Below are positions 1-64,000 of a stretch of DNA of 64,000 nt, one piece after another. The notes under the pieces were generated by a model, which saw only the letters and a list, made by a program, of their open reading frames with translations, made no database searches and had not been told where the DNA came from. The translations under genes and the position numbers were made by a program. Where the stretch lies: assembly GCA_026396835.1 (NCBI GenBank), contig JAPLWA010000004.1, forward strand, positions 186,001 through 250,000. The letters are read 5' to 3'. The stretch's first letter is position 1, and every line of letters begins with the position of its first letter. The DNA comes from Candidatus Falkowbacteria bacterium. GTDB taxonomy: Bacteria; Patescibacteriota; Patescibacteriia; Patescibacteriales; Patescibacteriaceae.

Positions 1-159
1 GTTAACTCATCAACTTTCGTCCACAAGAATGCCCGAGATCAATTTGAAATGAGAACTCACAAACGTCTCATGGATATTATTGAACCATCTGCGGCAACTA
101 TCGAAGCCTTAAGCAATTTGAATTTGCCAACAGGTGTTGATATCGAGATCAAAATGTAA
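1..159 (+). CDS. rpsJ: 30S ribosomal protein S10 (C-terminal part)
   Basis: The window opens inside this gene; 52 codons and the stop are visible. The residues [15 protein letters not shown] followed by a VDIEIKM ending match the conserved C-terminal half of S10, which sits in the 30S head and also partners NusB in antitermination. It is the first gene of the S10 operon and precedes rplC as expected. Unlike the tight spacing downstream, a 214-base gap separates it from rplC. The start lies outside the window. Confidence 0.95.
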
Positions 160-373
160 ATTTTGTTTTCACAGTAAGATTAAAATGTAAATTATTGAAA
201 TTTTTGTTTGTTTAACCCCTTCCGATTCGGCGGGGAAGTGGATAAATCGAGATTTTGATTAATAAGGAAAAAACCAATATTGCAAAACTTTTATTTTTAT
301 CACATTTGTTTGTGTATAAAGATTTATGATTGTAAGCTGGTTTTACCTTTAAACCAGTTTTTGTTTTTAAATT
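160..373 (+). other. rpsJ-rplC intergenic leader
   Basis: This is the only large gap inside the ribosomal operon. It holds a GC-rich patch near 213-240 (CCCC/GGGG arms around TTCCGATTCGGC) that resembles the intergenic hairpin repeats elsewhere in the window, and a terminator-like hairpin at 334-360 directly before rplC. No coding frame is seen. In many bacteria L4 regulates the S10 operon through an mRNA leader; a similar role here is inference only. Confidence 0.6.
334..368 (+). terminator. Terminator-like hairpin or attenuator before rplC
   Basis: Arms 334-343 (AAGCTGGTTT) and 351-360 (AAACCAGTTT) form a 10-pair stem with one G-U, a 7-base loop, then a T-rich run. It lies six bases before the rplC start, so it may be an attenuator rather than an end of transcription. 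Confidence 0.6.
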
Positions 374-1285
374 ATGAAATTCATTATCGGAAAAAAAGTT
401 GCAATGACCCAGCTTTGGCAGGGTGACAATGTTATCCCAGTAACTGAAGTTACTGCTGGACCATGCACTGTTATTCAGCTAAAGACAGTCGAAAAGGATG
501 GCTATCGTGCTGTTCAGATTGGCTATGGTTCAAAGCGCTCTAGTTTAATTACCAAAGCTTTGAAGGGACACTTTAAGGGTTTTGGTGATTTTCGCTATGT
601 TAGAGAATTCCGTCTTGATAACGATGAAAACATTGGTGAATTAAAAGCTGGTGATCAAATCAGTTTAGCTACTTTTGCGAAGGATGATGTTTTGACTGCT
701 ACTGGTACTTCTAAAGGTAAAGGTTTCCAAGGTGTAGTTAAGCGCCATGGTTTTCATGGACAAGATGCTACTCACGGTAACAAAGATCAATTGCGTGCTT
801 CAGGTTCTGTCGGTGCTGGTGGTGTACAACACGTTTTTAAAGGTGTTCGTATGGCCGGTCGCATGGGTGGTGATCGCGTAACATTACATGATGTTAAGAT
901 TGTTGCGATTGATGAAACTAACAATTCATTTTTTGTTAAAGGTGCTTTGCCTGGTGCTCGTAACGGTTTAGTATTATTCTTTGGTGAAGGTGAATTAAAA
1001 ACAGGTTTACCAGTTGCCAAAGTTGAAGAACCAGTTGTTGAAGAAGTAACAGAAGCTCCAGTTGTAGTTGCTACAGAAGAAACTCCAGAAGAAGTTAAAA
1101 CAGAAGTTGTTGCCGAACCGGTTGTAGTAGCTGAAGAAAAAGTTGAAACAACTCCAGAGGCTGAAGTCGCCGAAGTTAAAGAAACTCCAGTAGTTGAAGA
1201 AACAGTTGCTGAAGTTCCTGCTACTGAAACGCCAGTTGAAGTCGCTGAAGAAAAAGTTGACGAAGAAGTAAAGACACAAGCTTAA
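374..1285 (+). CDS. rplC: 50S ribosomal protein L3 with long acidic C-terminal tail
   Basis: Residues 1-210 are an ordinary L3: the GKGFQGVVKRHGFHG stretch and the RASGSVGAGG loop that reaches toward the peptidyl transferase centre are present. L3 nucleates early 50S assembly. The usual bacterial length is about 210 residues, whereas this one is 303. The extra ~90 residues are almost only Glu, Val, Pro, Thr and Ala in imperfect repeats (EEPVVEE, AEVKETPVVEE). Such a tail would be disordered and negatively charged, which is odd for an RNA-binding protein. The start ATG follows the hairpin and has no Shine-Dalgarno. rplD begins four bases after the stop. Confidence 0.96.
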   Translation: MKFIIGKKVAMTQLWQGDNVIPVTEVTAGPCTVIQLKTVEKDGYRAVQIGYGSKRSSLITKALKGHFKGFGDFRYVREFRLDNDENIGELKAGDQISLATFAKDDVLTATGTSKGKGFQGVVKRHGFHGQDATHGNKDQLRASGSVGAGGVQHVFKGVRMAGRMGGDRVTLHDVKIVAIDETNNSFFVKGALPGARNGLVLFFGEGELKTGLPVAKVEEPVVEEVTEAPVVVATEETPEEVKTEVVAEPVVVAEEKVETTPEAEVAEVKETPVVEETVAEVPATETPVEVAEEKVDEEVKTQA

Positions 1286-1289
1286 AGAT

Positions 1290-1940
1290 ATGATTTCTTA
1301 CAAAGTTTACAACCAAAAAGGTGAAACAGTTTCTGACATTGAATTGTCAGATAAGGTTTTTGGTCAGAAAAAAAACGAAGCTTTAGTTCATCAAGCTGTT
1401 GTAGCTCAGATGTCTAACGAAAGAAAAGTTTTGGCTCATACTAAAGATCGTTCTGAGGTACGTGGTGGTGGTAAAAAGCCATGGCGTCAAAAGGGAACTG
1501 GTCGCGCTCGTGCTGGTTCAAGCCGCAGTCCTATTTGGATTGGTGGTGGTGTAACCTTTGGTCCAACTAAGAATAGAAATTTCTCCAAGGATTTGAATGT
1601 TAAAATGAAACAGAAAGCTATGTGCGTTGTTCTGTCAGACAAGGTTGCTTGCAATAATTTGGCTGTACTTGATAACCTAGCTATTACTGAATACAAAACA
1701 AAAGATTTTAAAAAGATTGTTGATGTTATTGATTCCAAGATTTTACCAAATGAAGGTAAAAAGGGTAGCCTCTTAATGATTGACGCTAAGCCTGAGGCTG
1801 TTACAAAATCAAGTGCTCGTAATTTAACTAACGTTAAATTGATTACTGTTGAAAACGTTAACTTACTTGATATTATTAAATATAAGAATATTGTTGTAAC
1901 GCAAGAAGCTCTTAAAGTTTTAGAAGAGCGTTATAAATAA
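1290..1940 (+). CDS. rplD: 50S ribosomal protein L4
   Basis: L4/L1e family protein lining the exit tunnel of the 50S subunit. The signature stretch GRARAGSSRSPIWIGGG followed by TFGP is intact near residues 70-92, and the length (216) is typical. In enterobacteria L4 represses its own operon; whether this holds here is unknown, but the structured gap upstream of rplC would be the place to look. The gene is four bases from rplC and five from rplW. The start context is AAGATATG with no Shine-Dalgarno. Confidence 0.97.
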   Translation: MISYKVYNQKGETVSDIELSDKVFGQKKNEALVHQAVVAQMSNERKVLAHTKDRSEVRGGGKKPWRQKGTGRARAGSSRSPIWIGGGVTFGPTKNRNFSKDLNVKMKQKAMCVVLSDKVACNNLAVLDNLAITEYKTKDFKKIVDVIDSKILPNEGKKGSLLMIDAKPEAVTKSSARNLTNVKLITVENVNLLDIIKYKNIVVTQEALKVLEERYK

Positions 1941-1945
1941 ATTGT

Positions 1946-2377
1946 ATGGCATTGTTTACAAAAGACAAACCAAATAAAACCAAGACTGTTGCTATGGATG
2001 CTAAACCAGCAACCATGAAGGATATGTATGCTGATAAGGCAGAGAAGACTTCCGTAAAAGCAACTGGCACTGACAAGAAGGTTTCTTTGTCACATGCTTA
2101 CCGTATTCTATTACGTCCGATTATTTCTGAAAAAGCTAGCCGCCAACAGACTTCCTTTAATCATTATTTTTTCGAAGTAGCTATCAAGGCCAATAAGATT
2201 GAAATTGCAAAAGCTGTTAAAGCTGCTTATGGTATTACTCCTTTGGAAGTTAATGTTATTCGTATGGAAGGAAAAGCCAGTCGTCGCGGTCGTACGCTTG
2301 GTAAGAGAAAAGATTGGAAAAAAGCTATTGTTACTTTACCAAAAGGTAAGACAATTGCTTTATATGAAGGTGTTTAA
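1946..2377 (+). CDS. rplW: 50S ribosomal protein L23 with N-terminal extension
   Basis: The L23 fold begins near residue 50 (AYRILLRPIISEKAS) and continues to a typical KAIVTLPKGKTI end. L23 sits at the tunnel exit and is the docking site for trigger factor and SRP. The first ~48 residues, rich in Lys, Thr and Ala, are extra compared with the usual ~95-residue protein. The next in-frame ATG codons (residues 17, 24 and 27) also lie in the extension, so a shorter product is possible. The upstream ATG fits the operon spacing of five bases. Confidence 0.95.
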   Translation: MALFTKDKPNKTKTVAMDAKPATMKDMYADKAEKTSVKATGTDKKVSLSHAYRILLRPIISEKASRQQTSFNHYFFEVAIKANKIEIAKAVKAAYGITPLEVNVIRMEGKASRRGRTLGKRKDWKKAIVTLPKGKTIALYEGV

Positions 2378-2388
2378 TTTAAATCTGT

Positions 2389-3231
2389 ATGGGAATTAGA
2401 AAAGCCAAACCAACAACTAACGGTCTAAGAGGCGCAAGCTTCCAAGATTTTTCAGATATCACTTCAAAGACACCTGAAAAGTCTCTCTTAGTCATCAGAA
2501 AGCAACATGCCGGCCGTAACTCAGCTGGTAAGATTACTATGCGTCACCAAGGTGGCGGTGCTAAGCGTTACGTTCGTTTGGTAGATTTTAAGCGCGATAA
2601 GTTTGATATTCCAGGGACAGTTAAAACTATTGAATACGATCCAAGCCGTGGTCCAAGAATCGCTTTAGTCTTTTATAAGGATGGTGAAAAGCGTTATATC
2701 ATTGCTCCAGTTGGTTTGACTGTTGGTATGACAATTTTAAGTTCAAAGAAATCAATTGAACCAAGTGTTGGTAATGCTATGCCTTTGGAATTTATTCCAG
2801 CTGGTTTGCCAGTTCACAACGTTGAATTAGAACCAGGCGAAGGTGGTCGTTTAGCTCGCGGCGCCGGTAACGCTTTGTTTGTAATGTCAGTTGAAAAGAA
2901 GTATGCTCAAGTTAAATTACCATCAGGTGAAATTCGTTTAATTAAAAAAGATTGTCTTTCCACTATCGGTCAGGTTGGTAACATTGACAAGCGTCATGTT
3001 AGCATTGGTAAAGCTGGTCGTAGTCGACATATGGGTATTCGTCCAACTGTCCGCGGTACAGCTATGAACCCAAATGATCACCCGCACGGTGGTGGTGAAG
3101 GTAATCAGCCAATCGGTTTGAAGCATCCAAAAACCAAATGGGGTAAGAACGCCTATGGGGTTAAGACTCGTTTGCAGAAGAAGCGTTCAAACAAAATGAT
3201 TATCCAACGCCGTAATGGCAAGAAACTTTAA
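2389..3231 (+). CDS. rplB: 50S ribosomal protein L2
   Basis: Full-length L2 (280 residues), needed for subunit joining and peptidyl transfer. Recognisable blocks are [18 protein letters not shown] near the N-terminus and the C-terminal [17 protein letters not shown] loop, which carries the conserved histidine close to the catalytic centre. It is 11 bases from rplW and nine from rpsS in the usual order. No anomaly apart from the operon-wide lack of a Shine-Dalgarno. Confidence 0.98.
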
Positions 3232-3240
3232 AGTAAGCTT

Positions 3241-3528
3241 ATGTCACGAAGTCTTAAAAAAGGTCCATACATTAACGAACGTCTTCTTAAGAAGATTCTT
3301 AATGCTAAGCCTGGCGACAAAACAATTATCAAGCTCTGGGATCGCGCCTGTACTATTACTCCAGAAATGGTTGGTTTTACTATTGGTGTTCACAATGGTC
3401 GCGTTCACACACCAGTGCTAGTTAATGAAAACATGGTTGGTCATAAGTTTGGTGAATTTTCTCCTACCAGAAAGTTTGTTAATCACGGTGGTAAGATGGC
3501 TAAAGACCAAGCTAAAGCTAAAAAATAA
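3241..3528 (+). CDS. rpsS: 30S ribosomal protein S19
   Basis: S19 of the 30S head, 95 residues, a normal length. It begins [12 protein letters not shown] and contains [24 protein letters not shown] and the [11 protein letters not shown] block that are diagnostic for the family. It lies nine bases after rplB and six before rplV, in the conserved S10 order. The start is ATG preceded by AAGCTT with no ribosome binding site. Confidence 0.98.
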
Positions 3529-3533
3529 TTGAT

Positions 3534-4109
3534 ATGGAAGTAAAAGCAAAAGCAAAATATATCAGAATGTCTCCACGTAAGGTTCGCCTTTTAACTAATT
3601 TAGTTAAGGGTAAGCCTGTCGCGGCTGCCTTAGACCAGCTACAATTTGCTGGTAAGATTGCTGCTATGCCAGTGAAGAAAGTTATTGACTCAGCGATTGC
3701 TAATGCTAAGCATAATTTTGATATTGAAATGAGCAATTTGTTTGTTAAAGAAATCAGAGTTGATCAAGGTACAACTTTAAAGCGTTGGTTGCCTCGTGCT
3801 CATGGCCGCGCTACTCCTATTATGAAAAGAATGAGTCACATCAATGTTACTTTGGGAGAAATTAAGGATAGTGGTATTCGTGAAGGTAAAAAGCAAGATG
3901 TCGATTCTCCTGTTAAAGTTGGTTCAGCTCCGGTTAAGAAAGAAGGCATTAAGGTTGAAGAAAATCCTATTACAAAGCCCGTTGATTCTGCTAATGAAAA
4001 AGATAAGGAAATCATTGATCCACGTCGCGAAGGTCGCGGTGGTCATGGTAGAGTTGAGGGTGCTAAGAAAGGCTTTACCTCTAAGATCTTTAATCGTAAA
4101 GCTGGCTAA
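3534..4109 (+). CDS. rplV: 50S ribosomal protein L22 with C-terminal extension
   Basis: Residues 1-110 are L22 (KYIRMSPRKVRLL at the N-terminus, the tunnel hairpin LKRWLPRAHGRA, then HINVTLGEI). Usual length is about 110-115; this protein has 191. The extra 80 residues are polar with many Lys, Asp and Gly residues (for example REGRGGHGRVEGAKKG) and look unstructured. The extension leaves at the solvent side in the family fold. A short palindromic remnant separates it from rpsC. Confidence 0.95.
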   Translation: MEVKAKAKYIRMSPRKVRLLTNLVKGKPVAAALDQLQFAGKIAAMPVKKVIDSAIANAKHNFDIEMSNLFVKEIRVDQGTTLKRWLPRAHGRATPIMKRMSHINVTLGEIKDSGIREGKKQDVDSPVKVGSAPVKKEGIKVEENPITKPVDSANEKDKEIIDPRREGRGGHGRVEGAKKGFTSKIFNRKAG

Positions 4110-4142
4110 AAGCCAGTCCTCGCGCAGGCGGGGACCCAATCA
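4110..4142 (+). repeat. Small GC-rich palindrome between rplV and rpsC
   Basis: The arms GTCCTCGC and GCGGGGAC (about 4116-4134, one G-U) enclose a short GC-rich centre. The base composition differs from the AT-rich spacers around it. It resembles dispersed palindromic repeats found in intergenic DNA of many bacteria and is probably an inserted repeat tolerated inside the operon. Confidence 0.5.
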
Positions 4143-4154
4143 ATAAATAATTCT

Positions 4155-4856
4155 ATGGGACAGAAAGTAAATCCAAAAGCAATGCGCGTAGGCATCACCC
4201 GCCAGTGGCCATCAAAATGGTTCGCTCGTGGTGATAACTACATTCAACAAGTCAAACAAGACTTAAGTGTTAGTCGTTATCTTATCAAGCAATTTAGAGA
4301 AGCCGGGACTGATAAAGTTGAAATTGAACGTCCATCAGGTAAAAAAATTGTCGTTAATCTTTTCACCGCCAAGCCAGGTTTGATTATTGGTCGTGGTGGC
4401 GTGGGGATTGAGGAATTGAAAAAGAAATTACATACTAAATTCTTAAAGAACTTTAAGATGGGTGAAATCAGCATCAATATTACTGAAGTTGATCGTCCAA
4501 ACTTAAGCGCTATGATTTTAGTACAGTCAATGATTCTTGAAATTGAAAAGCGTTTGCCTTTCAAAAGAGTTATGAAGCAAGCTATTGGTCGCTCAGAAAG
4601 ATCCGGTGCTTTGGGTGTTAAGGTTATGTTATCTGGTCGCTTGAACGGCGCCGAAATTGCTCGTCAAGAAATGCTTATTTCCGGTAAATTACCATTACAA
4701 ACTTTGCGTGCTGATATTGACTATGCTCGAGGTGCTGCTCATACCACTTTTGGTTTGATCGGTATCAAGGCTTGGGTCTATCGCGGTGAAGTTTTTGAAC
4801 GCCAAGAAAATGCTGGCGAAGTGGTAAAAGAGAAGGTTAATAATAAAAGAAAATAA
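4155..4856 (+). CDS. rpsC: 30S ribosomal protein S3
   Basis: S3, 233 residues, with an N-terminal type II KH domain (GLIIGRGGVGIEELKKKL, containing the GxxG loop) and the C-terminal S3 domain (IARQEMLISGKLPLQTLRADIDY). It lines the mRNA entry channel and has helicase activity in the family. It begins MGQKVNPKAMRVGI, as expected. The gene is 45 bases from rplV because of the inserted palindrome, and nine bases from rplP. Confidence 0.98.
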   Translation: MGQKVNPKAMRVGITRQWPSKWFARGDNYIQQVKQDLSVSRYLIKQFREAGTDKVEIERPSGKKIVVNLFTAKPGLIIGRGGVGIEELKKKLHTKFLKNFKMGEISINITEVDRPNLSAMILVQSMILEIEKRLPFKRVMKQAIGRSERSGALGVKVMLSGRLNGAEIARQEMLISGKLPLQTLRADIDYARGAAHTTFGLIGIKAWVYRGEVFERQENAGEVVKEKVNNKRK

Positions 4857-4865
4857 TATACTGAT

Positions 4866-5273
4866 ATGTTAGCTCCGAAAAAGACAAAATATCGAAAAGG
4901 ACACAAATTAAACCGCGGCGGTAAAGCAACGCGTAAGATTGCGCTAAGCTTTGGTAGCTATGGTTTGAAGAGTTTGCAAGGCTGCTGGGTTACTGCCCGT
5001 CAGATTGAAGCTGCTCGTCGTGTTATCTCTCGTTATGTCCAAAGAAGCGGAAAGATATGGATTAGAATTTTCCCTGATAAGCCAGTTACAGCCAAAGGCG
5101 GTGAAATGCCTATGGGTAAAGGAAAAGGAAGCGTTGATCACTACGTAGCTATCGTTAAGCCTGGTATGGTCTTATTTGAGATCGAAGGTGTTACTGAACA
5201 ACAGGCCCGCGAAGCTATGATTTTATCAGCTCACAAGTTGCCAATTAAATGCAGCTTTATCAAAAAACATTAA
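4866..5273 (+). CDS. rplP: 50S ribosomal protein L16
   Basis: L16 (135 residues), which binds near the A site and contacts the tRNA elbow. Conserved features are MLAPKKTKYRKGHK, the KIWIRIFPDKPVTAKGGE strand and the loop MPMGKGKGSVDHYVA. It follows rpsC by nine bases and precedes rpmC by nine. Length and order are typical. Confidence 0.98.
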   Translation: MLAPKKTKYRKGHKLNRGGKATRKIALSFGSYGLKSLQGCWVTARQIEAARRVISRYVQRSGKIWIRIFPDKPVTAKGGEMPMGKGKGSVDHYVAIVKPGMVLFEIEGVTEQQAREAMILSAHKLPIKCSFIKKH

Positions 5274-5282
5274 TCTCGAGAT

Positions 5283-5474
5283 ATGGAATTTAAAGAATTA
5301 CAAACTAAAACCTTGAAGGAATGGCACGCTATGCTAGCGGAGTCTCGAGAAAAGTTGCGTCAGCTTCGTTTTAAGGATGCCAATAAACAATTAGGCAACG
5401 TTCGTTCAATTAGAAAAGAACGTGAGCTGATTTCCCATTTATTGACCTTAATTAATAAGTCTAAAAAATCTTAA
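5283..5474 (+). CDS. rpmC: 50S ribosomal protein L29
   Basis: Short two-helix protein (63 residues) at the tunnel exit next to L23. The pattern ELQTKTLKEW, then LRQLRFKDANKQLGNVRSIRKER, is the usual L29 sequence. It sits between rplP and rpsQ with three bases before the rpsQ start. Nothing unusual is seen apart from the SD-less start. Confidence 0.96.
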   Translation: MEFKELQTKTLKEWHAMLAESREKLRQLRFKDANKQLGNVRSIRKERELISHLLTLINKSKKS

Positions 5475-5477
5475 GAT

Positions 5478-5765
5478 ATGTCAGCTACAAAAACAGCCGC
5501 TGTTAAGAAAACAGCGCCCGAGACAATCAAAGTAAATGCTAAGCGCGTCCTAGAAGGCGTAGTCTTAAGCGATAAGATGGATAAGACCATTGTAGTTAAT
5601 GTTGAAAAGATTAAGATTCACCCAAAATACAATAAGCGTTATAAATCATCTACTCATTATCAGGTTCATGATGAAAAGAATTCATGCAAAGTAGGGGATA
5701 AAGTAAAGTTTATTGAATGCCGACCTTTGAGTAAGAATAAGCGTTGGCGCGTTTTAAGCAAATAA
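5478..5765 (+). CDS. rpsQ: 30S ribosomal protein S17
   Basis: S17 with its OB fold: [32 protein letters not shown] and a C-terminal [15 protein letters not shown]. The first 25 residues (Thr/Ala/Lys-rich) are extra relative to the ~85-residue family. S17 binds 16S rRNA early in 30S assembly. The gene is close-packed between rpmC and rplN. Confidence 0.97.
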
Positions 5766-5777
5766 TTAGTTTCCAAT

Positions 5778-6149
5778 ATGATTCAGGTTCAAACAATGCT
5801 AAAAGTTGCAGATAATACAGGCGCTAAAAGAGTGCAATGTATTCGCGTGCTCGGCGGTTACCGCAAGCGCTACGCTCATATTGGTGAACGTATTATTATT
5901 ACTGTTAAACAAGCAACTCCACACTCAATGGTTAAAAAGAGCGATGTGCTATTAGCTGTTGTAGTTCGTGTTAAGAAAGAAATTCGTCGTCCCGATGGAA
6001 GTTATATCCGCTTTGATGACAATGCTTGTGTAATTATTGATAAAAAGAATGGTGAACCAAAAGGTACTCGTATCTTTGGACCAATCCCACGCGAAGTGCG
6101 TAAGGCTGGCTATGTGAAGATTGCCTCCTTAGCTCCTGAGGTGCTCTAA
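5778..6149 (+). CDS. rplN: 50S ribosomal protein L14
   Basis: L14, 123 residues, standard length. It begins [22 protein letters not shown] and contains [14 protein letters not shown] and the C-terminal [24 protein letters not shown]14 forms an inter-subunit bridge and is the binding site of the silencing factor RsfS. Spacing is 12 bases after rpsQ and nine before rplX. Confidence 0.98.
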
Positions 6150-6158
6150 ATTATATTT

Positions 6159-6485
6159 ATGAATATTAAACGAAACGACAACGTATTAGTTCTAGCCGGT
6201 AAGGACAAAGGAAAGTCCGGTAAAGTTCTTCAGGTCTTTGCAGATTTGAATCGAGCTAGCGTTGAAGGCGTCAATCTTTTAATTAAGCACATGCGTCCTC
6301 GTAATAAGAATGAAAAGGGACAACGTATTGAATTCGCAGCTCCGCTTAATATTTCAAATTTAGCTTTAATTTGTCCAAAGTGTGGCAAACCAACTCGCAT
6401 TGCCCATAAAGTTTTAATCAGTGAAGATAAGAAAAAGCATAATAAAGTAAGAGTCTGCAAGAAGTGCCAGGCTAACATAGACTAA
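6159..6485 (+). CDS. rplX: 50S ribosomal protein L24 with zinc-ribbon cysteines
   Basis: The KOW domain is clear at the N-terminus (DNVLVLAGKDKGKSGKVLQVF), followed by NLLIKHMRPRNKNEKGQ. Two CxxC pairs (CPKCGKP near residue 69 and CKKC near residue 102) form the zinc-ribbon-like end found in many L24 proteins. L24 starts 50S assembly at the 5' region of 23S rRNA. Four bases separate the stop from the rplE start. Confidence 0.96.
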   Translation: MNIKRNDNVLVLAGKDKGKSGKVLQVFADLNRASVEGVNLLIKHMRPRNKNEKGQRIEFAAPLNISNLALICPKCGKPTRIAHKVLISEDKKKHNKVRVCKKCQANID

Positions 6486-6489
6486 GCAT

Positions 6490-7032
6490 ATGAGATTTAA
6501 TGAATTATACCAAAAGCAAGTACGTCCAGCTCTAAAGAAAGAATTTTCTTACAAGAGTGACTTAGCTATTCCTAGAATAACTAAAGTTTCACTCAACGTT
6601 GGTGTTGGTCGTTTCACAAAAGACAAAGCTTATGTTGATGGCGTTGTTAATACCTTAACTCGTATTTCCGGTCAGAAGCCAGTCCTTACTAAATCTCGTA
6701 AATCAATTTCCGCTTTCAAGGTTCGTGAAGGTCAGATTGTTGGTGTGGCCGTTAATTTGCGCGGCGCACGTATGTTCGATTTCCTTGAGAAGTTGATTAA
6801 TATTACTTTCCCTCGCGTTCGCGACTTTCGTGGTATTGATGCCAAGATTATTGATCGCACCGGTAATATGTCTATTGGTTTCCGTGAACACATTGCTTTC
6901 CCAGAAGTTAAAGCTGATGAGATCGACAATGTTCATGGTTTACAAATAACCATTAGTACAACAGCCAAGACCCGAGAAGAAGGTTTCGAGTTATTTAAAT
7001 TACTTGGCTTTCCTTTTAAGAAAACCACTTAA
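6490..7032 (+). CDS. rplE: 50S ribosomal protein L5
   Basis: L5 (180 residues), part of the central protuberance that binds 5S rRNA. Family blocks are IPRITKVSLNVGVG, GQKPVLTKSRKSISAFKVREG, and FPRVRDFRGI followed by the IGFREHIAFPEV block. It follows rplX at four bases, with nine bases to the S14 gene. Complete and ordinary. Confidence 0.98.
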   Translation: MRFNELYQKQVRPALKKEFSYKSDLAIPRITKVSLNVGVGRFTKDKAYVDGVVNTLTRISGQKPVLTKSRKSISAFKVREGQIVGVAVNLRGARMFDFLEKLINITFPRVRDFRGIDAKIIDRTGNMSIGFREHIAFPEVKADEIDNVHGLQITISTTAKTREEGFELFKLLGFPFKKTT

Positions 7033-7041
7033 ATAATACCT

Positions 7042-7227
7042 ATGGCACGAAAAGCACTAGTCGAAAAAGCAAAACGCACCCCAAAGTTTTCGAGTCGAAA
7101 GATTCGTCGCTGTTGGCGCTGTGGCCGCAATCACGGTTTTATGCGTGATTTTGGTTTGTGTCGTATTTGTTTTAGAGAATTAGCCAACAATACTGATTTA
7201 CCGGGTATTAAAAAATCAAGCTGGTAA
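7042..7227 (+). CDS. rpsZ: 30S ribosomal protein S14, zinc-binding type Z
   Basis: Short S14 (61 residues) of the zinc type: CWRC near residue 25 and CRIC near residue 40 give the four-cysteine site. It begins [20 protein letters not shown]. The type Z form is the ancestral one found in Gram-positives and many other phyla, so zinc is needed for the 30S head here. It sits between rplE and rpsH. Confidence 0.97.
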
Positions 7228-7245
7228 TCCTAAGTAAAAAAGATT

Positions 7246-7659
7246 ATGAATGACCCAATCGCAGACATGCTATCTCGTATAAGAAACGCTGCCGCCGTCG
7301 GAAGACCGGAGCTTGTCTTACCTATGAGCAAACTCAAATTTAATATTGCCAAACTTCTTCAAGAAACTGGTTGGATTGGTGCTGTTGAAGTTATTAAGCA
7401 TGAAACTACTAAGGTTAAGGGTAGTATGTTTGATGAACTCAGAATCGTTTTGAAATATAAACCAGATGGTACACCTGCTTTTGCCTCAATTAAGCGCGTT
7501 AGTAAATCAAGCCGCCGCATTTATGTTGGCAAAGCTGAATTACCAAAGGTGCTTAATGGATTTGGTATGGCGATTGTTTCCACATCACAGGGAATCATGA
7601 CTAATAAAGAAGCCCGTCGCCGCAACTTAGGTGGCGAAGTTATTTGCGAAGTCTACTAA
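7246..7659 (+). CDS. rpsH: 30S ribosomal protein S8
   Basis: S8, 137 residues. It starts MNDPIADMLSRIRNA, the standard N-terminus, and ends with the conserved block GIMTNKEARRRNLGGEVICEVY that binds 16S helix 21. In enterobacteria S8 represses the spc operon; no matching leader structure is obvious here. Only one base separates its stop from the rplF ATG at 7661. Confidence 0.98.
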   Translation: MNDPIADMLSRIRNAAAVGRPELVLPMSKLKFNIAKLLQETGWIGAVEVIKHETTKVKGSMFDELRIVLKYKPDGTPAFASIKRVSKSSRRIYVGKAELPKVLNGFGMAIVSTSQGIMTNKEARRRNLGGEVICEVY

Positions 7660-7660
7660 T

Positions 7661-8206
7661 ATGTCTAGATTAGGAAAATTACCAATTAAGCTTGTTAAAG
7701 GATCAACTGCTGTTTTGAACAACGGTATCTTAACCGTGAAAGGACCAAAAGGCGAGTTGACTCAAGCTATCAATGGTTTAGCCAATGTTGAAATTACAGC
7801 CGAAGAAATTAAAGTTTCAGTTAATGATTCTATTAGTAAAAAGCAAAGAGCCATGTGGGGTTTGTTCTACAGTTTGATAAACAACATGGTGATTGGTGTT
7901 ACTGAGGGTTATGAAAAGAAATTAGAAATCCAAGGTGTCGGTTATAAGGTAGCTAACGGCAGCCGTGCACTTACTTTCAGCTTAGGTTTTTCACACACTA
8001 TAAATTTCCCATTACCAGATGGTATTGAAGCTAATGCCGAAGGTAACATTATTACTGTCAAAGGAATTGATAAGCAAATGGTTGGTGAAATCACAGCTCA
8101 AATGCGTCGCTTAAAGAAACCAGAACCTTATAAGGGCAAAGGTATTCGTTATGTTGGCGAAATTGTTCGTCGTAAAGCTGGTAAAACAGCTGCTAAGGGC
8201 GCTTAA
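7661..8206 (+). CDS. rplF: 50S ribosomal protein L6
   Basis: L6 (181 residues) with two related alpha-beta domains; it begins MSRLGKLPIKLVKG and contains the conserved PEPYKGKGIRYVGE block near the C-terminus. The frame is open upstream into rpsH (from 7631), but the ATG at 7661 gives the family N-terminus and fits the one-base spacing after the rpsH stop, so the shorter start is chosen. L6 stabilises the base of the L7/L12 stalk. Confidence 0.97.
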   Translation: MSRLGKLPIKLVKGSTAVLNNGILTVKGPKGELTQAINGLANVEITAEEIKVSVNDSISKKQRAMWGLFYSLINNMVIGVTEGYEKKLEIQGVGYKVANGSRALTFSLGFSHTINFPLPDGIEANAEGNIITVKGIDKQMVGEITAQMRRLKKPEPYKGKGIRYVGEIVRRKAGKTAAKGA

Positions 8207-8218
8207 TAAGATACTTTT

Positions 8219-8572
8219 ATGAATATTCAGCAAGCTAAAAACATCAGTCACGATCGCCGTAAGGGTAGAGTTCGTGCTAAAATATCGGGTACAGCCAAGC
8301 GTCCACGTTTGAATGTTTTTCGTTCAAACACAGGTATGTATTTGCAATTGATTGATGATGATAACAGCGTCACTTTAGTTAGCGCTCACAGTAAAGAAAT
8401 TAAAGGTATTGTTAAAAAGACTTTAATTGCTGAAGCTTTGGGTAAGTTAATTGCTGAAAAAGCAATAGCTAAAAATATTAAAGCTGTCGTGTTTGATCGC
8501 GGTGGTAATTTATATACTGGTCGCATTAAAGCAGCTGCTGATGGTGCTCGCGCCGGAGGCCTTGATTTCTAA
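8219..8572 (+). CDS. rplR: 50S ribosomal protein L18
   Basis: L18, 117 residues, 5S rRNA binding. Diagnostic blocks are [25 protein letters not shown] and the C-terminal [28 protein letters not shown]. It lies 12 bases from rplF and six from rpsE. Length and composition are typical. Confidence 0.97.
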
Positions 8573-8578
8573 AATTAT

Positions 8579-9223
8579 ATGACTGAAGAGATTAAAAAAA
8601 CTGAAGAAGTAAAAGCTGAAGCCAAGAGTGATGAACGCCGTGGCAACAATGCCGGTGGTCGTCGCTATGGCGCCGGAGCTGGTGCTGGCCGTGGTAATCG
8701 CCGTGGTCCAAGACAGGAAGAACGCGTGCCAGATGAATTTGAACAAAAGATTGTTGATATTGCTCGTGTTACTCGTGTTATGGCCGGTGGTAAGCGTATG
8801 CGTTTCCGCGCTTGCGTTGCTATTGGTAACCGTAAAGGTAAAGTTGCTATTGGTTTAGCCAAAGGAGCAGACGTTACTTTAGCGGTCGCTAAGGCTGTTA
8901 ACCAAGCTAAGAAAGATTTGGTCATGGTACCGATTGTAAAACAAACTATTCCTCACGCTATTGAACAGAAGTTCGGCGCCGCCCGCGTTTTGCTTAAGCC
9001 AGCGGCTGCTGGTCGCGGTATTATTGCCGGAGGTATTGTCCGTACAATTTTGGAATTAAGCGGTATTAACAACATTTCCAGTAAAGTATTAGGTACCAAC
9101 AATAAAGTTAATAATGCCAAGTGCGTTATTGCGGCATTGAAAAATTTAAGAACTGGTAAACCAAATAGTACTGGTAACTCTTCCGCTCCTTCCAAGAAAA
9201 AGGAAGAAGAGACTGAAAAATAA
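8579..9223 (+). CDS. rpsE: 30S ribosomal protein S5 with Arg/Gly-rich extensions
   Basis: The S5 double-stranded RNA-binding domain begins near residue 50 (FEQKIVDIARVTRVMAGGKR) and continues with FRACVAIGNRKGKVAIG. S5 helps decoding accuracy and mRNA unwinding. The first ~50 residues are rich in Glu, Arg and Gly (RRGNNAGGRRYGAGAGAG), and the C-terminus carries a Ser/Lys tail, giving 214 residues instead of ~165. rplO follows directly; the rpmD gene usually found between them is absent. Confidence 0.96.
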   Translation: MTEEIKKTEEVKAEAKSDERRGNNAGGRRYGAGAGAGRGNRRGPRQEERVPDEFEQKIVDIARVTRVMAGGKRMRFRACVAIGNRKGKVAIGLAKGADVTLAVAKAVNQAKKDLVMVPIVKQTIPHAIEQKFGAARVLLKPAAAGRGIIAGGIVRTILELSGINNISSKVLGTNNKVNNAKCVIAALKNLRTGKPNSTGNSSAPSKKKEEETEK

Positions 9224-9232
9224 TTTACGTTT

Positions 9233-9673
9233 ATGGCATTTTCATTATCCACTCTAAAAGCATCCGTTGGTGCAAGTAAAAAAAGAAAGCGTGTCGGTCG
9301 CGGTAACGCTTCTGGTCACGGTACTTATAGTACTCGCGGTCTAAAAGGACAAAAGTCACGTTCTGGTGTTTCTGGTTTGAAGCGCTTGGGTATGAAAAAG
9401 CAGTTATTGGCTGTCCCAAAGAAAAGAGGTTTTGCTTCTTATAAGCCAAAAGATCAGGTTGTTTATTTCAAAAATATTAATGCGTCTTTTGTTGATGGCG
9501 CTCATGTAAATCCAAAAACTCTCTACGCTGCTGGCATTGTTGCTAGCGCTACTCGCCGTGTTAAGATTTTGTCTCAAGGTGAGTTGAAAATCAAGAATCT
9601 TAAATTCAACAATATCTACGTTAGCGCAGTTGCTAAAGAAAAGATTGAAGCCGCTAGCGGTTTAATAAAATAA
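9233..9673 (+). CDS. rplO: 50S ribosomal protein L15
   Basis: L15, 146 residues. The glycine-rich N-terminal arm (KRVGRGNASGHGTYSTRGLKG then QKSRSG) threads into 23S rRNA in known ribosomes, and the C-terminal globular part is present. It comes straight after rpsE, nine bases away, so L30 (rpmD) is missing from its normal slot. secY follows 12 bases later. Confidence 0.96.
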   Translation: MAFSLSTLKASVGASKKRKRVGRGNASGHGTYSTRGLKGQKSRSGVSGLKRLGMKKQLLAVPKKRGFASYKPKDQVVYFKNINASFVDGAHVNPKTLYAAGIVASATRRVKILSQGELKIKNLKFNNIYVSAVAKEKIEAASGLIK

Positions 9674-9685
9674 TAATTTAAAACT

Positions 9686-10954
9686 ATGGATCGCTTGTTG
9701 GCAATTTGGAGGTCAAAAGATCTTAGACAGAGCATAATTTTTGTTTTAATCATGCTTGTCTTTTTTCGTTTAGCGGCTCATATTCCAGTTCCAGGCGTTG
9801 ACCCGGTTGCTTTACGTAACTTTTTTAACTCTAACGAAGTCTTTGGTTTAATGAATATTTTCTCTGGTGGCGGAATGCAGAACTTTTCTGTCGTCATGAT
9901 GGGTATTGGACCATTTATTACTTCTTCAATTATTTTCCAGCTTTTAGGTATGATTATTCCTAAGCTTGAGGAAATGAATAAGGAAGAAGCTAGCCGTCAA
10001 AAAATTAACATGTGGACACGTTGGGCCACTGTTCCTTTGTCAGTCATTCAGGCTTACGCCATGATTAACTTACTCCGCAGTTCATCAGCTGGTATTTTGC
10101 GCAATGTTTCTAGCTTTGACTTTATTGTCATGTTAGTCACAATCAGTGCTGGTACAATGTTCTTGATGTGGATTGGTGAATTGATCTCCGAAAAGAAAAT
10201 CGGTAATGGTATTTCACTTTTGATTTTTGCAGGTATTATTGCTTCATTACCAGCTAACATAAATAAGATTTTAGTTAACTATGATGCTTCAATGCTATTC
10301 ATGGTAATTGGCTTCTTAATTATTGCTGTTATCACTGTAGTTGGTGTTGTTATCATTAACGAAGGTCAACGCAATATTCCAGTGCAATATGCTCGTCAGG
10401 TCAGAGGCCAAAGAGCTTTTGGTGGAACCACAACTCATTTACCATTGCGCGTTAACATGGCCGGTGTTATTCCAATCATCTTTGCTATTTCAGTTATTCT
10501 TTTCCCAACTATGTTGGCTCAGTTTTTCATTCATGCGCAAAGTCCATTAGTAGCCAGTTTAGCTACAAAAACAATTGCTGTTTTTCAGAATCAATTAATT
10601 TACGGAATTGTTTACTTTGTTCTAGTTTTTGCTTTTACCTATTTTTATACAGAAATTGTTTTCCATCCTTCTCAGATTGCTGAAAACTTGCAAAAGCAAG
10701 GTGGCTTTATTCCTGGTATTAGACCAGGTCGTCATACCACCGAATACTTGTCTTACACAACTCATCGCATAATCTTTATTGGTGCTTTATTCTTAGCTAC
10801 CATTGCTATTTTACCTTTGATCATGCGTTACTTTACTGGTGTTCAATCTCTAGCCATTGGTGGTACTAGTTTGTTGATCGTTGTTTCAGTTGTTATTGAA
10901 ACTGTTAAACAGATTGAATCACAATTAACGATGAGAGAATATACTTTGGATTAA
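9686..10954 (+). CDS. secY: Preprotein translocase subunit SecY
   Basis: The central channel of the Sec translocon, 422 residues with ten predicted membrane helices. It begins with the cytosolic helix LLAIWRSKDLRQ, and shows the plug region (NIFSGGGMQNFSVVMMGIGPF) and the family motif GGTTTHLPLRVNMAGVIPIIFA near residue 250. It ends the spc operon and is followed by a strong terminator. The partners SecA, SecD and SecF are encoded later in the window; secE and secG are not in it. Confidence 0.97.
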   Translation: MDRLLAIWRSKDLRQSIIFVLIMLVFFRLAAHIPVPGVDPVALRNFFNSNEVFGLMNIFSGGGMQNFSVVMMGIGPFITSSIIFQLLGMIIPKLEEMNKEEASRQKINMWTRWATVPLSVIQAYAMINLLRSSSAGILRNVSSFDFIVMLVTISAGTMFLMWIGELISEKKIGNGISLLIFAGIIASLPANINKILVNYDASMLFMVIGFLIIAVITVVGVVIINEGQRNIPVQYARQVRGQRAFGGTTTHLPLRVNMAGVIPIIFAISVILFPTMLAQFFIHAQSPLVASLATKTIAVFQNQLIYGIVYFVLVFAFTYFYTEIVFHPSQIAENLQKQGGFIPGIRPGRHTTEYLSYTTHRIIFIGALFLATIAILPLIMRYFTGVQSLAIGGTSLLIVVSVVIETVKQIESQLTMREYTLD

Positions 10955-10969
10955 GATTTACTTGTTATT

Positions 10970-11008
10970 AAACCCCTGAGCCCAACGTGGTTCAGGGGTT
11001 TTTTGTTT
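10970..11008 (+). terminator. Rho-independent terminator of the ribosomal operon
   Basis: Arms 10971-10979 (AACCCCTGA) and 10992-11000 (TCAGGGGTT) pair perfectly over nine bases with a 12-base loop, followed by a run of T. It lies 16 bases after the secY stop. Confidence 0.9.
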
Positions 11009-11009
11009 A

Positions 11010-11150
11010 ACCCCATCCCCAGCCCTTCCCCATCCTGTAAAAGCTTACGCTCTACGGCACAGGGAAGGGTGACCTGTATTCACGTGAAAATTAGCTTTCC
11101 CTCCTTGTCCGCCGACTTGGCGGATGAGGAGGGGCTAGGGGTGGAGTAGG
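11010..11150. repeat. Inverted-repeat element with hairpin ends (MITE-like), copy 1
   Basis: A C-rich left end (CCCCATCCCCAGCCCTTCCCC) and a G-rich right end (GAGGAGGGGCTAGGGGTGGA) are near inverse complements. Each end folds into its own hairpin (CCCTTCCC/GGGAAGGG on the left; TCCGCC/GGCGGA inside CCCTCCTT/GAGGAGGG on the right). The centre has a TTCACGTGAA palindrome. Related ends occur near 17738 and at 59210-59422, so this is a dispersed family. No coding capacity. Confidence 0.65.
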
Positions 11151-11191
11151 TGAATATATGCTATACTTTTAATATAATAAACACATAAATT

Positions 11192-11875
11192 ATGCCTAAA
11201 AAAATCATTGTTTTCTTTGGCCCGCCTGGCTCAGGTAAGGGGACTCAGTCTGAAATGTTAGCCGAAACTCTAGGTTTGCCAGCGATTTCAACTGGTGAGC
11301 TTTTACGCCGTGAACAAAAAACCGGTAGTGTTTTAGGTAAGCATGTTAAAACATTGATGGCATCTGGTAAGATGTTAGGTGTAACTTTAATGGATCATAT
11401 TTTACGTCATCGCTTAGCCAAGAGTGATACACGCCGCGGCTTCTTGCTCGATGGCTATCCAAGAAAGATTGAACAATTGCGCCACTTTTTGTCAATTCTA
11501 AAAGCAACTGATAGTTTATATTTCATCGTGATTGAAGTATCTGATAAAGAAGTTTTGCGACGTTTGTCTGGTAGACGCGTTTGTGATTGCGGCGCCTCCT
11601 ACCATTTGTTGTATAACAAACCTCGCCGGGCTAACAAGTGCGATCTCTGCGGACAGACTTTGTTAACGCGCGCTGATGATACACCAAAAGTTATTAAACA
11701 ACGCTTGAAATATTATCATGCTTTAACTCAACCGATGTTAGAAAAAGCTTCAGGCCGTGGCTCATTAATTTTTGTAAATGGTGAACAGAGCATCACAGGA
11801 ATTAAGAAAGAACTGGAAGGAAAGTTAAAAGAGTTTGGAGTTATTAAAAAAGCTAAGAAGAAGAGGAAGAAGTAA
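11192..11875 (+). CDS. adk: Adenylate kinase
   Basis: Interconverts ATP, AMP and ADP. The P-loop GPPGSGKGTQ is at residues 9-18, the AMP-site block LLDGYPRK is present, and the LID region carries a zinc-type cysteine set (CDCG then CDLCGQ near residues 130-153). The C-terminus has an extra Lys-rich tail (KKAKKKRKK). adk after secY and before map is the common order in the spc region of bacteria. It is separated from secY by a terminator and a repeat, so it has its own promoter; a TATAAT box at 11173-11178 is a candidate. Confidence 0.96.
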   Translation: MPKKIIVFFGPPGSGKGTQSEMLAETLGLPAISTGELLRREQKTGSVLGKHVKTLMASGKMLGVTLMDHILRHRLAKSDTRRGFLLDGYPRKIEQLRHFLSILKATDSLYFIVIEVSDKEVLRRLSGRRVCDCGASYHLLYNKPRRANKCDLCGQTLLTRADDTPKVIKQRLKYYHALTQPMLEKASGRGSLIFVNGEQSITGIKKELEGKLKEFGVIKKAKKKRKK

Positions 11876-11994
11876 TTTTATAATTTTGTAGTTTTTAATT
11901 TTTATTTAATTTTTAATGTTCTAGTTTTTAATTTAAAATTTAAAATTTAATCATTAACTATAAAATTACAAAATTAAAAATTATAAAATTTAAG
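11876..11994. repeat. AT-rich inverted repeat, copy 1
   Basis: Almost pure A+T spacer built from words such as TTTTTAATTTT, TATAATTTT and ATAAAATTA. The left half and right half are close to inverse complements and could fold into a long weak hairpin. The same words recur at 21345-21478 and 45637-45750, and in looser form near 29612-29720. Confidence 0.55.
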
Positions 11995-11997
11995 ACA

Positions 11998-12789
11998 ATG
12001 ACCAGATTAATTAAGACAAGTGAAGAAATAGATTTAATCCGTGAAGGCGGAAAAAAACTTGGCAAGATTTTAGCTGAGTTAGCTAGCGTTGTTAAGCCAG
12101 GCTACACTTCGGCTGAACTAGAAGCTTTAGCTTTGAAATTAATTGCTAAGGCCGGCGGCAAGCCAGCTTTTAAAGATTATCGTCCTTCACCACAATCAGA
12201 ACCTTTTCCAAGTGCTCTTTGTATTTCAATTGATGATGAAATTGTTCATGGTCCAGCTTTGCCTGATCGGACTTTTAAGGAAGGACAACTCGTTGGGATT
12301 GATATTGGTATGGAATATCCGGTAATAAAAGGCAAAAAAGGCTATTTCACAGACACAGCGGTGACCGTTGCCGTAGGCACAATCAGTGTCGAGGCGCAAA
12401 GATTGCTTAATGCCACTCAGGAGGGCTTATACGCCGGTATTGAGGCGGTTAAGCCTGGAAATACCTTAGACCATATTGGTACGGCTGTAGAGGCTGTAGC
12501 TAAGAAAAATAAGCTTGGTGTCATTAGAGACTTAGTTGGACACGGCGTTGGTTTAGAAGTACACGAAGATCCACAAGTGCCAAACTATCATATCAAAGGT
12601 AATGAGTTTCCGAATGTAACTTTGAAAGAAGGTATGGTCATTGCCATTGAACCAATGTTTACATTGGGTGGCTGGCAGATTGCCGTGGCTCCGGATGATT
12701 TTACTTTTATTACGGCTGATCACAGTTTGTCAGCGCATTTTGAACATACAGTTTTAGTCACTAAGACCGGTTATGAAATCATTACATAA
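11998..12789 (+). CDS. map: Type I methionine aminopeptidase
   Basis: Removes the initiator methionine from nascent proteins. The five metal ligands of the family are all visible: Asp in GIDIGMEY, Asp in YFTDTAVTV, His in VGHGVGLEVHEDP, Glu in AIEPMF and Glu in HFEHTVLV. The length (263) matches type I without the N-terminal SH3-zinc extension. The order adk-map is conserved in bacteria. The AT-rich repeat sits between the two genes. Confidence 0.97.
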   Translation: MTRLIKTSEEIDLIREGGKKLGKILAELASVVKPGYTSAELEALALKLIAKAGGKPAFKDYRPSPQSEPFPSALCISIDDEIVHGPALPDRTFKEGQLVGIDIGMEYPVIKGKKGYFTDTAVTVAVGTISVEAQRLLNATQEGLYAGIEAVKPGNTLDHIGTAVEAVAKKNKLGVIRDLVGHGVGLEVHEDPQVPNYHIKGNEFPNVTLKEGMVIAIEPMFTLGGWQIAVAPDDFTFITADHSLSAHFEHTVLVTKTGYEIIT

Positions 12790-12856
12790 ATTTTAATTTT
12801 TAATTTATAATATTTAGAAAATAGAGATTAGAATTTATTATTAACTTATCAAATAT

Positions 12857-13255
12857 ATGGAGGAATATTTGGTTAGATTTGTTCTTTGGACAAAATTAAA
12901 AATTAGGTTACATCTTAAACCCGAGAGAGAAGTTGTTTATTTTAAGGAAAGAGATATTTGGTGGACGAGTATCGGTGTAAATATTAGTCATGAAGAGTAT
13001 GGTAAGAAAAAATATTTTGAACGTCCAGTTCTAATTTTAAGAAAAATTAATCGTAATATATTTTGGGGAGTGCCAATGACAAGCAAGGATAAGATTGGAA
13101 AATATTATGTAAAAACAAAATTTGAAAATAAGAACTATTATTTTATTTTGTCACAATTAAGGGCTTTTAGCTCAAAAAGATTGTCGAGAAAAATTAGAAG
13201 AATACCAGAAAAAGAATTTACAGAAATTAAAAATAGCATAAAAAATCTTCTATAA
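12857..13255 (+). CDS. PemK/MazF-like toxin, no antitoxin seen
   Basis: The core pattern FKERDIWWTSIGVNISHEEYGKKKYFERPVLIL with a following FWGVPMTSK and a late ILSQLRAFSSKRL resembles the PemK/MazF family, whose members cut single-stranded RNA; the SQLRAFSS block corresponds to the family's QIRAxxxxRL motif. At 132 residues the length is normal. No small antitoxin gene is adjacent: map lies upstream and ruvX downstream. It might be a solitary toxin-like gene, as is common in this group, or act outside classical toxin-antitoxin control. Functional assignment is from pattern only. Confidence 0.65.
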   Translation: MEEYLVRFVLWTKLKIRLHLKPEREVVYFKERDIWWTSIGVNISHEEYGKKKYFERPVLILRKINRNIFWGVPMTSKDKIGKYYVKTKFENKNYYFILSQLRAFSSKRLSRKIRRIPEKEFTEIKNSIKNLL

Positions 13256-13261
13256 AAAACG

Positions 13262-13290
13262 ATCCTCGTAATCCTTAAAGAATTACGAGG
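13262..13290. terminator. Hairpin after the PemK-like gene
   Basis: CCTCGTAAT and ATTACGAGG pair over nine bases around a short A-rich loop, six bases after the stop codon. There is no U-run, so it may be a repeat or a weak terminator. Confidence 0.45.
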
Positions 13291-13404
13291 TCTCGGAGCC
13301 CGAAGGCCATTGTATTGCTATTATATCGTAATAAAATAAAAATGTAAAGTAAGCAAATACCTTTGATTTTTAGCCATTTTTTGATAAGATTAACAGTAAA
13401 TTAT

Positions 13405-13773
13405 ATGAACGAACTTTGCCTCGGCATTGACTGGGGAGAAAAAAGAATAGGTTTAGCACTTGGAAATAGCGAAGTCAAAATCGCTTCACCTTTTGGTGTG
13501 GTAAAAAATATGGCTGAACTAAAAGCATTTATTGAAAAAGAAAAAGTTGAACGATTAGTAATTGGGGAACCGGTTAATGAAAAAATGAATGATAACTTTT
13601 TAAAGTTTATTAAAGATTTGAAAGCTAGTGTTAATTTACCGCTAGATTTAGTTGATGAAAGATTTTCTTCTCAAGCCGCTGATAGTTTAGACCCAAATGC
13701 GCGCAAAGAGGGGAATAGGGATGCGATGGCGGCCATGATTATTTTACAAAGTTATTTTGATAAATTAAATTAA
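13405..13773 (+). CDS. ruvX: YqgF/RuvX family RNase H-fold nuclease
   Basis: Starts MNELCLGIDWGEKRIGLALG, the RNase H-fold N-terminus of the YqgF family, and ends with the conserved DERFSSQAAD and GNRDAMAAMIILQSYF blocks. The family matures the 5' end of 16S rRNA in E. coli and was also named a Holliday junction resolvase. The frame is open 14 codons further upstream (13363), but the ATG at 13405 matches the family start. Length is 122 residues. Flanked by repeats on both sides, so probably a single-gene unit. Confidence 0.93.
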   Translation: MNELCLGIDWGEKRIGLALGNSEVKIASPFGVVKNMAELKAFIEKEKVERLVIGEPVNEKMNDNFLKFIKDLKASVNLPLDLVDERFSSQAADSLDPNARKEGNRDAMAAMIILQSYFDKLN

Positions 13774-13784
13774 ACATCCATCCT

Positions 13785-13867
13785 TGTGTCATTGCCCGGC
13801 TTGACCGGGCAATCTAAGGTCAATCGGTACAAAAAAAGATCCCCCGGTCAAGCCGGGGGATGACACA
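13785..13867. repeat. Composite palindromic repeat
   Basis: Outer arms TGTGTCAT (13785-13792) and ATGACACA (13860-13867) are exact inverse complements. Inside are two GC-rich hairpins, ATTGCCCGG/CCGGGCAAT at 13791-13813 and TCCCCCGG/CCGGGGGA at 13840-13860, both with a TCAAG or CTTGA loop. It looks like a REP-type nested palindrome family inserted after ruvX. It has no coding capacity. Confidence 0.75.
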
Positions 13868-13904
13868 GAGAAGAGTTATGAAAATAGAATAGTAATAAAT
13901 CACA

Positions 13905-14390
13905 ATGAAAACTAAACATCTTAAATTAATTGTTATCGGCGCTATTGTTCTTTTGGCTTTGGGCGCTCGTTTAGTTTTAGTATTAGTTAATCGGATAAAT
14001 AGTAATAAAGTAGAAACGCCGATTGTTAGCCAGCCGTCAACGACGCCGCAAGATTCGCCCGCTACTACGATAGCTAATCCAGCGAGCACTAATTGTGTGG
14101 CAAAAGGCGGGCAAACAATTATTCAAAAAAGGCCTGACGGAGCCGAATACGGACTTTGTATGTTTGAAGATAACCGCGCTTGCGAAGAATGGGCCTTATT
14201 AAGAGGTTATTGTCCAGCCGGCGGAATGAGAACAACCGGCTACGATACAATTGCGCAAAAATTCTGTGCTTGGTCTGGCGGACAAACCATAGCGGCTGAT
14301 AATGCGGTTTGTACTTTTAAGGATGGCTCAACTTGCGATGATCAGGCGTTTTATGAGGGAAATTGTCAGCTAAAGGGAAAAACAAATTAA
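13905..14390 (+). CDS. Membrane-anchored protein with two DUF333 units
   Basis: The first ~30 residues hold a hydrophobic segment (LIVIGAIVLLALGARLVLVLV) that should anchor the protein with its C-terminus outside. Two copies of a cysteine-rich unit follow, each with CxxxGG, then C-x-F-x-DxxxC and a final GxC (near residues 65-108 and 122-156). This is the DUF333 pattern, often annotated as putative hemolysin without evidence. Disulfides between the paired cysteines are likely. It is the first of three exported proteins in a row (13905-16186). Confidence 0.8.
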   Translation: MKTKHLKLIVIGAIVLLALGARLVLVLVNRINSNKVETPIVSQPSTTPQDSPATTIANPASTNCVAKGGQTIIQKRPDGAEYGLCMFEDNRACEEWALLRGYCPAGGMRTTGYDTIAQKFCAWSGGQTIAADNAVCTFKDGSTCDDQAFYEGNCQLKGKTN

Positions 14391-14426
14391 AATTAATTTT
14401 ATAGAAAATAACTTAATACCTCTCCT

Positions 14427-14597
14427 ATGAAAAAAATTATTATTGTATTTTTGTTTGTAGTTTTTTCTTTTGTTTTAATTCAACCAGTTTTAGCTCATCC
14501 CGGAAGAACCAATAAATATGGTTGCCATACCTGTTATACGAATTGTAAGAGATACGGCTTAAGATATGGGCAGTACCATTGTCATAGAGCTAAGTAA
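14427..14597 (+). CDS. Small secreted Cys/His-rich protein
   Basis: 56 codons. A clean signal peptide (MKKIIIVFLFVVFSFVLIQ, then an ALA-type VLA end at residue 23) is followed by only 33 residues beginning HPGRTNKYGCHTCYTNCKRYG and ending YHCHRAK. The pattern HPGRT..GCHTC..NC.....G...YHCH occurs as a short module at the ends of secreted proteins in many bacteria and probably binds metal; that is from memory of the pattern. Lies between the DUF333 protein and the subtilase and is too short to be caught by usual length cut-offs. Confidence 0.75.
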   Translation: MKKIIIVFLFVVFSFVLIQPVLAHPGRTNKYGCHTCYTNCKRYGLRYGQYHCHRAK

Positions 14598-14611
14598 ATA
14601 TTTATTTTTAT

Positions 14612-16186
14612 ATGAAAAGAATAATTTATTATTTCGTGATCGCACTCTTGATTGCAGTTGTTGTTCCATATAAGGTTTTTGCGACAAGTTATTATGATAA
14701 GCAAAACTATTTATATGATATAAAATACTATAATATTAATTATTCTTCTACTAAAAAAGGGGATGGAATAGTCGTTGCTGTGATAGATACCGGTGTTTGG
14801 CTTAGCCACCCCAATTTAGTTGGTCGCAATTGGGTAAATACGAAAGAAATAGCAAACAATGGGATTGATGATGATGGCAATGGTTATATTGATGATTACT
14901 ACGGTTGGAATTTTTTAGATAATAATAGTGACTTAACTGTTAAAGCTAACCACGGCACAGCCGTAGCGGGCATAATAGCCGCTAACGACACAGGAGATGG
15001 TATAAGAGGCATTGCTTCTCAGGCTAAGATAATGCCATTAATAGTTTGTAGTGATTATGGTTGCCCAACACAATCAATCGTTTCAGCAATAAGATATGCA
15101 GCAGACAATGGGGCAAATGTTATAAATTTAAGTTTAGGCTCATCAAATGGCTACGTCGGTTATAGTTCGGATTATGACGCTGCAATATCGTATGCATATA
15201 TTAAAGGTTTAGTAATAGTCGCTTCGGCGGGCAATGGTGATGTGGAAAGTTCAGCTCAGTTAGGGTTAAATCTTGATATGTTCAAAGTGTCACCAGTCTG
15301 CAACAAACCAAATGGAAATAAAATGGTTCTAGCGATTGGTGCATCGAATGTAAATAAATTAACTTCATGGACTAACTTCGGATCAATTATTGATGTTTAT
15401 GCTCCCGGAGAAAATATGATCGGACTTACTGTTCCAGCTCTTTCTCAAGGATATGGCTACAAATTAAGTTGGTCTGGTACATCATTTTCCGCACCAATAG
15501 TCTCCGGATTAGTGGCAATTTTAGAATCAAACTATCCCAGGTTAAATAATACAGACATCATGAAGGCCTTCAGCTTAACGTCTAAGTTTTTAGATACGGG
15601 CGACTTATATTACACCGCAGTCGGCAAGGTAATGAATGAGAAGGGCGCTGTTAGTAATCCGCCAATAAAAAATGATACTAAAGACACACAGGCCCCGAAT
15701 GGAGCTGTTGTTAAAATTAATAATGGAGAAACTGAGACTGATAAACAAATAGTTACTTTAAATTTGTCAGCGTCTGATACTAATCCCATCTCAATGATTA
15801 TCTCTAATGATCCTAATTTTATCGGTGCTTCTTGGGAAAATTTGTCAACGAATAAAAGTTGGTCCTTGACTAATGGGTATGGTATTAAAACTATTTTTGT
15901 TAAGTTTAAAGATTCTGTAGGCAATGAATCACCAATTGTTTCTTCTTCAATAAATTATGTTCAAATTAGTAGGGTGAAAAAGCCAACCGTTTCAGTAGAT
16001 AAGTTTGTTGTTGTAAATACAAATATTAATGTTCGTCAAAAACCATCAACTACTGCAAAGATTCTTGGACTAGCAAAAACGAAGTCTAAATATAAGGTGT
16101 TAGATAACGCGAATAAGCTTTGGGTTAAGATAAAATATAACAATAAAGAAGGATGGGTGATACGAAAGTCAGTTAGTATTCTATAG
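14612..16186 (+). CDS. Secreted subtilisin-like serine protease with C-terminal SH3 domain
   Basis: Peptidase family S8. A signal peptide (residues 1-24, ending KVFA) leads directly to the catalytic domain without a long propeptide. The triad is Asp59 in VIDTGVW, His114 in NHGTAVAG and Ser291 in SGTSFSAP. After about residue 350 comes an Ig-like linker region (NPISMIISNDPNF, VKFKDSVGNES) and a bacterial SH3 domain at ~465-524 (NVRQKPSTTAKILG, WVKIKYNNKEGWV), which usually binds cell-wall peptide. Likely acts at or outside the cell surface. A terminator follows at 16230. Confidence 0.93.
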   Translation: MKRIIYYFVIALLIAVVVPYKVFATSYYDKQNYLYDIKYYNINYSSTKKGDGIVVAVIDTGVWLSHPNLVGRNWVNTKEIANNGIDDDGNGYIDDYYGWNFLDNNSDLTVKANHGTAVAGIIAANDTGDGIRGIASQAKIMPLIVCSDYGCPTQSIVSAIRYAADNGANVINLSLGSSNGYVGYSSDYDAAISYAYIKGLVIVASAGNGDVESSAQLGLNLDMFKVSPVCNKPNGNKMVLAIGASNVNKLTSWTNFGSIIDVYAPGENMIGLTVPALSQGYGYKLSWSGTSFSAPIVSGLVAILESNYPRLNNTDIMKAFSLTSKFLDTGDLYYTAVGKVMNEKGAVSNPPIKNDTKDTQAPNGAVVKINNGETETDKQIVTLNLSASDTNPISMIISNDPNFIGASWENLSTNKSWSLTNGYGIKTIFVKFKDSVGNESPIVSSSINYVQISRVKKPTVSVDKFVVVNTNINVRQKPSTTAKILGLAKTKSKYKVLDNANKLWVKIKYNNKEGWVIRKSVSIL

Positions 16187-16229
16187 TTTGCAAAGTTTGA
16201 GTATTATATTATATAATAAAATCATCTAA

Positions 16230-16272
16230 AATAACCCTCTCCAATCCACGGATAGGGTTATTTTTTTATTTT
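16230..16272 (+). terminator. Rho-independent terminator after the subtilase
   Basis: AATAACCCT (16230-16238) pairs with AGGGTTATT (16254-16262), followed by seven T residues. Confidence 0.88.
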
Positions 16273-16299
16273 GATTTAACCCAAAATCAATGCTAATAT
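16271..16299 (+). promoter_or_regulatory. Promoter of the restriction-modification pair
   Basis: TTGATT (16271-16276), a 17-base spacer and TAATAT (16294-16299) with TGC directly before the -10, giving an extended -10 form. Transcription would start near 16306, about 32 bases before the methyltransferase ATG. Confidence 0.6.
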
Positions 16300-16337
16300 A
16301 TAGTAAAATACTAACCCCTGTTTTAATTACCCTCCCA

Positions 16338-17150
16338 ATGAAAACCCTCTATTTTAAGAAGCCTGGCTTTATTCTCCAGCATGGAGATTGCTTAACTATT
16401 TTAGCTAAAATGAAGCCTGAATCAGTTGATATGATTTTTGCTGATCCGCCATATAATCTCTCTAATGGAGGGTTCACTGTTCATGCTGGAAAGAGAGTAA
16501 GCGTCAATAAGGGGAATTGGGACAAGAGCAAGGGCTTTAAAGATGATTACGATTTCCACTATAAATGGCTTGAAGCATGCAAAAGAGTTTTGAAACCAAA
16601 CGGGACACTTTGGCTTAGCGGGACATATCATTCTATCTATCAATGCGGTCATGCCTTACAGTCCCTTGGCTACCATATCTTAAATGACGTGGCTTGGTTT
16701 AAGCCAAATGCCTCTCCGAACTTGAGTTGTAGATTTTTTACAGCTAGCCATGAAACTTTAATCTGGGTTAAAAAAGACAAGAAGGCAAAACATGTATTCA
16801 ATTATCAGGCTATGAAAAATGGCGAATGGCCCGAAGATCAATTAAAGAAGCCAGGGCTTCAAATGAGGTCAGTTTGGTCTATAAATACACCAAGACCATC
16901 CGAAAAAACTTTTGGTAAGCATCCAACGCAAAAATCCTTAGATTTATTAAGAAGAATAGTCCTTGCTAGCACTAAGGAGGGTGATATTATTCTAGATCCT
17001 TTTACGGGTAGCTCAACAACCGGTATAGCAGCTTATATTCATGGAAGAAAGTTTGTTGGAATTGATACAGAAAAAAAATATTTAGATTTATCTATCAAGA
17101 GGTTAAGCGAGCTTGATAAAAAACTAAATAATATTATTAATAAAAAATAA
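16338..17150 (+). CDS. DNA adenine methyltransferase, beta class (DpnA-like)
   Basis: Motif IV DPPYNLSNGG (FADPPY near residue 36) precedes the SAM motif I (DPFTGSSTTG near residue 223), the order of beta-class N6-adenine or N4-cytosine methyltransferases. The overall pattern, including KPNGTLWLSGTYHSIY and NLSCRFFTASHET, resembles the DpnA-type enzyme of GATC systems, at a matching length (270). Specificity cannot be read safely. The frame is open 16 codons upstream, but the ATG at 16338 follows the promoter and fits the family. It is followed two bases later by a candidate nuclease, making a restriction-modification operon. Confidence 0.9.
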   Translation: MKTLYFKKPGFILQHGDCLTILAKMKPESVDMIFADPPYNLSNGGFTVHAGKRVSVNKGNWDKSKGFKDDYDFHYKWLEACKRVLKPNGTLWLSGTYHSIYQCGHALQSLGYHILNDVAWFKPNASPNLSCRFFTASHETLIWVKKDKKAKHVFNYQAMKNGEWPEDQLKKPGLQMRSVWSINTPRPSEKTFGKHPTQKSLDLLRRIVLASTKEGDIILDPFTGSSTTGIAAYIHGRKFVGIDTEKKYLDLSIKRLSELDKKLNNIINKK

Positions 17151-17151
17151 T

Positions 17152-17673
17152 ATGAAAGATAAAGGTATTGGAGGCGGCAACACAATAACTGGATTAAATT
17201 TTGAAAAAGAAAGAGATATATTAGAAATTCTCAAGAAACAGAATGGTTATACTGTTAAGGGTAATACTATATTTTATAAAGGCGAGGAAGTTGCAAAAAG
17301 TTATAGAAAAAATGCTCTTTATGTATATTTGCACTCCAGAGGCATTGATTATAAAAAACATCTTTCCAAAAAGCTACTTCCAGATGAAGCGCTATATGTA
17401 ATCGTGAATAATACTTTATTTATTATTGAGATGAAATTTCAAAAAGTCGCTGGCTCGGTTGATGAAAAATTGCAGACATGCGATTTTAAAAGAAAACAAT
17501 ATGCTAAATTAATGGCGCCGCTTAATATTGAAGTGGAGTATATTTATATATTAAGTGATTGGTTTAGGCACCAAGCATACAAAGATGTTCTAGATTATAT
17601 AATATCAGTCGGTTGTCAGCATTATTTTAATTATTTGCCTCTGCAAAAATTAGGTTTACCAGTGCCAAAATAA
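17152..17673 (+). CDS. Candidate type II restriction endonuclease (PD-(D/E)xK fold)
   Basis: 173 residues. The core reads LLPDEALYVIVNNTLFIIEMKFQ, which fits the PD...(D/E)xK nuclease motif (Asp of PD, then Glu-x-Lys of EMK), followed by VAGSVDEKLQTCDFKRKQY. It begins with a glycine-rich GIGGGNTITGLNFE. One base separates it from the methyltransferase stop, so the two are translated together; this context is the main reason for calling it a restriction enzyme. The recognition sequence is unknown. Confidence 0.78.
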   Translation: MKDKGIGGGNTITGLNFEKERDILEILKKQNGYTVKGNTIFYKGEEVAKSYRKNALYVYLHSRGIDYKKHLSKKLLPDEALYVIVNNTLFIIEMKFQKVAGSVDEKLQTCDFKRKQYAKLMAPLNIEVEYIYILSDWFRHQAYKDVLDYIISVGCQHYFNYLPLQKLGLPVPK

Positions 17674-17697
17674 TTAATTAACTTTTTACTTCCGCTC

Positions 17698-17732
17698 CGG
17701 CAGAATCTCCCCGTAGGGGATTCTGCCGTTTT
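17698..17732 (+). terminator. Terminator after the restriction gene
   Basis: CGGCAGAATC and GATTCTGCCG (17698-17707 and 17719-17728) extend into CCCC/GGGG at the tip with one bulge; GTTTTG follows. Strong hairpin, short U-run. Confidence 0.75.
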
Positions 17733-17737
17733 GTCTG

Positions 17738-17811
17738 ACCTCACCCCCAGCCCCTCTCCATCCGCCGAATCGGCGGACAGAGAGGGGTGACTGGTATTCA
17801 CGTGAAAATTG
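17738..17811. repeat. Half copy of the C-rich hairpin repeat
   Basis: A C-rich end (CCTCACCCCCAGCCCCTCTCC), a perfect inner palindrome TCCGCCGAATCGGCGGA at 17761-17777, then GAGAGGGGTGAC and the word GGTATTCACGTGAAAATT also found at 11070-11092. No matching right end is seen before the next gene, so this looks like a solo end of the family at 11010 and 59210. Confidence 0.6.
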
Positions 17812-17887
17812 ATAGAGAAAAACGAGTTGTTATCAATTTTGATTTTTGCTATTATATTGTTCTAACTCATCTAATTGTTCTAATTAT

Positions 17888-18031
17888 ATGACTGAACAAA
17901 AATATAAGTTTATTGATGATAAACTTGTAAAGTTTGCCTTAAATTATGATCAGTTCATTAAGGATAATTTTAAAGAAATATTTGAACGACTAGACAAGAT
18001 TGAAAAAGAACTAAAATTAAAAGATAAGTAA
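17888..18031 (+). CDS. Small coiled-coil protein of unknown function
   Basis: 47 residues from the ATG at 17888, preceded by a duplicated TTGTTCTAA word. The C-terminal two thirds (DQFIKDNFKEIFERLDKIEKELKLK) has heptad spacing of Leu, Ile and Phe and should form a short coiled coil. The frame is open 14 codons further upstream but that part is Cys/Asn/Ser-rich and unlikely. No family is recognised. A terminator at 18100 follows. Confidence 0.5.
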   Translation: MTEQKYKFIDDKLVKFALNYDQFIKDNFKEIFERLDKIEKELKLKDK

Positions 18032-18054
18032 AAATCATATTATAAATGACCGAA

Positions 18055-18083
18055 TAGACAAATTTTTAATTTTTTTATACAAT
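18055..18083 (+). promoter_or_regulatory. Possible promoter of the DUF3800 gene
   Basis: TAGACA (18055-18060), 17 bases, TACAAT (18078-18083). If used, the transcript would begin near 18090 and carry the 18100-18127 hairpin in its leader. Confidence 0.4.
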
Positions 18084-18099
18084 ATAATCTCAACCCAAT

Positions 18100-18133
18100 A
18101 AACCCCTCTATATATTTAGGGGGTTTTATTTTT
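18100..18133 (+). terminator. Terminator or leader hairpin upstream of the DUF3800 gene
   Basis: AAACCCCT (18100-18107) pairs with AGGGGGTTT (18118-18126), followed by TTATTTTT. It can end transcription of the small upstream gene; it also lies between a candidate promoter and the next start. Confidence 0.7.
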
Positions 18134-18146
18134 GTATAGATATTTT

Positions 18147-18776
18147 ATGACTTACATATTTATGGACGAGAGCGGCGATATGGGATTTAGTGATAAATCA
18201 AGTAAATGGTTTTTATTTACTCTCGCGATTATTGGTAATGATAAGGCAATGGAAAAAGTAATTAAGAAAGTTTGGAAGACTATTCACAAAAAGCACAAGC
18301 ATCTAGGAGAGTTGCATGCTTCTAATGAAAAAGTCGAAACTATTTTAAAGACACTTCGATTGCTGTCGGAAATAGATGATCTAAAAATAGTTACGATTAT
18401 TCTAAATAAAAAGAAGGTCTATTTAGATTTGCAGGAACAGAAGAATTATTTATATAACTATACTGCAAACATAGTTCTTGACCGTTTGATAAATACTAAT
18501 ATATTAGATAAAAACGAACACATATCATTAATAGTTGATAGAAAAGATACTAAGAAGAATCTTAGAGAAAACTTCATCTCTTACATAACTAAAGCTATGT
18601 ATAGACGCGATCATAAAAAATTTAAAATGACTCTCATCTCTTCTCATGATAATAAGTGTTTACAGGCGGTTGATTTTATTTCTTGGGCAATCTTTAGAAA
18701 ATATGAGAGAGGTGACTTTGAGTTTTATGAAGTTATAAAAAATAAAATAATAGACGAAAAGCTATTATTCCCATAA
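18147..18776 (+). CDS. DUF3800 domain protein
   Basis: Begins MTYIFMDESGDMGF, whose acidic DESGD is the hallmark of DUF3800, and ends with the second family block LQAVDFISWAIFRKYE. The family has an RNase H-like fold with conserved acidic residues and is often found next to defence genes or structured RNAs; its reaction is not settled. The ATG at 18147 is chosen over a TTG five codons upstream. It sits directly downstream of the restriction-modification pair, suggesting a small defence patch. Confidence 0.85.
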   Translation: MTYIFMDESGDMGFSDKSSKWFLFTLAIIGNDKAMEKVIKKVWKTIHKKHKHLGELHASNEKVETILKTLRLLSEIDDLKIVTIILNKKKVYLDLQEQKNYLYNYTANIVLDRLINTNILDKNEHISLIVDRKDTKKNLRENFISYITKAMYRRDHKKFKMTLISSHDNKCLQAVDFISWAIFRKYERGDFEFYEVIKNKIIDEKLLFP

Positions 18777-18785
18777 AAAAAAGAA

Positions 18786-18834
18786 AGCCCCTTGCTTTAA
18801 CGGGTTGCCATCCGGTAACCCAACGCAAGTGGTC
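18786..18834 (-). ncRNA. Two-stem RNA-like hairpin, possibly a minus-oriented terminator
   Basis: An inner stem GGGTTGCC/GGTAACCC (18802-18809 and 18814-18821) with a four-base loop sits inside an outer stem CCCCTTGC/GCAAGTGG (18788-18795 and 18825-18832, one mismatch) with an internal loop between them. The elaborate shape exceeds a simple terminator. An A-run at 18777-18786 would give a U-run on the minus strand, so it could end transcripts arriving from the right, although no minus-strand gene is seen there. Confidence 0.45.
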
Positions 18835-18954
18835 TTATTTCTTATGTTTGAATAATATCATATAGTATTTTTAAAAGCAATATGCATTTTTTGCACATTG
18901 CTTTTAGTGTATATTTATCCCCATATTTCCCTTATATTTTGCTCTAAAATAGGG

Positions 18955-18960
18955 TATAAT
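18955..18960 (+). promoter_or_regulatory. -10 box giving a leaderless recO transcript
   Basis: TATAAT ends six bases before the recO ATG, so transcription should start at or next to the start codon. No clear -35 is visible (TTATAT at the right spacing). Confidence 0.5.
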
Positions 18961-18966
18961 AAGACC

Positions 18967-19560
18967 ATGCCGCAAACAATATCTACGCCGGCCATATGTT
19001 TAGCTTGCCGGCCATGGAAAGAGCAAGATTTAATGGTGGATGTTTACACACTGGAGCAGGGGAAAGTCCGGCTTTTGGTGCGTGGTGGCAGGCGTTTAGC
19101 CTCAAAACTAGCCGCTCATCTTGAACCTCTGACTTTGCTAGAATTAATGGTTATTTCTGGTAAAGGCATGTCTTCGGCAGCCGCGGCCTCGAGCCGTAAC
19201 TGCTATCCTTCCTTAAAAGGCGATTATGATAAGATTGCGGCCGCTGGTTTTGCGATTTATCACTTTAATCGTTTAACCGAAGAAGGTGTAAAAGATGAAA
19301 AGATATTTCATTTATTGTCTGACTTTTTTGCTTTATTAAACGAGGCTAAAGCTGAGGCTGAATGGTATCACTGGTTTGCAAAAATTTTCTTAATGCTAGC
19401 TTTGGAAAGATTAGGTTATGGACCCGAGGCGCATAAGGATTTTAAGATTGAGCCATCGCTCTATACCATGGCTAGTCAAAGTTTAGATCGTAAAAAATTT
19501 AAAGAAATGAATCGCTGGCTGGATAAATTATTACCAGTCGCTATTGCCAATGCTTTATGA
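18967..19560 (+). CDS. recO: DNA repair protein RecO
   Basis: RecO acts in the RecFOR pathway, loading RecA on SSB-covered DNA. The N-terminal OB fold is visible (PAICLACRPWKEQDLMVDVYTLEQGKVRLLVRGGRR), followed by HLEPLTLLELMV and a helical C-terminal part. At 197 residues it is shorter than the ~240 of other bacteria and lacks an obvious zinc-finger. The ATG at 18967 is chosen because it gives the family N-terminus; a longer frame exists from 18898. Its stop overlaps the aspS start by four bases. Confidence 0.85.
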   Translation: MPQTISTPAICLACRPWKEQDLMVDVYTLEQGKVRLLVRGGRRLASKLAAHLEPLTLLELMVISGKGMSSAAAASSRNCYPSLKGDYDKIAAAGFAIYHFNRLTEEGVKDEKIFHLLSDFFALLNEAKAEAEWYHWFAKIFLMLALERLGYGPEAHKDFKIEPSLYTMASQSLDRKKFKEMNRWLDKLLPVAIANAL

Positions 19561-21344
19561 TGAGAACACACACATGTGGCGAACTTCGCCGCTCAAACAA
19601 CGGAGAGAAAGTTAAACTTAGTGGTTGGGTGCATAGTCGCCGTGACTTAGGTGGCGTTATTTTTGTTGACTTGCGTGATCGTTATGGTCTAACGCAATTA
19701 GTTTTTAATCCTGACTTTTTTCCTAAAGCTACTAAATTGGCTACCAGTTTAAGGCATGAATTTGTTATTACGATTGATGGCGAAGTTAAAGCTCGTCCTG
19801 ATGAAATGGTTAATAAAGACTTAGCCACAGGTGAAGTTGAAATTTTAGTTAATGAATTAGAAATTTTAACAACCAGCGAAGTTCTACCTTTTGAAATAAA
19901 TAACGAGGCCATGGCGGCGGCGACTAACGAGCCATTACGTTTAGAATATCGTTTCCTTGACCTAAGACGCGCCAAGTTGCAAACCATGCTTAAAACTAAG
20001 GATGAATTTTTTACATATTTGAGAGAGTATTTCCATAAGCATGATTTTGTTGAAGTCCAAACGCCAATTTTAGCAAACTCCTCACCTGAAGGCGCGCGCG
20101 ACTTTTTAATTCCGTCTCGACTTTATCCTGGTAAGTTTTATGCTTTGCCACAAGCTCCGCAACAGTTTAAGCAATTGTTAATGGTTGGTGGCATGGATAG
20201 ATATTTCCAAATCGCGCCTTGCTTTAGAGATGAAGACACTAGACTTGATCGTCACTACGGAGAATTTTATCAACTCGACATGGAAATGAGTTTTGCCGGA
20301 CAAGAAGATGTTTTTGCTATCATGGAACCTTTAATGAAAGAAGTTACCAAAAAGTTTTCCAACAAAACAATTATGACTTTAGGTCATGACGGAGAATTTG
20401 TTCGTCTTGCCTGGCGCGAAGCAATTGAAAAATACGGAACAGATAAACCTGACTTACGTTACGGTTTAGAAATAAAAAATATTTCTGAAGTCTGTAAAGA
20501 TTCTGGTTTCCCAATTTTTGAAGAAGTTTTAGCTAATGGCGGCATTGTTAGCGCGCTTTGTATTGACGAGGCTGAAGGCTTTAGTCGCAAAGTAACTGAC
20601 GAATTAAAGGCTCTAGCAGAACGCAAAAAGATAAAAGCCTTTGCAACTTTGAATGTTGAAGCTGATGGTACTGTTAAAAGTTCATTGTCTAAGTTTATTA
20701 GTAATGAACATTTGGCTAAAATTGCGGCTAATATTAGAGCAAAAGCCAATAGTTTAGTTATAATGGTGGCAGGGGATTGGCGCGAAGCATCAGAAGCGCT
20801 TGGTTTAATTCGCGTTGATATTGCTAATCGTTTGAATTTAGCTGATAAAAGCAAAGCAGCTTTTTGTTGGATTACTGATTTTCCAATGTATGAATATTCA
20901 GAAATTAAACCAGGTGTAATTGATTTTGGTCATAATCCATTTTCAATGCCACAGGGTGGAGAAGCCGCTTTGAAAAATAAACATCCTCTAGAAATTTTAG
21001 CTTACCAATACGATTTAGTTTTGAATGGTTTTGAAATTTCTTCTGGCGGAGTTAGAAATCATCAACCAGAATTATTGTATAAAGTTTTTGAGATTGCTGG
21101 TTATAGAAAAGAAGAAGTTGATCGTCGCTTTGGCGCGATGATCAAGGCTTTTAAGTTTGGTGCTCCACCACATGCCGGAAATGCTCCTGGCGTTGATCGT
21201 ATCTTAATGGTTTTGAATGATTGGGAATCAATTCGCGATATTTATGCTTTCCCTAAAGATGGACAAGGTAGAGATTTATTAATGAGCAGCCCAAGTGAGG
21301 TTGATGAATCACAGTTAAAAGATTTGGGAATTAAATTAAAATAA
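19557..21344 (+). CDS. aspS: Aspartyl-tRNA synthetase, bacterial type
   Basis: Class II synthetase of 595 residues. The N-terminal anticodon-binding OB fold (GWVHSRRDLGGVIFVDLRDRYG), motif 2 around RDEDTRLDRHYGEFYQLD, the bacterial GAD insertion (~residues 290-420) and motif 3 (GAPPHAGNAPGVDRILM near residue 540) are present. It charges tRNA-Asp, and possibly tRNA-Asn if no asparaginyl enzyme exists. ATG at 19557 overlaps the recO stop as ATGA, so the two are co-translated; a second ATG is the next codon. Confidence 0.97.
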   Translation: MMRTHTCGELRRSNNGEKVKLSGWVHSRRDLGGVIFVDLRDRYGLTQLVFNPDFFPKATKLATSLRHEFVITIDGEVKARPDEMVNKDLATGEVEILVNELEILTTSEVLPFEINNEAMAAATNEPLRLEYRFLDLRRAKLQTMLKTKDEFFTYLREYFHKHDFVEVQTPILANSSPEGARDFLIPSRLYPGKFYALPQAPQQFKQLLMVGGMDRYFQIAPCFRDEDTRLDRHYGEFYQLDMEMSFAGQEDVFAIMEPLMKEVTKKFSNKTIMTLGHDGEFVRLAWREAIEKYGTDKPDLRYGLEIKNISEVCKDSGFPIFEEVLANGGIVSALCIDEAEGFSRKVTDELKALAERKKIKAFATLNVEADGTVKSSLSKFISNEHLAKIAANIRAKANSLVIMVAGDWREASEALGLIRVDIANRLNLADKSKAAFCWITDFPMYEYSEIKPGVIDFGHNPFSMPQGGEAALKNKHPLEILAYQYDLVLNGFEISSGGVRNHQPELLYKVFEIAGYRKEEVDRRFGAMIKAFKFGAPPHAGNAPGVDRILMVLNDWESIRDIYAFPKDGQGRDLLMSSPSEVDESQLKDLGIKLK

Positions 21345-21478
21345 ATAAGTAAAATTTTATAATTTTTAATTTTGTAATTTTATAATTAATGCTCAAATTT
21401 TTAATTTCCAAACTAAAAATTAAAGCATTTAAAAATTAACTAAAAAATTAAAAACTAAAAACTATAAAATTAATAATA
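21345..21478. repeat. AT-rich inverted repeat, copy 2
   Basis: Same word set as at 11876-11994 (TTTTATAATTTTTAATTTTGTAATTTT on one side, AAAACTATAAAATTAA on the other). The halves are near inverse complements around 21390-21420. No gene or promoter stands out. Confidence 0.55.
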
Positions 21479-21480
21479 TT

Positions 21481-22440
21481 ATGAAAAACAATAACGCGAA
21501 GTACGCTTTTCTCTACATGTTCTCGTTAGTCGCTCTTTTGTTTGTGGCTTTAGGAACTGGTCAAGTTATTTTTCAAGCCATTAACAAGTTTATTACTGAT
21601 GTAGCTTTGCCATACAACAGTGATTTTAATTCTGATCTTTTGAAAATGGCAATTTCAGCTTTGATAATTTCGATTCCAGTTTATTATTTAGTCATGCGCT
21701 ATTTGAGTAAGAGTTTAGTTAAAGGCGAACTAGATAAAGAATCAGCTATTCGACGTTGGTTAATTTATTTTATTTTATTTGTTTCCTCAGTCGTAATGAT
21801 AATTTGGTTGATTACAGTTATTAGTAGTTTCTTAAATGGTGAATTAACAACTAAGTCAATTTTGAAAGCTGTTACTGCTATGTTGATTTCTGGTATAATT
21901 TTTGCCTATTATTTTTACGATGTTAAGCGCGATGAAATTAAGGCTAAAGATGTCGTAGTCAGAATTTTCTTGATTGCAACTTTAGTTTTAACCATCGGCA
22001 GTTTAATTGGTAGCTTCTTCTTTGTGGAAACACCAAATCAAGCTCGGGCTCGTAAACACGATGAACAAGTTTTAAGTCAGTTCACTGAATTAGATGGCGC
22101 TTTTAATACTTACTACACTAAGTACAATAAGTTGCCTGATAATTTAGCCGCTGGTTTATCTGAAACTCCATATTTGAGCGCTGATAAATATAAAGACCCA
22201 AGCAGCAACAAGCCTTATGAATATAAGAAAACAGGCAATGATTCTTATGAATTATGTGCTGATTTCCAAACTGACAATAAGGACGTTAAGGATCAAGCGA
22301 CTTATGTTTACGCTGATCGTTGGCCACACGGCACTGGTTACCAATGTATTAAACAAAAGGCTTTAAACTTTGATAAACAAGGCAACGGAACTGTCCCAAT
22401 TGGTAATTTACCAGCTGACAGAGTTCAAACTACTAACTAA
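21481..22440 (+). CDS. Membrane protein with DUF5671-like helices and a pseudopilin-like domain
   Basis: 319 residues. Five membrane helices (residues ~8-35, 58-72, 90-115, 125-147, 160-185) are followed by an extracytoplasmic domain that reads DEQVLSQFTELDGAFNTYYTKYNKLPDNLAA, the pattern seen after the N-terminal helix in type II secretion pseudopilins, and a Cys pair (YELCAD, GYQC). The helical part resembles DUF5671, common in CPR genomes. No function can be given; an envelope role is likely. It is the first gene of a run with ybaK-like, scpA and scpB. Confidence 0.65.
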   Translation: MKNNNAKYAFLYMFSLVALLFVALGTGQVIFQAINKFITDVALPYNSDFNSDLLKMAISALIISIPVYYLVMRYLSKSLVKGELDKESAIRRWLIYFILFVSSVVMIIWLITVISSFLNGELTTKSILKAVTAMLISGIIFAYYFYDVKRDEIKAKDVVVRIFLIATLVLTIGSLIGSFFFVETPNQARARKHDEQVLSQFTELDGAFNTYYTKYNKLPDNLAAGLSETPYLSADKYKDPSSNKPYEYKKTGNDSYELCADFQTDNKDVKDQATYVYADRWPHGTGYQCIKQKALNFDKQGNGTVPIGNLPADRVQTTN

Positions 22441-22444
22441 ATAT

Positions 22445-23071
22445 ATGAAAAAGAATCAACCTCAATCAATTCCTGCTAAGTTATTAAACTTACTTGATAC
22501 CTCAGATTTTAATTATAAAGTTTTGACTCATCGTACAGTTTTTACAGCTTTTGACATGGCTTCTACTTTAAAGCGTAAATTAGAACATATTGCCAAAGCT
22601 TTACTTGTCATGGGCGGTAATTTTCCAGTCATTGTTATTATGCCAGCTCATGCTCGACTTGATGAGAAAAAAATTAGTAAAATTTTGAAAGATAATTTTG
22701 ACGTTAAAGCAAATGCCAAAATTCCTAAAGAAAAAGTTGCGCAAAGCGTAATTAAAGAAAGCAAACGCCCTGTTAGCGCTTTTGGTTCTTTGTATAAATT
22801 ACCAGTTATTATTGACAAGGGTTTAATCACAAATCATTTAATTGTTTTTCCAGCTGCTAGTTTTAATAATTCCGTCGAGATGATGGTTAAAGATTTTGTT
22901 AAGTTGGAAAAAGCTGTCGTAGCTTCTTTTGCACAAGCTAATAAAATTAAACCACAAAAGCCACAAAAGAAAGTCCTTAAGAAAGTTAAGAAGTCGGTAA
23001 AAAAAGTAGCTAAGAAGAAAGTAGTAAAGAAAGTTACAAAGAAAAAAGTCGTCGGCAAAAAGAAGCGCTAA
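22445..23071 (+). CDS. YbaK-type tRNA editing domain with histone-like Lys-rich tail
   Basis: Residues ~10-150 fit the YbaK/ProX deacylase domain (FNYKVLTHRTVFTAFDMAST near the start, VPFPAAS-like LIVFPAASFN later), which hydrolyses mischarged aminoacyl-tRNA. The last ~40 residues are nearly all Lys and Val in KKVVKKVTKKKV-like repeats, as in histone H1-like proteins, and could bind RNA or DNA. The ATG at 22445 is chosen; the open frame upstream lies in the preceding gene. Catalytic residues were not verified. Confidence 0.7.
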   Translation: MKKNQPQSIPAKLLNLLDTSDFNYKVLTHRTVFTAFDMASTLKRKLEHIAKALLVMGGNFPVIVIMPAHARLDEKKISKILKDNFDVKANAKIPKEKVAQSVIKESKRPVSAFGSLYKLPVIIDKGLITNHLIVFPAASFNNSVEMMVKDFVKLEKAVVASFAQANKIKPQKPQKKVLKKVKKSVKKVAKKKVVKKVTKKKVVGKKKR

Positions 23072-23077
23072 AATTTC

Positions 23078-23806
23078 ATGCTTGATTTTAAACTAGAACA
23101 ATTTGAAGGCCCCTTAGCTTTATTAGTTAAACTGATTGATAAAGCCGAGCTTGATATTACGCAATTAAGTTTAGCCACGGTGGCTGATCAATATATTGCT
23201 TATCTTCGTACCATGACTGATTTAGATCCAGAAGAAATGGCTGACTTTTTAGTCGTGGCTTCACGTTTGTTATTGATTAAATCAAAAGCCTTATTACCAT
23301 ACTTATTGCCTGAAGAAGAACAAGCGATTGATGAATTTGAACATCAGCTACGCATGTATAAAGAATTTTTAGAAGCTTCCAAAGGAATCGAAAAAATGGT
23401 GGCTGGTAAAAAGTTTATGTTTGTTCGCGAATTCAATCGCAAAGCCATGATTGCTAATTTACAAATTTTTGCTCCACCATCTAACTTAGATGGCGCGATT
23501 ATGTTTAGCATCATGAGTGAAGTGCTTAAACGAGTTGAAGAAGTCATTGTAGAGCCTTTAGAAGAGGCGACCTTGGTTGCAAAGATCAATATTGAAGATA
23601 AGATTAAGTTTATTGAAAGTACAATTTTTGGCAAAATTCGCTCACGTTTTAGCGAGTTAATTAGCAAAGCAACTTCTAAAGTAGAAGTTATTGTTAGCTT
23701 CTTGGCTATGTTAGAATTGATGAAACAGCGCAGTATTAGCGCTGATCAAAGTGAGTTGTTTGCTGAAATTGATATTTTCCGTTTGGAATTAGAAAAAGAA
23801 ATTTAA
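23078..23806 (+). CDS. scpA: Segregation and condensation protein A (kleisin)
   Basis: Begins MLDFKLEQFEGPLALLVKLIDKAELDI, the ScpA signature (FEGPLxLLLxLI), with the C-terminal winged-helix part at ~180-240. ScpA bridges SMC heads and binds ScpB in the condensin complex. 242 residues, normal. It lies six bases after the ybaK-like gene and 12 before scpB, an operon typical of Gram-positive and CPR genomes. smc itself is not in the window. Confidence 0.94.
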   Translation: MLDFKLEQFEGPLALLVKLIDKAELDITQLSLATVADQYIAYLRTMTDLDPEEMADFLVVASRLLLIKSKALLPYLLPEEEQAIDEFEHQLRMYKEFLEASKGIEKMVAGKKFMFVREFNRKAMIANLQIFAPPSNLDGAIMFSIMSEVLKRVEEVIVEPLEEATLVAKINIEDKIKFIESTIFGKIRSRFSELISKATSKVEVIVSFLAMLELMKQRSISADQSELFAEIDIFRLELEKEI

Positions 23807-23818
23807 TTGTTAATATTT

Positions 23819-24364
23819 ATGAAATCATCTTTAGAATCATTATTGTTCGTTGCTGCTAAACCGCTTAAGGTAAAAGATTTAGCTGACCTAGTAAAAAAAT
23901 CAGTTGAAGAGGTTACTAAAGCTTTGGATGAGTTAGCTTTAGAATATGAAACTACTAAGCGCGGTATGGAAATCATTAAACAAGGTTCGACTTATCAAAT
24001 GGTAACAGCGCCGTCTGAAGCGGCTTTGATAAAGGAATTTGTTAAAGACGAAACCATGGGTGAATTAAGTAAGCCGAGCGTAGAAGCGCTAACTATTATT
24101 GCTTATCGTGGACCAATTTCTAAAACTGATTTAGATCGTATTCGCGGCGTCAATTGCGCTTTGATTTTAAGAAATCTTTTATTGCATGGCTTAATCGAAG
24201 CTAAAGTTGATAAGAAAAAAGATGAAACTTATTATACTGTTACCCTAGATTTTGTTCGTTTCTTAGGCATAAAAGATATTGCTGATTTACCTGACTATGC
24301 TCGTTTATCAGTCGATGATTCTTTAGACAGAATGTTAGCTACGCCTGAAGTAATTGCTAACTAA
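23819..24364 (+). CDS. scpB: Segregation and condensation protein B
   Basis: 181 residues with two winged-helix domains: SLESLLFVAAKPLKVKDLADL at the N-terminus and the family block SKPSVEALTIIAYRGPISKTDLDRIRGV near residue 85-112. Partner of ScpA in the SMC complex. The ATG at 23819 is preferred over a TTG four codons upstream because it gives the family N-terminus. Confidence 0.94.
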   Translation: MKSSLESLLFVAAKPLKVKDLADLVKKSVEEVTKALDELALEYETTKRGMEIIKQGSTYQMVTAPSEAALIKEFVKDETMGELSKPSVEALTIIAYRGPISKTDLDRIRGVNCALILRNLLLHGLIEAKVDKKKDETYYTVTLDFVRFLGIKDIADLPDYARLSVDDSLDRMLATPEVIAN

Positions 24365-24382
24365 ACAAAATAATTATTTTCA

Positions 24383-25381
24383 ATGATCAAGTCATTAGTT
24401 AATTTGTATAAAACTGCAAAAGCAAAAGTTGAATCTCTGTTTGATGAAGCAGATTCAGAAGCTTGGGATTTCGCTGGCTTTATACCAGCTATAGTGGTTG
24501 GCATTATTGTGTTAAGCACTTTTTATATTTGCTTTGGTTTAGCTTCTAAAGAAACTATTATTAAACATAGTCCGTGGACTAATTTAGCGCGCGATATTCC
24601 GACTTTAATTTCAGGCACAACTCAAGTTAAGGTTAAGGCGATCAGCGCCGTGGCTTTTGATGCTGACAGTAAAACTAGAATTTTTAATCAAAACGGCGAT
24701 GAAGTTCGCTCGATTGCTAGTTTAACTAAATTAATGACAGCGATTACTTTTCTTGATACTAAACCAGATTGGAATAAAGAAGTTGCTATACAGCAAAGTG
24801 ATTTGCAAACCGGAGCAAAGGCTAATGTTTTTGTAGGCGATAGAATTAAACTTAAAGATTTATTTACTTTTGCTTTGATTGCCTCTGATAATACAGCTGT
24901 CACGGCTTTAATAAGATCAACTGGTATTAGTGAAAAAGATTTTGTAGCTTTAATGAATAAGAAGGCCAAAGAACTTCGTTTAGCTAGCATGCAATTTAGT
25001 GACCCAACTGGTTTAGATGTTAATAATCGTGGTAGCGCGGCTAATGTTAGTAAATTAGCTGAAGAAGCTTTTTCTCATAAAGAGATCACTGACGCTTTGA
25101 AATTATCAACTTATAGTTTTAGTGTAAGTCCAGAATTAACTCGCAAAGTTTTTTCAACCAATCAGTTACTTGGTCGCTCTTTACCAATGGGCGCTAAAAT
25201 GTTGATTGGTAAGACTGGCCACCTTAATGAAGCTGGTTATTGCTTCACTGGTATTTTTACTTATAAAGGTAAAATGATTATGACAACAGTCTTGGGCGCT
25301 CCGCTTGATGAAAATCGTTTCTCAGAAACTGTTAAGATTCTTGATTGGACATTAAGGTCTTATTTGTGGAATAATAAATAG
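24383..25381 (+). CDS. D-alanyl-D-alanine carboxypeptidase (peptidase S11, PBP5-like)
   Basis: Trims peptidoglycan stem peptides. A membrane anchor lies at residues ~32-55. The three penicillin-binding motifs are clear: SLTK at 113-116 (nucleophile Ser113), SDN at 168-170 and KTG at 277-279. There is an N-terminal cytosolic tail of 30 residues instead of a cleaved signal, so it is held as a type II membrane protein. It lacks the C-terminal PBP5 beta domain. Together with ddl later in the window it shows a working peptidoglycan wall. Confidence 0.92.
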   Translation: MIKSLVNLYKTAKAKVESLFDEADSEAWDFAGFIPAIVVGIIVLSTFYICFGLASKETIIKHSPWTNLARDIPTLISGTTQVKVKAISAVAFDADSKTRIFNQNGDEVRSIASLTKLMTAITFLDTKPDWNKEVAIQQSDLQTGAKANVFVGDRIKLKDLFTFALIASDNTAVTALIRSTGISEKDFVALMNKKAKELRLASMQFSDPTGLDVNNRGSAANVSKLAEEAFSHKEITDALKLSTYSFSVSPELTRKVFSTNQLLGRSLPMGAKMLIGKTGHLNEAGYCFTGIFTYKGKMIMTTVLGAPLDENRFSETVKILDWTLRSYLWNNK

Positions 25382-25397
25382 TAACCACGCATTTTAT

Positions 25398-26144
25398 ATG
25401 TATTTAATTGCTAACTGGAAAATGAATTTGTCGGTTAAAGACAGCATTGCTTTAGCCAATGAATATGTGCGCTTATTTAAGAAGACGAACGCCGAAATTG
25501 TGGCTTGTCCGTCTTTTACTAGTTTGCCATTTGTTTGTAAAGCATTAGAAAAAACAAATTTAGCAGTTGGCGCACAAGATGTTTTCTGGGAAGCTAAAGG
25601 TGCTTTTACTGGTGAGGTTTCACCTGATGATTTAGTTGAACTTGGTGCTAGTTATGTTATTATCGGTCACAGTGAACGTCGCGGCTATTTAGGTGAAGAA
25701 GATTGGATGATAAATCAAAAAGTTAAAGCCGCTCTGGCTGCGCGTCATTTAAATCCAATTCTTTGTATTGGTGAGACAAAAGAAGATCATGATAATGGTG
25801 ATCGTGAAGAAGTTTTGTCACGTCAATTGGATGAAGCCTTGAATGGCGTTAGTCTAGGTTTAAATCAGAATTTGTTAGTAGCTTATGAACCGATTTGGGC
25901 AATTGGCACTGGTGAGGTTCCTGAGCCTGAAGAAATTTCTTATGTTAATGATGTCATCAGAGTTTTATTGCGCCGTTATTTTGGTGACCGCTCTGATCGC
26001 GCTTGCGCTGTTATATATGGTGGAAGTGTTGATGAAAAAACCGTACAACCAATCATGGAAACAGGGATTGATGGTTTCTTGGTTGGTGGCGCTAGTTTAA
26101 AAGCTCGTGAATTTAATCGTTTAGCAGAACATATCTTAAAATAA
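25398..26144 (+). CDS. tpiA: Triosephosphate isomerase
   Basis: Glycolytic TIM barrel of 248 residues. Catalytic residues by motif: Lys8 in ANWKMN, His91 in IGHSERR and Glu164 in YEPIWAIGTG, with the phosphate loop YGGSVDEKT and GGASL. It is placed seven bases before a class I aldolase, so two adjacent steps of lower glycolysis are encoded together. Confidence 0.97.
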   Translation: MYLIANWKMNLSVKDSIALANEYVRLFKKTNAEIVACPSFTSLPFVCKALEKTNLAVGAQDVFWEAKGAFTGEVSPDDLVELGASYVIIGHSERRGYLGEEDWMINQKVKAALAARHLNPILCIGETKEDHDNGDREEVLSRQLDEALNGVSLGLNQNLLVAYEPIWAIGTGEVPEPEEISYVNDVIRVLLRRYFGDRSDRACAVIYGGSVDEKTVQPIMETGIDGFLVGGASLKAREFNRLAEHILK

Positions 26145-26150
26145 AAATAT

Positions 26151-27068
26151 ATGACAAAAATAAATTATTCAAATTTAACAAATGTTCCGTTAGATGTGCC
26201 TAGCACTAAGCGCGCTTTGTTTTTGAAAAACTTAAAATTAATTACTAAAGATACTGGAAGATTATTTGTTTTTGCTGGTGATCAAAGAGTTGAACACTTG
26301 AATGATGATTTTTTTGGTCAAGATATTTCAGCCGAAGATGCACAACCTGAACACATGTTTAAAATTGCGGCGTCTTCTCGCATTGGTGCTTTTGCTACCC
26401 AGCTTGGTTATATCGCTCGTTTCGGAGCAACTTATCCAAATATTCCATATATTGTAAAATTAAATTCAAAAAGTAATATTGTTAAAGAAACGGATCAAGA
26501 ACCTTATAGTAGCGCTTGGTATGATGTTCGAGAAGTAATTAATTTTGCTAAAAATTCAGGATTAAAAATAGCAGCCGTTGGTTATACGGTTTATGCTGGT
26601 AGTGGTTTTGAAGCTGCTATGTTGCGCGAAGCAGCACAAATCATTTATCAAGCTCATCAAGCTGGTTTAGTGGCAATTATTTGGGTTTATCCACGTGGTA
26701 AATCAGTTACAGATAAAATGAATGCTCATACTATTGCTGGCGCTGTAAACATTGGCTCAGCTTTAGGCGCTGATTTTGTTAAAGTAAATCAACCAGAACC
26801 AAATACTCCACACGGCTTAAGTGAAATAATGTTAGCTGGACAAAGAACAGGTGTTCTTTTTGCTGGCGGTGAGGCAACTTCTTACGATGAGTTATTACAA
26901 AATATTTATGCTAATGTTCATCGTTTTGGATCAGCTGGTGCTGCTTTGGGAAGGAATATTCATCAGCGATCATTTCAAGAAGCGGTTGCCTTGGCGAATG
27001 CCGTGGCTAGCGTAGTGTATGATGGACAAGCTCCTGAGGTTGCTAGACGTTTGTTAGTTAAACAATAA
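26151..27068 (+). CDS. Class I fructose-bisphosphate aldolase, DhnA/FbaB type
   Basis: TIM-barrel protein of the DeoC/LacD/DhnA group. The Schiff-base lysine is likely Lys211 in GADFVKVNQPE, and the start region FVFAGDQRVEHLND matches the family. It would cleave fructose 1,6-bisphosphate to feed TpiA, whose gene is just upstream; the adjacency supports this role. Related proteins make other products (2-amino-3,7-dideoxy-heptulosonate in archaea), but the context favours glycolysis. Confidence 0.85.
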   Translation: MTKINYSNLTNVPLDVPSTKRALFLKNLKLITKDTGRLFVFAGDQRVEHLNDDFFGQDISAEDAQPEHMFKIAASSRIGAFATQLGYIARFGATYPNIPYIVKLNSKSNIVKETDQEPYSSAWYDVREVINFAKNSGLKIAAVGYTVYAGSGFEAAMLREAAQIIYQAHQAGLVAIIWVYPRGKSVTDKMNAHTIAGAVNIGSALGADFVKVNQPEPNTPHGLSEIMLAGQRTGVLFAGGEATSYDELLQNIYANVHRFGSAGAALGRNIHQRSFQEAVALANAVASVVYDGQAPEVARRLLVKQ

Positions 27069-27073
27069 TTCTT

Positions 27074-27895
27074 ATGGAATATATTATTGCTTGGTCAGTC
27101 TTTCTTGTTGCTGTAGTAGTTATTTTTGTAATCATTGCTCGCAAGGCTGGCTTGCTTGCTAATATTGATGTTGATCAAGTAGCCGGTGAACGCGCCAGGA
27201 TTCTCAAACAACAAATTATTGCCGATCGTTTAAGACGCCGCTTTGGTAAGTGGGGTTTTTGGACCGTTAAGCTAGTTAAACCAATCTCAAAACTTTTGCG
27301 CAATGGTTTTGACTATGTTTATGATTCATTAAATGCTTGGCAGCGATCGCAAGTTAATCGTCAGGCTGTTCTTAATCAAGAAATTGATAAGCGTATCGAA
27401 ACGCTTTTGGTTGAGGCTGAAGAATTAACTAAGTCCGAACGTTTTGATGCAGCTGAGAAAAAGTATATTGAAATCATTGGATTAGATCCTCGTAATTTTA
27501 CGGCTTTTAATGAGTTGGGTTATGTCTATTATAAAAAACAAAGTTTTAATGAAGCCAGACAGACATTAGAATATGCTTTGAGTTTACGCCGTAAGAGCAG
27601 CTCTTTGGCTAAAAAAGAAGGGGAGCCAACTCCTAAAGATTTAGAAATTGCTCAGGTTAACTATTTGTTAGGCATGGTTTTTGAAGAAATTGGTGATTTA
27701 AATAGAGCGATTATTAGCCTAAAAAGAGCTTTGAAAATTGAAAATAATAACCCTCGTTACCTTGACAGGTTGATTGAAGTAAGTATAATTAAGAAAGATA
27801 AAATTTCTGCTCTAGATACCTTAAAGCGTCTAGAGATGGTTAATCCGGAAAATCAAAAGCTCGACCAATTCCGACAAAGAATCGCCGAGCTCTAA
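27074..27895 (+). CDS. Membrane-anchored TPR protein
   Basis: One N-terminal helix (residues 3-22, IIAWSVFLVAVVVIFVIIARKA) anchors the protein, followed by a basic cytosolic stretch and at least three tetratricopeptide repeats (AEKKYIEIIGLDPRNFTAFNELGYVYYKK; LLGMVFEEIGDLNRAIISLKRALKIE; and a third near the end). TPRs mediate protein contacts. No specific partner can be named. It ends the glycolytic run and is followed by the tRNA-Thr region. Confidence 0.8.
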   Translation: MEYIIAWSVFLVAVVVIFVIIARKAGLLANIDVDQVAGERARILKQQIIADRLRRRFGKWGFWTVKLVKPISKLLRNGFDYVYDSLNAWQRSQVNRQAVLNQEIDKRIETLLVEAEELTKSERFDAAEKKYIEIIGLDPRNFTAFNELGYVYYKKQSFNEARQTLEYALSLRRKSSSLAKKEGEPTPKDLEIAQVNYLLGMVFEEIGDLNRAIISLKRALKIENNNPRYLDRLIEVSIIKKDKISALDTLKRLEMVNPENQKLDQFRQRIAEL

Positions 27896-27904
27896 TTATT
27901 TCCG

Positions 27905-28000
27905 ATTCGCCGTTGTAGCCTTGCCCCGTCGAATGACGGGGTCAGCTGGCCCGCTTCGACTCGCGGAGCTCGTCGACGCGAGGCGAGTAGAGCAACTCCA
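27905..28000 (+). pseudogene. Broken 5' copy of tRNA-Thr with two palindromic insertions
   Basis: The 36 bases from four bases before the tRNA-Thr gene to the end of its 5' anticodon arm (28021-28056) recur here in three blocks: 27905-27919, 27942-27949 and 27988-28000. The blocks are split by 22 bases (27920-27941, containing the hairpin CCCCGTC/GACGGGG) and 38 bases (27950-27987, containing CTCGCG/CGCGAG). Both insertions fall in the D arm. The 3' half is absent, so this cannot make a tRNA. Confidence 0.85.
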
Positions 28001-28024
28001 GAAATTATTTTAATCTTACAATTC

Positions 28025-28097
28025 GCCGTTGTAGCTCAGCTGGTAGAGCAACTCCATGGTAAGGAGTAGGTCAGCGGTTCAAATCCGCTCAACGGCT
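28025..28097 (+). tRNA. tRNA-Thr (GGT)
   Basis: 73 bases fold into a full cloverleaf: acceptor GCCGTTG/CAACGGC, D arm GCTC/GAGC, anticodon stem ACTCC/GGAGT with loop ATGGTAA (anticodon GGT, reads ACC and ACU), and T arm AGCGG/CCGCT with TTCAAAT. The discriminator base is T. The CCA end is not encoded. A terminator follows 12 bases later. Confidence 0.95.
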
Positions 28098-28108
28098 CAC
28101 GTAAAAAT

Positions 28109-28139
28109 AAAAAAGGCTGTTGAAATTCAGCCTTTTTTT
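28109..28139. terminator. Bidirectional terminator after tRNA-Thr
   Basis: AAAAAAGGCTG (28109-28119) pairs with CAGCCTTTTTT (28128-28138). A-run on one side and T-run on the other let it serve both the tRNA and the convergent minus-strand gene at 28166-28360. Confidence 0.88.
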
Positions 28140-28165
28140 GTTGCTTTGATAAGTTCTATTAGATT

Positions 28166-28360
28166 CTATTGACCGGCGCCGCAGCTATCATTTGGGTCAG
28201 TGTTAGTACTGTCTTCTGCTGTGTCACCCAAATTTTCTGAGCCCCTGCTATTGTAATTATCGAAGCTATCATCTAATGATTCTTTATCCTTTAATCCCTG
28301 TTGTTTTAGATAATCTTTCATATTATCTTGGGATTCCTGTTTCTCTTTTTTGTCAGACAT
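28166..28360 (-). CDS. Small acidic hydrophilic protein
   Basis: 64 residues, no family recognised. It is rich in Asp, Glu, Ser and Asn (for example DDSFDNYNSRGSENLGDT) and should be disordered; no signal peptide or membrane segment. It is probably real: a perfect TTGACA-16-TATAAT promoter lies at 28405-28432 on the same strand, AAGGAAGG sits four bases before the ATG, and a bidirectional terminator closes it. This set of consensus signals is rare in the window. Confidence 0.7.
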   Translation of the reverse strand: MSDKKEKQESQDNMKDYLKQQGLKDKESLDDSFDNYNSRGSENLGDTAEDSTNTDPNDSCGAGQ

Positions 28361-28404
28361 AATGCCTTCCTTTTTATTTTTATATATAAGAGCTATAATT
28401 AGCC

Positions 28405-28432
28405 ATTATAATCTTTTTTTATAAGTTGTCAA
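28405..28432 (-). promoter_or_regulatory. Consensus sigma-70-type promoter of the 28166-28360 gene
   Basis: On the minus strand TTGACA (28432-28427), a 16-base spacer and TATAAT (28410-28405), both perfect. The start of transcription would be near 28398, leaving a ~38-base leader with AAGGAAGG. Confidence 0.8.
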
Positions 28433-28443
28433 CAATAATTTTT

Positions 28444-29448
28444 ATGAAGCAAGCTATTCTCATCACCGGCGCCGCAGGTTATATTGGCAGTCATGTTGCT
28501 AAGCATCTTTTAGCTAATGATTTTAAAGTTATTGTACTTGATAATTTATCACGCGGTTACCGAGAAGCTATTGAAATTTTACAAAAAGATAGTGATTTAG
28601 AGTTTGTTGAAGGTGATATCCTTGATCCAAATGTTTTAAATGATATTTTTAAGCAAAATAAAATTAGCGCCGTAATTCATTGCGCAGCTTTATGTATGCC
28701 CGATGAATCAGTGGCTAAACCTTTTGAATATTATCAAACCAATCTTTTGGGTACAGTAAATATTTTAGAATCCATGGCGAGGGCTAAAGTAAGTAATATT
28801 ATTTTCTCTTCAACTGCGGCTGTGTATGGTGAAGCTCAGGAATTGCCAATTAATGAAACGCATCAAACTAAACCGATTAGTCCTTATGGCGTTTCAAAGT
28901 TATTAGCTGAACAAGCCATTGCTTTGTATAAAGATTTGCATAACATTAATTATGTGATTTTTAGATTTTTTAATGTTTGTGGTGCTTCAAGTGATGGCTT
29001 AATTGGTGATAGTAAAAAACCTTCACAGTTATTAATGCAAAATGCAGTCCGCGGAGCTCTGGGTATAGAACCATTCTCTTATACTTGTCCAAAAGTTGAT
29101 ACTCCTGACGGTACGCCAATTCGTGATTACATTGACGTTGAAGACTTAGCTTTGGCGCATCAATCAGCTTTAGAGTATTTAGCTACTAACAACGAAAGTC
29201 AGTTAATCAATTTGGGCAGTGGCCAGGGATTTTCGGTTAAGCAAATAATTACACAGGTTGAAAGAACTATGGGTGTTTTATTAGAAAAGAATCAAGCACG
29301 ACCAAGGCCAGCTGAATATTCAGCGGTTTATGCTAATATTTCTAAGGCTCTAGAAATCATAAAATGGCAGCCTAAGAAAAGCTTAGAAAAGAGTGTTATT
29401 AGTTTAGTAAATTGGTATAATAAGAGGCCTCGCGGCTATAGATATTAG
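28444..29448 (+). CDS. galE: UDP-glucose 4-epimerase
   Basis: Extended short-chain dehydrogenase of 334 residues. The NAD-binding GAAGYIG is at 9-15, the catalytic Ser region FSSTAAVYG at 121-129 and YGVSK at 148-152 (Tyr148, Lys152). C-terminal blocks IRDYIDVEDLALAH and NLGSGQGFSVKQI also fit. It makes UDP-galactose from UDP-glucose for surface sugars. ATG at 28444 is preferred over a TTG six codons upstream, which overlaps the divergent promoter. It lies between the tRNA-Thr and tRNA-Tyr genes. Confidence 0.93.
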   Translation: MKQAILITGAAGYIGSHVAKHLLANDFKVIVLDNLSRGYREAIEILQKDSDLEFVEGDILDPNVLNDIFKQNKISAVIHCAALCMPDESVAKPFEYYQTNLLGTVNILESMARAKVSNIIFSSTAAVYGEAQELPINETHQTKPISPYGVSKLLAEQAIALYKDLHNINYVIFRFFNVCGASSDGLIGDSKKPSQLLMQNAVRGALGIEPFSYTCPKVDTPDGTPIRDYIDVEDLALAHQSALEYLATNNESQLINLGSGQGFSVKQIITQVERTMGVLLEKNQARPRPAEYSAVYANISKALEIIKWQPKKSLEKSVISLVNWYNKRPRGYRY

Positions 29449-29451
29449 CTC

Positions 29452-29480
29452 TTGATAAATATAATTTATTCTGTTATAAT
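29452..29480 (+). promoter_or_regulatory. Promoter of the tRNA-Tyr - rpmG - tRNA-Trp unit
   Basis: TTGATA (29452-29457), 17-base spacer, TATAAT (29475-29480) preceded by TGT (extended -10). Placed 41 bases upstream of tRNA-Tyr. Confidence 0.75.
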
Positions 29481-29520
29481 CGGCTTAAGCCTTAAAAGGC
29501 TGTTTTTATAATCATTTTTT

Positions 29521-29603
29521 GGGTCGGTACCGAAGCGGTCAACCGGGGCAGACTGTAAATCTGTTGGCTTTCGCCTTCGTAGGTTCGAATCCTACCCGGC
29601 CCA
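29521..29603 (+). tRNA. tRNA-Tyr (GTA)
   Basis: 83 bases, class II with a long variable arm. Acceptor GGGTCGG/CCGGCCC (one T-G pair), anticodon loop CTGTAAA (anticodon GTA), T arm GTAGG/CCTAC with TTCGAAT, discriminator A. The CCA end is not encoded. Confidence 0.95.
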
Positions 29604-29611
29604 CCCATGTT

Positions 29612-29720
29612 AATTAAAAATTTTAAGTTCTAAATTTTAAAACAATTTTTAATGATTTAATTTCTAAACATTTAAAATTTTACCTTTGTTTTGAAATTTG
29701 AAATTTATAATTTGAAATTG
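29612..29720. repeat. AT-rich spacer related to the AT-rich repeats
   Basis: Almost pure A+T with words AAATTTTAAGTT, TTTTTAATGATTTAA and AAATTTATAATTTGAAATT. It is a looser relative of the copies at 11876, 21345 and 45637. It separates tRNA-Tyr from rpmG. Confidence 0.4.
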
Positions 29721-29725
29721 CCTAT

Positions 29726-29878
29726 ATGTCTCAAGATAACATGATCAAGATGCAGTGCACTGAAACCGGAGAAATCCGCCGAACACATAAGAACAAGAAG
29801 ACTTTGAAAGGTCGCCTTGAGCTCATGATGTTTTCTAAAAAGGCACGTAAGCATACTCTTCACCGCGAAACTAAGTAA
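29726..29878 (+). CDS. rpmG: 50S ribosomal protein L33
   Basis: 50 codons. MSQDNMIKMQCTETGEIRRT at the N-terminus and ARKHTLHRETK at the C-terminus are the L33 pattern. Only one cysteine remains, so this is the zinc-free form. L33 lies near the E site. It is directly followed by tRNA-Trp, as in the conserved rpmG-trnW-secE-nusG cluster of bacteria, but secE and nusG do not follow here. The gene is below common length cut-offs and would easily be missed. Confidence 0.92.
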   Translation: MSQDNMIKMQCTETGEIRRTHKNKKTLKGRLELMMFSKKARKHTLHRETK

Positions 29879-29890
29879 GTTCCGCGTGAT

Positions 29891-29961
29891 GCGGGTGTAG
29901 TATAATGGTAGTACAGGGGTCTCCAAAACCTCTAGCGTGGGTTCGATTCCTACCACCCGTG
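29891..29961 (+). tRNA. tRNA-Trp (CCA)
   Basis: 71 bases: acceptor GCGGGTG/CACCCGT (G-T first pair), D arm GTAT/GTAC, anticodon stem GGGGT/ACCTC with loop CTCCAAA (anticodon CCA), T arm GTGGG/CCTAC with TTCGATT, discriminator G. No encoded CCA tail. Confidence 0.94.
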
Positions 29962-29970
29962 CTAGAATAT

Positions 29971-29999
29971 AAAAAGGCAAGCCATCGGCTTGTCTTTTT
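29971..29999 (+). terminator. Terminator after tRNA-Trp
   Basis: AAAAAGGCAAGCC (29971-29983) pairs with GGCTTGTCTTTTT (29987-29999) with one G-T pair; ends in T5. Confidence 0.85.
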
Positions 30000-30050
30000 A
30001 TATTGTAATTCGGAAAGGAATCGAAGGGGCAGAAGCGAAGACGAGGCGGA

Positions 30051-30074
30051 ATTCCTACCACCCGTGCTAGAATA
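30051..30074 (+). repeat. Direct repeat of the tRNA-Trp 3' end
   Basis: These 24 bases repeat 29946-29969 exactly: the 3' half of the T arm, the acceptor strand, the discriminator and eight bases beyond. Such a duplication of a tRNA 3' end is what integration at a tRNA site leaves; the 81 bases between the copies hold the terminator and a purine-rich stretch with an inverted copy of the T-loop word (AGGAATCGAA at 30016-30025). No integrase gene is seen. Confidence 0.8.
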
Positions 30075-30118
30075 AAAAATAGTAGAGAAGCGCCATGGCG
30101 CGTCTCTACTATTTTTTA
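30074..30118. terminator. Long bidirectional terminator hairpin
   Basis: AAAAAATAGTAGAGA and TCTCTACTATTTTTT pair over 15 bases around a palindromic GCGCCATGGCGC centre. A-run and T-run on the two sides. Confidence 0.85.
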
Positions 30119-30210
30119 TATGTTTCCGTTATAAAGTGTTATACTTTCTATATTGCGAATAACTTGTCTTTAATAGACAAAATTTAATAATAAATGATTA
30201 TTTTTAATTG

Positions 30211-30573
30211 ATGAAGTATCTAAAAAGTGATTTTGGTCTAATTTTTATTCTCCATTGTGTCTTAATTTTACTGGTTTATTTTTCACCAGCTCTTTTTCCG
30301 TGGCCAATAATATCAATCATTTTAATCTATCTATTTTTGCAGGAAATTGTACTGGGCGGCTGTATTTTATCTCATATGCAATTTGGACCAAAAAATAAAG
30401 AAAGAGTTAGATTTTTTTCATATTACTTTAAGAAGCTTGGTTCAAGATTTGATAGCTATAAGATTGATTTATTTTTTGTTTGGTTTATTCCTAGTCTAGT
30501 ATTTATTTTAGCTATTATCTTGCAAAATATTTTTTCAATTAAACCATTTTTTGATTTTTTGAAAATTAATTAA
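30211..30573 (+). CDS. Small membrane protein of unknown function
   Basis: 120 residues with three hydrophobic segments (~8-25, 30-50 and 90-112). The stretch LQEIVLGGCILSHMQFGPKN between helices two and three has a Cys and resembles small conserved membrane proteins with a C/H-containing helix end, but no family is named with confidence. ATG at 30211 is chosen over the adjacent TTG. It is followed 20 bases later by ddl, perhaps co-transcribed. Confidence 0.65.
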   Translation: MKYLKSDFGLIFILHCVLILLVYFSPALFPWPIISIILIYLFLQEIVLGGCILSHMQFGPKNKERVRFFSYYFKKLGSRFDSYKIDLFFVWFIPSLVFILAIILQNIFSIKPFFDFLKIN

Positions 30574-30593
30574 ACGATAAAAAATTTCAATCT

Positions 30594-31577
30594 ATGAAAA
30601 CCGTTGCTTTATTTTTTGGCGGGCCTAGTAATGAGCATCAAATTTCAATTAAGTCAGCTAAAAACATAGTGAATAATTTCCCTTATGAAAAATATAAGTT
30701 AGTTCTAATTTATTGGGATAAACAAGGTGTTTTTTATATAGTTAAAAACGTTAATAAATTAAAAGAGTTTCGAAGGAAGATACAATTGGAAAATTTTGCC
30801 AAAATTTTTGACCTTGCATTTCTAATCACGCACGGGCGCTTTGGCGAAGATGGAGTTTTGCAAAGCTTGCTTGAATCACAAAAAATCAAATATTGTGGTT
30901 GTCGAGCGTTAAGTTCAGCGCTTTGTATGGACAAAGCTCTGTTTAAAACATTTTTGGAAAAGCGTAATATAAATCAGGTAAAATTTTCAGTCCTTGATTA
31001 TTCGTTAGATTCAAAAAAAGATATAAATATTAAAGTATCCAAGCTTAAAAATAATTTTAAGTTACCGGTCTACGTTAAATCAGCTAATTCAGGTTCTTCG
31101 GTTGGTATTACTAAGCTAAACGCTTTTTCTAAGCTCAATCTAGCTCTTAAAGAGGCTTTAAAATATGACAATAAAGTCATCATTGAAGAAGGCTTGGTTG
31201 GTCCCAGAGAGATTGAGGTCGGTGTTTTAGGAAATAAGGATCTATTAATCTCTGAGCCAGGGGAATTGCAGCTAGCAAAGGATTTCTATAGCTATGACGA
31301 TAAATATAAGTTAGGTCAGGCTAAAATAATCATTCCAGCAAAAATTACAAAAAACCAAGCTAAGACAATTAAATCTTTGGCAGCACAAGTTTATAAGTTA
31401 TGTGGCTGCTCAGGATTTGCTAGGGTTGATTTTTTTGTTTATAAAAATAAAGTTTTTCTAAATGAAATAAATAGCTTGCCTGGATTTGCGGATATTTCTA
31501 TGTATCCTGTTTCTATGATGAACTGTGGTTTAAGCTATAAAGAGCTGCTTACTAAAATAATTGAATTAGCATATTAG
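30594..31577 (+). CDS. ddl: D-alanine--D-alanine ligase
   Basis: ATP-grasp ligase (327 residues) making the D-Ala-D-Ala dipeptide of peptidoglycan. Key blocks: FGGPSNEHQISIKSA at the N-terminus, VKSANSGSSVGITK (ATP/serine loop) near residue 160-173, and FARVDFFVYKNKVFLNEINSLPGF near the C-terminus with the metal-binding Asp, Glu and Asn. Fits with the D-Ala-D-Ala carboxypeptidase at 24383. The gene starts MKTVALFFGG. Its own promoter is not clear. Confidence 0.94.
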   Translation: MKTVALFFGGPSNEHQISIKSAKNIVNNFPYEKYKLVLIYWDKQGVFYIVKNVNKLKEFRRKIQLENFAKIFDLAFLITHGRFGEDGVLQSLLESQKIKYCGCRALSSALCMDKALFKTFLEKRNINQVKFSVLDYSLDSKKDINIKVSKLKNNFKLPVYVKSANSGSSVGITKLNAFSKLNLALKEALKYDNKVIIEEGLVGPREIEVGVLGNKDLLISEPGELQLAKDFYSYDDKYKLGQAKIIIPAKITKNQAKTIKSLAAQVYKLCGCSGFARVDFFVYKNKVFLNEINSLPGFADISMYPVSMMNCGLSYKELLTKIIELAY

Positions 31578-31581
31578 AATT

Positions 31582-31872
31582 GTGACTAAGTATTATCTTT
31601 ACATTGTTAAGTGCTTTGACGATACGCTCTACACCGGGATTACGACTGACTTAGAGCGCAGAGTTAAAGAGCATAACTCTTCAAAACTTGGAGCAAGCTA
31701 TACGCGTGCGCGGCGTCCTGTCAGTTTAGTATTTTCGAAAAGATTTAATAATCGATCAACTGTTTCTAAAGAAGAAGCCAGAATAAAAAAATTATCTCGA
31801 CTTGAAAAGTTAAAACTAATAAAATCTTATGAACCAGCTAACAGCCGAAGAAAAAAGAATAATAATCGATAA
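31582..31872 (+). CDS. GIY-YIG nuclease domain protein
   Basis: Short single-domain protein of 96 residues starting with GTG at 31582. [29 protein letters not shown] carries the GIY-YIG elements (YIV and YTG, with Arg and Glu further on). Similar stand-alone proteins (YhbQ type) are thought to act in DNA repair. The Lys/Asn-rich C-terminal end overlaps the start of msrB by 44 bases, which suggests translational coupling or a slightly long C-terminus. Confidence 0.85.
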
Positions 31873-32185
31873 GGGAACCGAAGCGCCTTTTAGTGGTGAA
31901 TATGTAAATACTCAAGATAGAGGAATATATATTTGTCGACAATGCGACGCGCCACTCTATGATTCTAAGGATAAGTTTGATGGACATTGTGGTTGGCCAA
32001 GTTTTGATGATGAAATAGCTGGCGCCATTATTAAGAGCACTGATGCTGACGGAATTAGAACTGAAATAACTTGCGCTAAATGCGGCGCTCATCTCGGTCA
32101 TCTGTTTTTAGGTGAAGCTATGACCGAAAAGAACACTAGACATTGTGTTAATTCATTATCAATGAAGTTTATTCCGAACCAATAA
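31829..32185 (+). CDS. msrB: Peptide-methionine (R)-S-oxide reductase
   Basis: Repairs the R form of oxidised methionine. The structural zinc site is CRQC (36, 39) and CAKC (82, 85), the catalytic Cys106 is in [11 protein letters not shown], and HCGWPSF is present. 118 residues. It overlaps the GIY-YIG gene and is five bases before msrA, so both stereoisomers are handled by one operon. With ahpC nearby it forms an oxidative-damage group. Confidence 0.95.
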
Positions 32186-32190
32186 AGCAT

Positions 32191-32676
32191 ATGATTAAAA
32201 AAATAGTTTTAGGCGGAGGATGTTTTTGGGGCATGCAGGAATTGATTAGGCAACAAACTGGAGTCATTAACACTCAAGTTGGTTATGCTGGTGGTGAGAA
32301 TGATATGCCGACTTATGAAAATCATCCCGGTCATGCTGAAGTAGTTGAAATAGAATATGATGATTCTAAAACATCTTTTCTTAAGTTGCTTGATTTTTTC
32401 TTTACAGTTCATGATCCCACAACTTTGAATCAGCAAGGTAATGATCGCGGCACGGCTTATCGTTCGGTAATATTTTATGCTACCAGCGAAGAAGAACTTG
32501 AGGCAACAAAGATGATAAAGCTAGTAAACGAATCAGGCCGTTGGCCAGAGGCAGTTGTAACAACACTTGAGCCGCTAAAAAAGTTTTATTTAGCTGAAGA
32601 TTACCATCAGGATTATTTACAAAAACATCCTCAAGGCTACACTTGTCACTTTGTTAGATTTGCTAGTTATTTGTAA
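32191..32676 (+). CDS. msrA: Peptide-methionine (S)-S-oxide reductase
   Basis: 161 residues with the catalytic motif GGGCFWG (Cys11) at the N-terminus and later HPGHAEVVEIEYD and HDPTTLNQQGNDRGTAYRS. It reduces the S form of methionine sulfoxide using thioredoxin. Directly follows msrB. No resolving cysteine is obvious beyond one near the C-terminus (YTCHF). Confidence 0.96.
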   Translation: MIKKIVLGGGCFWGMQELIRQQTGVINTQVGYAGGENDMPTYENHPGHAEVVEIEYDDSKTSFLKLLDFFFTVHDPTTLNQQGNDRGTAYRSVIFYATSEEELEATKMIKLVNESGRWPEAVVTTLEPLKKFYLAEDYHQDYLQKHPQGYTCHFVRFASYL

Positions 32677-32743
32677 ATCCTACAAAAGCCGTTATTTTAA
32701 TCAAAAACCTTAACTTTCTAACTCAATCGTTATATAATTATTG

Positions 32744-33079
32744 ATGAAGTTGATTTTAACTCTACTTTATTATTTCAATAAACATATGTTTTTCGATAAA
32801 CCAGGAAAACCAACAAAACTAAAAAAAGTTGTCTATTTAACTGCTTCCGTAGTCTTGGGACTTTTATTAAGTTTAATTTTACATGCCTTAATTGAAATTA
32901 ATTATTTACATTGGGCTTTAAGTCAAAATCATGATGTAAGATATTACGGTGGCTGCGCTCTGCCGCCTTTACTTCAGGGAATACTTTGGATTTTAGGAGC
33001 TGTGGGCGGATTTTTTATGGGCAAGTCTTGGTGGAGAATAGTTTATGTTGATAGAAAATGGGCTAAGAAACGTTGGTAA
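32744..33079 (+). CDS. Small two-helix membrane protein
   Basis: 111 residues: helix one ~30-50 (VVYLTASVVLGLLLSLILHALIE), helix two ~77-95 (LPPLLQGILWILGAVGGFF), a Cys-containing loop (YYGGCALPP) and a basic C-terminal tail ending KWAKKRW. No known family assigned; an envelope role is likely. A TATAAT box at 32733-32738 ends five bases before the ATG, so the mRNA may be leaderless. The TTG codon just upstream is a less likely start. Confidence 0.7.
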   Translation: MKLILTLLYYFNKHMFFDKPGKPTKLKKVVYLTASVVLGLLLSLILHALIEINYLHWALSQNHDVRYYGGCALPPLLQGILWILGAVGGFFMGKSWWRIVYVDRKWAKKRW

Positions 33080-33094
33080 TAAATAAAATAATTT

Positions 33095-33658
33095 ATGATA
33101 AAAATTAATTCAATCGTGCCTGACTTTGAGCTTGATGCTTATCAGACAAATACAATTAAAAAAATTAAACTTTCAGATTATAAAGGTAAATGGGTAGTTC
33201 TAATTTTCTATCCAGCTGACTTTACTTTTGTTTGTCCAACAGAGTTGGAGGATGCTGCTTCGTTTTATGAAGAAGTAAAAAAATTAGATGGTGAAATCAT
33301 GAGTATCAGCACTGATACAGCTTTTGTTCACAAAGCCTGGCATGACAATTCCCCAGCTATTAGTAAAATACAATATCCAATGTTAGCTGATCCGACTGGT
33401 AATGTTGCTAGAACTTTTGGCACATATATTGAAGAAGAAGGTTTAGCTTTAAGAGGAACTTTTATTATTGATCCAGATGGAGTTCTTAAAACTATTGAAA
33501 TTCATGACAACAATATCGGTCGTAGTGCTGAAGAAATGTTTAGAAAATTACAAGCTGCAAAATTTGTTCGTGAACATAAAGGTAATGTCTGCCCAGCTAA
33601 ATGGAAGCCAGGTGAAGCTGTTTTAACTCCCGGCGTTGATCTCATTGGGAAAATATAA
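33095..33658 (+). CDS. ahpC: Peroxiredoxin of the AhpC/Prx1 type
   Basis: Typical 2-Cys peroxiredoxin (187 residues). Peroxidatic Cys47 is in FYPADFTFVCPTE, resolving Cys166 in GNVCPAKWKPG. It reduces hydrogen peroxide and organic peroxides with electrons from AhpF or thioredoxin; no ahpF is next to it. Closed by a bidirectional terminator shared with the convergent pilin gene. Confidence 0.94.
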   Translation: MIKINSIVPDFELDAYQTNTIKKIKLSDYKGKWVVLIFYPADFTFVCPTELEDAASFYEEVKKLDGEIMSISTDTAFVHKAWHDNSPAISKIQYPMLADPTGNVARTFGTYIEEEGLALRGTFIIDPDGVLKTIEIHDNNIGRSAEEMFRKLQAAKFVREHKGNVCPAKWKPGEAVLTPGVDLIGKI

Positions 33659-33667
33659 TTTGTTTAT

Positions 33668-33700
33668 AAAAAAGAGTCGCGTATTTGCGCGGCTCTTTTT
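33668..33700. terminator. Bidirectional terminator between ahpC and the pilin gene
   Basis: AAAAAAGAGTCGCG and CGCGGCTCTTTTT pair with one G-T; U-runs on both strands. Confidence 0.85.
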
Positions 33701-34175
33701 AGTTTGAAACTTGAAAATAAATATTTGTTCCATTTATGCCAGGCGAACCAGAAAAAACTCCAGTTCCACCACCAGGAGTCGGGGAGGAAATATTGAGCGT
33801 GGTTTTTTCATCCTTGTTTTCTAGATTGGCGTACAAGGCGCATTTTTTATCAGCCGAATAAATGTATAGATAATTTGATTGTGTGTCGGTGCCGCTTTTT
33901 GGATCTTTGATGTCAGGTAAGTAACTTGTATACTGAGGATTCTTAGATTTTACTTCAGCGATAACAGTTGTTAAATCATAAGTTCCTTCACCAGCGTCGG
34001 GCAGGAAACAATTGATAGAAAAAAATTTTCCGATTTGCGTTAAATCATTTTTTCTTTTCGCATCGCGAGCCTTATCGCGGACACTAAAAAGAGGAATTGA
34101 AATTATAGTTGTTATTATGGCGATGATACCAATCACAACTAATACCTCAACTAAAGTAAAACCCTTCTTATTCAT
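33699..34175 (-). CDS. Type IV pilin-like protein
   Basis: Begins MNKKGFTLVEVLVVIGIIAIITTI, a prepilin leader with the Gly-Phe cleavage site, Glu at +5 and the hydrophobic N-terminal helix. The globular part has two cysteines (INCF, KKCALY) and a Gly/Pro-rich C-terminal end. CPR cells commonly carry type IV pili for attachment or DNA uptake. Other pilus genes are not in the window. Its start overlaps the upstream flavoprotein gene by eight bases, so it is translated from the same mRNA. Confidence 0.88.
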   Translation of the reverse strand: MNKKGFTLVEVLVVIGIIAIITTIISIPLFSVRDKARDAKRKNDLTQIGKFFSINCFLPDAGEGTYDLTTVIAEVKSKNPQYTSYLPDIKDPKSGTDTQSNYLYIYSADKKCALYANLENKDEKTTLNISSPTPGGGTGVFSGSPGINGTNIYFQVSN

Positions 34176-35433
34176 ATTTTTTAGTAGCAGCGGTACCAGC
34201 TACATGAGCCGTTGTCCAGCAAAGCTGTAAACTATAACCGCCTGATGGTCGATCAATATTCAAAACATCACCAATTAAGAAAAGGTTGTTATGTAATCTT
34301 GAACGCATGGTTTTTGAATCGATTTCTTTTAAGTCAACGCCACCGCTTGTAACAATGGCTTTTTCAACTCCCATTAAGCCACTGACAGACATTGGTAGAT
34401 TCTTTAGTAGTTTTACCAGGCTTAAGCGCTCTTTGCGCTCAAGGCCATTAACGGCCTTATCAGGGTTTATATTGGCTAAATCCATAAGAATAGGCGATAA
34501 AGCTGAAGGCACGGCGTTGTTCAAGCTATTAGCTAATTTCTTGTTTAATCTAGTCTTAAGCAGCTCCTGTAATTCTTTGTCGACATTAGCTTCATCAATG
34601 CCGGGTCGTAAGTCGAGTGCTATTTCAACTGAGGCATATTTTAATAATTCTCCAATTTGTTGGCTCATGTTCAGAACTAGAGGCCCGCTCAAACCAAAAT
34701 GAGTAAATAATAATTTACCGACAGCCTCGGCTTGTTTTTTATTATTCTGAAAAACTTTTAATTTAACATCAGCTAAACTTATACCAGCTAAATTCTTTAC
34801 CCAAGTTTCTTTTGTCTTAATCGGTACAAGCGCGGCGTCGGACTCCGGAATATTATAACCAATGTTTTTTAACCACTCAAAAGCTTCACCAGTTGAACCA
34901 GTATCGGGTCGAGATTTTCCGCCAGTCGCTAAAATAAATGATTTAGCTTTAATCGTTTCTTTAGAACCTTTGATTCTTAGGCTAGTAATTTTTTCCTTAG
35001 TGCTAGTAAAACCATTAACCTCTATTCCGGTTAAAATTTTTACTTTATTTTCTTTCATGTAATCAACTAATGTGTCTAAAACAGACTTAGCGGAGTTACT
35101 CGTCGGGAAAACTCTATTCTCAACCTCAACTTTAGTTTTCATACCATTAGCATTAAACCATTCAACAGTTTCTTTAACGCCAAACTGAGCAAAAGGGGAG
35201 AATAAGAATTTTTGACGATTTCTAAATTTAGCCAGAAAGCGACGAGTATCTAGTTCGTAGTTAGTTAAATTGCAGCGTCCGCCGCCAGTAATCAAAAGTT
35301 TTTTTCCTAAGCTAGGATTTTTTTCGATTAAAACGACTTTAGCGCCGCATTCTGCTGCTCGCCCAGCCGCCATCATACCGGCAGGACCACCGCCGATAAC
35401 AGCTACATCATAAATAGTTTCTTTTTTCTCCAT
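34168..35433 (-). CDS. NAD(P)/FAD-dependent oxidoreductase, HI0933 family
   Basis: 421 residues. DVAVIGGGPAGMMAAGRAAE is the FAD Rossmann motif, followed by LGKKLLITGGGRCNLTN, the HI0933/YhiN signature, and a C-terminal GDVLNIDRPSGGYSLQLCWTTAHVAG. The natural substrate of this family is mostly unknown; a few act on bile acids or on rRNA-linked chemistry. It sits between marR (three bases upstream) and the pilin gene, so the MarR regulator probably controls it. Confidence 0.9.
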   Translation of the reverse strand: MEKKETIYDVAVIGGGPAGMMAAGRAAECGAKVVLIEKNPSLGKKLLITGGGRCNLTNYELDTRRFLAKFRNRQKFLFSPFAQFGVKETVEWFNANGMKTKVEVENRVFPTSNSAKSVLDTLVDYMKENKVKILTGIEVNGFTSTKEKITSLRIKGSKETIKAKSFILATGGKSRPDTGSTGEAFEWLKNIGYNIPESDAALVPIKTKETWVKNLAGISLADVKLKVFQNNKKQAEAVGKLLFTHFGLSGPLVLNMSQQIGELLKYASVEIALDLRPGIDEANVDKELQELLKTRLNKKLANSLNNAVPSALSPILMDLANINPDKAVNGLERKERLSLVKLLKNLPMSVSGLMGVEKAIVTSGGVDLKEIDSKTMRSRLHNNLFLIGDVLNIDRPSGGYSLQLCWTTAHVAGTAATKKYE

Positions 35434-35436
35434 AGC

Positions 35437-35862
35437 TTAGATGTTCTTACTTAGACTAGTTAATAGTTCTGAAAAGTCTTCAATCTTTTTAGTTTTATTT
35501 TCTGGAATTAGTTCTTCGCAAAATATTTCCATACGTTCAAGACCTTCGCTGAGTTTTGTTTTACCACCTGGTGCTAGAACCACAAAGCTGACACGAGCAT
35601 CATGCTCATTAGCTTCTTTACTTATTAAGCCAATCTTTTCCATAGGTAAGAGTAGGCGAGTGATACCAGAAGCCGTTAATCCTATTTTATCAGCTAAATC
35701 AATCCGGCGCATCTTATTTTCGCTGGCTTGATCTAAGTGATAGAGAATAATGAATTCACTAAAACCAATACCGCCCAAACAAGCATCCAAGCGTCTGTTT
35801 AATTGGGTTTGAAATTTTGCCATATCAAGGCAAAACTTGATTGAAGAGTTGAGTTTTATCAT
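35437..35862 (-). CDS. MarR family transcriptional regulator
   Basis: 141 residues from the ATG at 35862. The winged helix-turn-helix is visible (IGFSEFIILYHLDQA, MRRIDLADKIGLTASGITRLLLPMEKIGLI, then DARVSFVVLAPGGK). MarR proteins are dimeric repressors that respond to phenols, oxidants or antibiotics. The frame remains open to a TTG at 35925, but that codon is the -35 box of the promoter and the stretch covers the operator, so the internal ATG is preferred. The gene leads an operon with the flavoprotein and a pilin. Confidence 0.88.
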   Translation of the reverse strand: MIKLNSSIKFCLDMAKFQTQLNRRLDACLGGIGFSEFIILYHLDQASENKMRRIDLADKIGLTASGITRLLLPMEKIGLISKEANEHDARVSFVVLAPGGKTKLSEGLERMEIFCEELIPENKTKKIEDFSELLTSLSKNI

Positions 35863-35881
35863 ATTTTGATTTATTTGATTA

Positions 35882-35901
35882 ATACTTGATATATCAAGTA
35901 T
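35882..35901. promoter_or_regulatory. 20-bp palindromic operator of marR
   Basis: ATACTTGATATATCAAGTAT is a perfect inverted repeat located 20 bases upstream of the marR ATG and overlapping the -10 box. MarR proteins bind palindromes of this size, so autoregulation is likely. Confidence 0.75.
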
Positions 35902-35925
35902 ATCGTATTTGACTTTTTGCGTCAA
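35897..35925 (-). promoter_or_regulatory. Promoter of the marR operon
   Basis: Minus strand TTGACG (35925-35920), exactly 17 bases, TATACT (35902-35897). The -10 lies in the palindrome, so bound repressor would block polymerase. Confidence 0.75.
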
Positions 35926-35990
35926 ACTAGCTTAAATACAGGCAACGTGTTAGGATGTAATTAATTAAATAAGAACTAATATACATAAAT

Positions 35991-36638
35991 ATGGGTAATT
36001 TTAATCGCGGAGGCGGAGGTGGTTTTGGTGGCAACAAGAGGTTTGATAATGATCGCGGTGGTTTTAGAGGTGGCGATAGGTCAGAAAGACCAGCTATGCA
36101 CCAGGCTATTTGTGCTGAATGCGGCAAAGAATGCAGTGTCCCTTTTAAACCAACTGGCAATAAACCTGTTTTTTGCAGTAACTGTTTTGGTAAAAAAGAA
36201 GGTGGCAGCAACAGCAATAGTGGTCGTTTTGATCGCAGAGATTCTCGTCCTAGTTTTGCTGATAAACAGATGTTTAAAGTTAATTGTGATAAGTGTCATA
36301 AAGAATGTGAAGTCCCATTTAAGCCAAGTGGAGATAAACCAGTCTTTTGTAATGATTGTTTTGTTAAGGGCGACAAAGGTGCTGGCCGATCAGGCGGCTC
36401 TTCAGTTGATTATACAAAGCAATTTGAAATGCTTAGCTCTAAGCTAGATAGTCTTTTGAAAATTTTAGATCCTAATTTCAAGGCTGAAAAAGTTGTTAAA
36501 GAAGTAAAAGCTGTCGCGAAGTTAGATAAAAAAATTGTTGCAAAGCCTGCCTCCGCTAAAGCTTCGGTAGGTAAAAAAGTTGTTGCTAAGAAAAAAGTAG
36601 CAGCTCCTAAGAAAATTGTAGCTAAGAAAAAGAAATAA
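35991..36638 (+). CDS. Protein with two CxxC zinc-ribbon units
   Basis: The N-terminal ~30 residues are Gly/Arg-rich (RGGGGGFGGNKRF). Two near-identical units follow, each reading C-x2-C-x3-C-x-VPFKP-(S/T)G-(N/D)KPVFC-x2-CF (about residues 40-65 and 98-125); the four outer cysteines form a zinc site. After a short coiled-coil (EMLSSKLDSLLKIL) comes a Lys/Ala/Val-rich tail. The unit is common in CPR proteins of unknown function; RNA or DNA binding is plausible from the charged tails. It is divergent from marR. Confidence 0.75.
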   Translation: MGNFNRGGGGGFGGNKRFDNDRGGFRGGDRSERPAMHQAICAECGKECSVPFKPTGNKPVFCSNCFGKKEGGSNSNSGRFDRRDSRPSFADKQMFKVNCDKCHKECEVPFKPSGDKPVFCNDCFVKGDKGAGRSGGSSVDYTKQFEMLSSKLDSLLKILDPNFKAEKVVKEVKAVAKLDKKIVAKPASAKASVGKKVVAKKKVAAPKKIVAKKKK

Positions 36639-36659
36639 TTTTTGTGATTTAAAAATATA

Positions 36660-36686
36660 ACAACCGGCGCAAGTCGGTTGTTTTAT
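36660..36686 (+). terminator. Terminator after the zinc-ribbon gene
   Basis: ACAACCGGC and a matching GTCGGTTGT (about 36660-36681, one bulge) followed by TTT. Confidence 0.7.
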
Positions 36687-36723
36687 TTAATGCATAAAGT
36701 TTATCTGTGCTATTATAATATAT

Positions 36724-37221
36724 ATGCAAGTACCAAGAAGAAGAGGCGACTATAGAAAGCCTAAAGAAGATCCATATCTTACAGAAGATAAGATCAATGA
36801 ACTTAAAGAAAAATTAGAGCGACTTAAAAAAGTTACTCGTTTTAAGCTAATGAAAGAAGTCTCAACTCATGCCGAGAATGGAGATTTTTCTGAAAACGCA
36901 TCTTATCAAATTGCCAAAGGTAAATTGCGCGGCGTTAATCAAGCGATCATAGAAATTGAAGAGCATCTTAAACAAGCCATCTTAATAAAACCAAATATGC
37001 AAAACTCTTGCGTGAAACTAGGTTCAAAAGTCACAGTTGAAATGGAAGGTAAAGTTAAGACTTGGTTAATTTTAGGATCTTCGGAAGTTAATTTAGCGCA
37101 AAATATTATTTCTCATAACTCACCAATTGGCGACGCTTTAATGGACAAAAAAGTAGGCGACACTGTTAAAATTCCATTAAAGAATAAGCTTTTGATTTGT
37201 AAGATTCTTAAGATAGAATAG
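36724..37221 (+). CDS. greA: Transcription elongation factor GreA/GreB family
   Basis: 165 residues. The coiled-coil N-terminal domain carries HAENGDFSENASYQIAKGKLRGV, the Gre motif whose two acidic residues (Asp and Glu) stimulate RNA cleavage in backtracked polymerase. The C-terminal FKBP-like domain ends with SPIGDALMDKKVGDTVKIPL. A TATAAT box at 36714-36719 ends four bases before the ATG, so the mRNA is probably leaderless. A terminator follows. Confidence 0.92.
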   Translation: MQVPRRRGDYRKPKEDPYLTEDKINELKEKLERLKKVTRFKLMKEVSTHAENGDFSENASYQIAKGKLRGVNQAIIEIEEHLKQAILIKPNMQNSCVKLGSKVTVEMEGKVKTWLILGSSEVNLAQNIISHNSPIGDALMDKKVGDTVKIPLKNKLLICKILKIE

Positions 37222-37234
37222 CCATTATTTAGAG

Positions 37235-37263
37235 CAGGGCCAATCGCTTTGGTCCTGTTTTTA
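37235..37263 (+). terminator. Terminator after greA
   Basis: CAGGGCCAA and TTGGTCCTG (37235-37243 and 37249-37257, one G-T) then five T residues. Confidence 0.85.
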
Positions 37264-37387
37264 TGTTATAATCTAGTCAAAATGATAGAAATGCAACAAT
37301 TTATAGCTTAATCTCGTAATAGTATTATAGGCCTAAACAGCTTAGAAAAATCTTTCGCACATTGTTCCTAATGTTAGCAATAATTTC

Positions 37388-38641
37388 ATGAGTAATTACA
37401 AATATCTAATTAAAAACATAAGTAAGCACAACTCCGAGGTTGTAGCTTTAGAGCTGGCCGATATTAAGGGCCAGCCGGTTTTTAATTATAAACCAGGGCA
37501 ATATGTTATGATTGCCTATTTTAATGATAATGGAAAACTAGAACAACGCCACGCTTTTTCTATTGCTAGCTCACCGGCGCAGAATAATTCTCTTATCTTA
37601 GGTATAAAACTTGGTGGTAATTTTACTAAAGGTTTATTGAATCTTAAGGTTGGCGATCCAGTCTCAGTGGCTGGGCCTTATGGAAAATTTGTTTTTAATC
37701 CTAAAAAACATAAAGATTTAGTTATGTTAGCTGGCGGTATTGGTATTACACCTTTTTTAAGCGCCATTAGCTATGCAAGTGATAATAATTTGGATAATAA
37801 ACTCTCATTACTTTACAGCGTAAGAAATCTTGAGAATGCAAGTTTTTTAAATAAAATAAAACAGCTAGAAACGAAAAATCCAAATCTTAGAACTTTGTTG
37901 TCCGTAACTGAAGAAAAAATTTCTGATAATACTCCAGGGATAATTAATTCAAGAATTAATGGGCAGGTCATCCAAGACTTTGTTGGTGACCTTTCTAATA
38001 AAACTTTTTTTCTCTGTGGACCGGCTGCTTTTATGGATGCGATAAAAAATGATTTGCTTTCACTTGGTGTTTATAAATCACAAATTGAAATGGAGGCATT
38101 TTCAATGTTGGATGATAAGAAGTTATGGCCAGAATTTAAAAATTTATCATATGCGACTGGTTTTTCAGCTGTGGCCGTGGCTTTAATTTTTTATTCAATA
38201 GTTAATGCGAGTGCTTTATCAAAAACAATAAAATCAGCCAGCGATAAACTTAATCCAACTGGAATTGTTAATTCAACAAATCCGAATGTTAATTCACAAA
38301 ATCAAACCGTACCAAGTCCGGTAACTAGCGTTTCTGGCGTACCAATATCAAATCCGTCGACTAATAGTAGCCCTACTATTAACAACGGCGGAACAAATAA
38401 TCCGACGCCAAGTAGTGATAATTGGTCAACGACGCCGCAGCCAACAACCTCAAGTTCAATTCCAGTTCAAACTCAAAGACAAACCACTACTCAGACTACT
38501 CCAAGTTCTAGAACAACAGCCACTACAAATAATAGAACCGTAGCACCAGCTCCAACAACCGCTTCGTCAGTTCCGATTAATCAAGGTGTTATTAATAACG
38601 GTGGTTATAGAGGCGATGATTCGGGTGAAATTGATGATTAA
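37388..38641 (+). CDS. Membrane-anchored FNR-type flavin reductase
   Basis: Residues 1-245 form a ferredoxin-NADP reductase-like module: FAD site RHAFSIASSP, nucleotide loop LAGGIGITPFLSAI and the C-terminal FLCGPAAFM. One helix follows (~262-280, FSAVAVALIFYSIV) and then ~140 residues rich in Ser, Thr, Pro and Asn that should be extended outside the cell and end with acidic DDSGEIDD. With ApbE and a haem-type membrane protein directly downstream it looks like the electron input of a small redox chain. The fused low-complexity tail is unusual for the family. Confidence 0.85.
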   Translation: MSNYKYLIKNISKHNSEVVALELADIKGQPVFNYKPGQYVMIAYFNDNGKLEQRHAFSIASSPAQNNSLILGIKLGGNFTKGLLNLKVGDPVSVAGPYGKFVFNPKKHKDLVMLAGGIGITPFLSAISYASDNNLDNKLSLLYSVRNLENASFLNKIKQLETKNPNLRTLLSVTEEKISDNTPGIINSRINGQVIQDFVGDLSNKTFFLCGPAAFMDAIKNDLLSLGVYKSQIEMEAFSMLDDKKLWPEFKNLSYATGFSAVAVALIFYSIVNASALSKTIKSASDKLNPTGIVNSTNPNVNSQNQTVPSPVTSVSGVPISNPSTNSSPTINNGGTNNPTPSSDNWSTTPQPTTSSSIPVQTQRQTTTQTTPSSRTTATTNNRTVAPAPTTASSVPINQGVINNGGYRGDDSGEIDD

Positions 38642-38655
38642 GTTTAAATGATTGT

Positions 38656-39588
38656 ATGAGTATAACTTGGAGAAAATTTAATGCGCTTGGAACCGAAATA
38701 ATATTAAGTGCAGCTTTATCTAGTGATCAAGCTGTGCTTTTAGATACGGCCGAAGAAAAAATTAAAATCTTTGAAAATAGTTTTAGTCGTTTTATTAAAG
38801 GTAATGAACTAGATAATTTTAATCGATCAACTGATAAAGAAATTGAAGTTAGTGAGGATATGTTTGTTATGTTAGTTGAGGCTAAGAAATGGTACGACTT
38901 TAGTCAGGGTATTTTTGATCCAACAATTATTGATAATTTAGAAAAACTTGGCTATGATCGCAGTTTTACTGAGTTAACTAATAATGATTCAAAGATCGAT
39001 TTAGAAAAAATTAAGCAAGATTTTTTACAAAGACCAAAGCTAGATCAATTAATTATTTCTGGCAATAAAGTCAGTAAACCAGCTGCTTTGAGGCTTGATT
39101 TTGGTGGTTTTGGCAAAGGTTATATTGTTGATTTGATTGCCAAAGATATATTTTCGAATGTAGCCAATTATTGGATTTCAGCTGGTGGTGATCTATTAGC
39201 GGCCGGTAATCAAGATAATCAAGTTGGCTGGAGAATTGGTGTGCAAAATCCTTATGAACCGAATAAAGAAATTTTTAGTTTAAACACCAAAGGCATAAAA
39301 TTAGGCGTGGCAACTTCAGGTGTTTGGCAAAGACAGGGGATTAAAGACAATAAATCATGGAATCATATAATTGATCCGCGCAGCGGAATATCGGTTGAGA
39401 ATGATATTTTAGCAGTAACAGCGCTGGCTGATAGTGCAACTAAGGCTGATATCTTAGCTAAGATAGTTTTGATATTAGGTGAAACAGCTGGTTTGGAATT
39501 TATTAGCAAACAAGCGAATACTGCGGCTTTGATTTTCCTTAAGAACGGTGCTATAGTTTTTTCTAGCGAGGCCAAAAAGTATTTATAA
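38656..39588 (+). CDS. apbE: FAD:protein FMN transferase (ApbE)
   Basis: 310 residues. FENSFSRFIKGNELDNFNR near residue 35, RLDFGGFGKGYIVDLIA near residue 155 and the Asp-rich C-terminal block ALADSATKADILAKIV match ApbE, which links FMN covalently to Ser or Thr of partner proteins outside the membrane. No clear signal peptide is seen, although family members are usually exported lipoproteins. The likely targets would be the neighbours; no standard flavinylation motif was found in them. Confidence 0.9.
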   Translation: MSITWRKFNALGTEIILSAALSSDQAVLLDTAEEKIKIFENSFSRFIKGNELDNFNRSTDKEIEVSEDMFVMLVEAKKWYDFSQGIFDPTIIDNLEKLGYDRSFTELTNNDSKIDLEKIKQDFLQRPKLDQLIISGNKVSKPAALRLDFGGFGKGYIVDLIAKDIFSNVANYWISAGGDLLAAGNQDNQVGWRIGVQNPYEPNKEIFSLNTKGIKLGVATSGVWQRQGIKDNKSWNHIIDPRSGISVENDILAVTALADSATKADILAKIVLILGETAGLEFISKQANTAALIFLKNGAIVFSSEAKKYL

Positions 39589-39591
39589 ATC

Positions 39592-40230
39592 ATGAAAAAT
39601 TTTTCCAAGTCACTAATATTGTTTTTGTCATCGATTATTTTTTTAGCGGTGTTAGTTTTTGTTTTGCTTAGTTTGATGCCAGCTGATCAAATGATAAGTT
39701 TACCCTGGTACATTACTAGAGCTTCGGCTTTGACGTCTTTTGTTTTAATGTTTTTTGTTGTTTTTTTAGGTACTGGTATGACGACCAGTTTTATTTATGG
39801 TCTAATTAATCCGGTTAGAGCTTGGGTAATTCATAAATATTTGAGTCTAGCTATGACATTGATGATTTTTTTGCATGCTGGTTCTTTATTGTTTGATAAA
39901 TTTATTAAACTTAGTTTGGCTGATGTGCTAATCCCTTTCTCTTCTAGCTATCGACCACTTTATTTAAGTTTAGGTATTTTAGGTTTCTATATTTTATTGG
40001 GAATTATTTTGACTTCTATCTTCCTCAGGTTACGAATGCCGCGTTTCTGGCGTTCAACTCATTACTGGGTTTATCCTTTGTTCGGACTTGGTATAATTCA
40101 TGGTTTATTTATGGGAACCGATAGTTCAGCTGCAATTATGCAGTTTGTTTATTGGACCACGGGAATAATTTTTGTAATGTTATTAGCTTACCGCTTTTTG
40201 TATTATCGTTCGAAAATAAAATTTAATTAA
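39592..40230 (+). CDS. Ferric reductase-like haem membrane protein
   Basis: 212 residues and six hydrophobic segments. Pattern WVIHKYLSLAMTLMIFLHAGSLLF and RSTHYWVYPLFGLGIIHGLFMG place histidines in helices at spacings expected for b-haem ligands, as in the YedZ/MsrQ and ferric reductase superfamily. It starts three bases after apbE and two genes after the FNR-like protein, so electrons could pass from NAD(P)H through flavin to haem and out. The acceptor is unknown. Confidence 0.82.
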   Translation: MKNFSKSLILFLSSIIFLAVLVFVLLSLMPADQMISLPWYITRASALTSFVLMFFVVFLGTGMTTSFIYGLINPVRAWVIHKYLSLAMTLMIFLHAGSLLFDKFIKLSLADVLIPFSSSYRPLYLSLGILGFYILLGIILTSIFLRLRMPRFWRSTHYWVYPLFGLGIIHGLFMGTDSSAAIMQFVYWTTGIIFVMLLAYRFLYYRSKIKFN

Positions 40231-40265
40231 TTTTTCAATAGGCTTAATTTAATTTTAAGCACGGC

Positions 40266-40296
40266 ACCATTTTTTTGAAATGGTTTTTATTTTTCT
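40266..40296 (+). terminator. Terminator after the redox operon
   Basis: ACCATTT (40266-40272) pairs with AAATGGT (40278-40284) and is followed by TTTTATTTTT. Confidence 0.82.
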
Positions 40297-40308
40297 AAAA
40301 ATATTTTT

Positions 40309-40659
40309 ATGTTAAAGACGAGTATTAAAATCAGAGATTATTTTCATAAATTATCACGCGGTTTTCGTAATCATGAGTTTCAAGTTTTATTGTCTTTAAC
40401 AATTTTCATTCTTAGCTTGGGCACATTTGTTTATCATCGAGTTGAGAACTGGCGCTGGCTTGATTCACTTTATTTTAGCGTCACAACTTTAACCACTGTG
40501 GGCTTAGGTGATTTCGCGCCGAAAACTGATTTTGGGAAAACTTTTACTATTTTTTATATATTTGTTGGTATCGGTGTTATCTTATCTTTCATTAATGCAG
40601 TTGGTCATGCCAATCAAGCTATGCATCCTAGAAATAATGTTAAAAACTCTAAAGCGTAA
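40309..40659 (+). CDS. Two-helix potassium channel
   Basis: 116 residues: helix one ~24-43, pore loop LDSLYFSVTTLTTVGLGDFAPKTDFG with the K+ selectivity filter TVGLGD at 63-68, helix two ~75-98 (FTIFYIFVGIGVILSFINAVGH). Ion_trans_2 family, a minimal KcsA-like tetramer subunit without regulatory domain. It could set membrane potential in a cell with little respiration. Independent of the redox operon because of the terminator upstream. Confidence 0.9.
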   Translation: MLKTSIKIRDYFHKLSRGFRNHEFQVLLSLTIFILSLGTFVYHRVENWRWLDSLYFSVTTLTTVGLGDFAPKTDFGKTFTIFYIFVGIGVILSFINAVGHANQAMHPRNNVKNSKA

Positions 40660-40660
40660 T

Positions 40661-40689
40661 TTGACAGAAATAGCGAATAATGTTAGTGT
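40661..40689 (+). promoter_or_regulatory. Candidate plsY promoter
   Basis: TTGACA (40661-40666), 17-base spacer, TAGTGT (40684-40689) with TGT in front (extended -10). The -35 is perfect, the -10 weak. Confidence 0.45.
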
Positions 40690-40716
40690 GCTGTTAATCG
40701 TTAAAATTCATTAAAA

Positions 40717-40722
40717 AGGAGG
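40717..40722 (+). promoter_or_regulatory. Strong Shine-Dalgarno of plsY
   Basis: AGGAGG lies four bases before a TTG start. It is notable because Shine-Dalgarno sequences are nearly absent elsewhere in the window and it decides this start. Confidence 0.8.
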
Positions 40723-40726
40723 AATA

Positions 40727-41431
40727 TTGAATTTAGTTCTTTTAATAGTAATAAGCTATTTAGTCGGCTCCATTCCAACTGGTTGGATTTTTACTAAGCT
40801 TAGTACTGGAAGGTTACGCGACAAAGATAAGGCAAAAAATTACGGGCCACTTAAGAATTTTTTTATTAAATTCAAGAATGGTCATGACATCAGGCATCAT
40901 GGATCAAAGAATCCTGGCGCAACCAATGTTTGGCGTGTGCTAGGCAGATTTGCTGGTTCAACTGTTGGAGTAATTGATATTGCTAAAGCTTTTGTTTTAG
41001 TTCTAGTAATAGCCCCGGCCTTTAGTAGTGGTATTAACTCAAGTATTTGTCAGATTAGCTCAGGTATTGTTTGTATCTTAGGTAATACTTTTCCTGTCTG
41101 GTTTAGAAATTTTAAAGGCGGGAAAGCTGTGGCCGCTGCTACAGGCGTCTTTGCTGGTTTAATGCCGCTGCCGTTAATTTTTGCATTTTTAGTTTGGCTA
41201 ATTATGTTGTGGTGGAAGGGGATAGTTTCCTTGGCCTCAATTTCAGCTTCATTAGCTCTTTTAGCGGGTTATCTAATCTATTTAGCAATCTATGGCATGC
41301 CGGTGTTTGGCGCTGAAGATTGGCCTAAAACTATTTTTGCGATGTTGCTGGTCGTGTTTATCTTTATCACTCACCGCAGTAATATTAAGCGCTTACTGAA
41401 TGGTGAGGAAAATAGCTTTAAAGTTAAATAA
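40727..41431 (+). CDS. plsY: Glycerol-3-phosphate acyltransferase PlsY
   Basis: Membrane acyltransferase using acyl-phosphate. SYLVGSIPTGWIFTK at the N-terminus, HDIRHHGSKNPGATNVWRVLG near residue 52-72 and FPVWFRNFKGGKAVAAATG near 123-140 are the three family loops. Residues ~29-50 form an insertion (RLRDKDKAKNYGPLKNFF) compared with the usual ~200-residue enzyme. The TTG start is supported by a full AGGAGG four bases upstream. It makes lysophosphatidate, so membrane lipid synthesis is at least partly retained. Confidence 0.93.
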   Translation: MNLVLLIVISYLVGSIPTGWIFTKLSTGRLRDKDKAKNYGPLKNFFIKFKNGHDIRHHGSKNPGATNVWRVLGRFAGSTVGVIDIAKAFVLVLVIAPAFSSGINSSICQISSGIVCILGNTFPVWFRNFKGGKAVAAATGVFAGLMPLPLIFAFLVWLIMLWWKGIVSLASISASLALLAGYLIYLAIYGMPVFGAEDWPKTIFAMLLVVFIFITHRSNIKRLLNGEENSFKVK

Positions 41432-41490
41432 GCTCGTTAGTGTAATGATATTAAGTAATTATCATTATGCTAGCGGGCTGTTTTTTTATT
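41431..41490 (+). terminator. Long-stem terminator after plsY
   Basis: A 20-base stem, AGCTCGTTAGTGTAATGATA (41431-41450) against 41460-41479 with a few G-T pairs, then GTTTTTTTATT. Confidence 0.88.
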
Positions 41491-41508
41491 TAAGAATTTA
41501 CTAGATTA

Positions 41509-41517
41509 TGCTATAAT
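41509..41517 (+). promoter_or_regulatory. Extended -10 promoter upstream of the AI-2E permease
   Basis: TGCTATAAT; a weak -35 (TTTAAG) is 17 bases upstream. Confidence 0.5.
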
Positions 41518-41543
41518 TAGCTTAACAAATTTAGAAACAAAAT

Positions 41544-42521
41544 ATGCTTAATAAAAACGTTAATAATTCCGCGACCAAGATAGTCGGCTTACTTCTATTA
41601 GCCGCCATTGGTCTGTTTTTAGTTTGGAAATTATCAATGATTATTATTTTAGTTATAACCGCCATGGTTTTGGCGGCAACCTTAAAACCTTTAGTTAATT
41701 GGTTTACTAAACATTTTTCTTTAAAAATTTCAGCCGCCTTAGTTATGGTTATGTTGGTTATACCAGTTATTTTTACTCTTGTTGTTATGGTACCAACTTT
41801 TATTGGTCAAGTTGATAATATCGCCAATGCTATTACGGGCGTAATTCGTAGCTATCCACTTTTGCCAAAAATTTATCATAACATTGATATTACTTATTAC
41901 ACGCAACAGATTGGTCAATACGCAATTGATTCCACGGCCGCTTTTACAAGTTTTATTGTTCAATTAATCATTCTAATGTTCCTAACTTATTATCTTTTAA
42001 TTGATTCGGATAAAATTTATAATTTGTTTTCTTTGTTTATACCAAAAGAAAGACGCAAAAAAACTGATCAGGCATTTGAAGAACTGGCTACTATTAGTGG
42101 TCAATATATTCGTAGTAATATCTTTATTTCTTGTATTTGCGCGACACTTATTTTTATTGGCTTATCTTTATTGCATGTGCCTGGCGCTGCTGCGCTTGCC
42201 GTTTTCGCCGGTTTAGCTGATTTATTACCCTTAGTCGGCGCTACCTTAGGCGCTACACCAGCGGTTATTTTAGCTTTTTCAGTTTCGCCTTTAGCTGGAG
42301 TTTTAACTATTATTTTGTTTGTAATCTATCAACAGGTTGAAAATGATATAATTATTCCTCGTGTTTATCATAAATCATTAAAATTAATTCCATTTTTAAG
42401 TATGGTGTCAGTTATAATTGGTGGTAGTTTATTTGGTGTACCGGGTGCCTTCTTGGCTTTGCCGATAGCTGCAAGTCTTCCAACTATTATTCATTATTTC
42501 CAAGATTCTAAAAAAGCCTAG
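41544..42521 (+). CDS. AI-2E family transporter (PerM/UPF0118)
   Basis: 325 residues with about eight membrane helices. The block GLADLLPLVGATLGATPAVILAFSVSP near residue 225-252 and later VIIGGSLFGVPGAFLALPIAA are the family signature. Members export small signals or act as Na+/H+ antiporters; the substrate here cannot be inferred. A single gene after the plsY terminator, followed 23 bases later by a GtrA-like gene. Confidence 0.9.
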   Translation: MLNKNVNNSATKIVGLLLLAAIGLFLVWKLSMIIILVITAMVLAATLKPLVNWFTKHFSLKISAALVMVMLVIPVIFTLVVMVPTFIGQVDNIANAITGVIRSYPLLPKIYHNIDITYYTQQIGQYAIDSTAAFTSFIVQLIILMFLTYYLLIDSDKIYNLFSLFIPKERRKKTDQAFEELATISGQYIRSNIFISCICATLIFIGLSLLHVPGAAALAVFAGLADLLPLVGATLGATPAVILAFSVSPLAGVLTIILFVIYQQVENDIIIPRVYHKSLKLIPFLSMVSVIIGGSLFGVPGAFLALPIAASLPTIIHYFQDSKKA

Positions 42522-42544
42522 TTTTAAATCTCATAATTATTCGC

Positions 42545-42934
42545 ATGAATAAGTTTTTATTGTTTGTAAAATATGCTATTGGCGGAGCCATTGCCACTCT
42601 AATTGAGCTGGTAATTTTATATATTTTAACTGACCAACTTGGAATCTGGTATGTTTATTCATCTTTAGTGGCCTATGCCTTTGGTTTTATTTCCAGCTTT
42701 TTTATTCGAAAGATTTGGGCTTTCGAAGACTATGATTTTAAAAAAGTCGGACGCCAATTTTTAATATATGCCTCTGTCCTCGGTATTAGCATGCTACTGT
42801 TTAATACCGCAGCTTTAATATTTATGGTGGAGAGACTTCATATACCTTATTTACTGGCCCAATTTTTCTCAGGCTTAGTAGTTGGTTTCCTTGGTTTTTT
42901 TATAAACGAAAAAGTTACATTTAAGCAAAAATAG
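42545..42934 (+). CDS. GtrA-like membrane protein
   Basis: 129 residues, four membrane helices. FVKYAIGGAIATLIELVILYIL, then FGFISSFFIRKIWAFED and VGFLGFFINEKVTFK at the end are the GtrA pattern (KxxxxG, and the N-x-W/V-x-F type ends). The family is thought to move lipid-linked sugars across the membrane in surface glycan assembly. No glycosyltransferase is adjacent. Confidence 0.88.
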   Translation: MNKFLLFVKYAIGGAIATLIELVILYILTDQLGIWYVYSSLVAYAFGFISSFFIRKIWAFEDYDFKKVGRQFLIYASVLGISMLLFNTAALIFMVERLHIPYLLAQFFSGLVVGFLGFFINEKVTFKQK

Positions 42935-43006
42935 TTTTGTTTTATTCCTTAAATTAAGGTTTTTTAGGCTGGCTTTTGACATTTTTCTATGATATACTGT
43001 TCTGAT

Positions 43007-43999
43007 ATGACAAGAGCAGATTGGCCTATTATTGGCAACAGCGAAGCCATTGATTTCTTAGAATCCTTATTGGCTTTTGAGCGTCTGACACCAGGATCAA
43101 TCGGTGGAACTTATCTTTTTACTGGACCGAATAGAGTTGGCCGTACATCTTCAGTAGAATATTTTATCCGTCGCTTACTTGGTTCTGATGATAAAACACA
43201 AGCTGGCACAATTGATATGTGGCCAGATGTTTTTCGTTTGCGTCGTGCTGAAGATAAAAGAGAAATCGGGGTTGATCAAGCTCGAGAATTTAGTTCTCGT
43301 TTAGCCCTGAGTGCTTTTACAGATTCATATCGTGTTGGAATTATTCATGAAGCAGATTTACTTTCGATTGAAGCAGCTAACGCCTTGTTAAAATCTTTAG
43401 AAGAAGCACGCGATAAAGTAATCATTTTTTTAATAACTGAACAAGCCGATCGACTTCCTGCAACTGTTATATCTCGTTCACAAAAAATTACTTTTCATCC
43501 AGTGGCCAATGATGAGCTTTATGAATGGTTAATTAATGAACACGGTTTAGATAGACCTTTTGCGAAAAATATTGCTCGTTTATCAGATGGCCGTCCAGGT
43601 TTAGCTTTGGCTTTAGCACGTGATAAAGAACTTCTTGAATCATATTTAAGTCCAGCTAGAATTTTTATTGGTTCATTTAAGACCCGGCTTTATGAAAAAT
43701 GGCAAGAGGTTGGAAAATTGTTAGCCGGTCAAAAGGGGACAGCGGCTGTTGAAGTGGCTGAAAAAGTTATTGCTACTTGGCGTGGCATAACGCGAGATAT
43801 TATAATGACTTTATTGAATCAACCAGAATTAGTGCGCTATGCATTCTTAGAACAAGAGATTCGTCAATGCGCCAATTCACTTGGGCTAGCTGAGGCTAGG
43901 GCTTTAGAAGAAAAATTAAAAAAAGCTAAATCTTATTTAGGAGCTAATGTTAATCCTAATATTATTTTAGAAAATATTATTATCAACTTATATGCTTAA
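43007..43999 (+). CDS. holB: DNA polymerase III subunit delta' (HolB)
   Basis: Clamp-loader AAA+ protein of 330 residues. The P-loop position reads TGPNRVGRTS, which deviates from GxxGxGKT, as expected for delta', which does not hydrolyse ATP. The segment ADLLSIEAANALLKSLEE (DExx and sensor helix) and the arginine-finger-like SRSQKITFHP are present, with no zinc-binding cysteines. ATG at 43007 is preferred to a frame opening at 42989. A TATACT box at 42993-42998 would give an mRNA with almost no leader. Confidence 0.87.
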   Translation: MTRADWPIIGNSEAIDFLESLLAFERLTPGSIGGTYLFTGPNRVGRTSSVEYFIRRLLGSDDKTQAGTIDMWPDVFRLRRAEDKREIGVDQAREFSSRLALSAFTDSYRVGIIHEADLLSIEAANALLKSLEEARDKVIIFLITEQADRLPATVISRSQKITFHPVANDELYEWLINEHGLDRPFAKNIARLSDGRPGLALALARDKELLESYLSPARIFIGSFKTRLYEKWQEVGKLLAGQKGTAAVEVAEKVIATWRGITRDIIMTLLNQPELVRYAFLEQEIRQCANSLGLAEARALEEKLKKAKSYLGANVNPNIILENIIINLYA

Positions 44000-44000
44000 T

Positions 44001-45071
44001 ATGAAATATTCTAAATATATTTCTTTGTTCATTGTTACTTTGGGTCTGGCTACTTTATCGGGCTGTACCCTTGATCTTGGTTTTGGTAATAAAGCTAAAG
44101 GTCCTGATGGAGCTGTGTTCAAAACAACAACCAAAGGCGAAACCTGGCAGCAAAAAGCGCTTATTCCAACAACTTCCGGTACTCCAATTGTAATCAATAG
44201 TTTGGATACTAGCGTTTTAGCACTTGATCCAAGTGATCAAAACGCGATTTACTACGGCACAGTAGATAATGGTTTGCTTTATAGCTATAACGGCGCTGAC
44301 AGTTGGTTCCCAGTCAGTACTTTGGGTAAATTCACAATTAAGGCCTTGGCCGTTGATCCGCAAAATAAATGCGCGATCTACGCCGCAATTGAAAATAAGG
44401 TCATGAAGAGCGTTGATTGTAGTCGTACTTGGCAGCAAATATATTATGACAATGATTTAACGGTTTCCGTTGCCAATATTGCCATTGATCACTATGACAG
44501 TAAGATTGTTTACATTGCGACTAGTCGCGGCGAGATTATTGCTTCGTCAGATAGTGGTAAAAGCTGGCGTACTTTAAATCGCTTTGAAGACAAAGTTAAA
44601 AAAGTAATTATATCACCGGCTGATAGTCGCGTAATTTTGGTTGCTGCCGAAAGAAAAGGTTTGTTTCGTTCTGATGACAAGGGTATAACTTGGAAGAGCT
44701 TGAGTGAGTCTTTAAAAGACTTTCCTGATAGTGGTCGTTTCAGAGATTTGTATGTTTCCAAAGCTCAGCCTGGTTTAGTAATTTTTGCAACCAATTATGG
44801 TTTATTAAAATCAATTAATTACGGCGACGATTGGACTGCGATAAAATTAATCACACCTGAAAAAGAAGCTGTTATTAATTCCGTCATTGTCAGCGAGCAA
44901 AATACTAAAGAAATTTTCTACGTTACTAATACAACATTTTATGGCACAGCTGATGGAGGCGAAAATTGGACAACAAAAAAATTGCCTTCCACCAGAGCTG
45001 GCTGGATGTTAATGGCTGATCCAAAAAATATCAATACAATGTATCTTGGTGTTCAGCAACTTAATAATTAA
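44001..45071 (+). CDS. Lipoprotein with beta-propeller (Asp-box) repeats
   Basis: The signal ends with the lipobox LSGC (Cys22), so the mature protein is lipid-anchored outside. The rest is built of repeats with the Asp-box pattern S-x-D-x-G-x-(S/T)-W (DSGKSWRTL, DKGITWKSL, DGGENWTTK, CSRTWQQI), forming a sialidase or Ycf48-like propeller. Propellers of this kind bind ligands or act as assembly factors. The start codon is ATG at 44001; an ATG at 43992 would overlap the holB stop. Confidence 0.82.
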   Translation: MKYSKYISLFIVTLGLATLSGCTLDLGFGNKAKGPDGAVFKTTTKGETWQQKALIPTTSGTPIVINSLDTSVLALDPSDQNAIYYGTVDNGLLYSYNGADSWFPVSTLGKFTIKALAVDPQNKCAIYAAIENKVMKSVDCSRTWQQIYYDNDLTVSVANIAIDHYDSKIVYIATSRGEIIASSDSGKSWRTLNRFEDKVKKVIISPADSRVILVAAERKGLFRSDDKGITWKSLSESLKDFPDSGRFRDLYVSKAQPGLVIFATNYGLLKSINYGDDWTAIKLITPEKEAVINSVIVSEQNTKEIFYVTNTTFYGTADGGENWTTKKLPSTRAGWMLMADPKNINTMYLGVQQLNN

Positions 45072-45080
45072 TCTATTTAT

Positions 45081-45635
45081 ATGAGTATTTTTCTTGATAA
45101 TTCTAAGGCAAAATTTAAGCAAGCGATTGAATTCTTTGATCGTGAAGCTGCGACTTTGCGTACTGGCCGAGCTAATCCAAACATGTTAGATAATATTCAT
45201 GTTGAAGCTTATGGTTCTACTATGCCTTTAAACGGCGTCGGTAATATTTCTGTTAGTGATGGACGTAGTATTGTTATTACACCTTGGGATAAAACAGTTT
45301 TGAAAGATATTGAAAAGGCTTTAGTCGCCGCCGATTTGGGTGTTGGAGTTGTTAATGAAGGTGACAAAGTTCGCCTAAGTATTCCTGCTTTAACCGAAGA
45401 AAATCGTCGTGAGCTAGTAAAGAAATTAAATTCTAAAATGGAAGAAGCGCGAATTGTTATTCGACAATTGCGCGATGAAGTAAAACAAGAAATTGAAGCC
45501 GGCTTAGAGGCTAAAGAAGTTTCTGAAGATGATAAGTTTCGTTTTGTTAAAGAATTAGACGAAGCTGTTGTGGCTTATAATGAAGAATTAAAGACCGCTC
45601 GAGATCACAAAGAGAAAGAAATAATGACAGTTTAG
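45081..45635 (+). CDS. frr: Ribosome recycling factor
   Basis: 184 residues, tRNA-shaped protein that splits post-termination ribosomes with EF-G. AATLRTGRANPNMLDNIHVEAYG at the N-terminus and KLNSKMEEARIVIRQLRDEVKQEIE in the coiled-coil domain are conserved. Ordinary in length; nine bases after the propeller lipoprotein. The pyrH and tsf genes that often precede it are not here. Confidence 0.97.
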   Translation: MSIFLDNSKAKFKQAIEFFDREAATLRTGRANPNMLDNIHVEAYGSTMPLNGVGNISVSDGRSIVITPWDKTVLKDIEKALVAADLGVGVVNEGDKVRLSIPALTEENRRELVKKLNSKMEEARIVIRQLRDEVKQEIEAGLEAKEVSEDDKFRFVKELDEAVVAYNEELKTARDHKEKEIMTV

Positions 45636-45636
45636 A

Positions 45637-45750
45637 AATTTTATAATTTTATAATTTTTAGTTTTTAATTAATTTTTAATGTTCAAATTAAAAAATTCAA
45701 AATTTAAACATTAATTATAAAATTACAAAATTAAAAACTATAAAATTAAT
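45637..45750. repeat. AT-rich inverted repeat, copy 4
   Basis: Left half ends with TTTTTAATG, right half begins CATTAATTA; the halves are near inverse complements (TTTTATAATTTTTAGTTTTTAA against TTAAAAACTATAAAA). Best preserved member of the AT-rich family; can fold as a hairpin of ~50 bases per arm. Confidence 0.6.
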
Positions 45751-45757
45751 GTAAACT

Positions 45758-46891
45758 ATGATATTAACAATAATTATTTTCCTAGTCTTATTAAGTATTC
45801 TAGTCTTAGCTCACGAATGGGGGCATTTTTTTACTGCCCGTCGTTTTGGCGTTGGTGCTGAAGAATTTGGACTAGGTTTTCCGCCACGCTTGTTTGGCTG
45901 GTATAGAAATATGGAAGGCAAAGGTGTTTTCTTTTGGGGTAATAAAGAAGTAACTGATGCGAAAAATACAGTTTATTCTTTTAACTTAATTCCGATTGGT
46001 GGTTTTGTAAAAATTAAAGGCGAAAACGGTGAAGATAAAACTGATTCAAGTAGCTTTGGTAATAAAGCAATCTGGAAGCGAGCTGTGATTTTATCAGCTG
46101 GTGTATTTATGAACATTGTTTTAGCAGCTGTTATTATTACTATCTGCCTCAGTTTTGGTTTGCCTCAAGCGCTTGATGAAGGAGCTTTACCTAAAGGAGC
46201 AATTATTCGTGATCGTCAAATTCAGATTATGCAAGTTGTGGCAAAATCACCGGCCGAGCAAGCTAGCTTAAGGGCGGGGGACGCAATTGTCTCAATTAAT
46301 AGTCAGACATTTTCTAGCTACAGTGAAGTTCAGGCTTTTGTTGCTGATAAAGCTGGTAAGCCATTAGATTATGTTATTCAGCGTGGCAATGAAAAAATTA
46401 ATAAAACAATAACCCCACAAATCTTGAGTGAGACTAAAAAGGCTGGTATTGGAATCTCGATTGCTGAAACTGGTGTGGTTCGTTATCCTTGGTATATCGC
46501 AATTATTGAAGGTGTAAAATTAACTGGTTTGTTACTTTGGGCAATTATTGTCGGACTTGCTTCTTTGATTGCGCAGTTATTTTCTGGAAAAAGTGTAGCG
46601 GCTCAGGTAACCGGTCCAATTGGAATTGCAACTTTAACTGGACAAATGGCACAGCTTGGTTTTGCTTACTTAGCTCAGTTTGCTGCTTTGTTGTCATTGA
46701 ACCTAGCAGTGATAAACTTTGTTCCTTTTCCAGCATTAGATGGAGGTCGCGTACTATTTCTTATTATTGAAAAAATTAAAGGCTCACCAGTGAAGCAAAA
46801 AACTGAAGCAATTATTCATAACCTCGGTTTTTTCCTTTTGATTGCCTTGATTATTTTAGTAACTTACAAAGATATTATTAAATTATTCTAA
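45758..46891 (+). CDS. rseP: Site-2 protease, RseP family
   Basis: Intramembrane zinc protease of 377 residues. HEWGH at 19-23 is the HExxH site in the first helix and NFVPFPALDGGRVLF near residue 325 supplies the third ligand (Asp in LDGGR). One PDZ domain lies between (~150-230, VVAKSPAEQASLRAGDAIVSIN). The family releases membrane-bound regulators or clears signal-peptide remnants. It is two bases before hpf. Confidence 0.95.
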   Translation: MILTIIIFLVLLSILVLAHEWGHFFTARRFGVGAEEFGLGFPPRLFGWYRNMEGKGVFFWGNKEVTDAKNTVYSFNLIPIGGFVKIKGENGEDKTDSSSFGNKAIWKRAVILSAGVFMNIVLAAVIITICLSFGLPQALDEGALPKGAIIRDRQIQIMQVVAKSPAEQASLRAGDAIVSINSQTFSSYSEVQAFVADKAGKPLDYVIQRGNEKINKTITPQILSETKKAGIGISIAETGVVRYPWYIAIIEGVKLTGLLLWAIIVGLASLIAQLFSGKSVAAQVTGPIGIATLTGQMAQLGFAYLAQFAALLSLNLAVINFVPFPALDGGRVLFLIIEKIKGSPVKQKTEAIIHNLGFFLLIALIILVTYKDIIKLF

Positions 46892-46892
46892 T

Positions 46893-47216
46893 ATGAAAGT
46901 AAATATCCGCGCCAACAACCTTAAACTTACACCTGCGATTCATGATTACATTGACGAGAAAATGGCAGCTGTAGAAAAATTTCTTGGTAATATTCAAGTT
47001 ATAAATTGTGACTTTGAAGTTGAACTAACGACTAAGCATCACCATAAGGGAGATATTTTTCGCGCCGAAGTTAACTTGGAAGTTGCTAAAGATTTATTAC
47101 GCGTTGAGAAGTTAGAAGCTGATTTGTATAAAGCGATTGATAAAGTTAAAGACCATTTGATTGATGTTATTACTAAACATAAGGAAAAAATGATCTCTAC
47201 GCGTCGAAGTGTTTAG
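46893..47216 (+). CDS. hpf: Ribosome hibernation promoting factor (short form)
   Basis: 107 residues, S30AE/RaiA fold: MKVNIRANNLKLTPAIHDYIDEKMAAVEKF, then KHHHKGDIFRAEVNLEV and LYKAIDKVKDHLIDVITKHKEK. It lies in the decoding centre and silences ribosomes in slow growth. The long-form C-terminal dimerisation domain is absent. It follows rseP closely and precedes the giant repeat protein by 14 bases. Confidence 0.92.
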   Translation: MKVNIRANNLKLTPAIHDYIDEKMAAVEKFLGNIQVINCDFEVELTTKHHHKGDIFRAEVNLEVAKDLLRVEKLEADLYKAIDKVKDHLIDVITKHKEKMISTRRSV

Positions 47217-47230
47217 TGATTTAATTTTTT

Positions 47231-50200
47231 ATGAACCCTTTAGAAAAACAAAGTAATGATGCAAATAAGACCTTGGCTGAGCCGGGTCTTTCTGATCATG
47301 AAAAAAAGTCTCAATGGTCAGCCATCCAAGGTGATATTTGGAACTGTAAAAGGGATAAAGGATTGTCTGACAATGAGTCATTAAAAGATTTTATAGATAG
47401 GAGTTTGTATAAATATAATCATAATATTATTGTCAATGCATTGATTGACGAAGGTGGGTATGCGTCATTTTATGTGATTTACCATCTAGAAGAATTTAAA
47501 GGTTTAGATTACACAGCAATTGCAAATAAGCTTATTGACGAGGGAGGTGGGGAATTTTTTGCTGCACATATTGATAAGTTTAAAGATTTAGATTACGAAG
47601 ATATTGCGGATAAGCTTATTAAGCTTAATTTAGTGGGTTGTGTTACTGGCTATCTTGGAGCATATCATGGTTTAGACCAGGCGGCTCTGGTTGAAAGACT
47701 TATTAAATCAAGATATGCAAAATATGTTGCCAATGATATAGAGAAATTTCAGGACCTAGATCGCGCAGCTATTGCTAACAAGCTTTTAGACAGCGGCTGG
47801 ACCTGGTGTGTTGCTGATAATCTCGAAAAATTTGAAGGTTTAGATCATTTAGCTATTGCTATTAAACTTATTGATGAAGGCAATGAAGAAACCCTGGCTG
47901 AAAATCTTGAAAAATTTCAAGGCTTAGATTATTCAGTCATTGCCAATAAACTTATTGAAAAAGGGAAAGGAGAATATGTTGCTAAATATCTTGAAAAGTT
48001 TCAAGGTGTTAATCACTCAGACATCGCGAAGAAGATTATTGAAACTGGCTCAGTATATTATTTTTTAAGCAATTTTAAAAAATTTCATGGATTAAATCAC
48101 CCAGACATCGCGAAGAAGTTTATTAACATGGGCCTAATACAGGATTTTTTTGATAATTTTGAAGAATTTTATGGTTTGGACCACAATGCGGTGGCCAATC
48201 AACTAATTGATGTCGGTCGACCAGACATATTTATAAAAAAAATTGAAAAGTTTCAAGGCTTAGATATTAATGTCGCAAATAAACTTATTGATAAGGGGTA
48301 TGCTAATTCGGTTGCTGAAAATCTTGCAAAATTTAAGAGTTTAGATGCTGACGTCGCTGATAAACTTATTCAGGCAGGGCAAGGCTCTTTTGTCGCTTCC
48401 TCGCTAGGAAGGTTTGAAAATTTAAATCATACAGAAGCTGCCAATAAGATTATTGATGCGGGACAAGGCTACTCTGTTGCTACTAACCTGAAAATATTTA
48501 AGGGCTTGAATCATGTTGAAATAGTTAATAAGCTAATTGATGCACATCAAGCTATTGCCATTACGGCGAATTTAGAAAAGTTTGAAGGTTTAAATCACAT
48601 AGAAATAGCTAACAGACTAATCGATATTGACGAAGCAAAAGCCGTGGCTATTCAGATCAGTAAATTTTATAATTTAAATACGCAGGTCGCTAATAAGCTT
48701 GTTGATGCACATGAATCTCATTCTGTTGCTTGTTTTCTTTCACGCTTTGATGGTTTAAATCATTTGGAAATTGCCACCAGAATGTTTGATAAAGGGCAGG
48801 GAGATGCGGTTGCAGCCAGTCTTAAGAACTTTCAAGGCCTAGATGAAGATATCGCCAGTAGACTTATTAACATCAATAGAACTCGAGAAGTCGTGGAAAA
48901 TATTGCCAGTTTTAAGGGTCTAAATGAAGAAATAGCTACTAAATTAATTAAATCAGGCAATTATCAGGTGGTTGATTCTAATCCGGAATATTTTAGTTTA
49001 TCAGAAAATATTCAAAATATTATTTCTTCTAAACATCTGACTGTTTCAGAGGCAGTTATTTTAAATGAACAGGAAGCTACTAAATTAAGCAACGAACAAG
49101 CTAATAAGCCAATTGTTAATGTATTAATAGAAAAAGAACACCCTGCTTGGCAGGATAAGGAAAATGTTTTAAATCCTTTTCAAGAAGGTGCTAGTATTTT
49201 TGGCGAAGATAAAATGTTTCAGTATTTAGACCGCATAGGCCTTTCGCGACATGATGGTTTACATCAATTTGCAAAAATTATTGATCTATTTAGAACATCC
49301 GGTTTATCCGCGAATGAGTTTTATAATAATATTTTAATGCAAGTAGCTAGCGATGATGGAGAATATTATTCAGGTACGGCACATCATCAATTCAACTCTT
49401 TGGCTACTTCAATTTCACTAGATTTTAATGAAACAAAAGAATTAGTTAATAAGTATCAGGATGTTTCTAAGTTACAAGTTCTTTTTAGGGAGTTAAATTC
49501 TTTAAAAGAAATCTTTGCTTCTTGGAAAAATTTGAAAAAATTCAAGGAAGTGCAGGAGTTACTAGAAAAAACAGAAATTTTAGATAGATTGGTTGAATTA
49601 AAAAAATACCCTGACAAACAAAAATTAAAAGATTATGTTGAAACCCTGGCTTTCCATCCCGCTATTTCCATGGAAAAGGTAATGCTTTTTTGGCAAAATC
49701 CAGAAAAGTTTTTAGGTCTAGCAGATTCTCATACACCAGAAGAAGTTCATGATCGAAAGAAGCCGTCGAACTATACTAACTTTCCTAACTTAGACTTATC
49801 AGCTAGCAATTTAAGAGATGCCTTGGTTAATGGTGCTTATGATCAAATTCAGTCATTTAAACCATTTTCTGTTGAATATACTTTAAGCGATGGGAAGAAA
49901 AGTGAAGAAGGCATAATCTCTTTAATGAACAGAGCTTTGGGTAAACGTAGTGAAAATATTAAAGGTCAAGCTAAAAATCCACCTAAAGTTTTTAAAGAAT
50001 TAAGCAAGTTTATTTCTAAAGAAGAATTAACTTTGGTTCTATCTGGCAATTTGTCACTATCTGAAGATGATGAAAAAAATATCAAGCAAATAATCTTTAA
50101 TGAAGATATTGGCTTAATGCAGCCTAAAACTAATCGAGAAGTCTATCGAGCGAAAGTCAACAAAAAATCAGACCCAGATGCAGTTGTAGCTGGTAACGAC

Positions 50201-51325
50201 ACTGCTTGTTGTATGCCTTTTGGTAGTGGTAAAAATAACGTTTATACTTTTAATCCTAATTGTGCTTTATTTACTTTACAGAAAAAAGTTGACAATAAAG
50301 TTTGGCGAACAATTGCTCAGAGCGTTCTAACAGAAGACGTTAAAGTCAATAAGAATGTTTCGGATATTGTCGATCAGATAGAAAATAATAATAAAAAATT
50401 AAATACAGTTATTTCTGAAGATATTCTCTTGCAAGAAAAAAGTTTTATAGCATGCGACAATATAGAAGTTGCGGAAAATTTTAAGAATAAGCAGGAAGAA
50501 ATTAAGCTGATCTATCAGGACTTTTTTAAAGAGTATTTGAAACAATTTGCTAGCTTGGATAATTTAGAAGATTCTAAGGTGGTTATTGGTAAGGGCTATA
50601 CTGATGCTCTAACCGATTTGCCTAGTGAAAACAATGAATTTGTGCCACGAGCCCCGGTCGGTTACTCTGATAAATTAGGTGAAGAGGTTTATGTTTTAGA
50701 TTTAAATAAAGATTTTAGAAATACTAGTCAGATCGCTTCAAAGAAGATTATTGATCAAGAATTGTTAACAACAAAAGTTAAGCCAGATTATTTGCCGAAA
50801 GGCGTTGATTATTTGACCTTTAAAGATGCTTTACCGGTAGCCTATATTGAAGGTAAGGCATATGCTCAAAATGAATCACTGATCCAATATCTTCATAACA
50901 TGGAGAATGCTCTGATTGCTAAAGATGTTAATGACGCAGCTAAGAATCGTCCTAATATGAGCTTGAAATATATTGGTGATGACAAGAAAATTCATGGTTA
51001 TATTTTAGCGTATGAAGGTCAGAGTGATGAGACCGGTGAAGGAGTGGTTTATGTTTCTGATTTAGCCTCTGATGGCAATGCTCGTGCTGGAGGGTCTTTG
51101 ATTCTAGGCTTCACTGAAAGCTACAAGCATAATTATTTAGATCAGAATAAATTACATCCAATTTATGCCCAAATGCGTGAAAAAACTTCTTATGCTATTA
51201 TTCAGAAGCAGCTAGAAAAGCTCTCTAAAGGCACTAATATTAAATTTGAGATAGAAGAATTAGAGGTCTATAGGGTTGGTAATGATACAATGCATGAGGT
51301 CATGATTAGAGCCAAAAAAGAGTAG
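47231..51325 (+). CDS. Giant protein with 18 tandem 27-28-residue repeats and a GNAT-like C-terminus
   Basis: 1364 residues, no signal peptide. Residues ~89-587 are 18 helical units of 27-28 residues; each begins F-x-(G/N/S)-L-(D/N) and has IANKLI near its middle and a VAxNLEK-type end. The rest is unique: a helical middle part, a short Cys-containing block (GNDTACCMPFGSGKNN near residue 985) followed by NPNCALFTLQKK, and a C-terminal part (~1235-1364, VYVSDLASDGNARAGGSLILGF) whose glycine loop resembles an acetyltransferase CoA site. It lies between hpf and secA, 14 bases after hpf. No known family could be assigned. Confidence 0.85.
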   Translation: MNPLEKQSNDANKTLAEPGLSDHEKKSQWSAIQGDIWNCKRDKGLSDNESLKDFIDRSLYKYNHNIIVNALIDEGGYASFYVIYHLEEFKGLDYTAIANKLIDEGGGEFFAAHIDKFKDLDYEDIADKLIKLNLVGCVTGYLGAYHGLDQAALVERLIKSRYAKYVANDIEKFQDLDRAAIANKLLDSGWTWCVADNLEKFEGLDHLAIAIKLIDEGNEETLAENLEKFQGLDYSVIANKLIEKGKGEYVAKYLEKFQGVNHSDIAKKIIETGSVYYFLSNFKKFHGLNHPDIAKKFINMGLIQDFFDNFEEFYGLDHNAVANQLIDVGRPDIFIKKIEKFQGLDINVANKLIDKGYANSVAENLAKFKSLDADVADKLIQAGQGSFVASSLGRFENLNHTEAANKIIDAGQGYSVATNLKIFKGLNHVEIVNKLIDAHQAIAITANLEKFEGLNHIEIANRLIDIDEAKAVAIQISKFYNLNTQVANKLVDAHESHSVACFLSRFDGLNHLEIATRMFDKGQGDAVAASLKNFQGLDEDIASRLININRTREVVENIASFKGLNEEIATKLIKSGNYQVVDSNPEYFSLSENIQNIISSKHLTVSEAVILNEQEATKLSNEQANKPIVNVLIEKEHPAWQDKENVLNPFQEGASIFGEDKMFQYLDRIGLSRHDGLHQFAKIIDLFRTSGLSANEFYNNILMQVASDDGEYYSGTAHHQFNSLATSISLDFNETKELVNKYQDVSKLQVLFRELNSLKEIFASWKNLKKFKEVQELLEKTEILDRLVELKKYPDKQKLKDYVETLAFHPAISMEKVMLFWQNPEKFLGLADSHTPEEVHDRKKPSNYTNFPNLDLSASNLRDALVNGAYDQIQSFKPFSVEYTLSDGKKSEEGIISLMNRALGKRSENIKGQAKNPPKVFKELSKFISKEELTLVLSGNLSLSEDDEKNIKQIIFNEDIGLMQPKTNREVYRAKVNKKSDPDAVVAGNDTACCMPFGSGKNNVYTFNPNCALFTLQKKVDNKVWRTIAQSVLTEDVKVNKNVSDIVDQIENNNKKLNTVISEDILLQEKSFIACDNIEVAENFKNKQEEIKLIYQDFFKEYLKQFASLDNLEDSKVVIGKGYTDALTDLPSENNEFVPRAPVGYSDKLGEEVYVLDLNKDFRNTSQIASKKIIDQELLTTKVKPDYLPKGVDYLTFKDALPVAYIEGKAYAQNESLIQYLHNMENALIAKDVNDAAKNRPNMSLKYIGDDKKIHGYILAYEGQSDETGEGVVYVSDLASDGNARAGGSLILGFTESYKHNYLDQNKLHPIYAQMREKTSYAIIQKQLEKLSKGTNIKFEIEELEVYRVGNDTMHEVMIRAKKE
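47495..48992 (+). repeat. Tandem coding repeat of 81-84 bases (18 units)
   Basis: In-frame units in the giant protein, mostly 84 bases, four to five of them 81. Copies are diverged at DNA level but keep the same protein skeleton (F, GLD/GLN, IANKLID, G, VA, NLEK). Insertions or losses of units would stay in frame. Confidence 0.85.
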
Positions 51326-51432
51326 GTCCTAGACTTGCCTTTTGCGCTTATTTAGGTTAAAGTACGTTTTTATGATTAGGCATGTTATCTATACAGATTT
51401 CGTTGCTTTTATAGTATTTAATTTTAATAATT

Positions 51433-54174
51433 ATGAGTGTTATTACGAAAATATTTGGCGATCCTAATGCTAAAGTAATCAAATCTTTGGACCCTTTGGT
51501 TAAATCAATTAACTCTCTTGAAGAGAAATTTTCGGCTTTATCAGACGAAGAATTGAAAAATTTAACGACTGATTTCCGTCGTCGTCTTGGTGTATCTATT
51601 AATGAAGAGGGCCGACCAGTCCAAAGCCTTGACCAAGAAGAAGAAGCTAAGATTTTAGAAGACATTTTACCAGAAGCTTTTGCGGCTGTTCGTGAAGCAG
51701 CTCAGCGCGTTAATAAACAGCGTCATTACGATGTCCAGTTGATTGGTGGAATTATTTTACATCTTGGTCGTATTGCTGAAATGAAAACTGGTGAAGGTAA
51801 AACTTTAGTGGCGACCTTACCGTTATATCTTAATGCTCTACCAGGTCGCGGCGTTCATCTCGTAACAGTTAACGACTATTTGTCTCAGGTTGGTGCCGGT
51901 TGGATGGCTCCGGTTTATCATGCTTTAGGTTTAAGCACGGCCGTTATTATTCATGAGAAAGCTTTGATGTATGATCCGGAATATAATGATGAAAAACAAT
52001 TTGATGAACGTTTAAGACATTTCCGTGAAGTTGAGCGTCAAGCGGCTTATCGTTGTGATGTTTTATATGGTACTAATAATGAATTTGGTTTTGACTATTT
52101 GAAAGACAATATGGTTGATAATTTAGATAGCATGGTTCAGCGCGAACTATACTATTCTATCGTTGACGAAGTTGACTCAATTTTAATCGATGAAGCCAGA
52201 ACTCCTTTGATTATTTCTGCTCCAGCCGAGGAGTCAACAGATCGTTATTACAAGTTTGCTCAGTTTGTTAATACTTTACAGAAAGATGAGGACTATAACA
52301 TTGATGAAAAGATGAAGGCCTCAACTTTTACTGAATCAGCCGTTACTAAATTAGAAAGTTGGTTAGGTGTTGATAATATTTATGCTACTGGTGGTATTAG
52401 AGATATTCATCATGCTGAACAAGCACTTAAAGCCAAGGCTTTATTTGAGCGTGACAAGGACTACGTTGTGCGCGATGGCGAGATTGTAATCGTCGATGAA
52501 TTCACTGGCCGACTTATGTTCGGTCGTCGCTATAGCGAAGGTTTGCACCAAGCCATTGAAGCTAAAGAAGGCGTTAAAGTTCAGCGCGAAAGCCGAACTT
52601 TGGCTACGGTTACCTTCCAAAATTATTTCCGTATGTATCGCAAATTGTCCGGTATGACAGGAACTGCTATTACTGAAGCCGAAGAATTTTTTAAGATATA
52701 TAAATTAGACACGGTTTCTATCCCTACTAATAAACCAACTGTTAGACGCGATTTGAATGATTTAATATACTCTGACGAAGATGCTAAATTTAAAGCAGTC
52801 GTTAAAGAAATTAAAGCTCGTCATGACAGCGGTCAGCCGGTCTTGGTTGGTACAATTTCAATTGAGAGAAACGAATATTTAGGCGCTTTATTAGAGCGCG
52901 AAGGAGTTCAAGCTCAAGTGCTTAATGCTAAGCATCATGAAAAAGAAGCGCCAATTATTGCTCAGGCTGGTACGCCAGGCGCAGTTACAATTGCGACTAA
53001 CATGGCTGGTCGTGGAGTCGACATTATCTTAGGTGGTACTCCATTCGATAAAGACAAATATGACGCTGTAGTGGCAGCTGGTGGCTTACACGTCATTGGT
53101 ACAGAAAGACATGAAGCGCGCCGTATTGATAATCAGCTACGTGGTCGTGCTGGACGTCAGGGTGATCCTGGATCTAGTCAATTTTATGTTTCCATGGAAG
53201 ACGATTTGATGCGTATTTTTGGTGGCGACAGAATGAAAAATATAATGAAGAGTCTGAAATTACCAGAAGACACACCAATTGAAAATAAAGTAATTTCTAA
53301 GTCAATTGAGTCAGCTCAGAGACGCGTTGAAGGCAACAACTTTGATATTAGAAAACACTTAGTTGAGTATGATGACGTTATCAACCATCATCGTAAAGCT
53401 ATCTATGGGCGTCGCCGCGAAATTTTATTAATTAGCGAAGGCAAGAAACAAATTGAGAAAACTTTGCGAGATATTATTCTTGAGATGGTTGAAGTAGAAA
53501 TTGAACAGATTATTAGTTTCCACACTGCTGCCGAAATGGTTAAGGATTGGGACCTGCGGGAAATTAAAAATAGTGTAGCAACAATTTTCCCAATTGAGGG
53601 TGAAATTTCAGCCAAGCTTGATACAATTGCGGCTAACGTTTCTAAGCTAGATAAAATAAAAATCAGAACAGATATTATTGAATATCTAAGTAGCTTGGCT
53701 GGAGAAACTTATGACAAGATGCTTAAGCTAGCCAATGAAGCTGGTTTTAAGTGGTCTGATGTTGAGAAGGCTGTTCTCTTGCGCTCAATTGATGAATTAT
53801 GGATGGAACACTTAGAAATTATGGATTACATGCGTCGCGGCATCGGTCTACGTGGTTATGGACAACGCGATCCATTGGTTGAATATAAAAAAGAAGCTTT
53901 CCGCTTGTTTAATGAATTAACTGGTTTAATTCAAAAGCAAGTTGTCTACTCAATTTACAAAATTGGTGGTTTGCAAGAGTTTGCTTTCCCAACTAACAAT
54001 CTAAATAATATTACTGTTTCTGCACCTGCTAAGACTATGGGTGAAGGAACTTCCAGTACCACCCAAATCTTTACTGAGAATAAGATGAAGGACGCCGAAG
54101 GTAACAAAGTTGGTCGTAATGATCTTTGTCCTTGCGGTAGCGGGAAAAAATATAAGAAGTGTCACGGGAATTAG
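51433..54174 (+). CDS. secA: Preprotein translocase ATPase SecA
   Basis: Motor of Sec export, 913 residues. Walker A EMKTGEGKT at 117-124, DEVDSILIDEARTPLIIS, the GTNMAGRG-like TNMAGRGVDIILGG of the second motor domain, and the helical scaffold are present. The C-terminal zinc-binding end GRNDLCPCGSGKKYKKCHGN binds SecB or ribosomes in other bacteria. Together with secY, secD and secF in this window it gives most of the export system. It is separated from the giant gene by ~107 bases without a clear terminator. Confidence 0.98.
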   Translation: MSVITKIFGDPNAKVIKSLDPLVKSINSLEEKFSALSDEELKNLTTDFRRRLGVSINEEGRPVQSLDQEEEAKILEDILPEAFAAVREAAQRVNKQRHYDVQLIGGIILHLGRIAEMKTGEGKTLVATLPLYLNALPGRGVHLVTVNDYLSQVGAGWMAPVYHALGLSTAVIIHEKALMYDPEYNDEKQFDERLRHFREVERQAAYRCDVLYGTNNEFGFDYLKDNMVDNLDSMVQRELYYSIVDEVDSILIDEARTPLIISAPAEESTDRYYKFAQFVNTLQKDEDYNIDEKMKASTFTESAVTKLESWLGVDNIYATGGIRDIHHAEQALKAKALFERDKDYVVRDGEIVIVDEFTGRLMFGRRYSEGLHQAIEAKEGVKVQRESRTLATVTFQNYFRMYRKLSGMTGTAITEAEEFFKIYKLDTVSIPTNKPTVRRDLNDLIYSDEDAKFKAVVKEIKARHDSGQPVLVGTISIERNEYLGALLEREGVQAQVLNAKHHEKEAPIIAQAGTPGAVTIATNMAGRGVDIILGGTPFDKDKYDAVVAAGGLHVIGTERHEARRIDNQLRGRAGRQGDPGSSQFYVSMEDDLMRIFGGDRMKNIMKSLKLPEDTPIENKVISKSIESAQRRVEGNNFDIRKHLVEYDDVINHHRKAIYGRRREILLISEGKKQIEKTLRDIILEMVEVEIEQIISFHTAAEMVKDWDLREIKNSVATIFPIEGEISAKLDTIAANVSKLDKIKIRTDIIEYLSSLAGETYDKMLKLANEAGFKWSDVEKAVLLRSIDELWMEHLEIMDYMRRGIGLRGYGQRDPLVEYKKEAFRLFNELTGLIQKQVVYSIYKIGGLQEFAFPTNNLNNITVSAPAKTMGEGTSSTTQIFTENKMKDAEGNKVGRNDLCPCGSGKKYKKCHGN

Positions 54175-54190
54175 AAAATTTAATTTAGCT

Positions 54191-54604
54191 ATGAAGAATT
54201 TAATTACAACTAACATTGTTGCAGGTGTAGTCATTAAGCGAGACGGTAAGTATCTGTTAGTGCAAGAAAGTCGACCTGGTACCGATGTGCATGGACTATG
54301 GAATCTTCCAGCAGGAAAGGTAGACGAAGGAGAAACCATAGAACAAGCAGCGATTCGAGAAGCTAAAGAAGAGATTGGATACGATGTTGAGCTAATTCGC
54401 AAACTCGGCATATTCCAAGCTCATGTCCAAACTCCTCCTAAACATGCCTTTGAAGCAAAAATTATTGCAGGAGATCTCGCTTGGCCAAAAGATGAAATTC
54501 AAGATGCCAGATGGTTCACCTATCAGGAGGTTAATGATATGGAAAATCAGTTACGCGAAGAGTGGGTGTTGGGAGCGATAAACTTAGTAGAAACAAGCAA
54601 GTAA
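54191..54604 (+). CDS. Nudix hydrolase
   Basis: 137 residues from the ATG at 54191, 16 bases after secA. The Nudix box is complete at 42-64 (GKVDEGETIEQAAIREAKEEIGY: G-x5-E-x7-REVQEE-like). The N-terminal VAGVVIKRDGKYLLVQE and GLWNLPAGK also fit. It hydrolyses a nucleoside diphosphate derivative; the substrate is unknown. First of three Nudix genes within 5 kb. An open frame upstream overlaps secA and is not used. Confidence 0.92.
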   Translation: MKNLITTNIVAGVVIKRDGKYLLVQESRPGTDVHGLWNLPAGKVDEGETIEQAAIREAKEEIGYDVELIRKLGIFQAHVQTPPKHAFEAKIIAGDLAWPKDEIQDARWFTYQEVNDMENQLREEWVLGAINLVETSK

Positions 54605-54680
54605 TCTTTTAATTAACCTCAAAAAAATTAAGAATAATTCAGGCATCTAATCCAAAAAAAGTGTATGTAAATAAATATAT

Positions 54681-55337
54681 ATGAATGAGCTTAAGCATTT
54701 TGAGCCAATAGAAAAAAATACCTACGAAATAAAAAAGGAAAATATTATACCACTTTATTCATTGCCAGAAGATTTTTCAGAAGATTTGAAGTCATTAGAT
54801 TGGCCATTGGAAGTTCAAGGAACTGGCAGATTATTAGAAGATAATAAAAACTTTGAAATTCGTTATCCTAAGGGTGATATGTTTTACTCTTGGGCTGTTG
54901 TTTTTCATGAATTAGGTCATTTACTACAAGATAAATTAAGTTTAAAAATTAAAATTGAAGAAAACGATCAAACGAAAGCTATCTTAAAAGAAGAAGATGC
55001 TTTTGTTCGAGGATTAGGTAGGGTTCAAAAATATTGTCCTGATATTCTTGAGGTGCTTGATGAAAGATTTAATTATTATAAAAAGCAGGGTAAGTTGCCT
55101 AGTTTTAACTCATTTACCGAATTATATAAAGATTTTTTTAAGATTATTAAAATTAACGAAACATTAAATGTCTTGAAAGAAGGAGAGAGTGAGCTAGAGG
55201 CATTAGAAAAGGTAAATATTCAAAGTTTTTTTAATGACATAGAAGATAATAAAGTTGGGGTTACGATTGACGAAGAAGAGGTGGAGCTGGTGGTTCTTAA
55301 AGTTGTTGATAAATTAATAGAAGAGCAAGCTGTATGA
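54681..55337 (+). CDS. Unknown protein with an HExxH motif (zinc-peptidase-like)
   Basis: 218 residues. WAVVFHELGHLLQDKL holds His76, Glu77 and His80, the zincin motif; a candidate third ligand is among the acidic residues that follow (KEEDAFVRGLGR). The N-terminal block LDWPLEVQGTGRLLEDNKNFEIRYPKGD has a close relative in the truncated gene at 63805-64000, so a paralogous family is present. No signal peptide. Its stop overlaps the next small gene as ATGA. Confidence 0.65.
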   Translation: MNELKHFEPIEKNTYEIKKENIIPLYSLPEDFSEDLKSLDWPLEVQGTGRLLEDNKNFEIRYPKGDMFYSWAVVFHELGHLLQDKLSLKIKIEENDQTKAILKEEDAFVRGLGRVQKYCPDILEVLDERFNYYKKQGKLPSFNSFTELYKDFFKIIKINETLNVLKEGESELEALEKVNIQSFFNDIEDNKVGVTIDEEEVELVVLKVVDKLIEEQAV

Positions 55338-55498
55338 TAAGCTCGGGCAATAGTCAGAGAACAATAGAAAAATTAAATCATTTTTCTTGTTCGTTTTGCT
55401 CAAAGTGGTGGACAGTTGGTGATGCGCCTGAAAATAAAGTAGAATGGTATTGTCCATGGTGTGGTGAAAAAAATGATTTTAAACAGATTGCTAATTAA
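55334..55498 (+). CDS. Small zinc-ribbon protein
   Basis: 54 residues. Two CxxC pairs (CSFC near 19-22 and CPWC near 40-43) form a classic zinc ribbon, with WW and WYC aromatic residues in between. The start overlaps the previous stop by four bases (ATGA), and the next gene starts seven bases after the stop, so it is part of a tight operon. It may act with the HExxH protein. Too short for standard length limits. Confidence 0.7.
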   Translation: MISSGNSQRTIEKLNHFSCSFCSKWWTVGDAPENKVEWYCPWCGEKNDFKQIAN

Positions 55499-55505
55499 AC
55501 TCATT

Positions 55506-55928
55506 ATGGCTTTTTATAATAAAATTGGGCTATTAGTGCTAAGCGATGATAAGTCGAAATTTTTGGTTTGTGAGCCAGGTAACAAATATATAGAGAAAAG
55601 TGTAACGCAATTTTTAATGCCTGGTGGTCAAATTGAAGAATCCTCAGATATAGCATGCTTACAAAGAGAAATAAAAGAGGAGTTGGATTCTGAAATAAAT
55701 GTAGATAGCCTCAAGTTGATTGGTGAATATGTTGATGTTGCCGCTACGCCAGGTCGAGATGTCATGATAAGGCTGTATCTAGGTGAGCTAGTTAGTGAAC
55801 CAACACCATCATCAGAAATTGGAGCTTTGCATTGGATAGGCAAGGAGGATGTTGAGAACCCTAGAGTATCACCTATAATTAAGAATAAAATAATTCCTGA
55901 TTTAGTTGAGAGAAAAATTATTAATTAA
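55506..55928 (+). CDS. Nudix hydrolase
   Basis: 140 residues from ATG at 55506. Nudix box at 41-63 (GQIEESSDIACLQREIKEELDSE) with the REIKEEL core; the preceding MPGG is typical. Downstream LHWIGKEDVENPRVSPIIKNKIIPDLV resembles the Nudix family that ends with such a helix. The substrate is unknown. The open frame extends 15 codons upstream into the zinc-ribbon gene, but the ATG after that gene's stop is preferred. Followed two bases later by a kinase-like gene. Confidence 0.88.
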   Translation: MAFYNKIGLLVLSDDKSKFLVCEPGNKYIEKSVTQFLMPGGQIEESSDIACLQREIKEELDSEINVDSLKLIGEYVDVAATPGRDVMIRLYLGELVSEPTPSSEIGALHWIGKEDVENPRVSPIIKNKIIPDLVERKIIN

Positions 55929-55930
55929 TT

Positions 55931-56551
55931 ATGGAAATATCAACTATAACTAAACCAGGCTTTATTATCGCAATTTGCGGTGGGCCAGGTACTGGTAAAT
56001 CTACTTTAGTAAATAAGTTAACCGAACATTACGGCGCTACGCCGATTTTTGAAGGTGAAGAATTTCCTGAAAGAGTAAAGGAAAATTTGCGAGATAATAA
56101 AAACCAGCTTGAATCAAGAATTTTTTTTAGAAATCTTTTAACTAAAATGCATATTGAGGCAGAACGACTCAAGCAAGCTGGCAAGCTGGTTATCATGGAT
56201 ACTTTTTGGCTGACTAATAATGTTTATACTGAGACTTGGTTGGAACATGATTTTCATAAAGAATTAATGAATGACATGTATGAATTAGACGCTCACTTTC
56301 TATCCATGCCTGACTTGATGATAATTTTAGAATCAGACAAAGAACGCATTAAAGAGTTTATGATGAAGCGGGGGAGACTGTTTGAACTAAGTGATAGTGT
56401 TTTAGATAGATTTGTTAATGCTGGAAGTGCGCATCGTGATTTTTTTAAACGTCGTCTTAATGCGTATTTTATAGACCGCAGTAAGCTGGACTTTCATAAG
56501 CCAAATCATTTTAAGATGGTGACTGACTTAATCGATAAAAAATATGTTTAA
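55931..56551 (+). CDS. Deoxynucleoside kinase-like P-loop protein
   Basis: 206 residues. The P-loop GGPGTGKS is at 17-24. Further blocks are IMDTFWLTNNVYTETWLEHDF (a D-R-S-like dNK substrate segment is replaced by DTFW) and MKRGRLFELSDSVLDRF, similar to the lid of deoxynucleoside or thymidylate kinases. It probably phosphorylates a nucleoside or related compound. Placed between a Nudix gene and an unknown gene, which it overlaps by eight bases. Confidence 0.7.
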   Translation: MEISTITKPGFIIAICGGPGTGKSTLVNKLTEHYGATPIFEGEEFPERVKENLRDNKNQLESRIFFRNLLTKMHIEAERLKQAGKLVIMDTFWLTNNVYTETWLEHDFHKELMNDMYELDAHFLSMPDLMIILESDKERIKEFMMKRGRLFELSDSVLDRFVNAGSAHRDFFKRRLNAYFIDRSKLDFHKPNHFKMVTDLIDKKYV

Positions 56552-57827
56552 AGAAAAAGCCTTTAATAAGCCAAGTGACAGTAATGGAAACACAGACTAT
56601 ATTGTTGATGGCGAAAACGTGGCAGAACGCCGCGAGAAATTAAAGCGAATTATCTCTTCAATCCAATTAGCATACGCTGATTCGATTTATCGTCAGCAGA
56701 CAGACGAAGAGAAAAAAAGTTTTTCCGATATTTTGGAAGATGTTAACGCCTATGTTGTTATTGAGAAATTAAGAAGCGTGGACAGAATTGAAACAAACGC
56801 CAATGGTCTAGTTGAGGAAAGAAAAGAACTAAATCCGTTATTCACTAGAAAGATTGACAATTTATACGAAAGCCAATGTTTAGCTAAAACGATTCATAAT
56901 ATCGATGAACAAATTGATGCTTTACAACCTATTAAAGACTACGTTGAAGATTTAGAAAAACAATCTCGAGCTAAATATCAAAAAGAATGGGCAGAGGATG
57001 ATCTTAGAAAACAAAAAAATGAAAACGAGGTTGAAAAAGCCGGACTCTTTACATTGCGCAATATCGATGAACATTCAACAAACAAAAATGTAAAGAAATT
57101 GAAGGAAGAGCATTTTTCTGATAAAGATGAGTTCATTGAAATAGTTATTCCCGATGTTTTTGCCAGCGGTGAGAAATTTTCAAAAGAATCAATTTTAAAT
57201 TCATTGCGTGAAACAGCAAATAGTATTATTGATAAGCATCCTAATGTTGCAGCTGTAATTGGAAATTCTTGGCTATTGTCATCTCCGTCAGCTAAAAAGA
57301 TTATCCCCTTTAAGATTCTTGAAACAGATAATTTTACTAATTGGTCTCAGTTAGTTGATAAGGATGGCAATATACACAAAGAAAGATTTAATGATTTTAT
57401 CTCTTCAGGTAAGCTGCCTTATAATAGTTTGTTTGGTTATATGCCAAGCGAAGAGTTTGTTAGAAGATTTTCAGATAGAAAAGGCAAGATTAATCTTAAA
57501 GAAATAAATCCTGTTTGGGTTGAAGAAAACAAGGATAGAGAGTTCGAACAAAAAGAAGAAGAATCAAAGATCAAAAAAATGTTTAACAAAGACACTATCA
57601 TATTAGCGGAAAATGTTGATTCAATGTTTGATGATTTCCCTGTTTTCAAAACAAGTTTAGAGGCCGCAGGAATTTATAATCAATTCCTTTCTATATTAAA
57701 ATCTGGATCCGGGCTTACCATGAACCAAATCAATAAAAAATTCTCAAACGAAATGACGGTTTTAGGGGCTGAGCTCAAAAATCACTTAACTAGTGAGAAA
57801 TATATAAATAAAGAAATTATTCTCTAA
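56544..57827 (+). CDS. Hypothetical protein, 427 residues
   Basis: No family recognised. The first half is polar and helical, with a likely coiled coil at ~95-165. A denser central block (NVAAVIGNSWLLSSPSAKKIIPF then FNDFISSGKLPYNSLFGYMPSEEFVRRF, ~residues 230-310) looks globular. No membrane segment. Its ATG overlaps the kinase gene by eight bases, so translation is coupled and a related role is possible. A bidirectional terminator ends it. Confidence 0.7.
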   Translation: MFKEKAFNKPSDSNGNTDYIVDGENVAERREKLKRIISSIQLAYADSIYRQQTDEEKKSFSDILEDVNAYVVIEKLRSVDRIETNANGLVEERKELNPLFTRKIDNLYESQCLAKTIHNIDEQIDALQPIKDYVEDLEKQSRAKYQKEWAEDDLRKQKNENEVEKAGLFTLRNIDEHSTNKNVKKLKEEHFSDKDEFIEIVIPDVFASGEKFSKESILNSLRETANSIIDKHPNVAAVIGNSWLLSSPSAKKIIPFKILETDNFTNWSQLVDKDGNIHKERFNDFISSGKLPYNSLFGYMPSEEFVRRFSDRKGKINLKEINPVWVEENKDREFEQKEEESKIKKMFNKDTIILAENVDSMFDDFPVFKTSLEAAGIYNQFLSILKSGSGLTMNQINKKFSNEMTVLGAELKNHLTSEKYINKEIIL

Positions 57828-57832
57828 ATTTT

Positions 57833-57867
57833 AAAACCGACTTAAGCTATAAGCTCAAGTCGGTTTT
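57833..57867. terminator. Bidirectional terminator
   Basis: AAAACCGACTT (57833-57843) pairs perfectly with AAGTCGGTTTT (57857-57867); between the plus-strand operon and the convergent HD gene. Confidence 0.88.
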
Positions 57868-57870
57868 GTG

Positions 57871-58653
57871 TTAAAGGTACCTGTGACACTGGTTAATTTT
57901 GTTTCTGCAAAATTCAAGATTTGCCTGCTTGTTGTTGAATATTTCCTTCGCCTCATCAGTTAAATATTCATGGTCTTCAAGAAAATCTGCTTCCTCGTTG
58001 AACAATATCCAGCTTTTTGGTTTTGGTTTATTTTTGTATGATTCATCGATGTATCTTTTGAATGATGCTTCAAAGCTTCTAGTACAAAAACCAAGGTGAG
58101 CCAGATCAGCGTCGGCGATTACTTTTTCCAAGTAAGTTCCATTTTTAGCTGTCTGGCAGAACTTTCCATCTTCAAAATATGGACGCGTTGCTAGGATTAG
58201 ATTCTCAACAAGACATATTTCATGCTCGCTGAAGGCTTTTTTTGCCATCATCATTTCTCTGGTTAATAGAGCGCTAATCAATTCGTTACTGACCAAACTC
58301 TCTTCAATGTCATGTCTTTTTAAGATTTCTTTACTAGCCCATGTTGCTCGACCATTTTCATTTTTAGCATTCTGTTCAATGTCATGGCCGTTGCAGGCTA
58401 GCCGTAAATATATAAGATCATATTTATGAAGCTTGCCTCTCTTTAAGGCTTCCATATAAATTAGATCGGCTGCAGCCGATACCGTCACGGAGTGATCAAA
58501 ATTATGAAATTCAAGCGGATACTCGCCAGAACCATAATTATTCATTCCATATTTCTGTAGAATTAACATATTCATCGAATACATTATTTCTCTTGAAGCA
58601 ATTACCTTATTATCAAGGCTATCACTCTCGTTGCCAATAATTTTTTTCGACAT
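57871..58653 (-). CDS. HD-domain metal-dependent phosphohydrolase
   Basis: 260 residues. The HD motif set is visible: His50 and His54 in EFHNFDHSV, His90-Asp91 in CNGHDIEQ, and Asp181/Asp183 in VIADADLAHLG. HD proteins act on phosphodiesters, nucleotides or (p)ppGpp. It is convergent with the operon of Nudix and kinase genes and divergent from a MTH1-like Nudix gene, which favours a nucleotide substrate, by inference. A TTGACA on the minus strand near 58711-58716 may be its -35. Confidence 0.85.
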   Translation of the reverse strand: MSKKIIGNESDSLDNKVIASREIMYSMNMLILQKYGMNNYGSGEYPLEFHNFDHSVTVSAAADLIYMEALKRGKLHKYDLIYLRLACNGHDIEQNAKNENGRATWASKEILKRHDIEESLVSNELISALLTREMMMAKKAFSEHEICLVENLILATRPYFEDGKFCQTAKNGTYLEKVIADADLAHLGFCTRSFEASFKRYIDESYKNKPKPKSWILFNEEADFLEDHEYLTDEAKEIFNNKQANLEFCRNKINQCHRYL

Positions 58654-58724
58654 TTCCGCTATGTTTTAATTTAATGTACAATAAAATATAATTAACATAA
58701 GGATGATAAATTGTCAATCATAAT

Positions 58725-59189
58725 ATGGAAAAAGTAGTCGTTACCATGGCATATATAAGAACAGATAAACAGTTGTTACTCGCACTAAAAAAGCGTGGTT
58801 TTGGCCCTGGAAAATTTAATGGTTATGGCGGCAAAATAAATGACGGAGAAACCATTGAACAAGCCGCTATCCGTGAAACTAGAGAAGAGATTATGGTTGA
58901 AGTTGATAAGTTAGAAAAAAGAGCTTTGATAAATTTTTCATGGAAGACAAACAAAAACAAAGCAATTGAATGCCATGTCTTTGAAATTATCTCTTATCAT
59001 GGAGAAATAGGGGAGACTGAAGAAATGAAGCCAGAATGGTTTGATATAAATAAACTACCTTATGAAAAAATGTGGGACGATGATCCTTGCTGGATGCCAC
59101 ATTTTTTAGCTGGTAAAAAATTTAATGCCAGTTTTGTCTTTAACGATGATGATAAAGTTATAGAACATAAGATTATTTTTTTGGAGTAG
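58725..59189 (+). CDS. Nudix hydrolase of the MTH1/MutT type
   Basis: 154 residues. The Nudix box is at 36-58 (GKINDGETIEQAAIRETREEIM). Other stretches, RGFGPGKFNGYGGK and PEWFDINKLPYEKMWDDDPCWMPHFLAG, closely follow eukaryotic MTH1 (NUDT1), which destroys 8-oxo-dGTP and 2-hydroxy-dATP. The same architecture is common in CPR and archaea. Its role would be to clean the nucleotide pool, in line with msrA/msrB/ahpC for oxidative damage. Confidence 0.9.
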   Translation: MEKVVVTMAYIRTDKQLLLALKKRGFGPGKFNGYGGKINDGETIEQAAIRETREEIMVEVDKLEKRALINFSWKTNKNKAIECHVFEIISYHGEIGETEEMKPEWFDINKLPYEKMWDDDPCWMPHFLAGKKFNASFVFNDDDKVIEHKIIFLE

Positions 59190-59209
59190 GATAGTTTGAT
59201 TTCACCGTG

Positions 59210-59422
59210 CCCTACCCCCAGCCCCTCCCCGCGCAGAGCGCAGGGAGGGGTGACTTATATTAATGTACACACGTTGTAATTAATTTTTCTGATAAAATAC
59301 ATTTAAAATAATGACACGAGTGTTTAGACTGTCAGTAGTTTACGCCGCGATATTTAGTAAAAATATTTTATTTAGTCACCCCTCCCTATTCGCTTGCGAA
59401 TGGGGAGGGGTTGGGGGTAGGG
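59210..59422. mobile_element. Inverted-repeat element with hairpin ends (MITE-like), copy 2
   Basis: The left end 59210-59229 (CCCTACCCCCAGCCCCTCCC) and right end 59403-59422 are inverse complements with one mismatch. Each end folds back (CCCTCCCC/GGGAGGGG around GCGCAGAGCGC on the left; CCCCTCCC/GGGGAGGGG around TTCGCTTGCGAA on the right). The 107-base AT-rich centre encodes nothing. Same family as 11010-11150. No transposase is present, so it would be non-autonomous. Placed between a Nudix gene and the minus-strand RNA. Confidence 0.7.
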
Positions 59423-59435
59423 TATTTTAAAGTAT

Positions 59436-59482
59436 AAAAAAATCCCTCTTATCTTTTTTATTCAAAAAAGATAAGAGGGAAA
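59436..59482 (-). terminator. Strong terminator of the minus-strand unit
   Basis: A perfect 17-pair stem TCCCTCTTATCTTTTTT (59443-59459) / 59464-59480 with a four-base loop; on the minus strand it is followed by seven U residues (59442-59436). Confidence 0.9.
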
Positions 59483-59723
59483 TTGGATTTTTCGTGTTGG
59501 ACTGGGACTGCCTCCCGACCTGTAGGATTTCGGTTTAGTAAACTACAACATTTTTTGGGACCTCCTGCCCTCTATAATTTTTTTCTGTGTTTGTCGTTTT
59601 TTTGCCTCGGTCAATTCACGAGGCTGCTTGCACATAAAACTTGTCTGCTGTGTTGTGGTTATTTGTTTTTCATGCCCCAGACCTCCTAGTCTGCTGAGTG
59701 CAATTTAAATTTAATGAATTGTT
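59441..59723 (-). ncRNA. Structured RNA segment with AGGAGG hairpins (3' UTR or independent RNA)
   Basis: Between the stop of the gene at 59724-60278 and its terminator lie ~240 non-coding bases that fold well. Three hairpins show a GGAGG core: AGACTAGGAGGTCT (59692-59679), GGGCAGGAGGTCCC (59570-59557) and GGGAGGCAGTCCC (59516-59504). A plain stem GCCTCG/CGAGGC lies at 59624-59604, and CAGCAGAC occurs twice. After the first two AGGAGG cores come ATG codons at 7 and 8 bases, each opening a tiny frame (M-K-N-K-stop, M-L-stop). It does not match tmRNA, RNase P, SRP or 6S RNA as far as can be read. Confidence 0.55.
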
Positions 59724-60278
59724 TTAGAAATCTAGCATTATGCCTAGTTCAGGACTTAATATTTTTTTGTCCTTTACTCTAGCACCTGTTATGGCTCCGT
59801 AAACCTTAAACCCTTCTAAAACCATTTTTGAAACTTTAATATTGATAAGCTGTGATACATTGCTTATAAATAATGAGTTAGTAATTTCAAGACTGTTTCT
59901 CTTGAGTTTTACTAAAGCTTCAAGACCTTCGTGTTTGTCTGCTTTGCCGCCAATATTGTCAACGACAAAGAGTTTCGCACTGGCCCACAACTCAGCCTTC
60001 CAGTAATTAGTAGAAATTACATCAAGTACCCTGACTCCGAGTTTGATGCTACCACTATTTATTCCTCTGATTCCGCCATAGCTGACATTGAATAAGAAGT
60101 TGTTATTGCTACCAATTGATAAGCCGGCCGCACCTCTTATATCTCTTGCGTCAGAGGTTCCAGCTATGCCCATGGACATGTCTATCGGCATTTCTAAATC
60201 TTTGGAATTCTGGGACTTTACCTGAGAAACTGTAAATATTGTCAAAAAAACGATAAATACTAACCTAAATTTTCTCAA
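59724..60278 (-). CDS. Secreted protein, possibly beta-barrel-like, of unknown family
   Basis: 184 residues from a TTG start with AAGGAGA six bases upstream. A signal peptide (RKFRLVFIVFLTIFTVSQVKSQ) precedes a body of alternating polar and hydrophobic strands (GLSIGSNNNFLFNVSYGG, SIKLGVRVLDVI) and a C-terminus LSPELGIMLDF ending in Phe, which resembles outer-membrane barrel ends. CPR bacteria are thought to lack an outer membrane, so this is odd and may point to transfer, for example from a Bacteroidota-like source. Perfect promoter at 60322-60350. Confidence 0.7.
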   Translation of the reverse strand: MRKFRLVFIVFLTIFTVSQVKSQNSKDLEMPIDMSMGIAGTSDARDIRGAAGLSIGSNNNFLFNVSYGGIRGINSGSIKLGVRVLDVISTNYWKAELWASAKLFVVDNIGGKADKHEGLEALVKLKRNSLEITNSLFISNVSQLINIKVSKMVLEGFKVYGAITGARVKDKKILSPELGIMLDF

Positions 60279-60284
60279 TTCTTC

Positions 60285-60291
60285 TCTCCTT
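60285..60291 (-). promoter_or_regulatory. Shine-Dalgarno deciding a TTG start
   Basis: AAGGAGA on the minus strand, six bases before the TTG of the 59724-60278 gene; no ATG alternative gives the signal peptide. Confidence 0.75.
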
Positions 60292-60321
60292 AGATTTAAT
60301 GTTAATTTTTATAATATGCTG

Positions 60322-60350
60322 ATTATATCACTTTATTGAATATTTGTCAA
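60322..60350 (-). promoter_or_regulatory. Perfect consensus promoter of the minus-strand unit
   Basis: TTGACA (60350-60345), exactly 17 bases, TATAAT (60327-60322), both perfect. Expected start near 60315. Implies strong, constitutive transcription. Confidence 0.85.
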
Positions 60351-60399
60351 GAGTGGCACAAAAACGAGCTTAAAAATTGAGTTTCCCACACTTTTACCC

Positions 60400-60428
60400 T
60401 TGCTTTTTAATGGTCCTTAATCTACAAT
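60400..60428 (+). promoter_or_regulatory. Promoter of secD-secF
   Basis: TTGCTT (60400-60405), 17-base spacer, TACAAT (60423-60428); start near 60435, 24 bases before the secD ATG. Confidence 0.55.
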
Positions 60429-60458
60429 AGCTAAACAAATATATAATTATAAGAACTT

Positions 60459-62480
60459 ATGTCTGATTCGATATTCTCTAAGATTTTTCTACCTAAGGGT
60501 AGAAACAAGGTGTGGTGGGCTTTTTTGTTTGTGCTTATTATAACTATTGCCGCAGGTTTAGTTACCTTTGGTAATTATTATAATCAAGCTCTAAGTAAGT
60601 GGAAGATTCCTTTGCCACAAACAAAGGAAGTGCCATTTCGCTTAGGTTTAGATTTACAAGGTGGTTCTCAGTTGGTTTATGATGCTGATGTTTCAGCCGT
60701 AGCCGCAAAGGACCAGGCTCAAGCTGTTGAAGGCGCTCGTGACGTTATTGAACGCCGCGTTAACGTTTTCGGCGTTAGTGAACCATTGGTTCAGGTTAAT
60801 CGAACTGCAGATGGAAAATATCGTATTCTAGTTGAATTAGCTGGTATTACTGATATTCGCGAAGCTGTAAAGAAAATTGGAGAGACTCCGCTTTTAGAAT
60901 TTAAAGAACAGCGCAAGGACGCTCCAGTCTTAACTGAACAACAGAAGAAAGAAATCGCTGATTTTAATAAGAAAGCAGAAACTAAAGCTCAGGATGTATT
61001 AGGTAAACTTTTGTCTGGTGGTGATTTTTCTGCCCTAGCTAAAGCTTTTAGCGAAGACACAACAACTAAAGATAATGGCGGAAGTCTTGATTGGGTTGCC
61101 AAAAAAGATAATGCTGACCTAGCTAAAGCAGCGGAAGCTGTTGGTGTTGGAAAAACCAGTAAAGATTTAATAAAAACCTCCGAAGGTTTTGAGCTGCTTA
61201 AGGTTGATGACAAGAGAATTAAAGAAGTTAGAGCTTCTCATATTTTGATTTGCTACAAAGGATCTGAACAATGTACTAATGATTTAAGCAAAGAGCAGGC
61301 TTACGCCAAGATCAAAGAATTGAAGGCCAAAGCTACACCTAAGAATTTTGCTGATTTAGCTAAAGCTAATTCAACTGAAGCAGCTGCTAAAACAACTGGT
61401 GGCGACTTAGATTGGTTTGCTAAGGGTGCAATGGTTGAACCATTTGAAAAAGCTGTTTGGGATCAAAAAGTTGGTACCATTTCTTACGTTGTAGAAACAA
61501 AGTTTGGTTATCACATAATTTATAAGACAGATGAGAATCCAGAATATAAAATAAACCATATTCTCATTAAGACAAAATCAGAAGCTGAAGTTCTTGGCAC
61601 TGATGCTCAATGGAAGAATACTGAATTGACTGGCCGTAATTTAAAGCGAGCTTCAGTTCAATTCAATCAGCAAGACAACACACCTGAAGTAAGTTTAGAA
61701 TTTGATGACCAGGGTGCAAAGCTATTTGAACAAATTACAGCTCGTAACGTTGGTAAACCAGTCGCTATTTTCCTAGATGGTTATCCAATTAGCGTGCCAA
61801 ATGTAAATGAAAAAATTACTGGTGGCAAAGCTGTTATTACTGGTAATTTCACAACCACTGAATCAAAAGATTTAGTAAAGCGTCTAAATGCTGGTGCTTT
61901 GCCTGTTCCAATTAATTTAGTTAACCAACAAACAATTGGTGCTTCATTAGGTCAAGCTTCAGTTGATAATAGCTTAAAGGCAGGATTTGTTGGTCTTATA
62001 TTGGTTGCCTTGTTCATGATTATTTATTATCGCTTCCTAGGTTTCTTATCAGTAATTGCCTTGGGCGTTTATGGAATCTTGTCACTAGCTATTTTCAAGC
62101 TCTGGCCAGTAACCTTAACTTTGTCTGGTATTGCTGGTTTCATTCTTTCTATAGGTATGGCGGTTGACGCGAATATTCTTATCTTTGAACGCTTGAAAGA
62201 AGAATTACGCGCTGGCAGATCATTAAGCTCAGCGATTCAAGAAGGGTTCTCTCGTGCATGGCCATCTATTCGCGATAGTAACTTCACAACTCTTATAACC
62301 TGTGTCGTATTGATTGAATCATCAACCAGTGTTATCAAGGGATTTGCTGTTACATTAATGCTTGGTGTTTTATTGTCACTGTTTAGCGCAATTACAGTTA
62401 CTCGTACTTTCTTACGTTTATTCAGCGAAAAATGGTTTGAAAAACATCGCTGGCTTATTGGCTATAGAAAATCAAATTAA
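60459..62480 (+). CDS. secD: SecD with inserted parvulin (PpiC-like) domains
   Basis: 673 residues. The SecD frame is complete: first helix ~20-38, FRLGLDLQGGSQLVYD at 60-75, ERRVNVFGVSEPLVQV at 98-113, the P1 head VSLEFDDQGAKLFEQIT at ~411-427, and five C-terminal helices with GMAVDANILIFERLKEEL. Between residues ~150 and ~375 is an insertion with parvulin rotamase sequence: one full unit (RASHILICYKG then GGDLDWFAKGAMVEPFEKAVW and FGYHIIYK), a partial one before it (GGSLDWVAKK, SEGFELLKVDD) and a third HIL strand after it (YKINHILIKTK). The insertion sits outside the membrane, so folding help at the translocon exit is inferred. secF follows five bases later. Confidence 0.93.
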   Translation: MSDSIFSKIFLPKGRNKVWWAFLFVLIITIAAGLVTFGNYYNQALSKWKIPLPQTKEVPFRLGLDLQGGSQLVYDADVSAVAAKDQAQAVEGARDVIERRVNVFGVSEPLVQVNRTADGKYRILVELAGITDIREAVKKIGETPLLEFKEQRKDAPVLTEQQKKEIADFNKKAETKAQDVLGKLLSGGDFSALAKAFSEDTTTKDNGGSLDWVAKKDNADLAKAAEAVGVGKTSKDLIKTSEGFELLKVDDKRIKEVRASHILICYKGSEQCTNDLSKEQAYAKIKELKAKATPKNFADLAKANSTEAAAKTTGGDLDWFAKGAMVEPFEKAVWDQKVGTISYVVETKFGYHIIYKTDENPEYKINHILIKTKSEAEVLGTDAQWKNTELTGRNLKRASVQFNQQDNTPEVSLEFDDQGAKLFEQITARNVGKPVAIFLDGYPISVPNVNEKITGGKAVITGNFTTTESKDLVKRLNAGALPVPINLVNQQTIGASLGQASVDNSLKAGFVGLILVALFMIIYYRFLGFLSVIALGVYGILSLAIFKLWPVTLTLSGIAGFILSIGMAVDANILIFERLKEELRAGRSLSSAIQEGFSRAWPSIRDSNFTTLITCVVLIESSTSVIKGFAVTLMLGVLLSLFSAITVTRTFLRLFSEKWFEKHRWLIGYRKSN

Positions 62481-62485
62481 CATAT

Positions 62486-63403
62486 ATGGTAAATTTCATC
62501 TCAAAAAGATCCATTTGGCTTTCACTTTCCACGCTTTTTGTCGTAGCATCTCTTGTTGCTTTGTTTGGCTGGGGCTTTAAGCTTGGTATTGATTTCACAG
62601 GCGGCAGTTTACTTGAAGTAAAGTTTAATGGTACACAACCATCAGTTACTGAGGTTGAAAAATCTTTAGAACCATTAAAACTTCAAAGCTTAACCGCTCA
62701 ACCAGCTGAAAAAGAAGGTATGATTTTAAGATTCCAACAGACTTCAGAAGAAACTCACCAAGCTGCTTTAGAAAATCTTAGAAAATTAGCAAAAGATAAG
62801 GGCGCTAAGGAACCAGTTTTGGAAGAACAGCGTTTTGAAGCAGTTGGTCCATCAGTTGGACAAGAATTACAACGCAAAGCAATCTACTCAATCATTTTAG
62901 TTTTGCTGGCTATCAGTTTGTATATTGCCTGGGCCTTTAGAAAAGTTTCTCGTCCAGTCGCTTCTTGGAAATATGGCGCAGCTACCTTGGTTGCTTTATT
63001 GCATGACGTAATCATTGTTCTTGGTTTTTATGCCTTATTAGGTCATGTCTTAGGCGTTGAAGTAAATACTACTTTTGTTGCCGCGGCGTTAACCGTCTTA
63101 GGTTTCAGTGTCCACGATACTATCGTTGTGTTTGACCGTATTCGTGAAAACTTACCACGCTCTAGCGAAGACTTTGCTGGAACAGTTAATACCAGTCTTA
63201 ACCAAACCGTTGTCAGATCTATTAATACTTCTTTGACCGTACTTTTGGTTTTAGCTTCAATTTATTTCCTAGGCGGTTTGTCTATTAAATATTTTGCTTT
63301 GTCATTGTTAGTTGGTATTTTCTTCGGAACATACAGCTCAATTTTCTTGGCTTCTCCTTTGTTGGTAGTTTGGGATAATATAAGCAGAAAAAGAGCTAAA
63401 TAA
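62486..63403 (+). CDS. secF: Protein translocase subunit SecF
   Basis: 305 residues, six membrane helices. GIDFTGGSLLEVKFN near residue 33, VGPSVGQELQRKAIYSI and VLGFSVHDTIVVFDRIRENL near residue 200 are the family blocks. SecDF uses the proton gradient to pull exported proteins. The start is five bases after secD. Ordinary in length and with no insertion, in contrast to SecD. Confidence 0.96.
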   Translation: MVNFISKRSIWLSLSTLFVVASLVALFGWGFKLGIDFTGGSLLEVKFNGTQPSVTEVEKSLEPLKLQSLTAQPAEKEGMILRFQQTSEETHQAALENLRKLAKDKGAKEPVLEEQRFEAVGPSVGQELQRKAIYSIILVLLAISLYIAWAFRKVSRPVASWKYGAATLVALLHDVIIVLGFYALLGHVLGVEVNTTFVAAALTVLGFSVHDTIVVFDRIRENLPRSSEDFAGTVNTSLNQTVVRSINTSLTVLLVLASIYFLGGLSIKYFALSLLVGIFFGTYSSIFLASPLLVVWDNISRKRAK

Positions 63404-63420
63404 TTTTTTTTCTTAACTAT

Positions 63421-63768
63421 ATGTTTAACTTTAATCCTTTAGGGGCTTTTCAAAGTTTTAAAGTTGTAGATGATTTGAATAAAGAAGGGGAGTCTAAAGA
63501 AAATAAGTCTGTCGCGATAAACAAAGAAAAAGAAGCTTCTTCTACTGTGTTGCGTTTAGATAGAGAATCTAATACTTTAGTTAATACCTTTGGAGAGGAG
63601 ATTCTGTCTTACGAAAGGGCGAACGATTTAAAAAATCATTTTCAGAAAAAAAATAATAGAGACATTACGGACAATGAGCTAAATAATTTACAGATTAAAG
63701 AGTCTGGCGGGAGAAAGAAAATTACCCTTAATGGGTCAGACGATTTATTTGATATAGATATTGATTAA
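63421..63768 (+). CDS. Hypothetical hydrophilic protein
   Basis: 115 residues, no family recognised. Highly charged, with Lys, Glu, Asn and Asp dominating, and an acidic DLFDIDID end. No signal peptide or membrane segment. The segment VLRLDRESNTLVNTFGEEILSYERANDLKNHF could be a small folded part. 17 bases after secF and before the HExxH-family paralogue, so possibly the start of another unknown cluster. Confidence 0.6.
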   Translation: MFNFNPLGAFQSFKVVDDLNKEGESKENKSVAINKEKEASSTVLRLDRESNTLVNTFGEEILSYERANDLKNHFQKKNNRDITDNELNNLQIKESGGRKKITLNGSDDLFDIDID

Positions 63769-63804
63769 ACTTCAATTCTATATAGTATTATATTAAATGA
63801 TCTT

Positions 63805-64000
63805 ATGAATAATAGAGAAAAACTTGGTGTTTCGGAAAACATTTCTGATTATTCTCTAAATAATACTGATATAACAAGCATTTCTCAACTTAAAAGAATG
63901 CCTGAAGTAATTGAAGAATTAAATTGGCCAATTGAATTGCAAGGAAAAGGTTTGACTGACAGAATAAATAAAAAGATGTTTGTTGAATTTCCTGAAGGTG
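63805..64000 (+). CDS. N-terminal part of a paralogue of the 54681 protein
   Basis: 65 codons are visible before the window ends. ELNWPIELQGKGLTDRINKKMFVEFPEG lines up with SLDWPLEVQGTGRLLEDNKNFEIRYPKG of the HExxH protein at 54681-55337, residue for residue over ~28 positions. In that protein the zinc motif follows 12 residues later, so this gene should also encode HExxH just beyond the end. Function unknown. Confidence 0.65.
   Translation, partial: MNNREKLGVSENISDYSLNNTDITSISQLKRMPEVIEELNWPIELQGKGLTDRINKKMFVEFPEG

Follow-up and report, generated by a model that had tools for sequence, protein, structure and literature searches.

A Shine-Dalgarno-rich minus-strand segment that may be the 3' trailer of an orphan gene in a Candidatus Falkowbacteria genome

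We describe a minus-strand segment (59441-59723) of a 64,000-nucleotide window, the whole stretch of DNA analyzed here, which we read, with a probability of roughly 55%, as an untranslated 3' trailer belonging to a lineage-specific transcription unit that is complete in itself. The segment follows directly on an orphan gene, carries two full-length Shine-Dalgarno (SD) sequences each succeeded by a very short start-stop frame, and is absent from the relatives sampled. The genome around it retains an anti-SD within its 16S RNA, yet only a few genes there are SD-led. The finding is real; the feature itself is probably ordinary, apart from one unusual aspect that can be tested.

Layout of the transcription unit and its surroundings

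The unit is flanked by a NUDIX gene and secD, and its parts follow one another on the minus strand in this order:

60322-60350, minus: sigma-70 type promoter TTGACA-17-TATAAT with an extended -10 (TGATATAAT), 12/12 consensus
60286-60291, minus: Shine-Dalgarno AAGGAG, 7 bases ahead of the TTG start
59724-60278, minus: orphan gene, an open reading frame of 184 aa with a TTG start and a hydrophobic N-terminus like a signal peptide
59441-59723, minus: the segment of this report, putative 3' trailer, beginning right after the stop codon and ending in the terminator
59687-59681, minus: AGGAGGT site 1, inside hairpin 1
59673-59659, minus: start-stop frame ATG-AAA-AAC-AAA-TAA (MKNK*), 3' of site 1
59566-59560, minus: AGGAGGT site 2, inside hairpin 2
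59551-59543, minus: start-stop frame ATG-TTG-TAG (ML*), 3' of site 2
59515-59511, minus: third GGAGG, with no start codon after it
59443-59480, minus: intrinsic terminator found by sequence scan, with a 17-bp stem, a loop of 4 and a T7 tail

Promoter, SD, open reading frame and terminator share one orientation and leave no gap, an arrangement that fits a 3' trailer: a co-directional gene lies directly upstream, a terminator closes the segment, and a consensus scan detected neither an intervening promoter nor one belonging to the segment itself. An initial annotation of this DNA had the segment driven by a perfect promoter. That promoter exists, but it stands 600 bases upstream of the segment and in front of a protein gene; perfect promoters of this type are not rare, with 24 in the genome. 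The strong terminator and the direct repeat reported in the same annotation are both present, the repeat CAGCAGAC occurring twice in the segment. We assume read-through from the orphan gene into the segment. The whole unit, from the promoter through the SD-led gene and the trailer of about 280 nt to the terminator, would be transcribed as one message, in which the trailer would mainly terminate transcription and protect the 3' end; its SD-like sites may have a weak affinity for 30S subunits, and a dedicated role would not be needed. Terminated bacterial 3' UTRs and the sRNAs derived from them resemble the segment in their position after a stop codon, their terminator hairpin with a T-run and their placement on the gene's strand. 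The segment differs from terminated 3' UTRs by its dense full-length SD sequences in a genome hardly using SD.

The product of the orphan gene is probably a secreted protein. Codon usage in its reading frame is of the coding type, with a score of 0.15 in frame versus -0.14 out of frame. The protein has no match in Pfam, NCBIfam or PDB. Its one PHROG match, to a family of unknown function, is weak (E 0.0099), and genome G408 has a hit of 28% identity (E 0.005); no convincing relative was found in the genome samples of the genus, family, order, class and phylum or among phages and viral contigs. An AlphaFold model built without an alignment is beta-rich, with a confidence (pLDDT 38) too low for a fold search. 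A C-terminal Phe behind a strand-like segment and a signal-like N-terminus ending in Q recall outer-membrane beta-barrel proteins, which would be odd in a Patescibacterium; the quality of the model is too low to decide this.

The stretch between secA and secD (51433-62480) holds other genes before secD in two genomes of the same genus, and in a third the contig ends at secD. Gene content here varies among same-genus genomes, as in a variable gene region; by eye, its genes were named as NUDIX, CYTH-like, kinase-like and amidase-like, among others. Just past the terminator, at 59210-59422, lies an inverted pair made of the dispersed GC-rich repeat CCCTACCCCCA[AG]CCCCTCCC and its complement, a repeat with copies at about 20 places in the genome that resembles a REP/REPIN element. 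SecD itself (60459-62480) contains two PPIC-type rotamase stretches within the protein and aligns over nearly its full length with many relatives in the order, an architecture that seems shared. Elsewhere in the window, 47231-51325 encodes a 1364-aa protein with many repeats of the type LEKFQGLDxxxIANKLID and no Pfam family above the cut-off.

Predicted folding and the search for relatives

As an alternative to the trailer, the segment may be a regulatory RNA with a structure of its own, either released from the 3' UTR by processing or residing within it, that would be closed by a long-range helix and would act on RNA or protein partners. We regard it as unlikely. The structures to be considered, all based on thermodynamic prediction from one sequence, are as follows:

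59678-59693, minus: hairpin 1, CAGAC-UAGGAG-GUCUG, holding AGGAGGT site 1; -7.2 kcal/mol with flanks, in isolation
59604-59624, minus: hairpin GCCUCG...CGAGGC, without GGAGG; pair probability 0.83-1.0
59557-59570, minus: hairpin 2, GGGC-AGGAG-GUCCC, holding AGGAGGT site 2; pair probability 0.76-0.89
59504-59516, minus: possible hairpin 3, GGGA-GGCAG-UCCC, at the third GGAGG; -5.9 kcal/mol with flanks, in isolation
59499-59683, minus: predicted closing helix, formed between 59683-59671 and 59510-59499; most pairs at P about 0.95

A regulatory RNA of this kind is favored by the closing helix, by a second long-range helix (P 0.4-0.67), by a robust internal hairpin, by A-rich single-stranded linkers and by the strong terminator. 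The fold of the whole segment has a z-score of -3.0, but the terminator accounts for it: the body without the terminator reaches only z = -0.45, a fold matched or surpassed by 63 of 200 shuffles. By this comparison the structured RNA described earlier is not confirmed as a strongly structured one, hairpins 1 and 3 being displaced by long-range pairing as well. Of the three GGAGG hairpins proposed there, the ensemble keeps only hairpin 2, which persists together with the GCCUCG/CGAGGC hairpin; hairpin 1 competes with the closing helix, and hairpin 3 is not the favored pairing when the whole RNA is folded. The AGGAG of hairpin 2 is predicted to be unpaired (0.98-1.0), and in the same prediction the ATG of either start-stop frame is partly engaged in base pairs.

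The absence of relatives also speaks against a regulatory RNA. Searching 60 relatives and 381 genomes of the class by blastn returned only A-rich or terminator fragments, and a single-sequence covariance model (R1) run on the family (13 genomes) and the order (111 genomes) gave a best non-self score of 19 bits, judged to be chance. Whether blastn or the covariance model was used, the search for conserved hairpins at the level of genus, family, order and class yielded chance matches only; the initial annotation had named a lack of conservation in relatives as the result that would count against its proposal, and this is the result obtained. The segment has no relative in phages or plasmids either, and exact matches to the hairpin motifs in viral contigs fall in unrelated contexts. 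A known Rfam family had been named as a second result that would count against the proposal: at the gathering score Rfam recognizes only tRNAs in the window and nothing in the segment, and at relaxed thresholds it returns chance matches, mostly to the terminator. RNase P and tmRNA, tried as candidates, are both located elsewhere in the genome.

SD sites, start-stop frames and their rarity in the genome

The raw anatomy expected of an RNA that catches 30S subunits or acts through minigenes is present, and it is statistically unusual for this genome. Both AGGAGGT sites are complementary over seven bases to the 3' end of the genome's own 16S rRNA (GGATCACCTCCTTTCT), where the initial annotation had advised looking for an anti-SD. 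As it had also described, two full AGGAGGT sites and a third GGAGG are present, and an ATG with an early stop begins 7-8 bases past each AGGAGGT (8-9 bases past AGGAGG). Both instances have the sequence layout of a bar-type minigene: SD, ATG and a stop within a few codons.

These sites stand out in a genome whose ordinary genes rarely use SD, as had been supposed: an SD motif stands ahead of 7.3% of first ATGs and 4.9% of internal ones, the first ATG of a frame being a crude proxy for the start codon. Motifs were counted over the whole assembly (1.05 Mb, 36% G+C, 96% complete). Counting both strands, there are 37 AGGAGGT, and the segment is the sole 283-base stretch in the genome to hold two copies; no other intergenic stretch has three GGAGG. 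A GGAGG within a comparable hairpin is found at 26 of 522 sites genome-wide, compared with two of the three sites in the segment. Among 48 intergenic AGGAGG sites, 3 have an ATG 5-10 bases on and then a stop no more than four codons later; two of these three are in the segment, and the third (C4:147403, minus strand) lies inside a large palindrome and is unlike the RNA described here. A Markov estimate puts the chance of an ATG plus early stop at 0.011 per site. The motif set behind all of these rarity statistics was picked post hoc from the sequence, and their significance is overstated.

Such figures bear on a reading in which 30S subunits would be drawn by their anti-SD to the two full-length SD sites, and the MKNK and ML frames would trap initiating ribosomes or release short peptidyl-tRNAs in the manner of lambda bar. 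With few genes being SD-led, such a role would draw on a spare interaction surface. The lambda bar minigene reads ATG-ATA-TAA. Bar minigenes and the two frames are alike in having an SD at normal spacing, then an ATG, and a stop after 2-4 codons; no sequence relation between them is known, and the frames of the segment belong to a putative 3' trailer and lie within hairpins. A mini-gene of fewer than seven amino acids is toxic because peptidyl-tRNA builds up, which makes a minigene role mechanistically reasonable, and the only natural SD-bearing mini-gene that the authors of that work could find is the lambda-related dipeptide one (PMC9955659). The seven-base complementarity, the SD-ATG spacing, the concentration of start-stop sites in the segment, the Markov estimate and the unpaired AGGAG of hairpin 2 all favor ribosome catching. 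Against it stand zero conservation, the partial pairing of both ATGs, the predicted placement of site 1 partly within the long-range helix, a third site without a start codon and the post hoc nature of the statistics, and we consider it somewhat less likely even than a structured regulatory RNA. The more specific proposal, in which a lineage-specific RNA would trap or sense 30S subunits via the under-used anti-SD, with two SD-minigene modules that the SD-led cassette gene carries in its trailer, is improbable.

Remaining alternatives and meaning of the finding

The segment could also be decayed or degenerate DNA, left by an insertion or a lost gene beside the orphan gene. Frame 2 stays open over 53 codons, with a single TAG up to the terminator, in a region that varies among relatives and adjoins repeats of a dispersed element. 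Yet random sequences of equal composition are expected to contain an open frame of this length in 55% of cases, codon scores are non-coding in every frame of the segment, and neither Pfam nor PHROG gives a match; we see decay as a long shot. Very unlikely is a small-protein gene formed by the 30-codon frame from the ATG at 59635 to the TAG at 59543 (MCKQPRELTEAKKRQTQKKIIEGRRSQKML): the frame is open and has a basic, protein-like composition, but no SD precedes it, the enclosing 53-codon frame scores below 98.7% of gene pieces, and no family match or relative was found. Least probable of all is a CsrB/RsmZ-like sponge for a GGA-binding protein, which the initial annotation had offered as an alternative: the small loop of hairpin 1, on a stem of 5-6 bp, does display AGGA and comes close to the A(N)GGAX loop bound by Csr/Rsm proteins (PMC4005645), and GGA in small hairpin loops is a likeness to CsrB/CsrC and RsmX/Y/Z, but the segment offers one or two candidate loops, one of them robust in the ensemble, rather than an array, its loop lacks the N, and neither CsrA nor Hfq was detected by phmmer among six-frame ORFs of the genome (the two CsrA queries, from E. 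coli and B. subtilis, gave no match up to E 10).

The reading of the segment as a 3' trailer is favored by a body that folds no better than shuffles and is non-coding, by an RNA and a protein both without relatives in samples ranging from genus to phylum or among phages, plasmids and viral contigs, and by the variability of the secA-secD stretch. Against it, 280 nt is a considerable length for a plain trailer, and neither the crowding of intergenic AGGAGGT nor that of SD and start-stop sites, both unique in the genome, is explained by a neutral trailer.

As a single unconserved example, the segment is mainly evidence that genomes of this kind can contain non-coding stretches rich in SD. If the minigene reading were true, an RNA that concentrates SD-minigene modules would provide a handle on what the anti-SD does in this genome.
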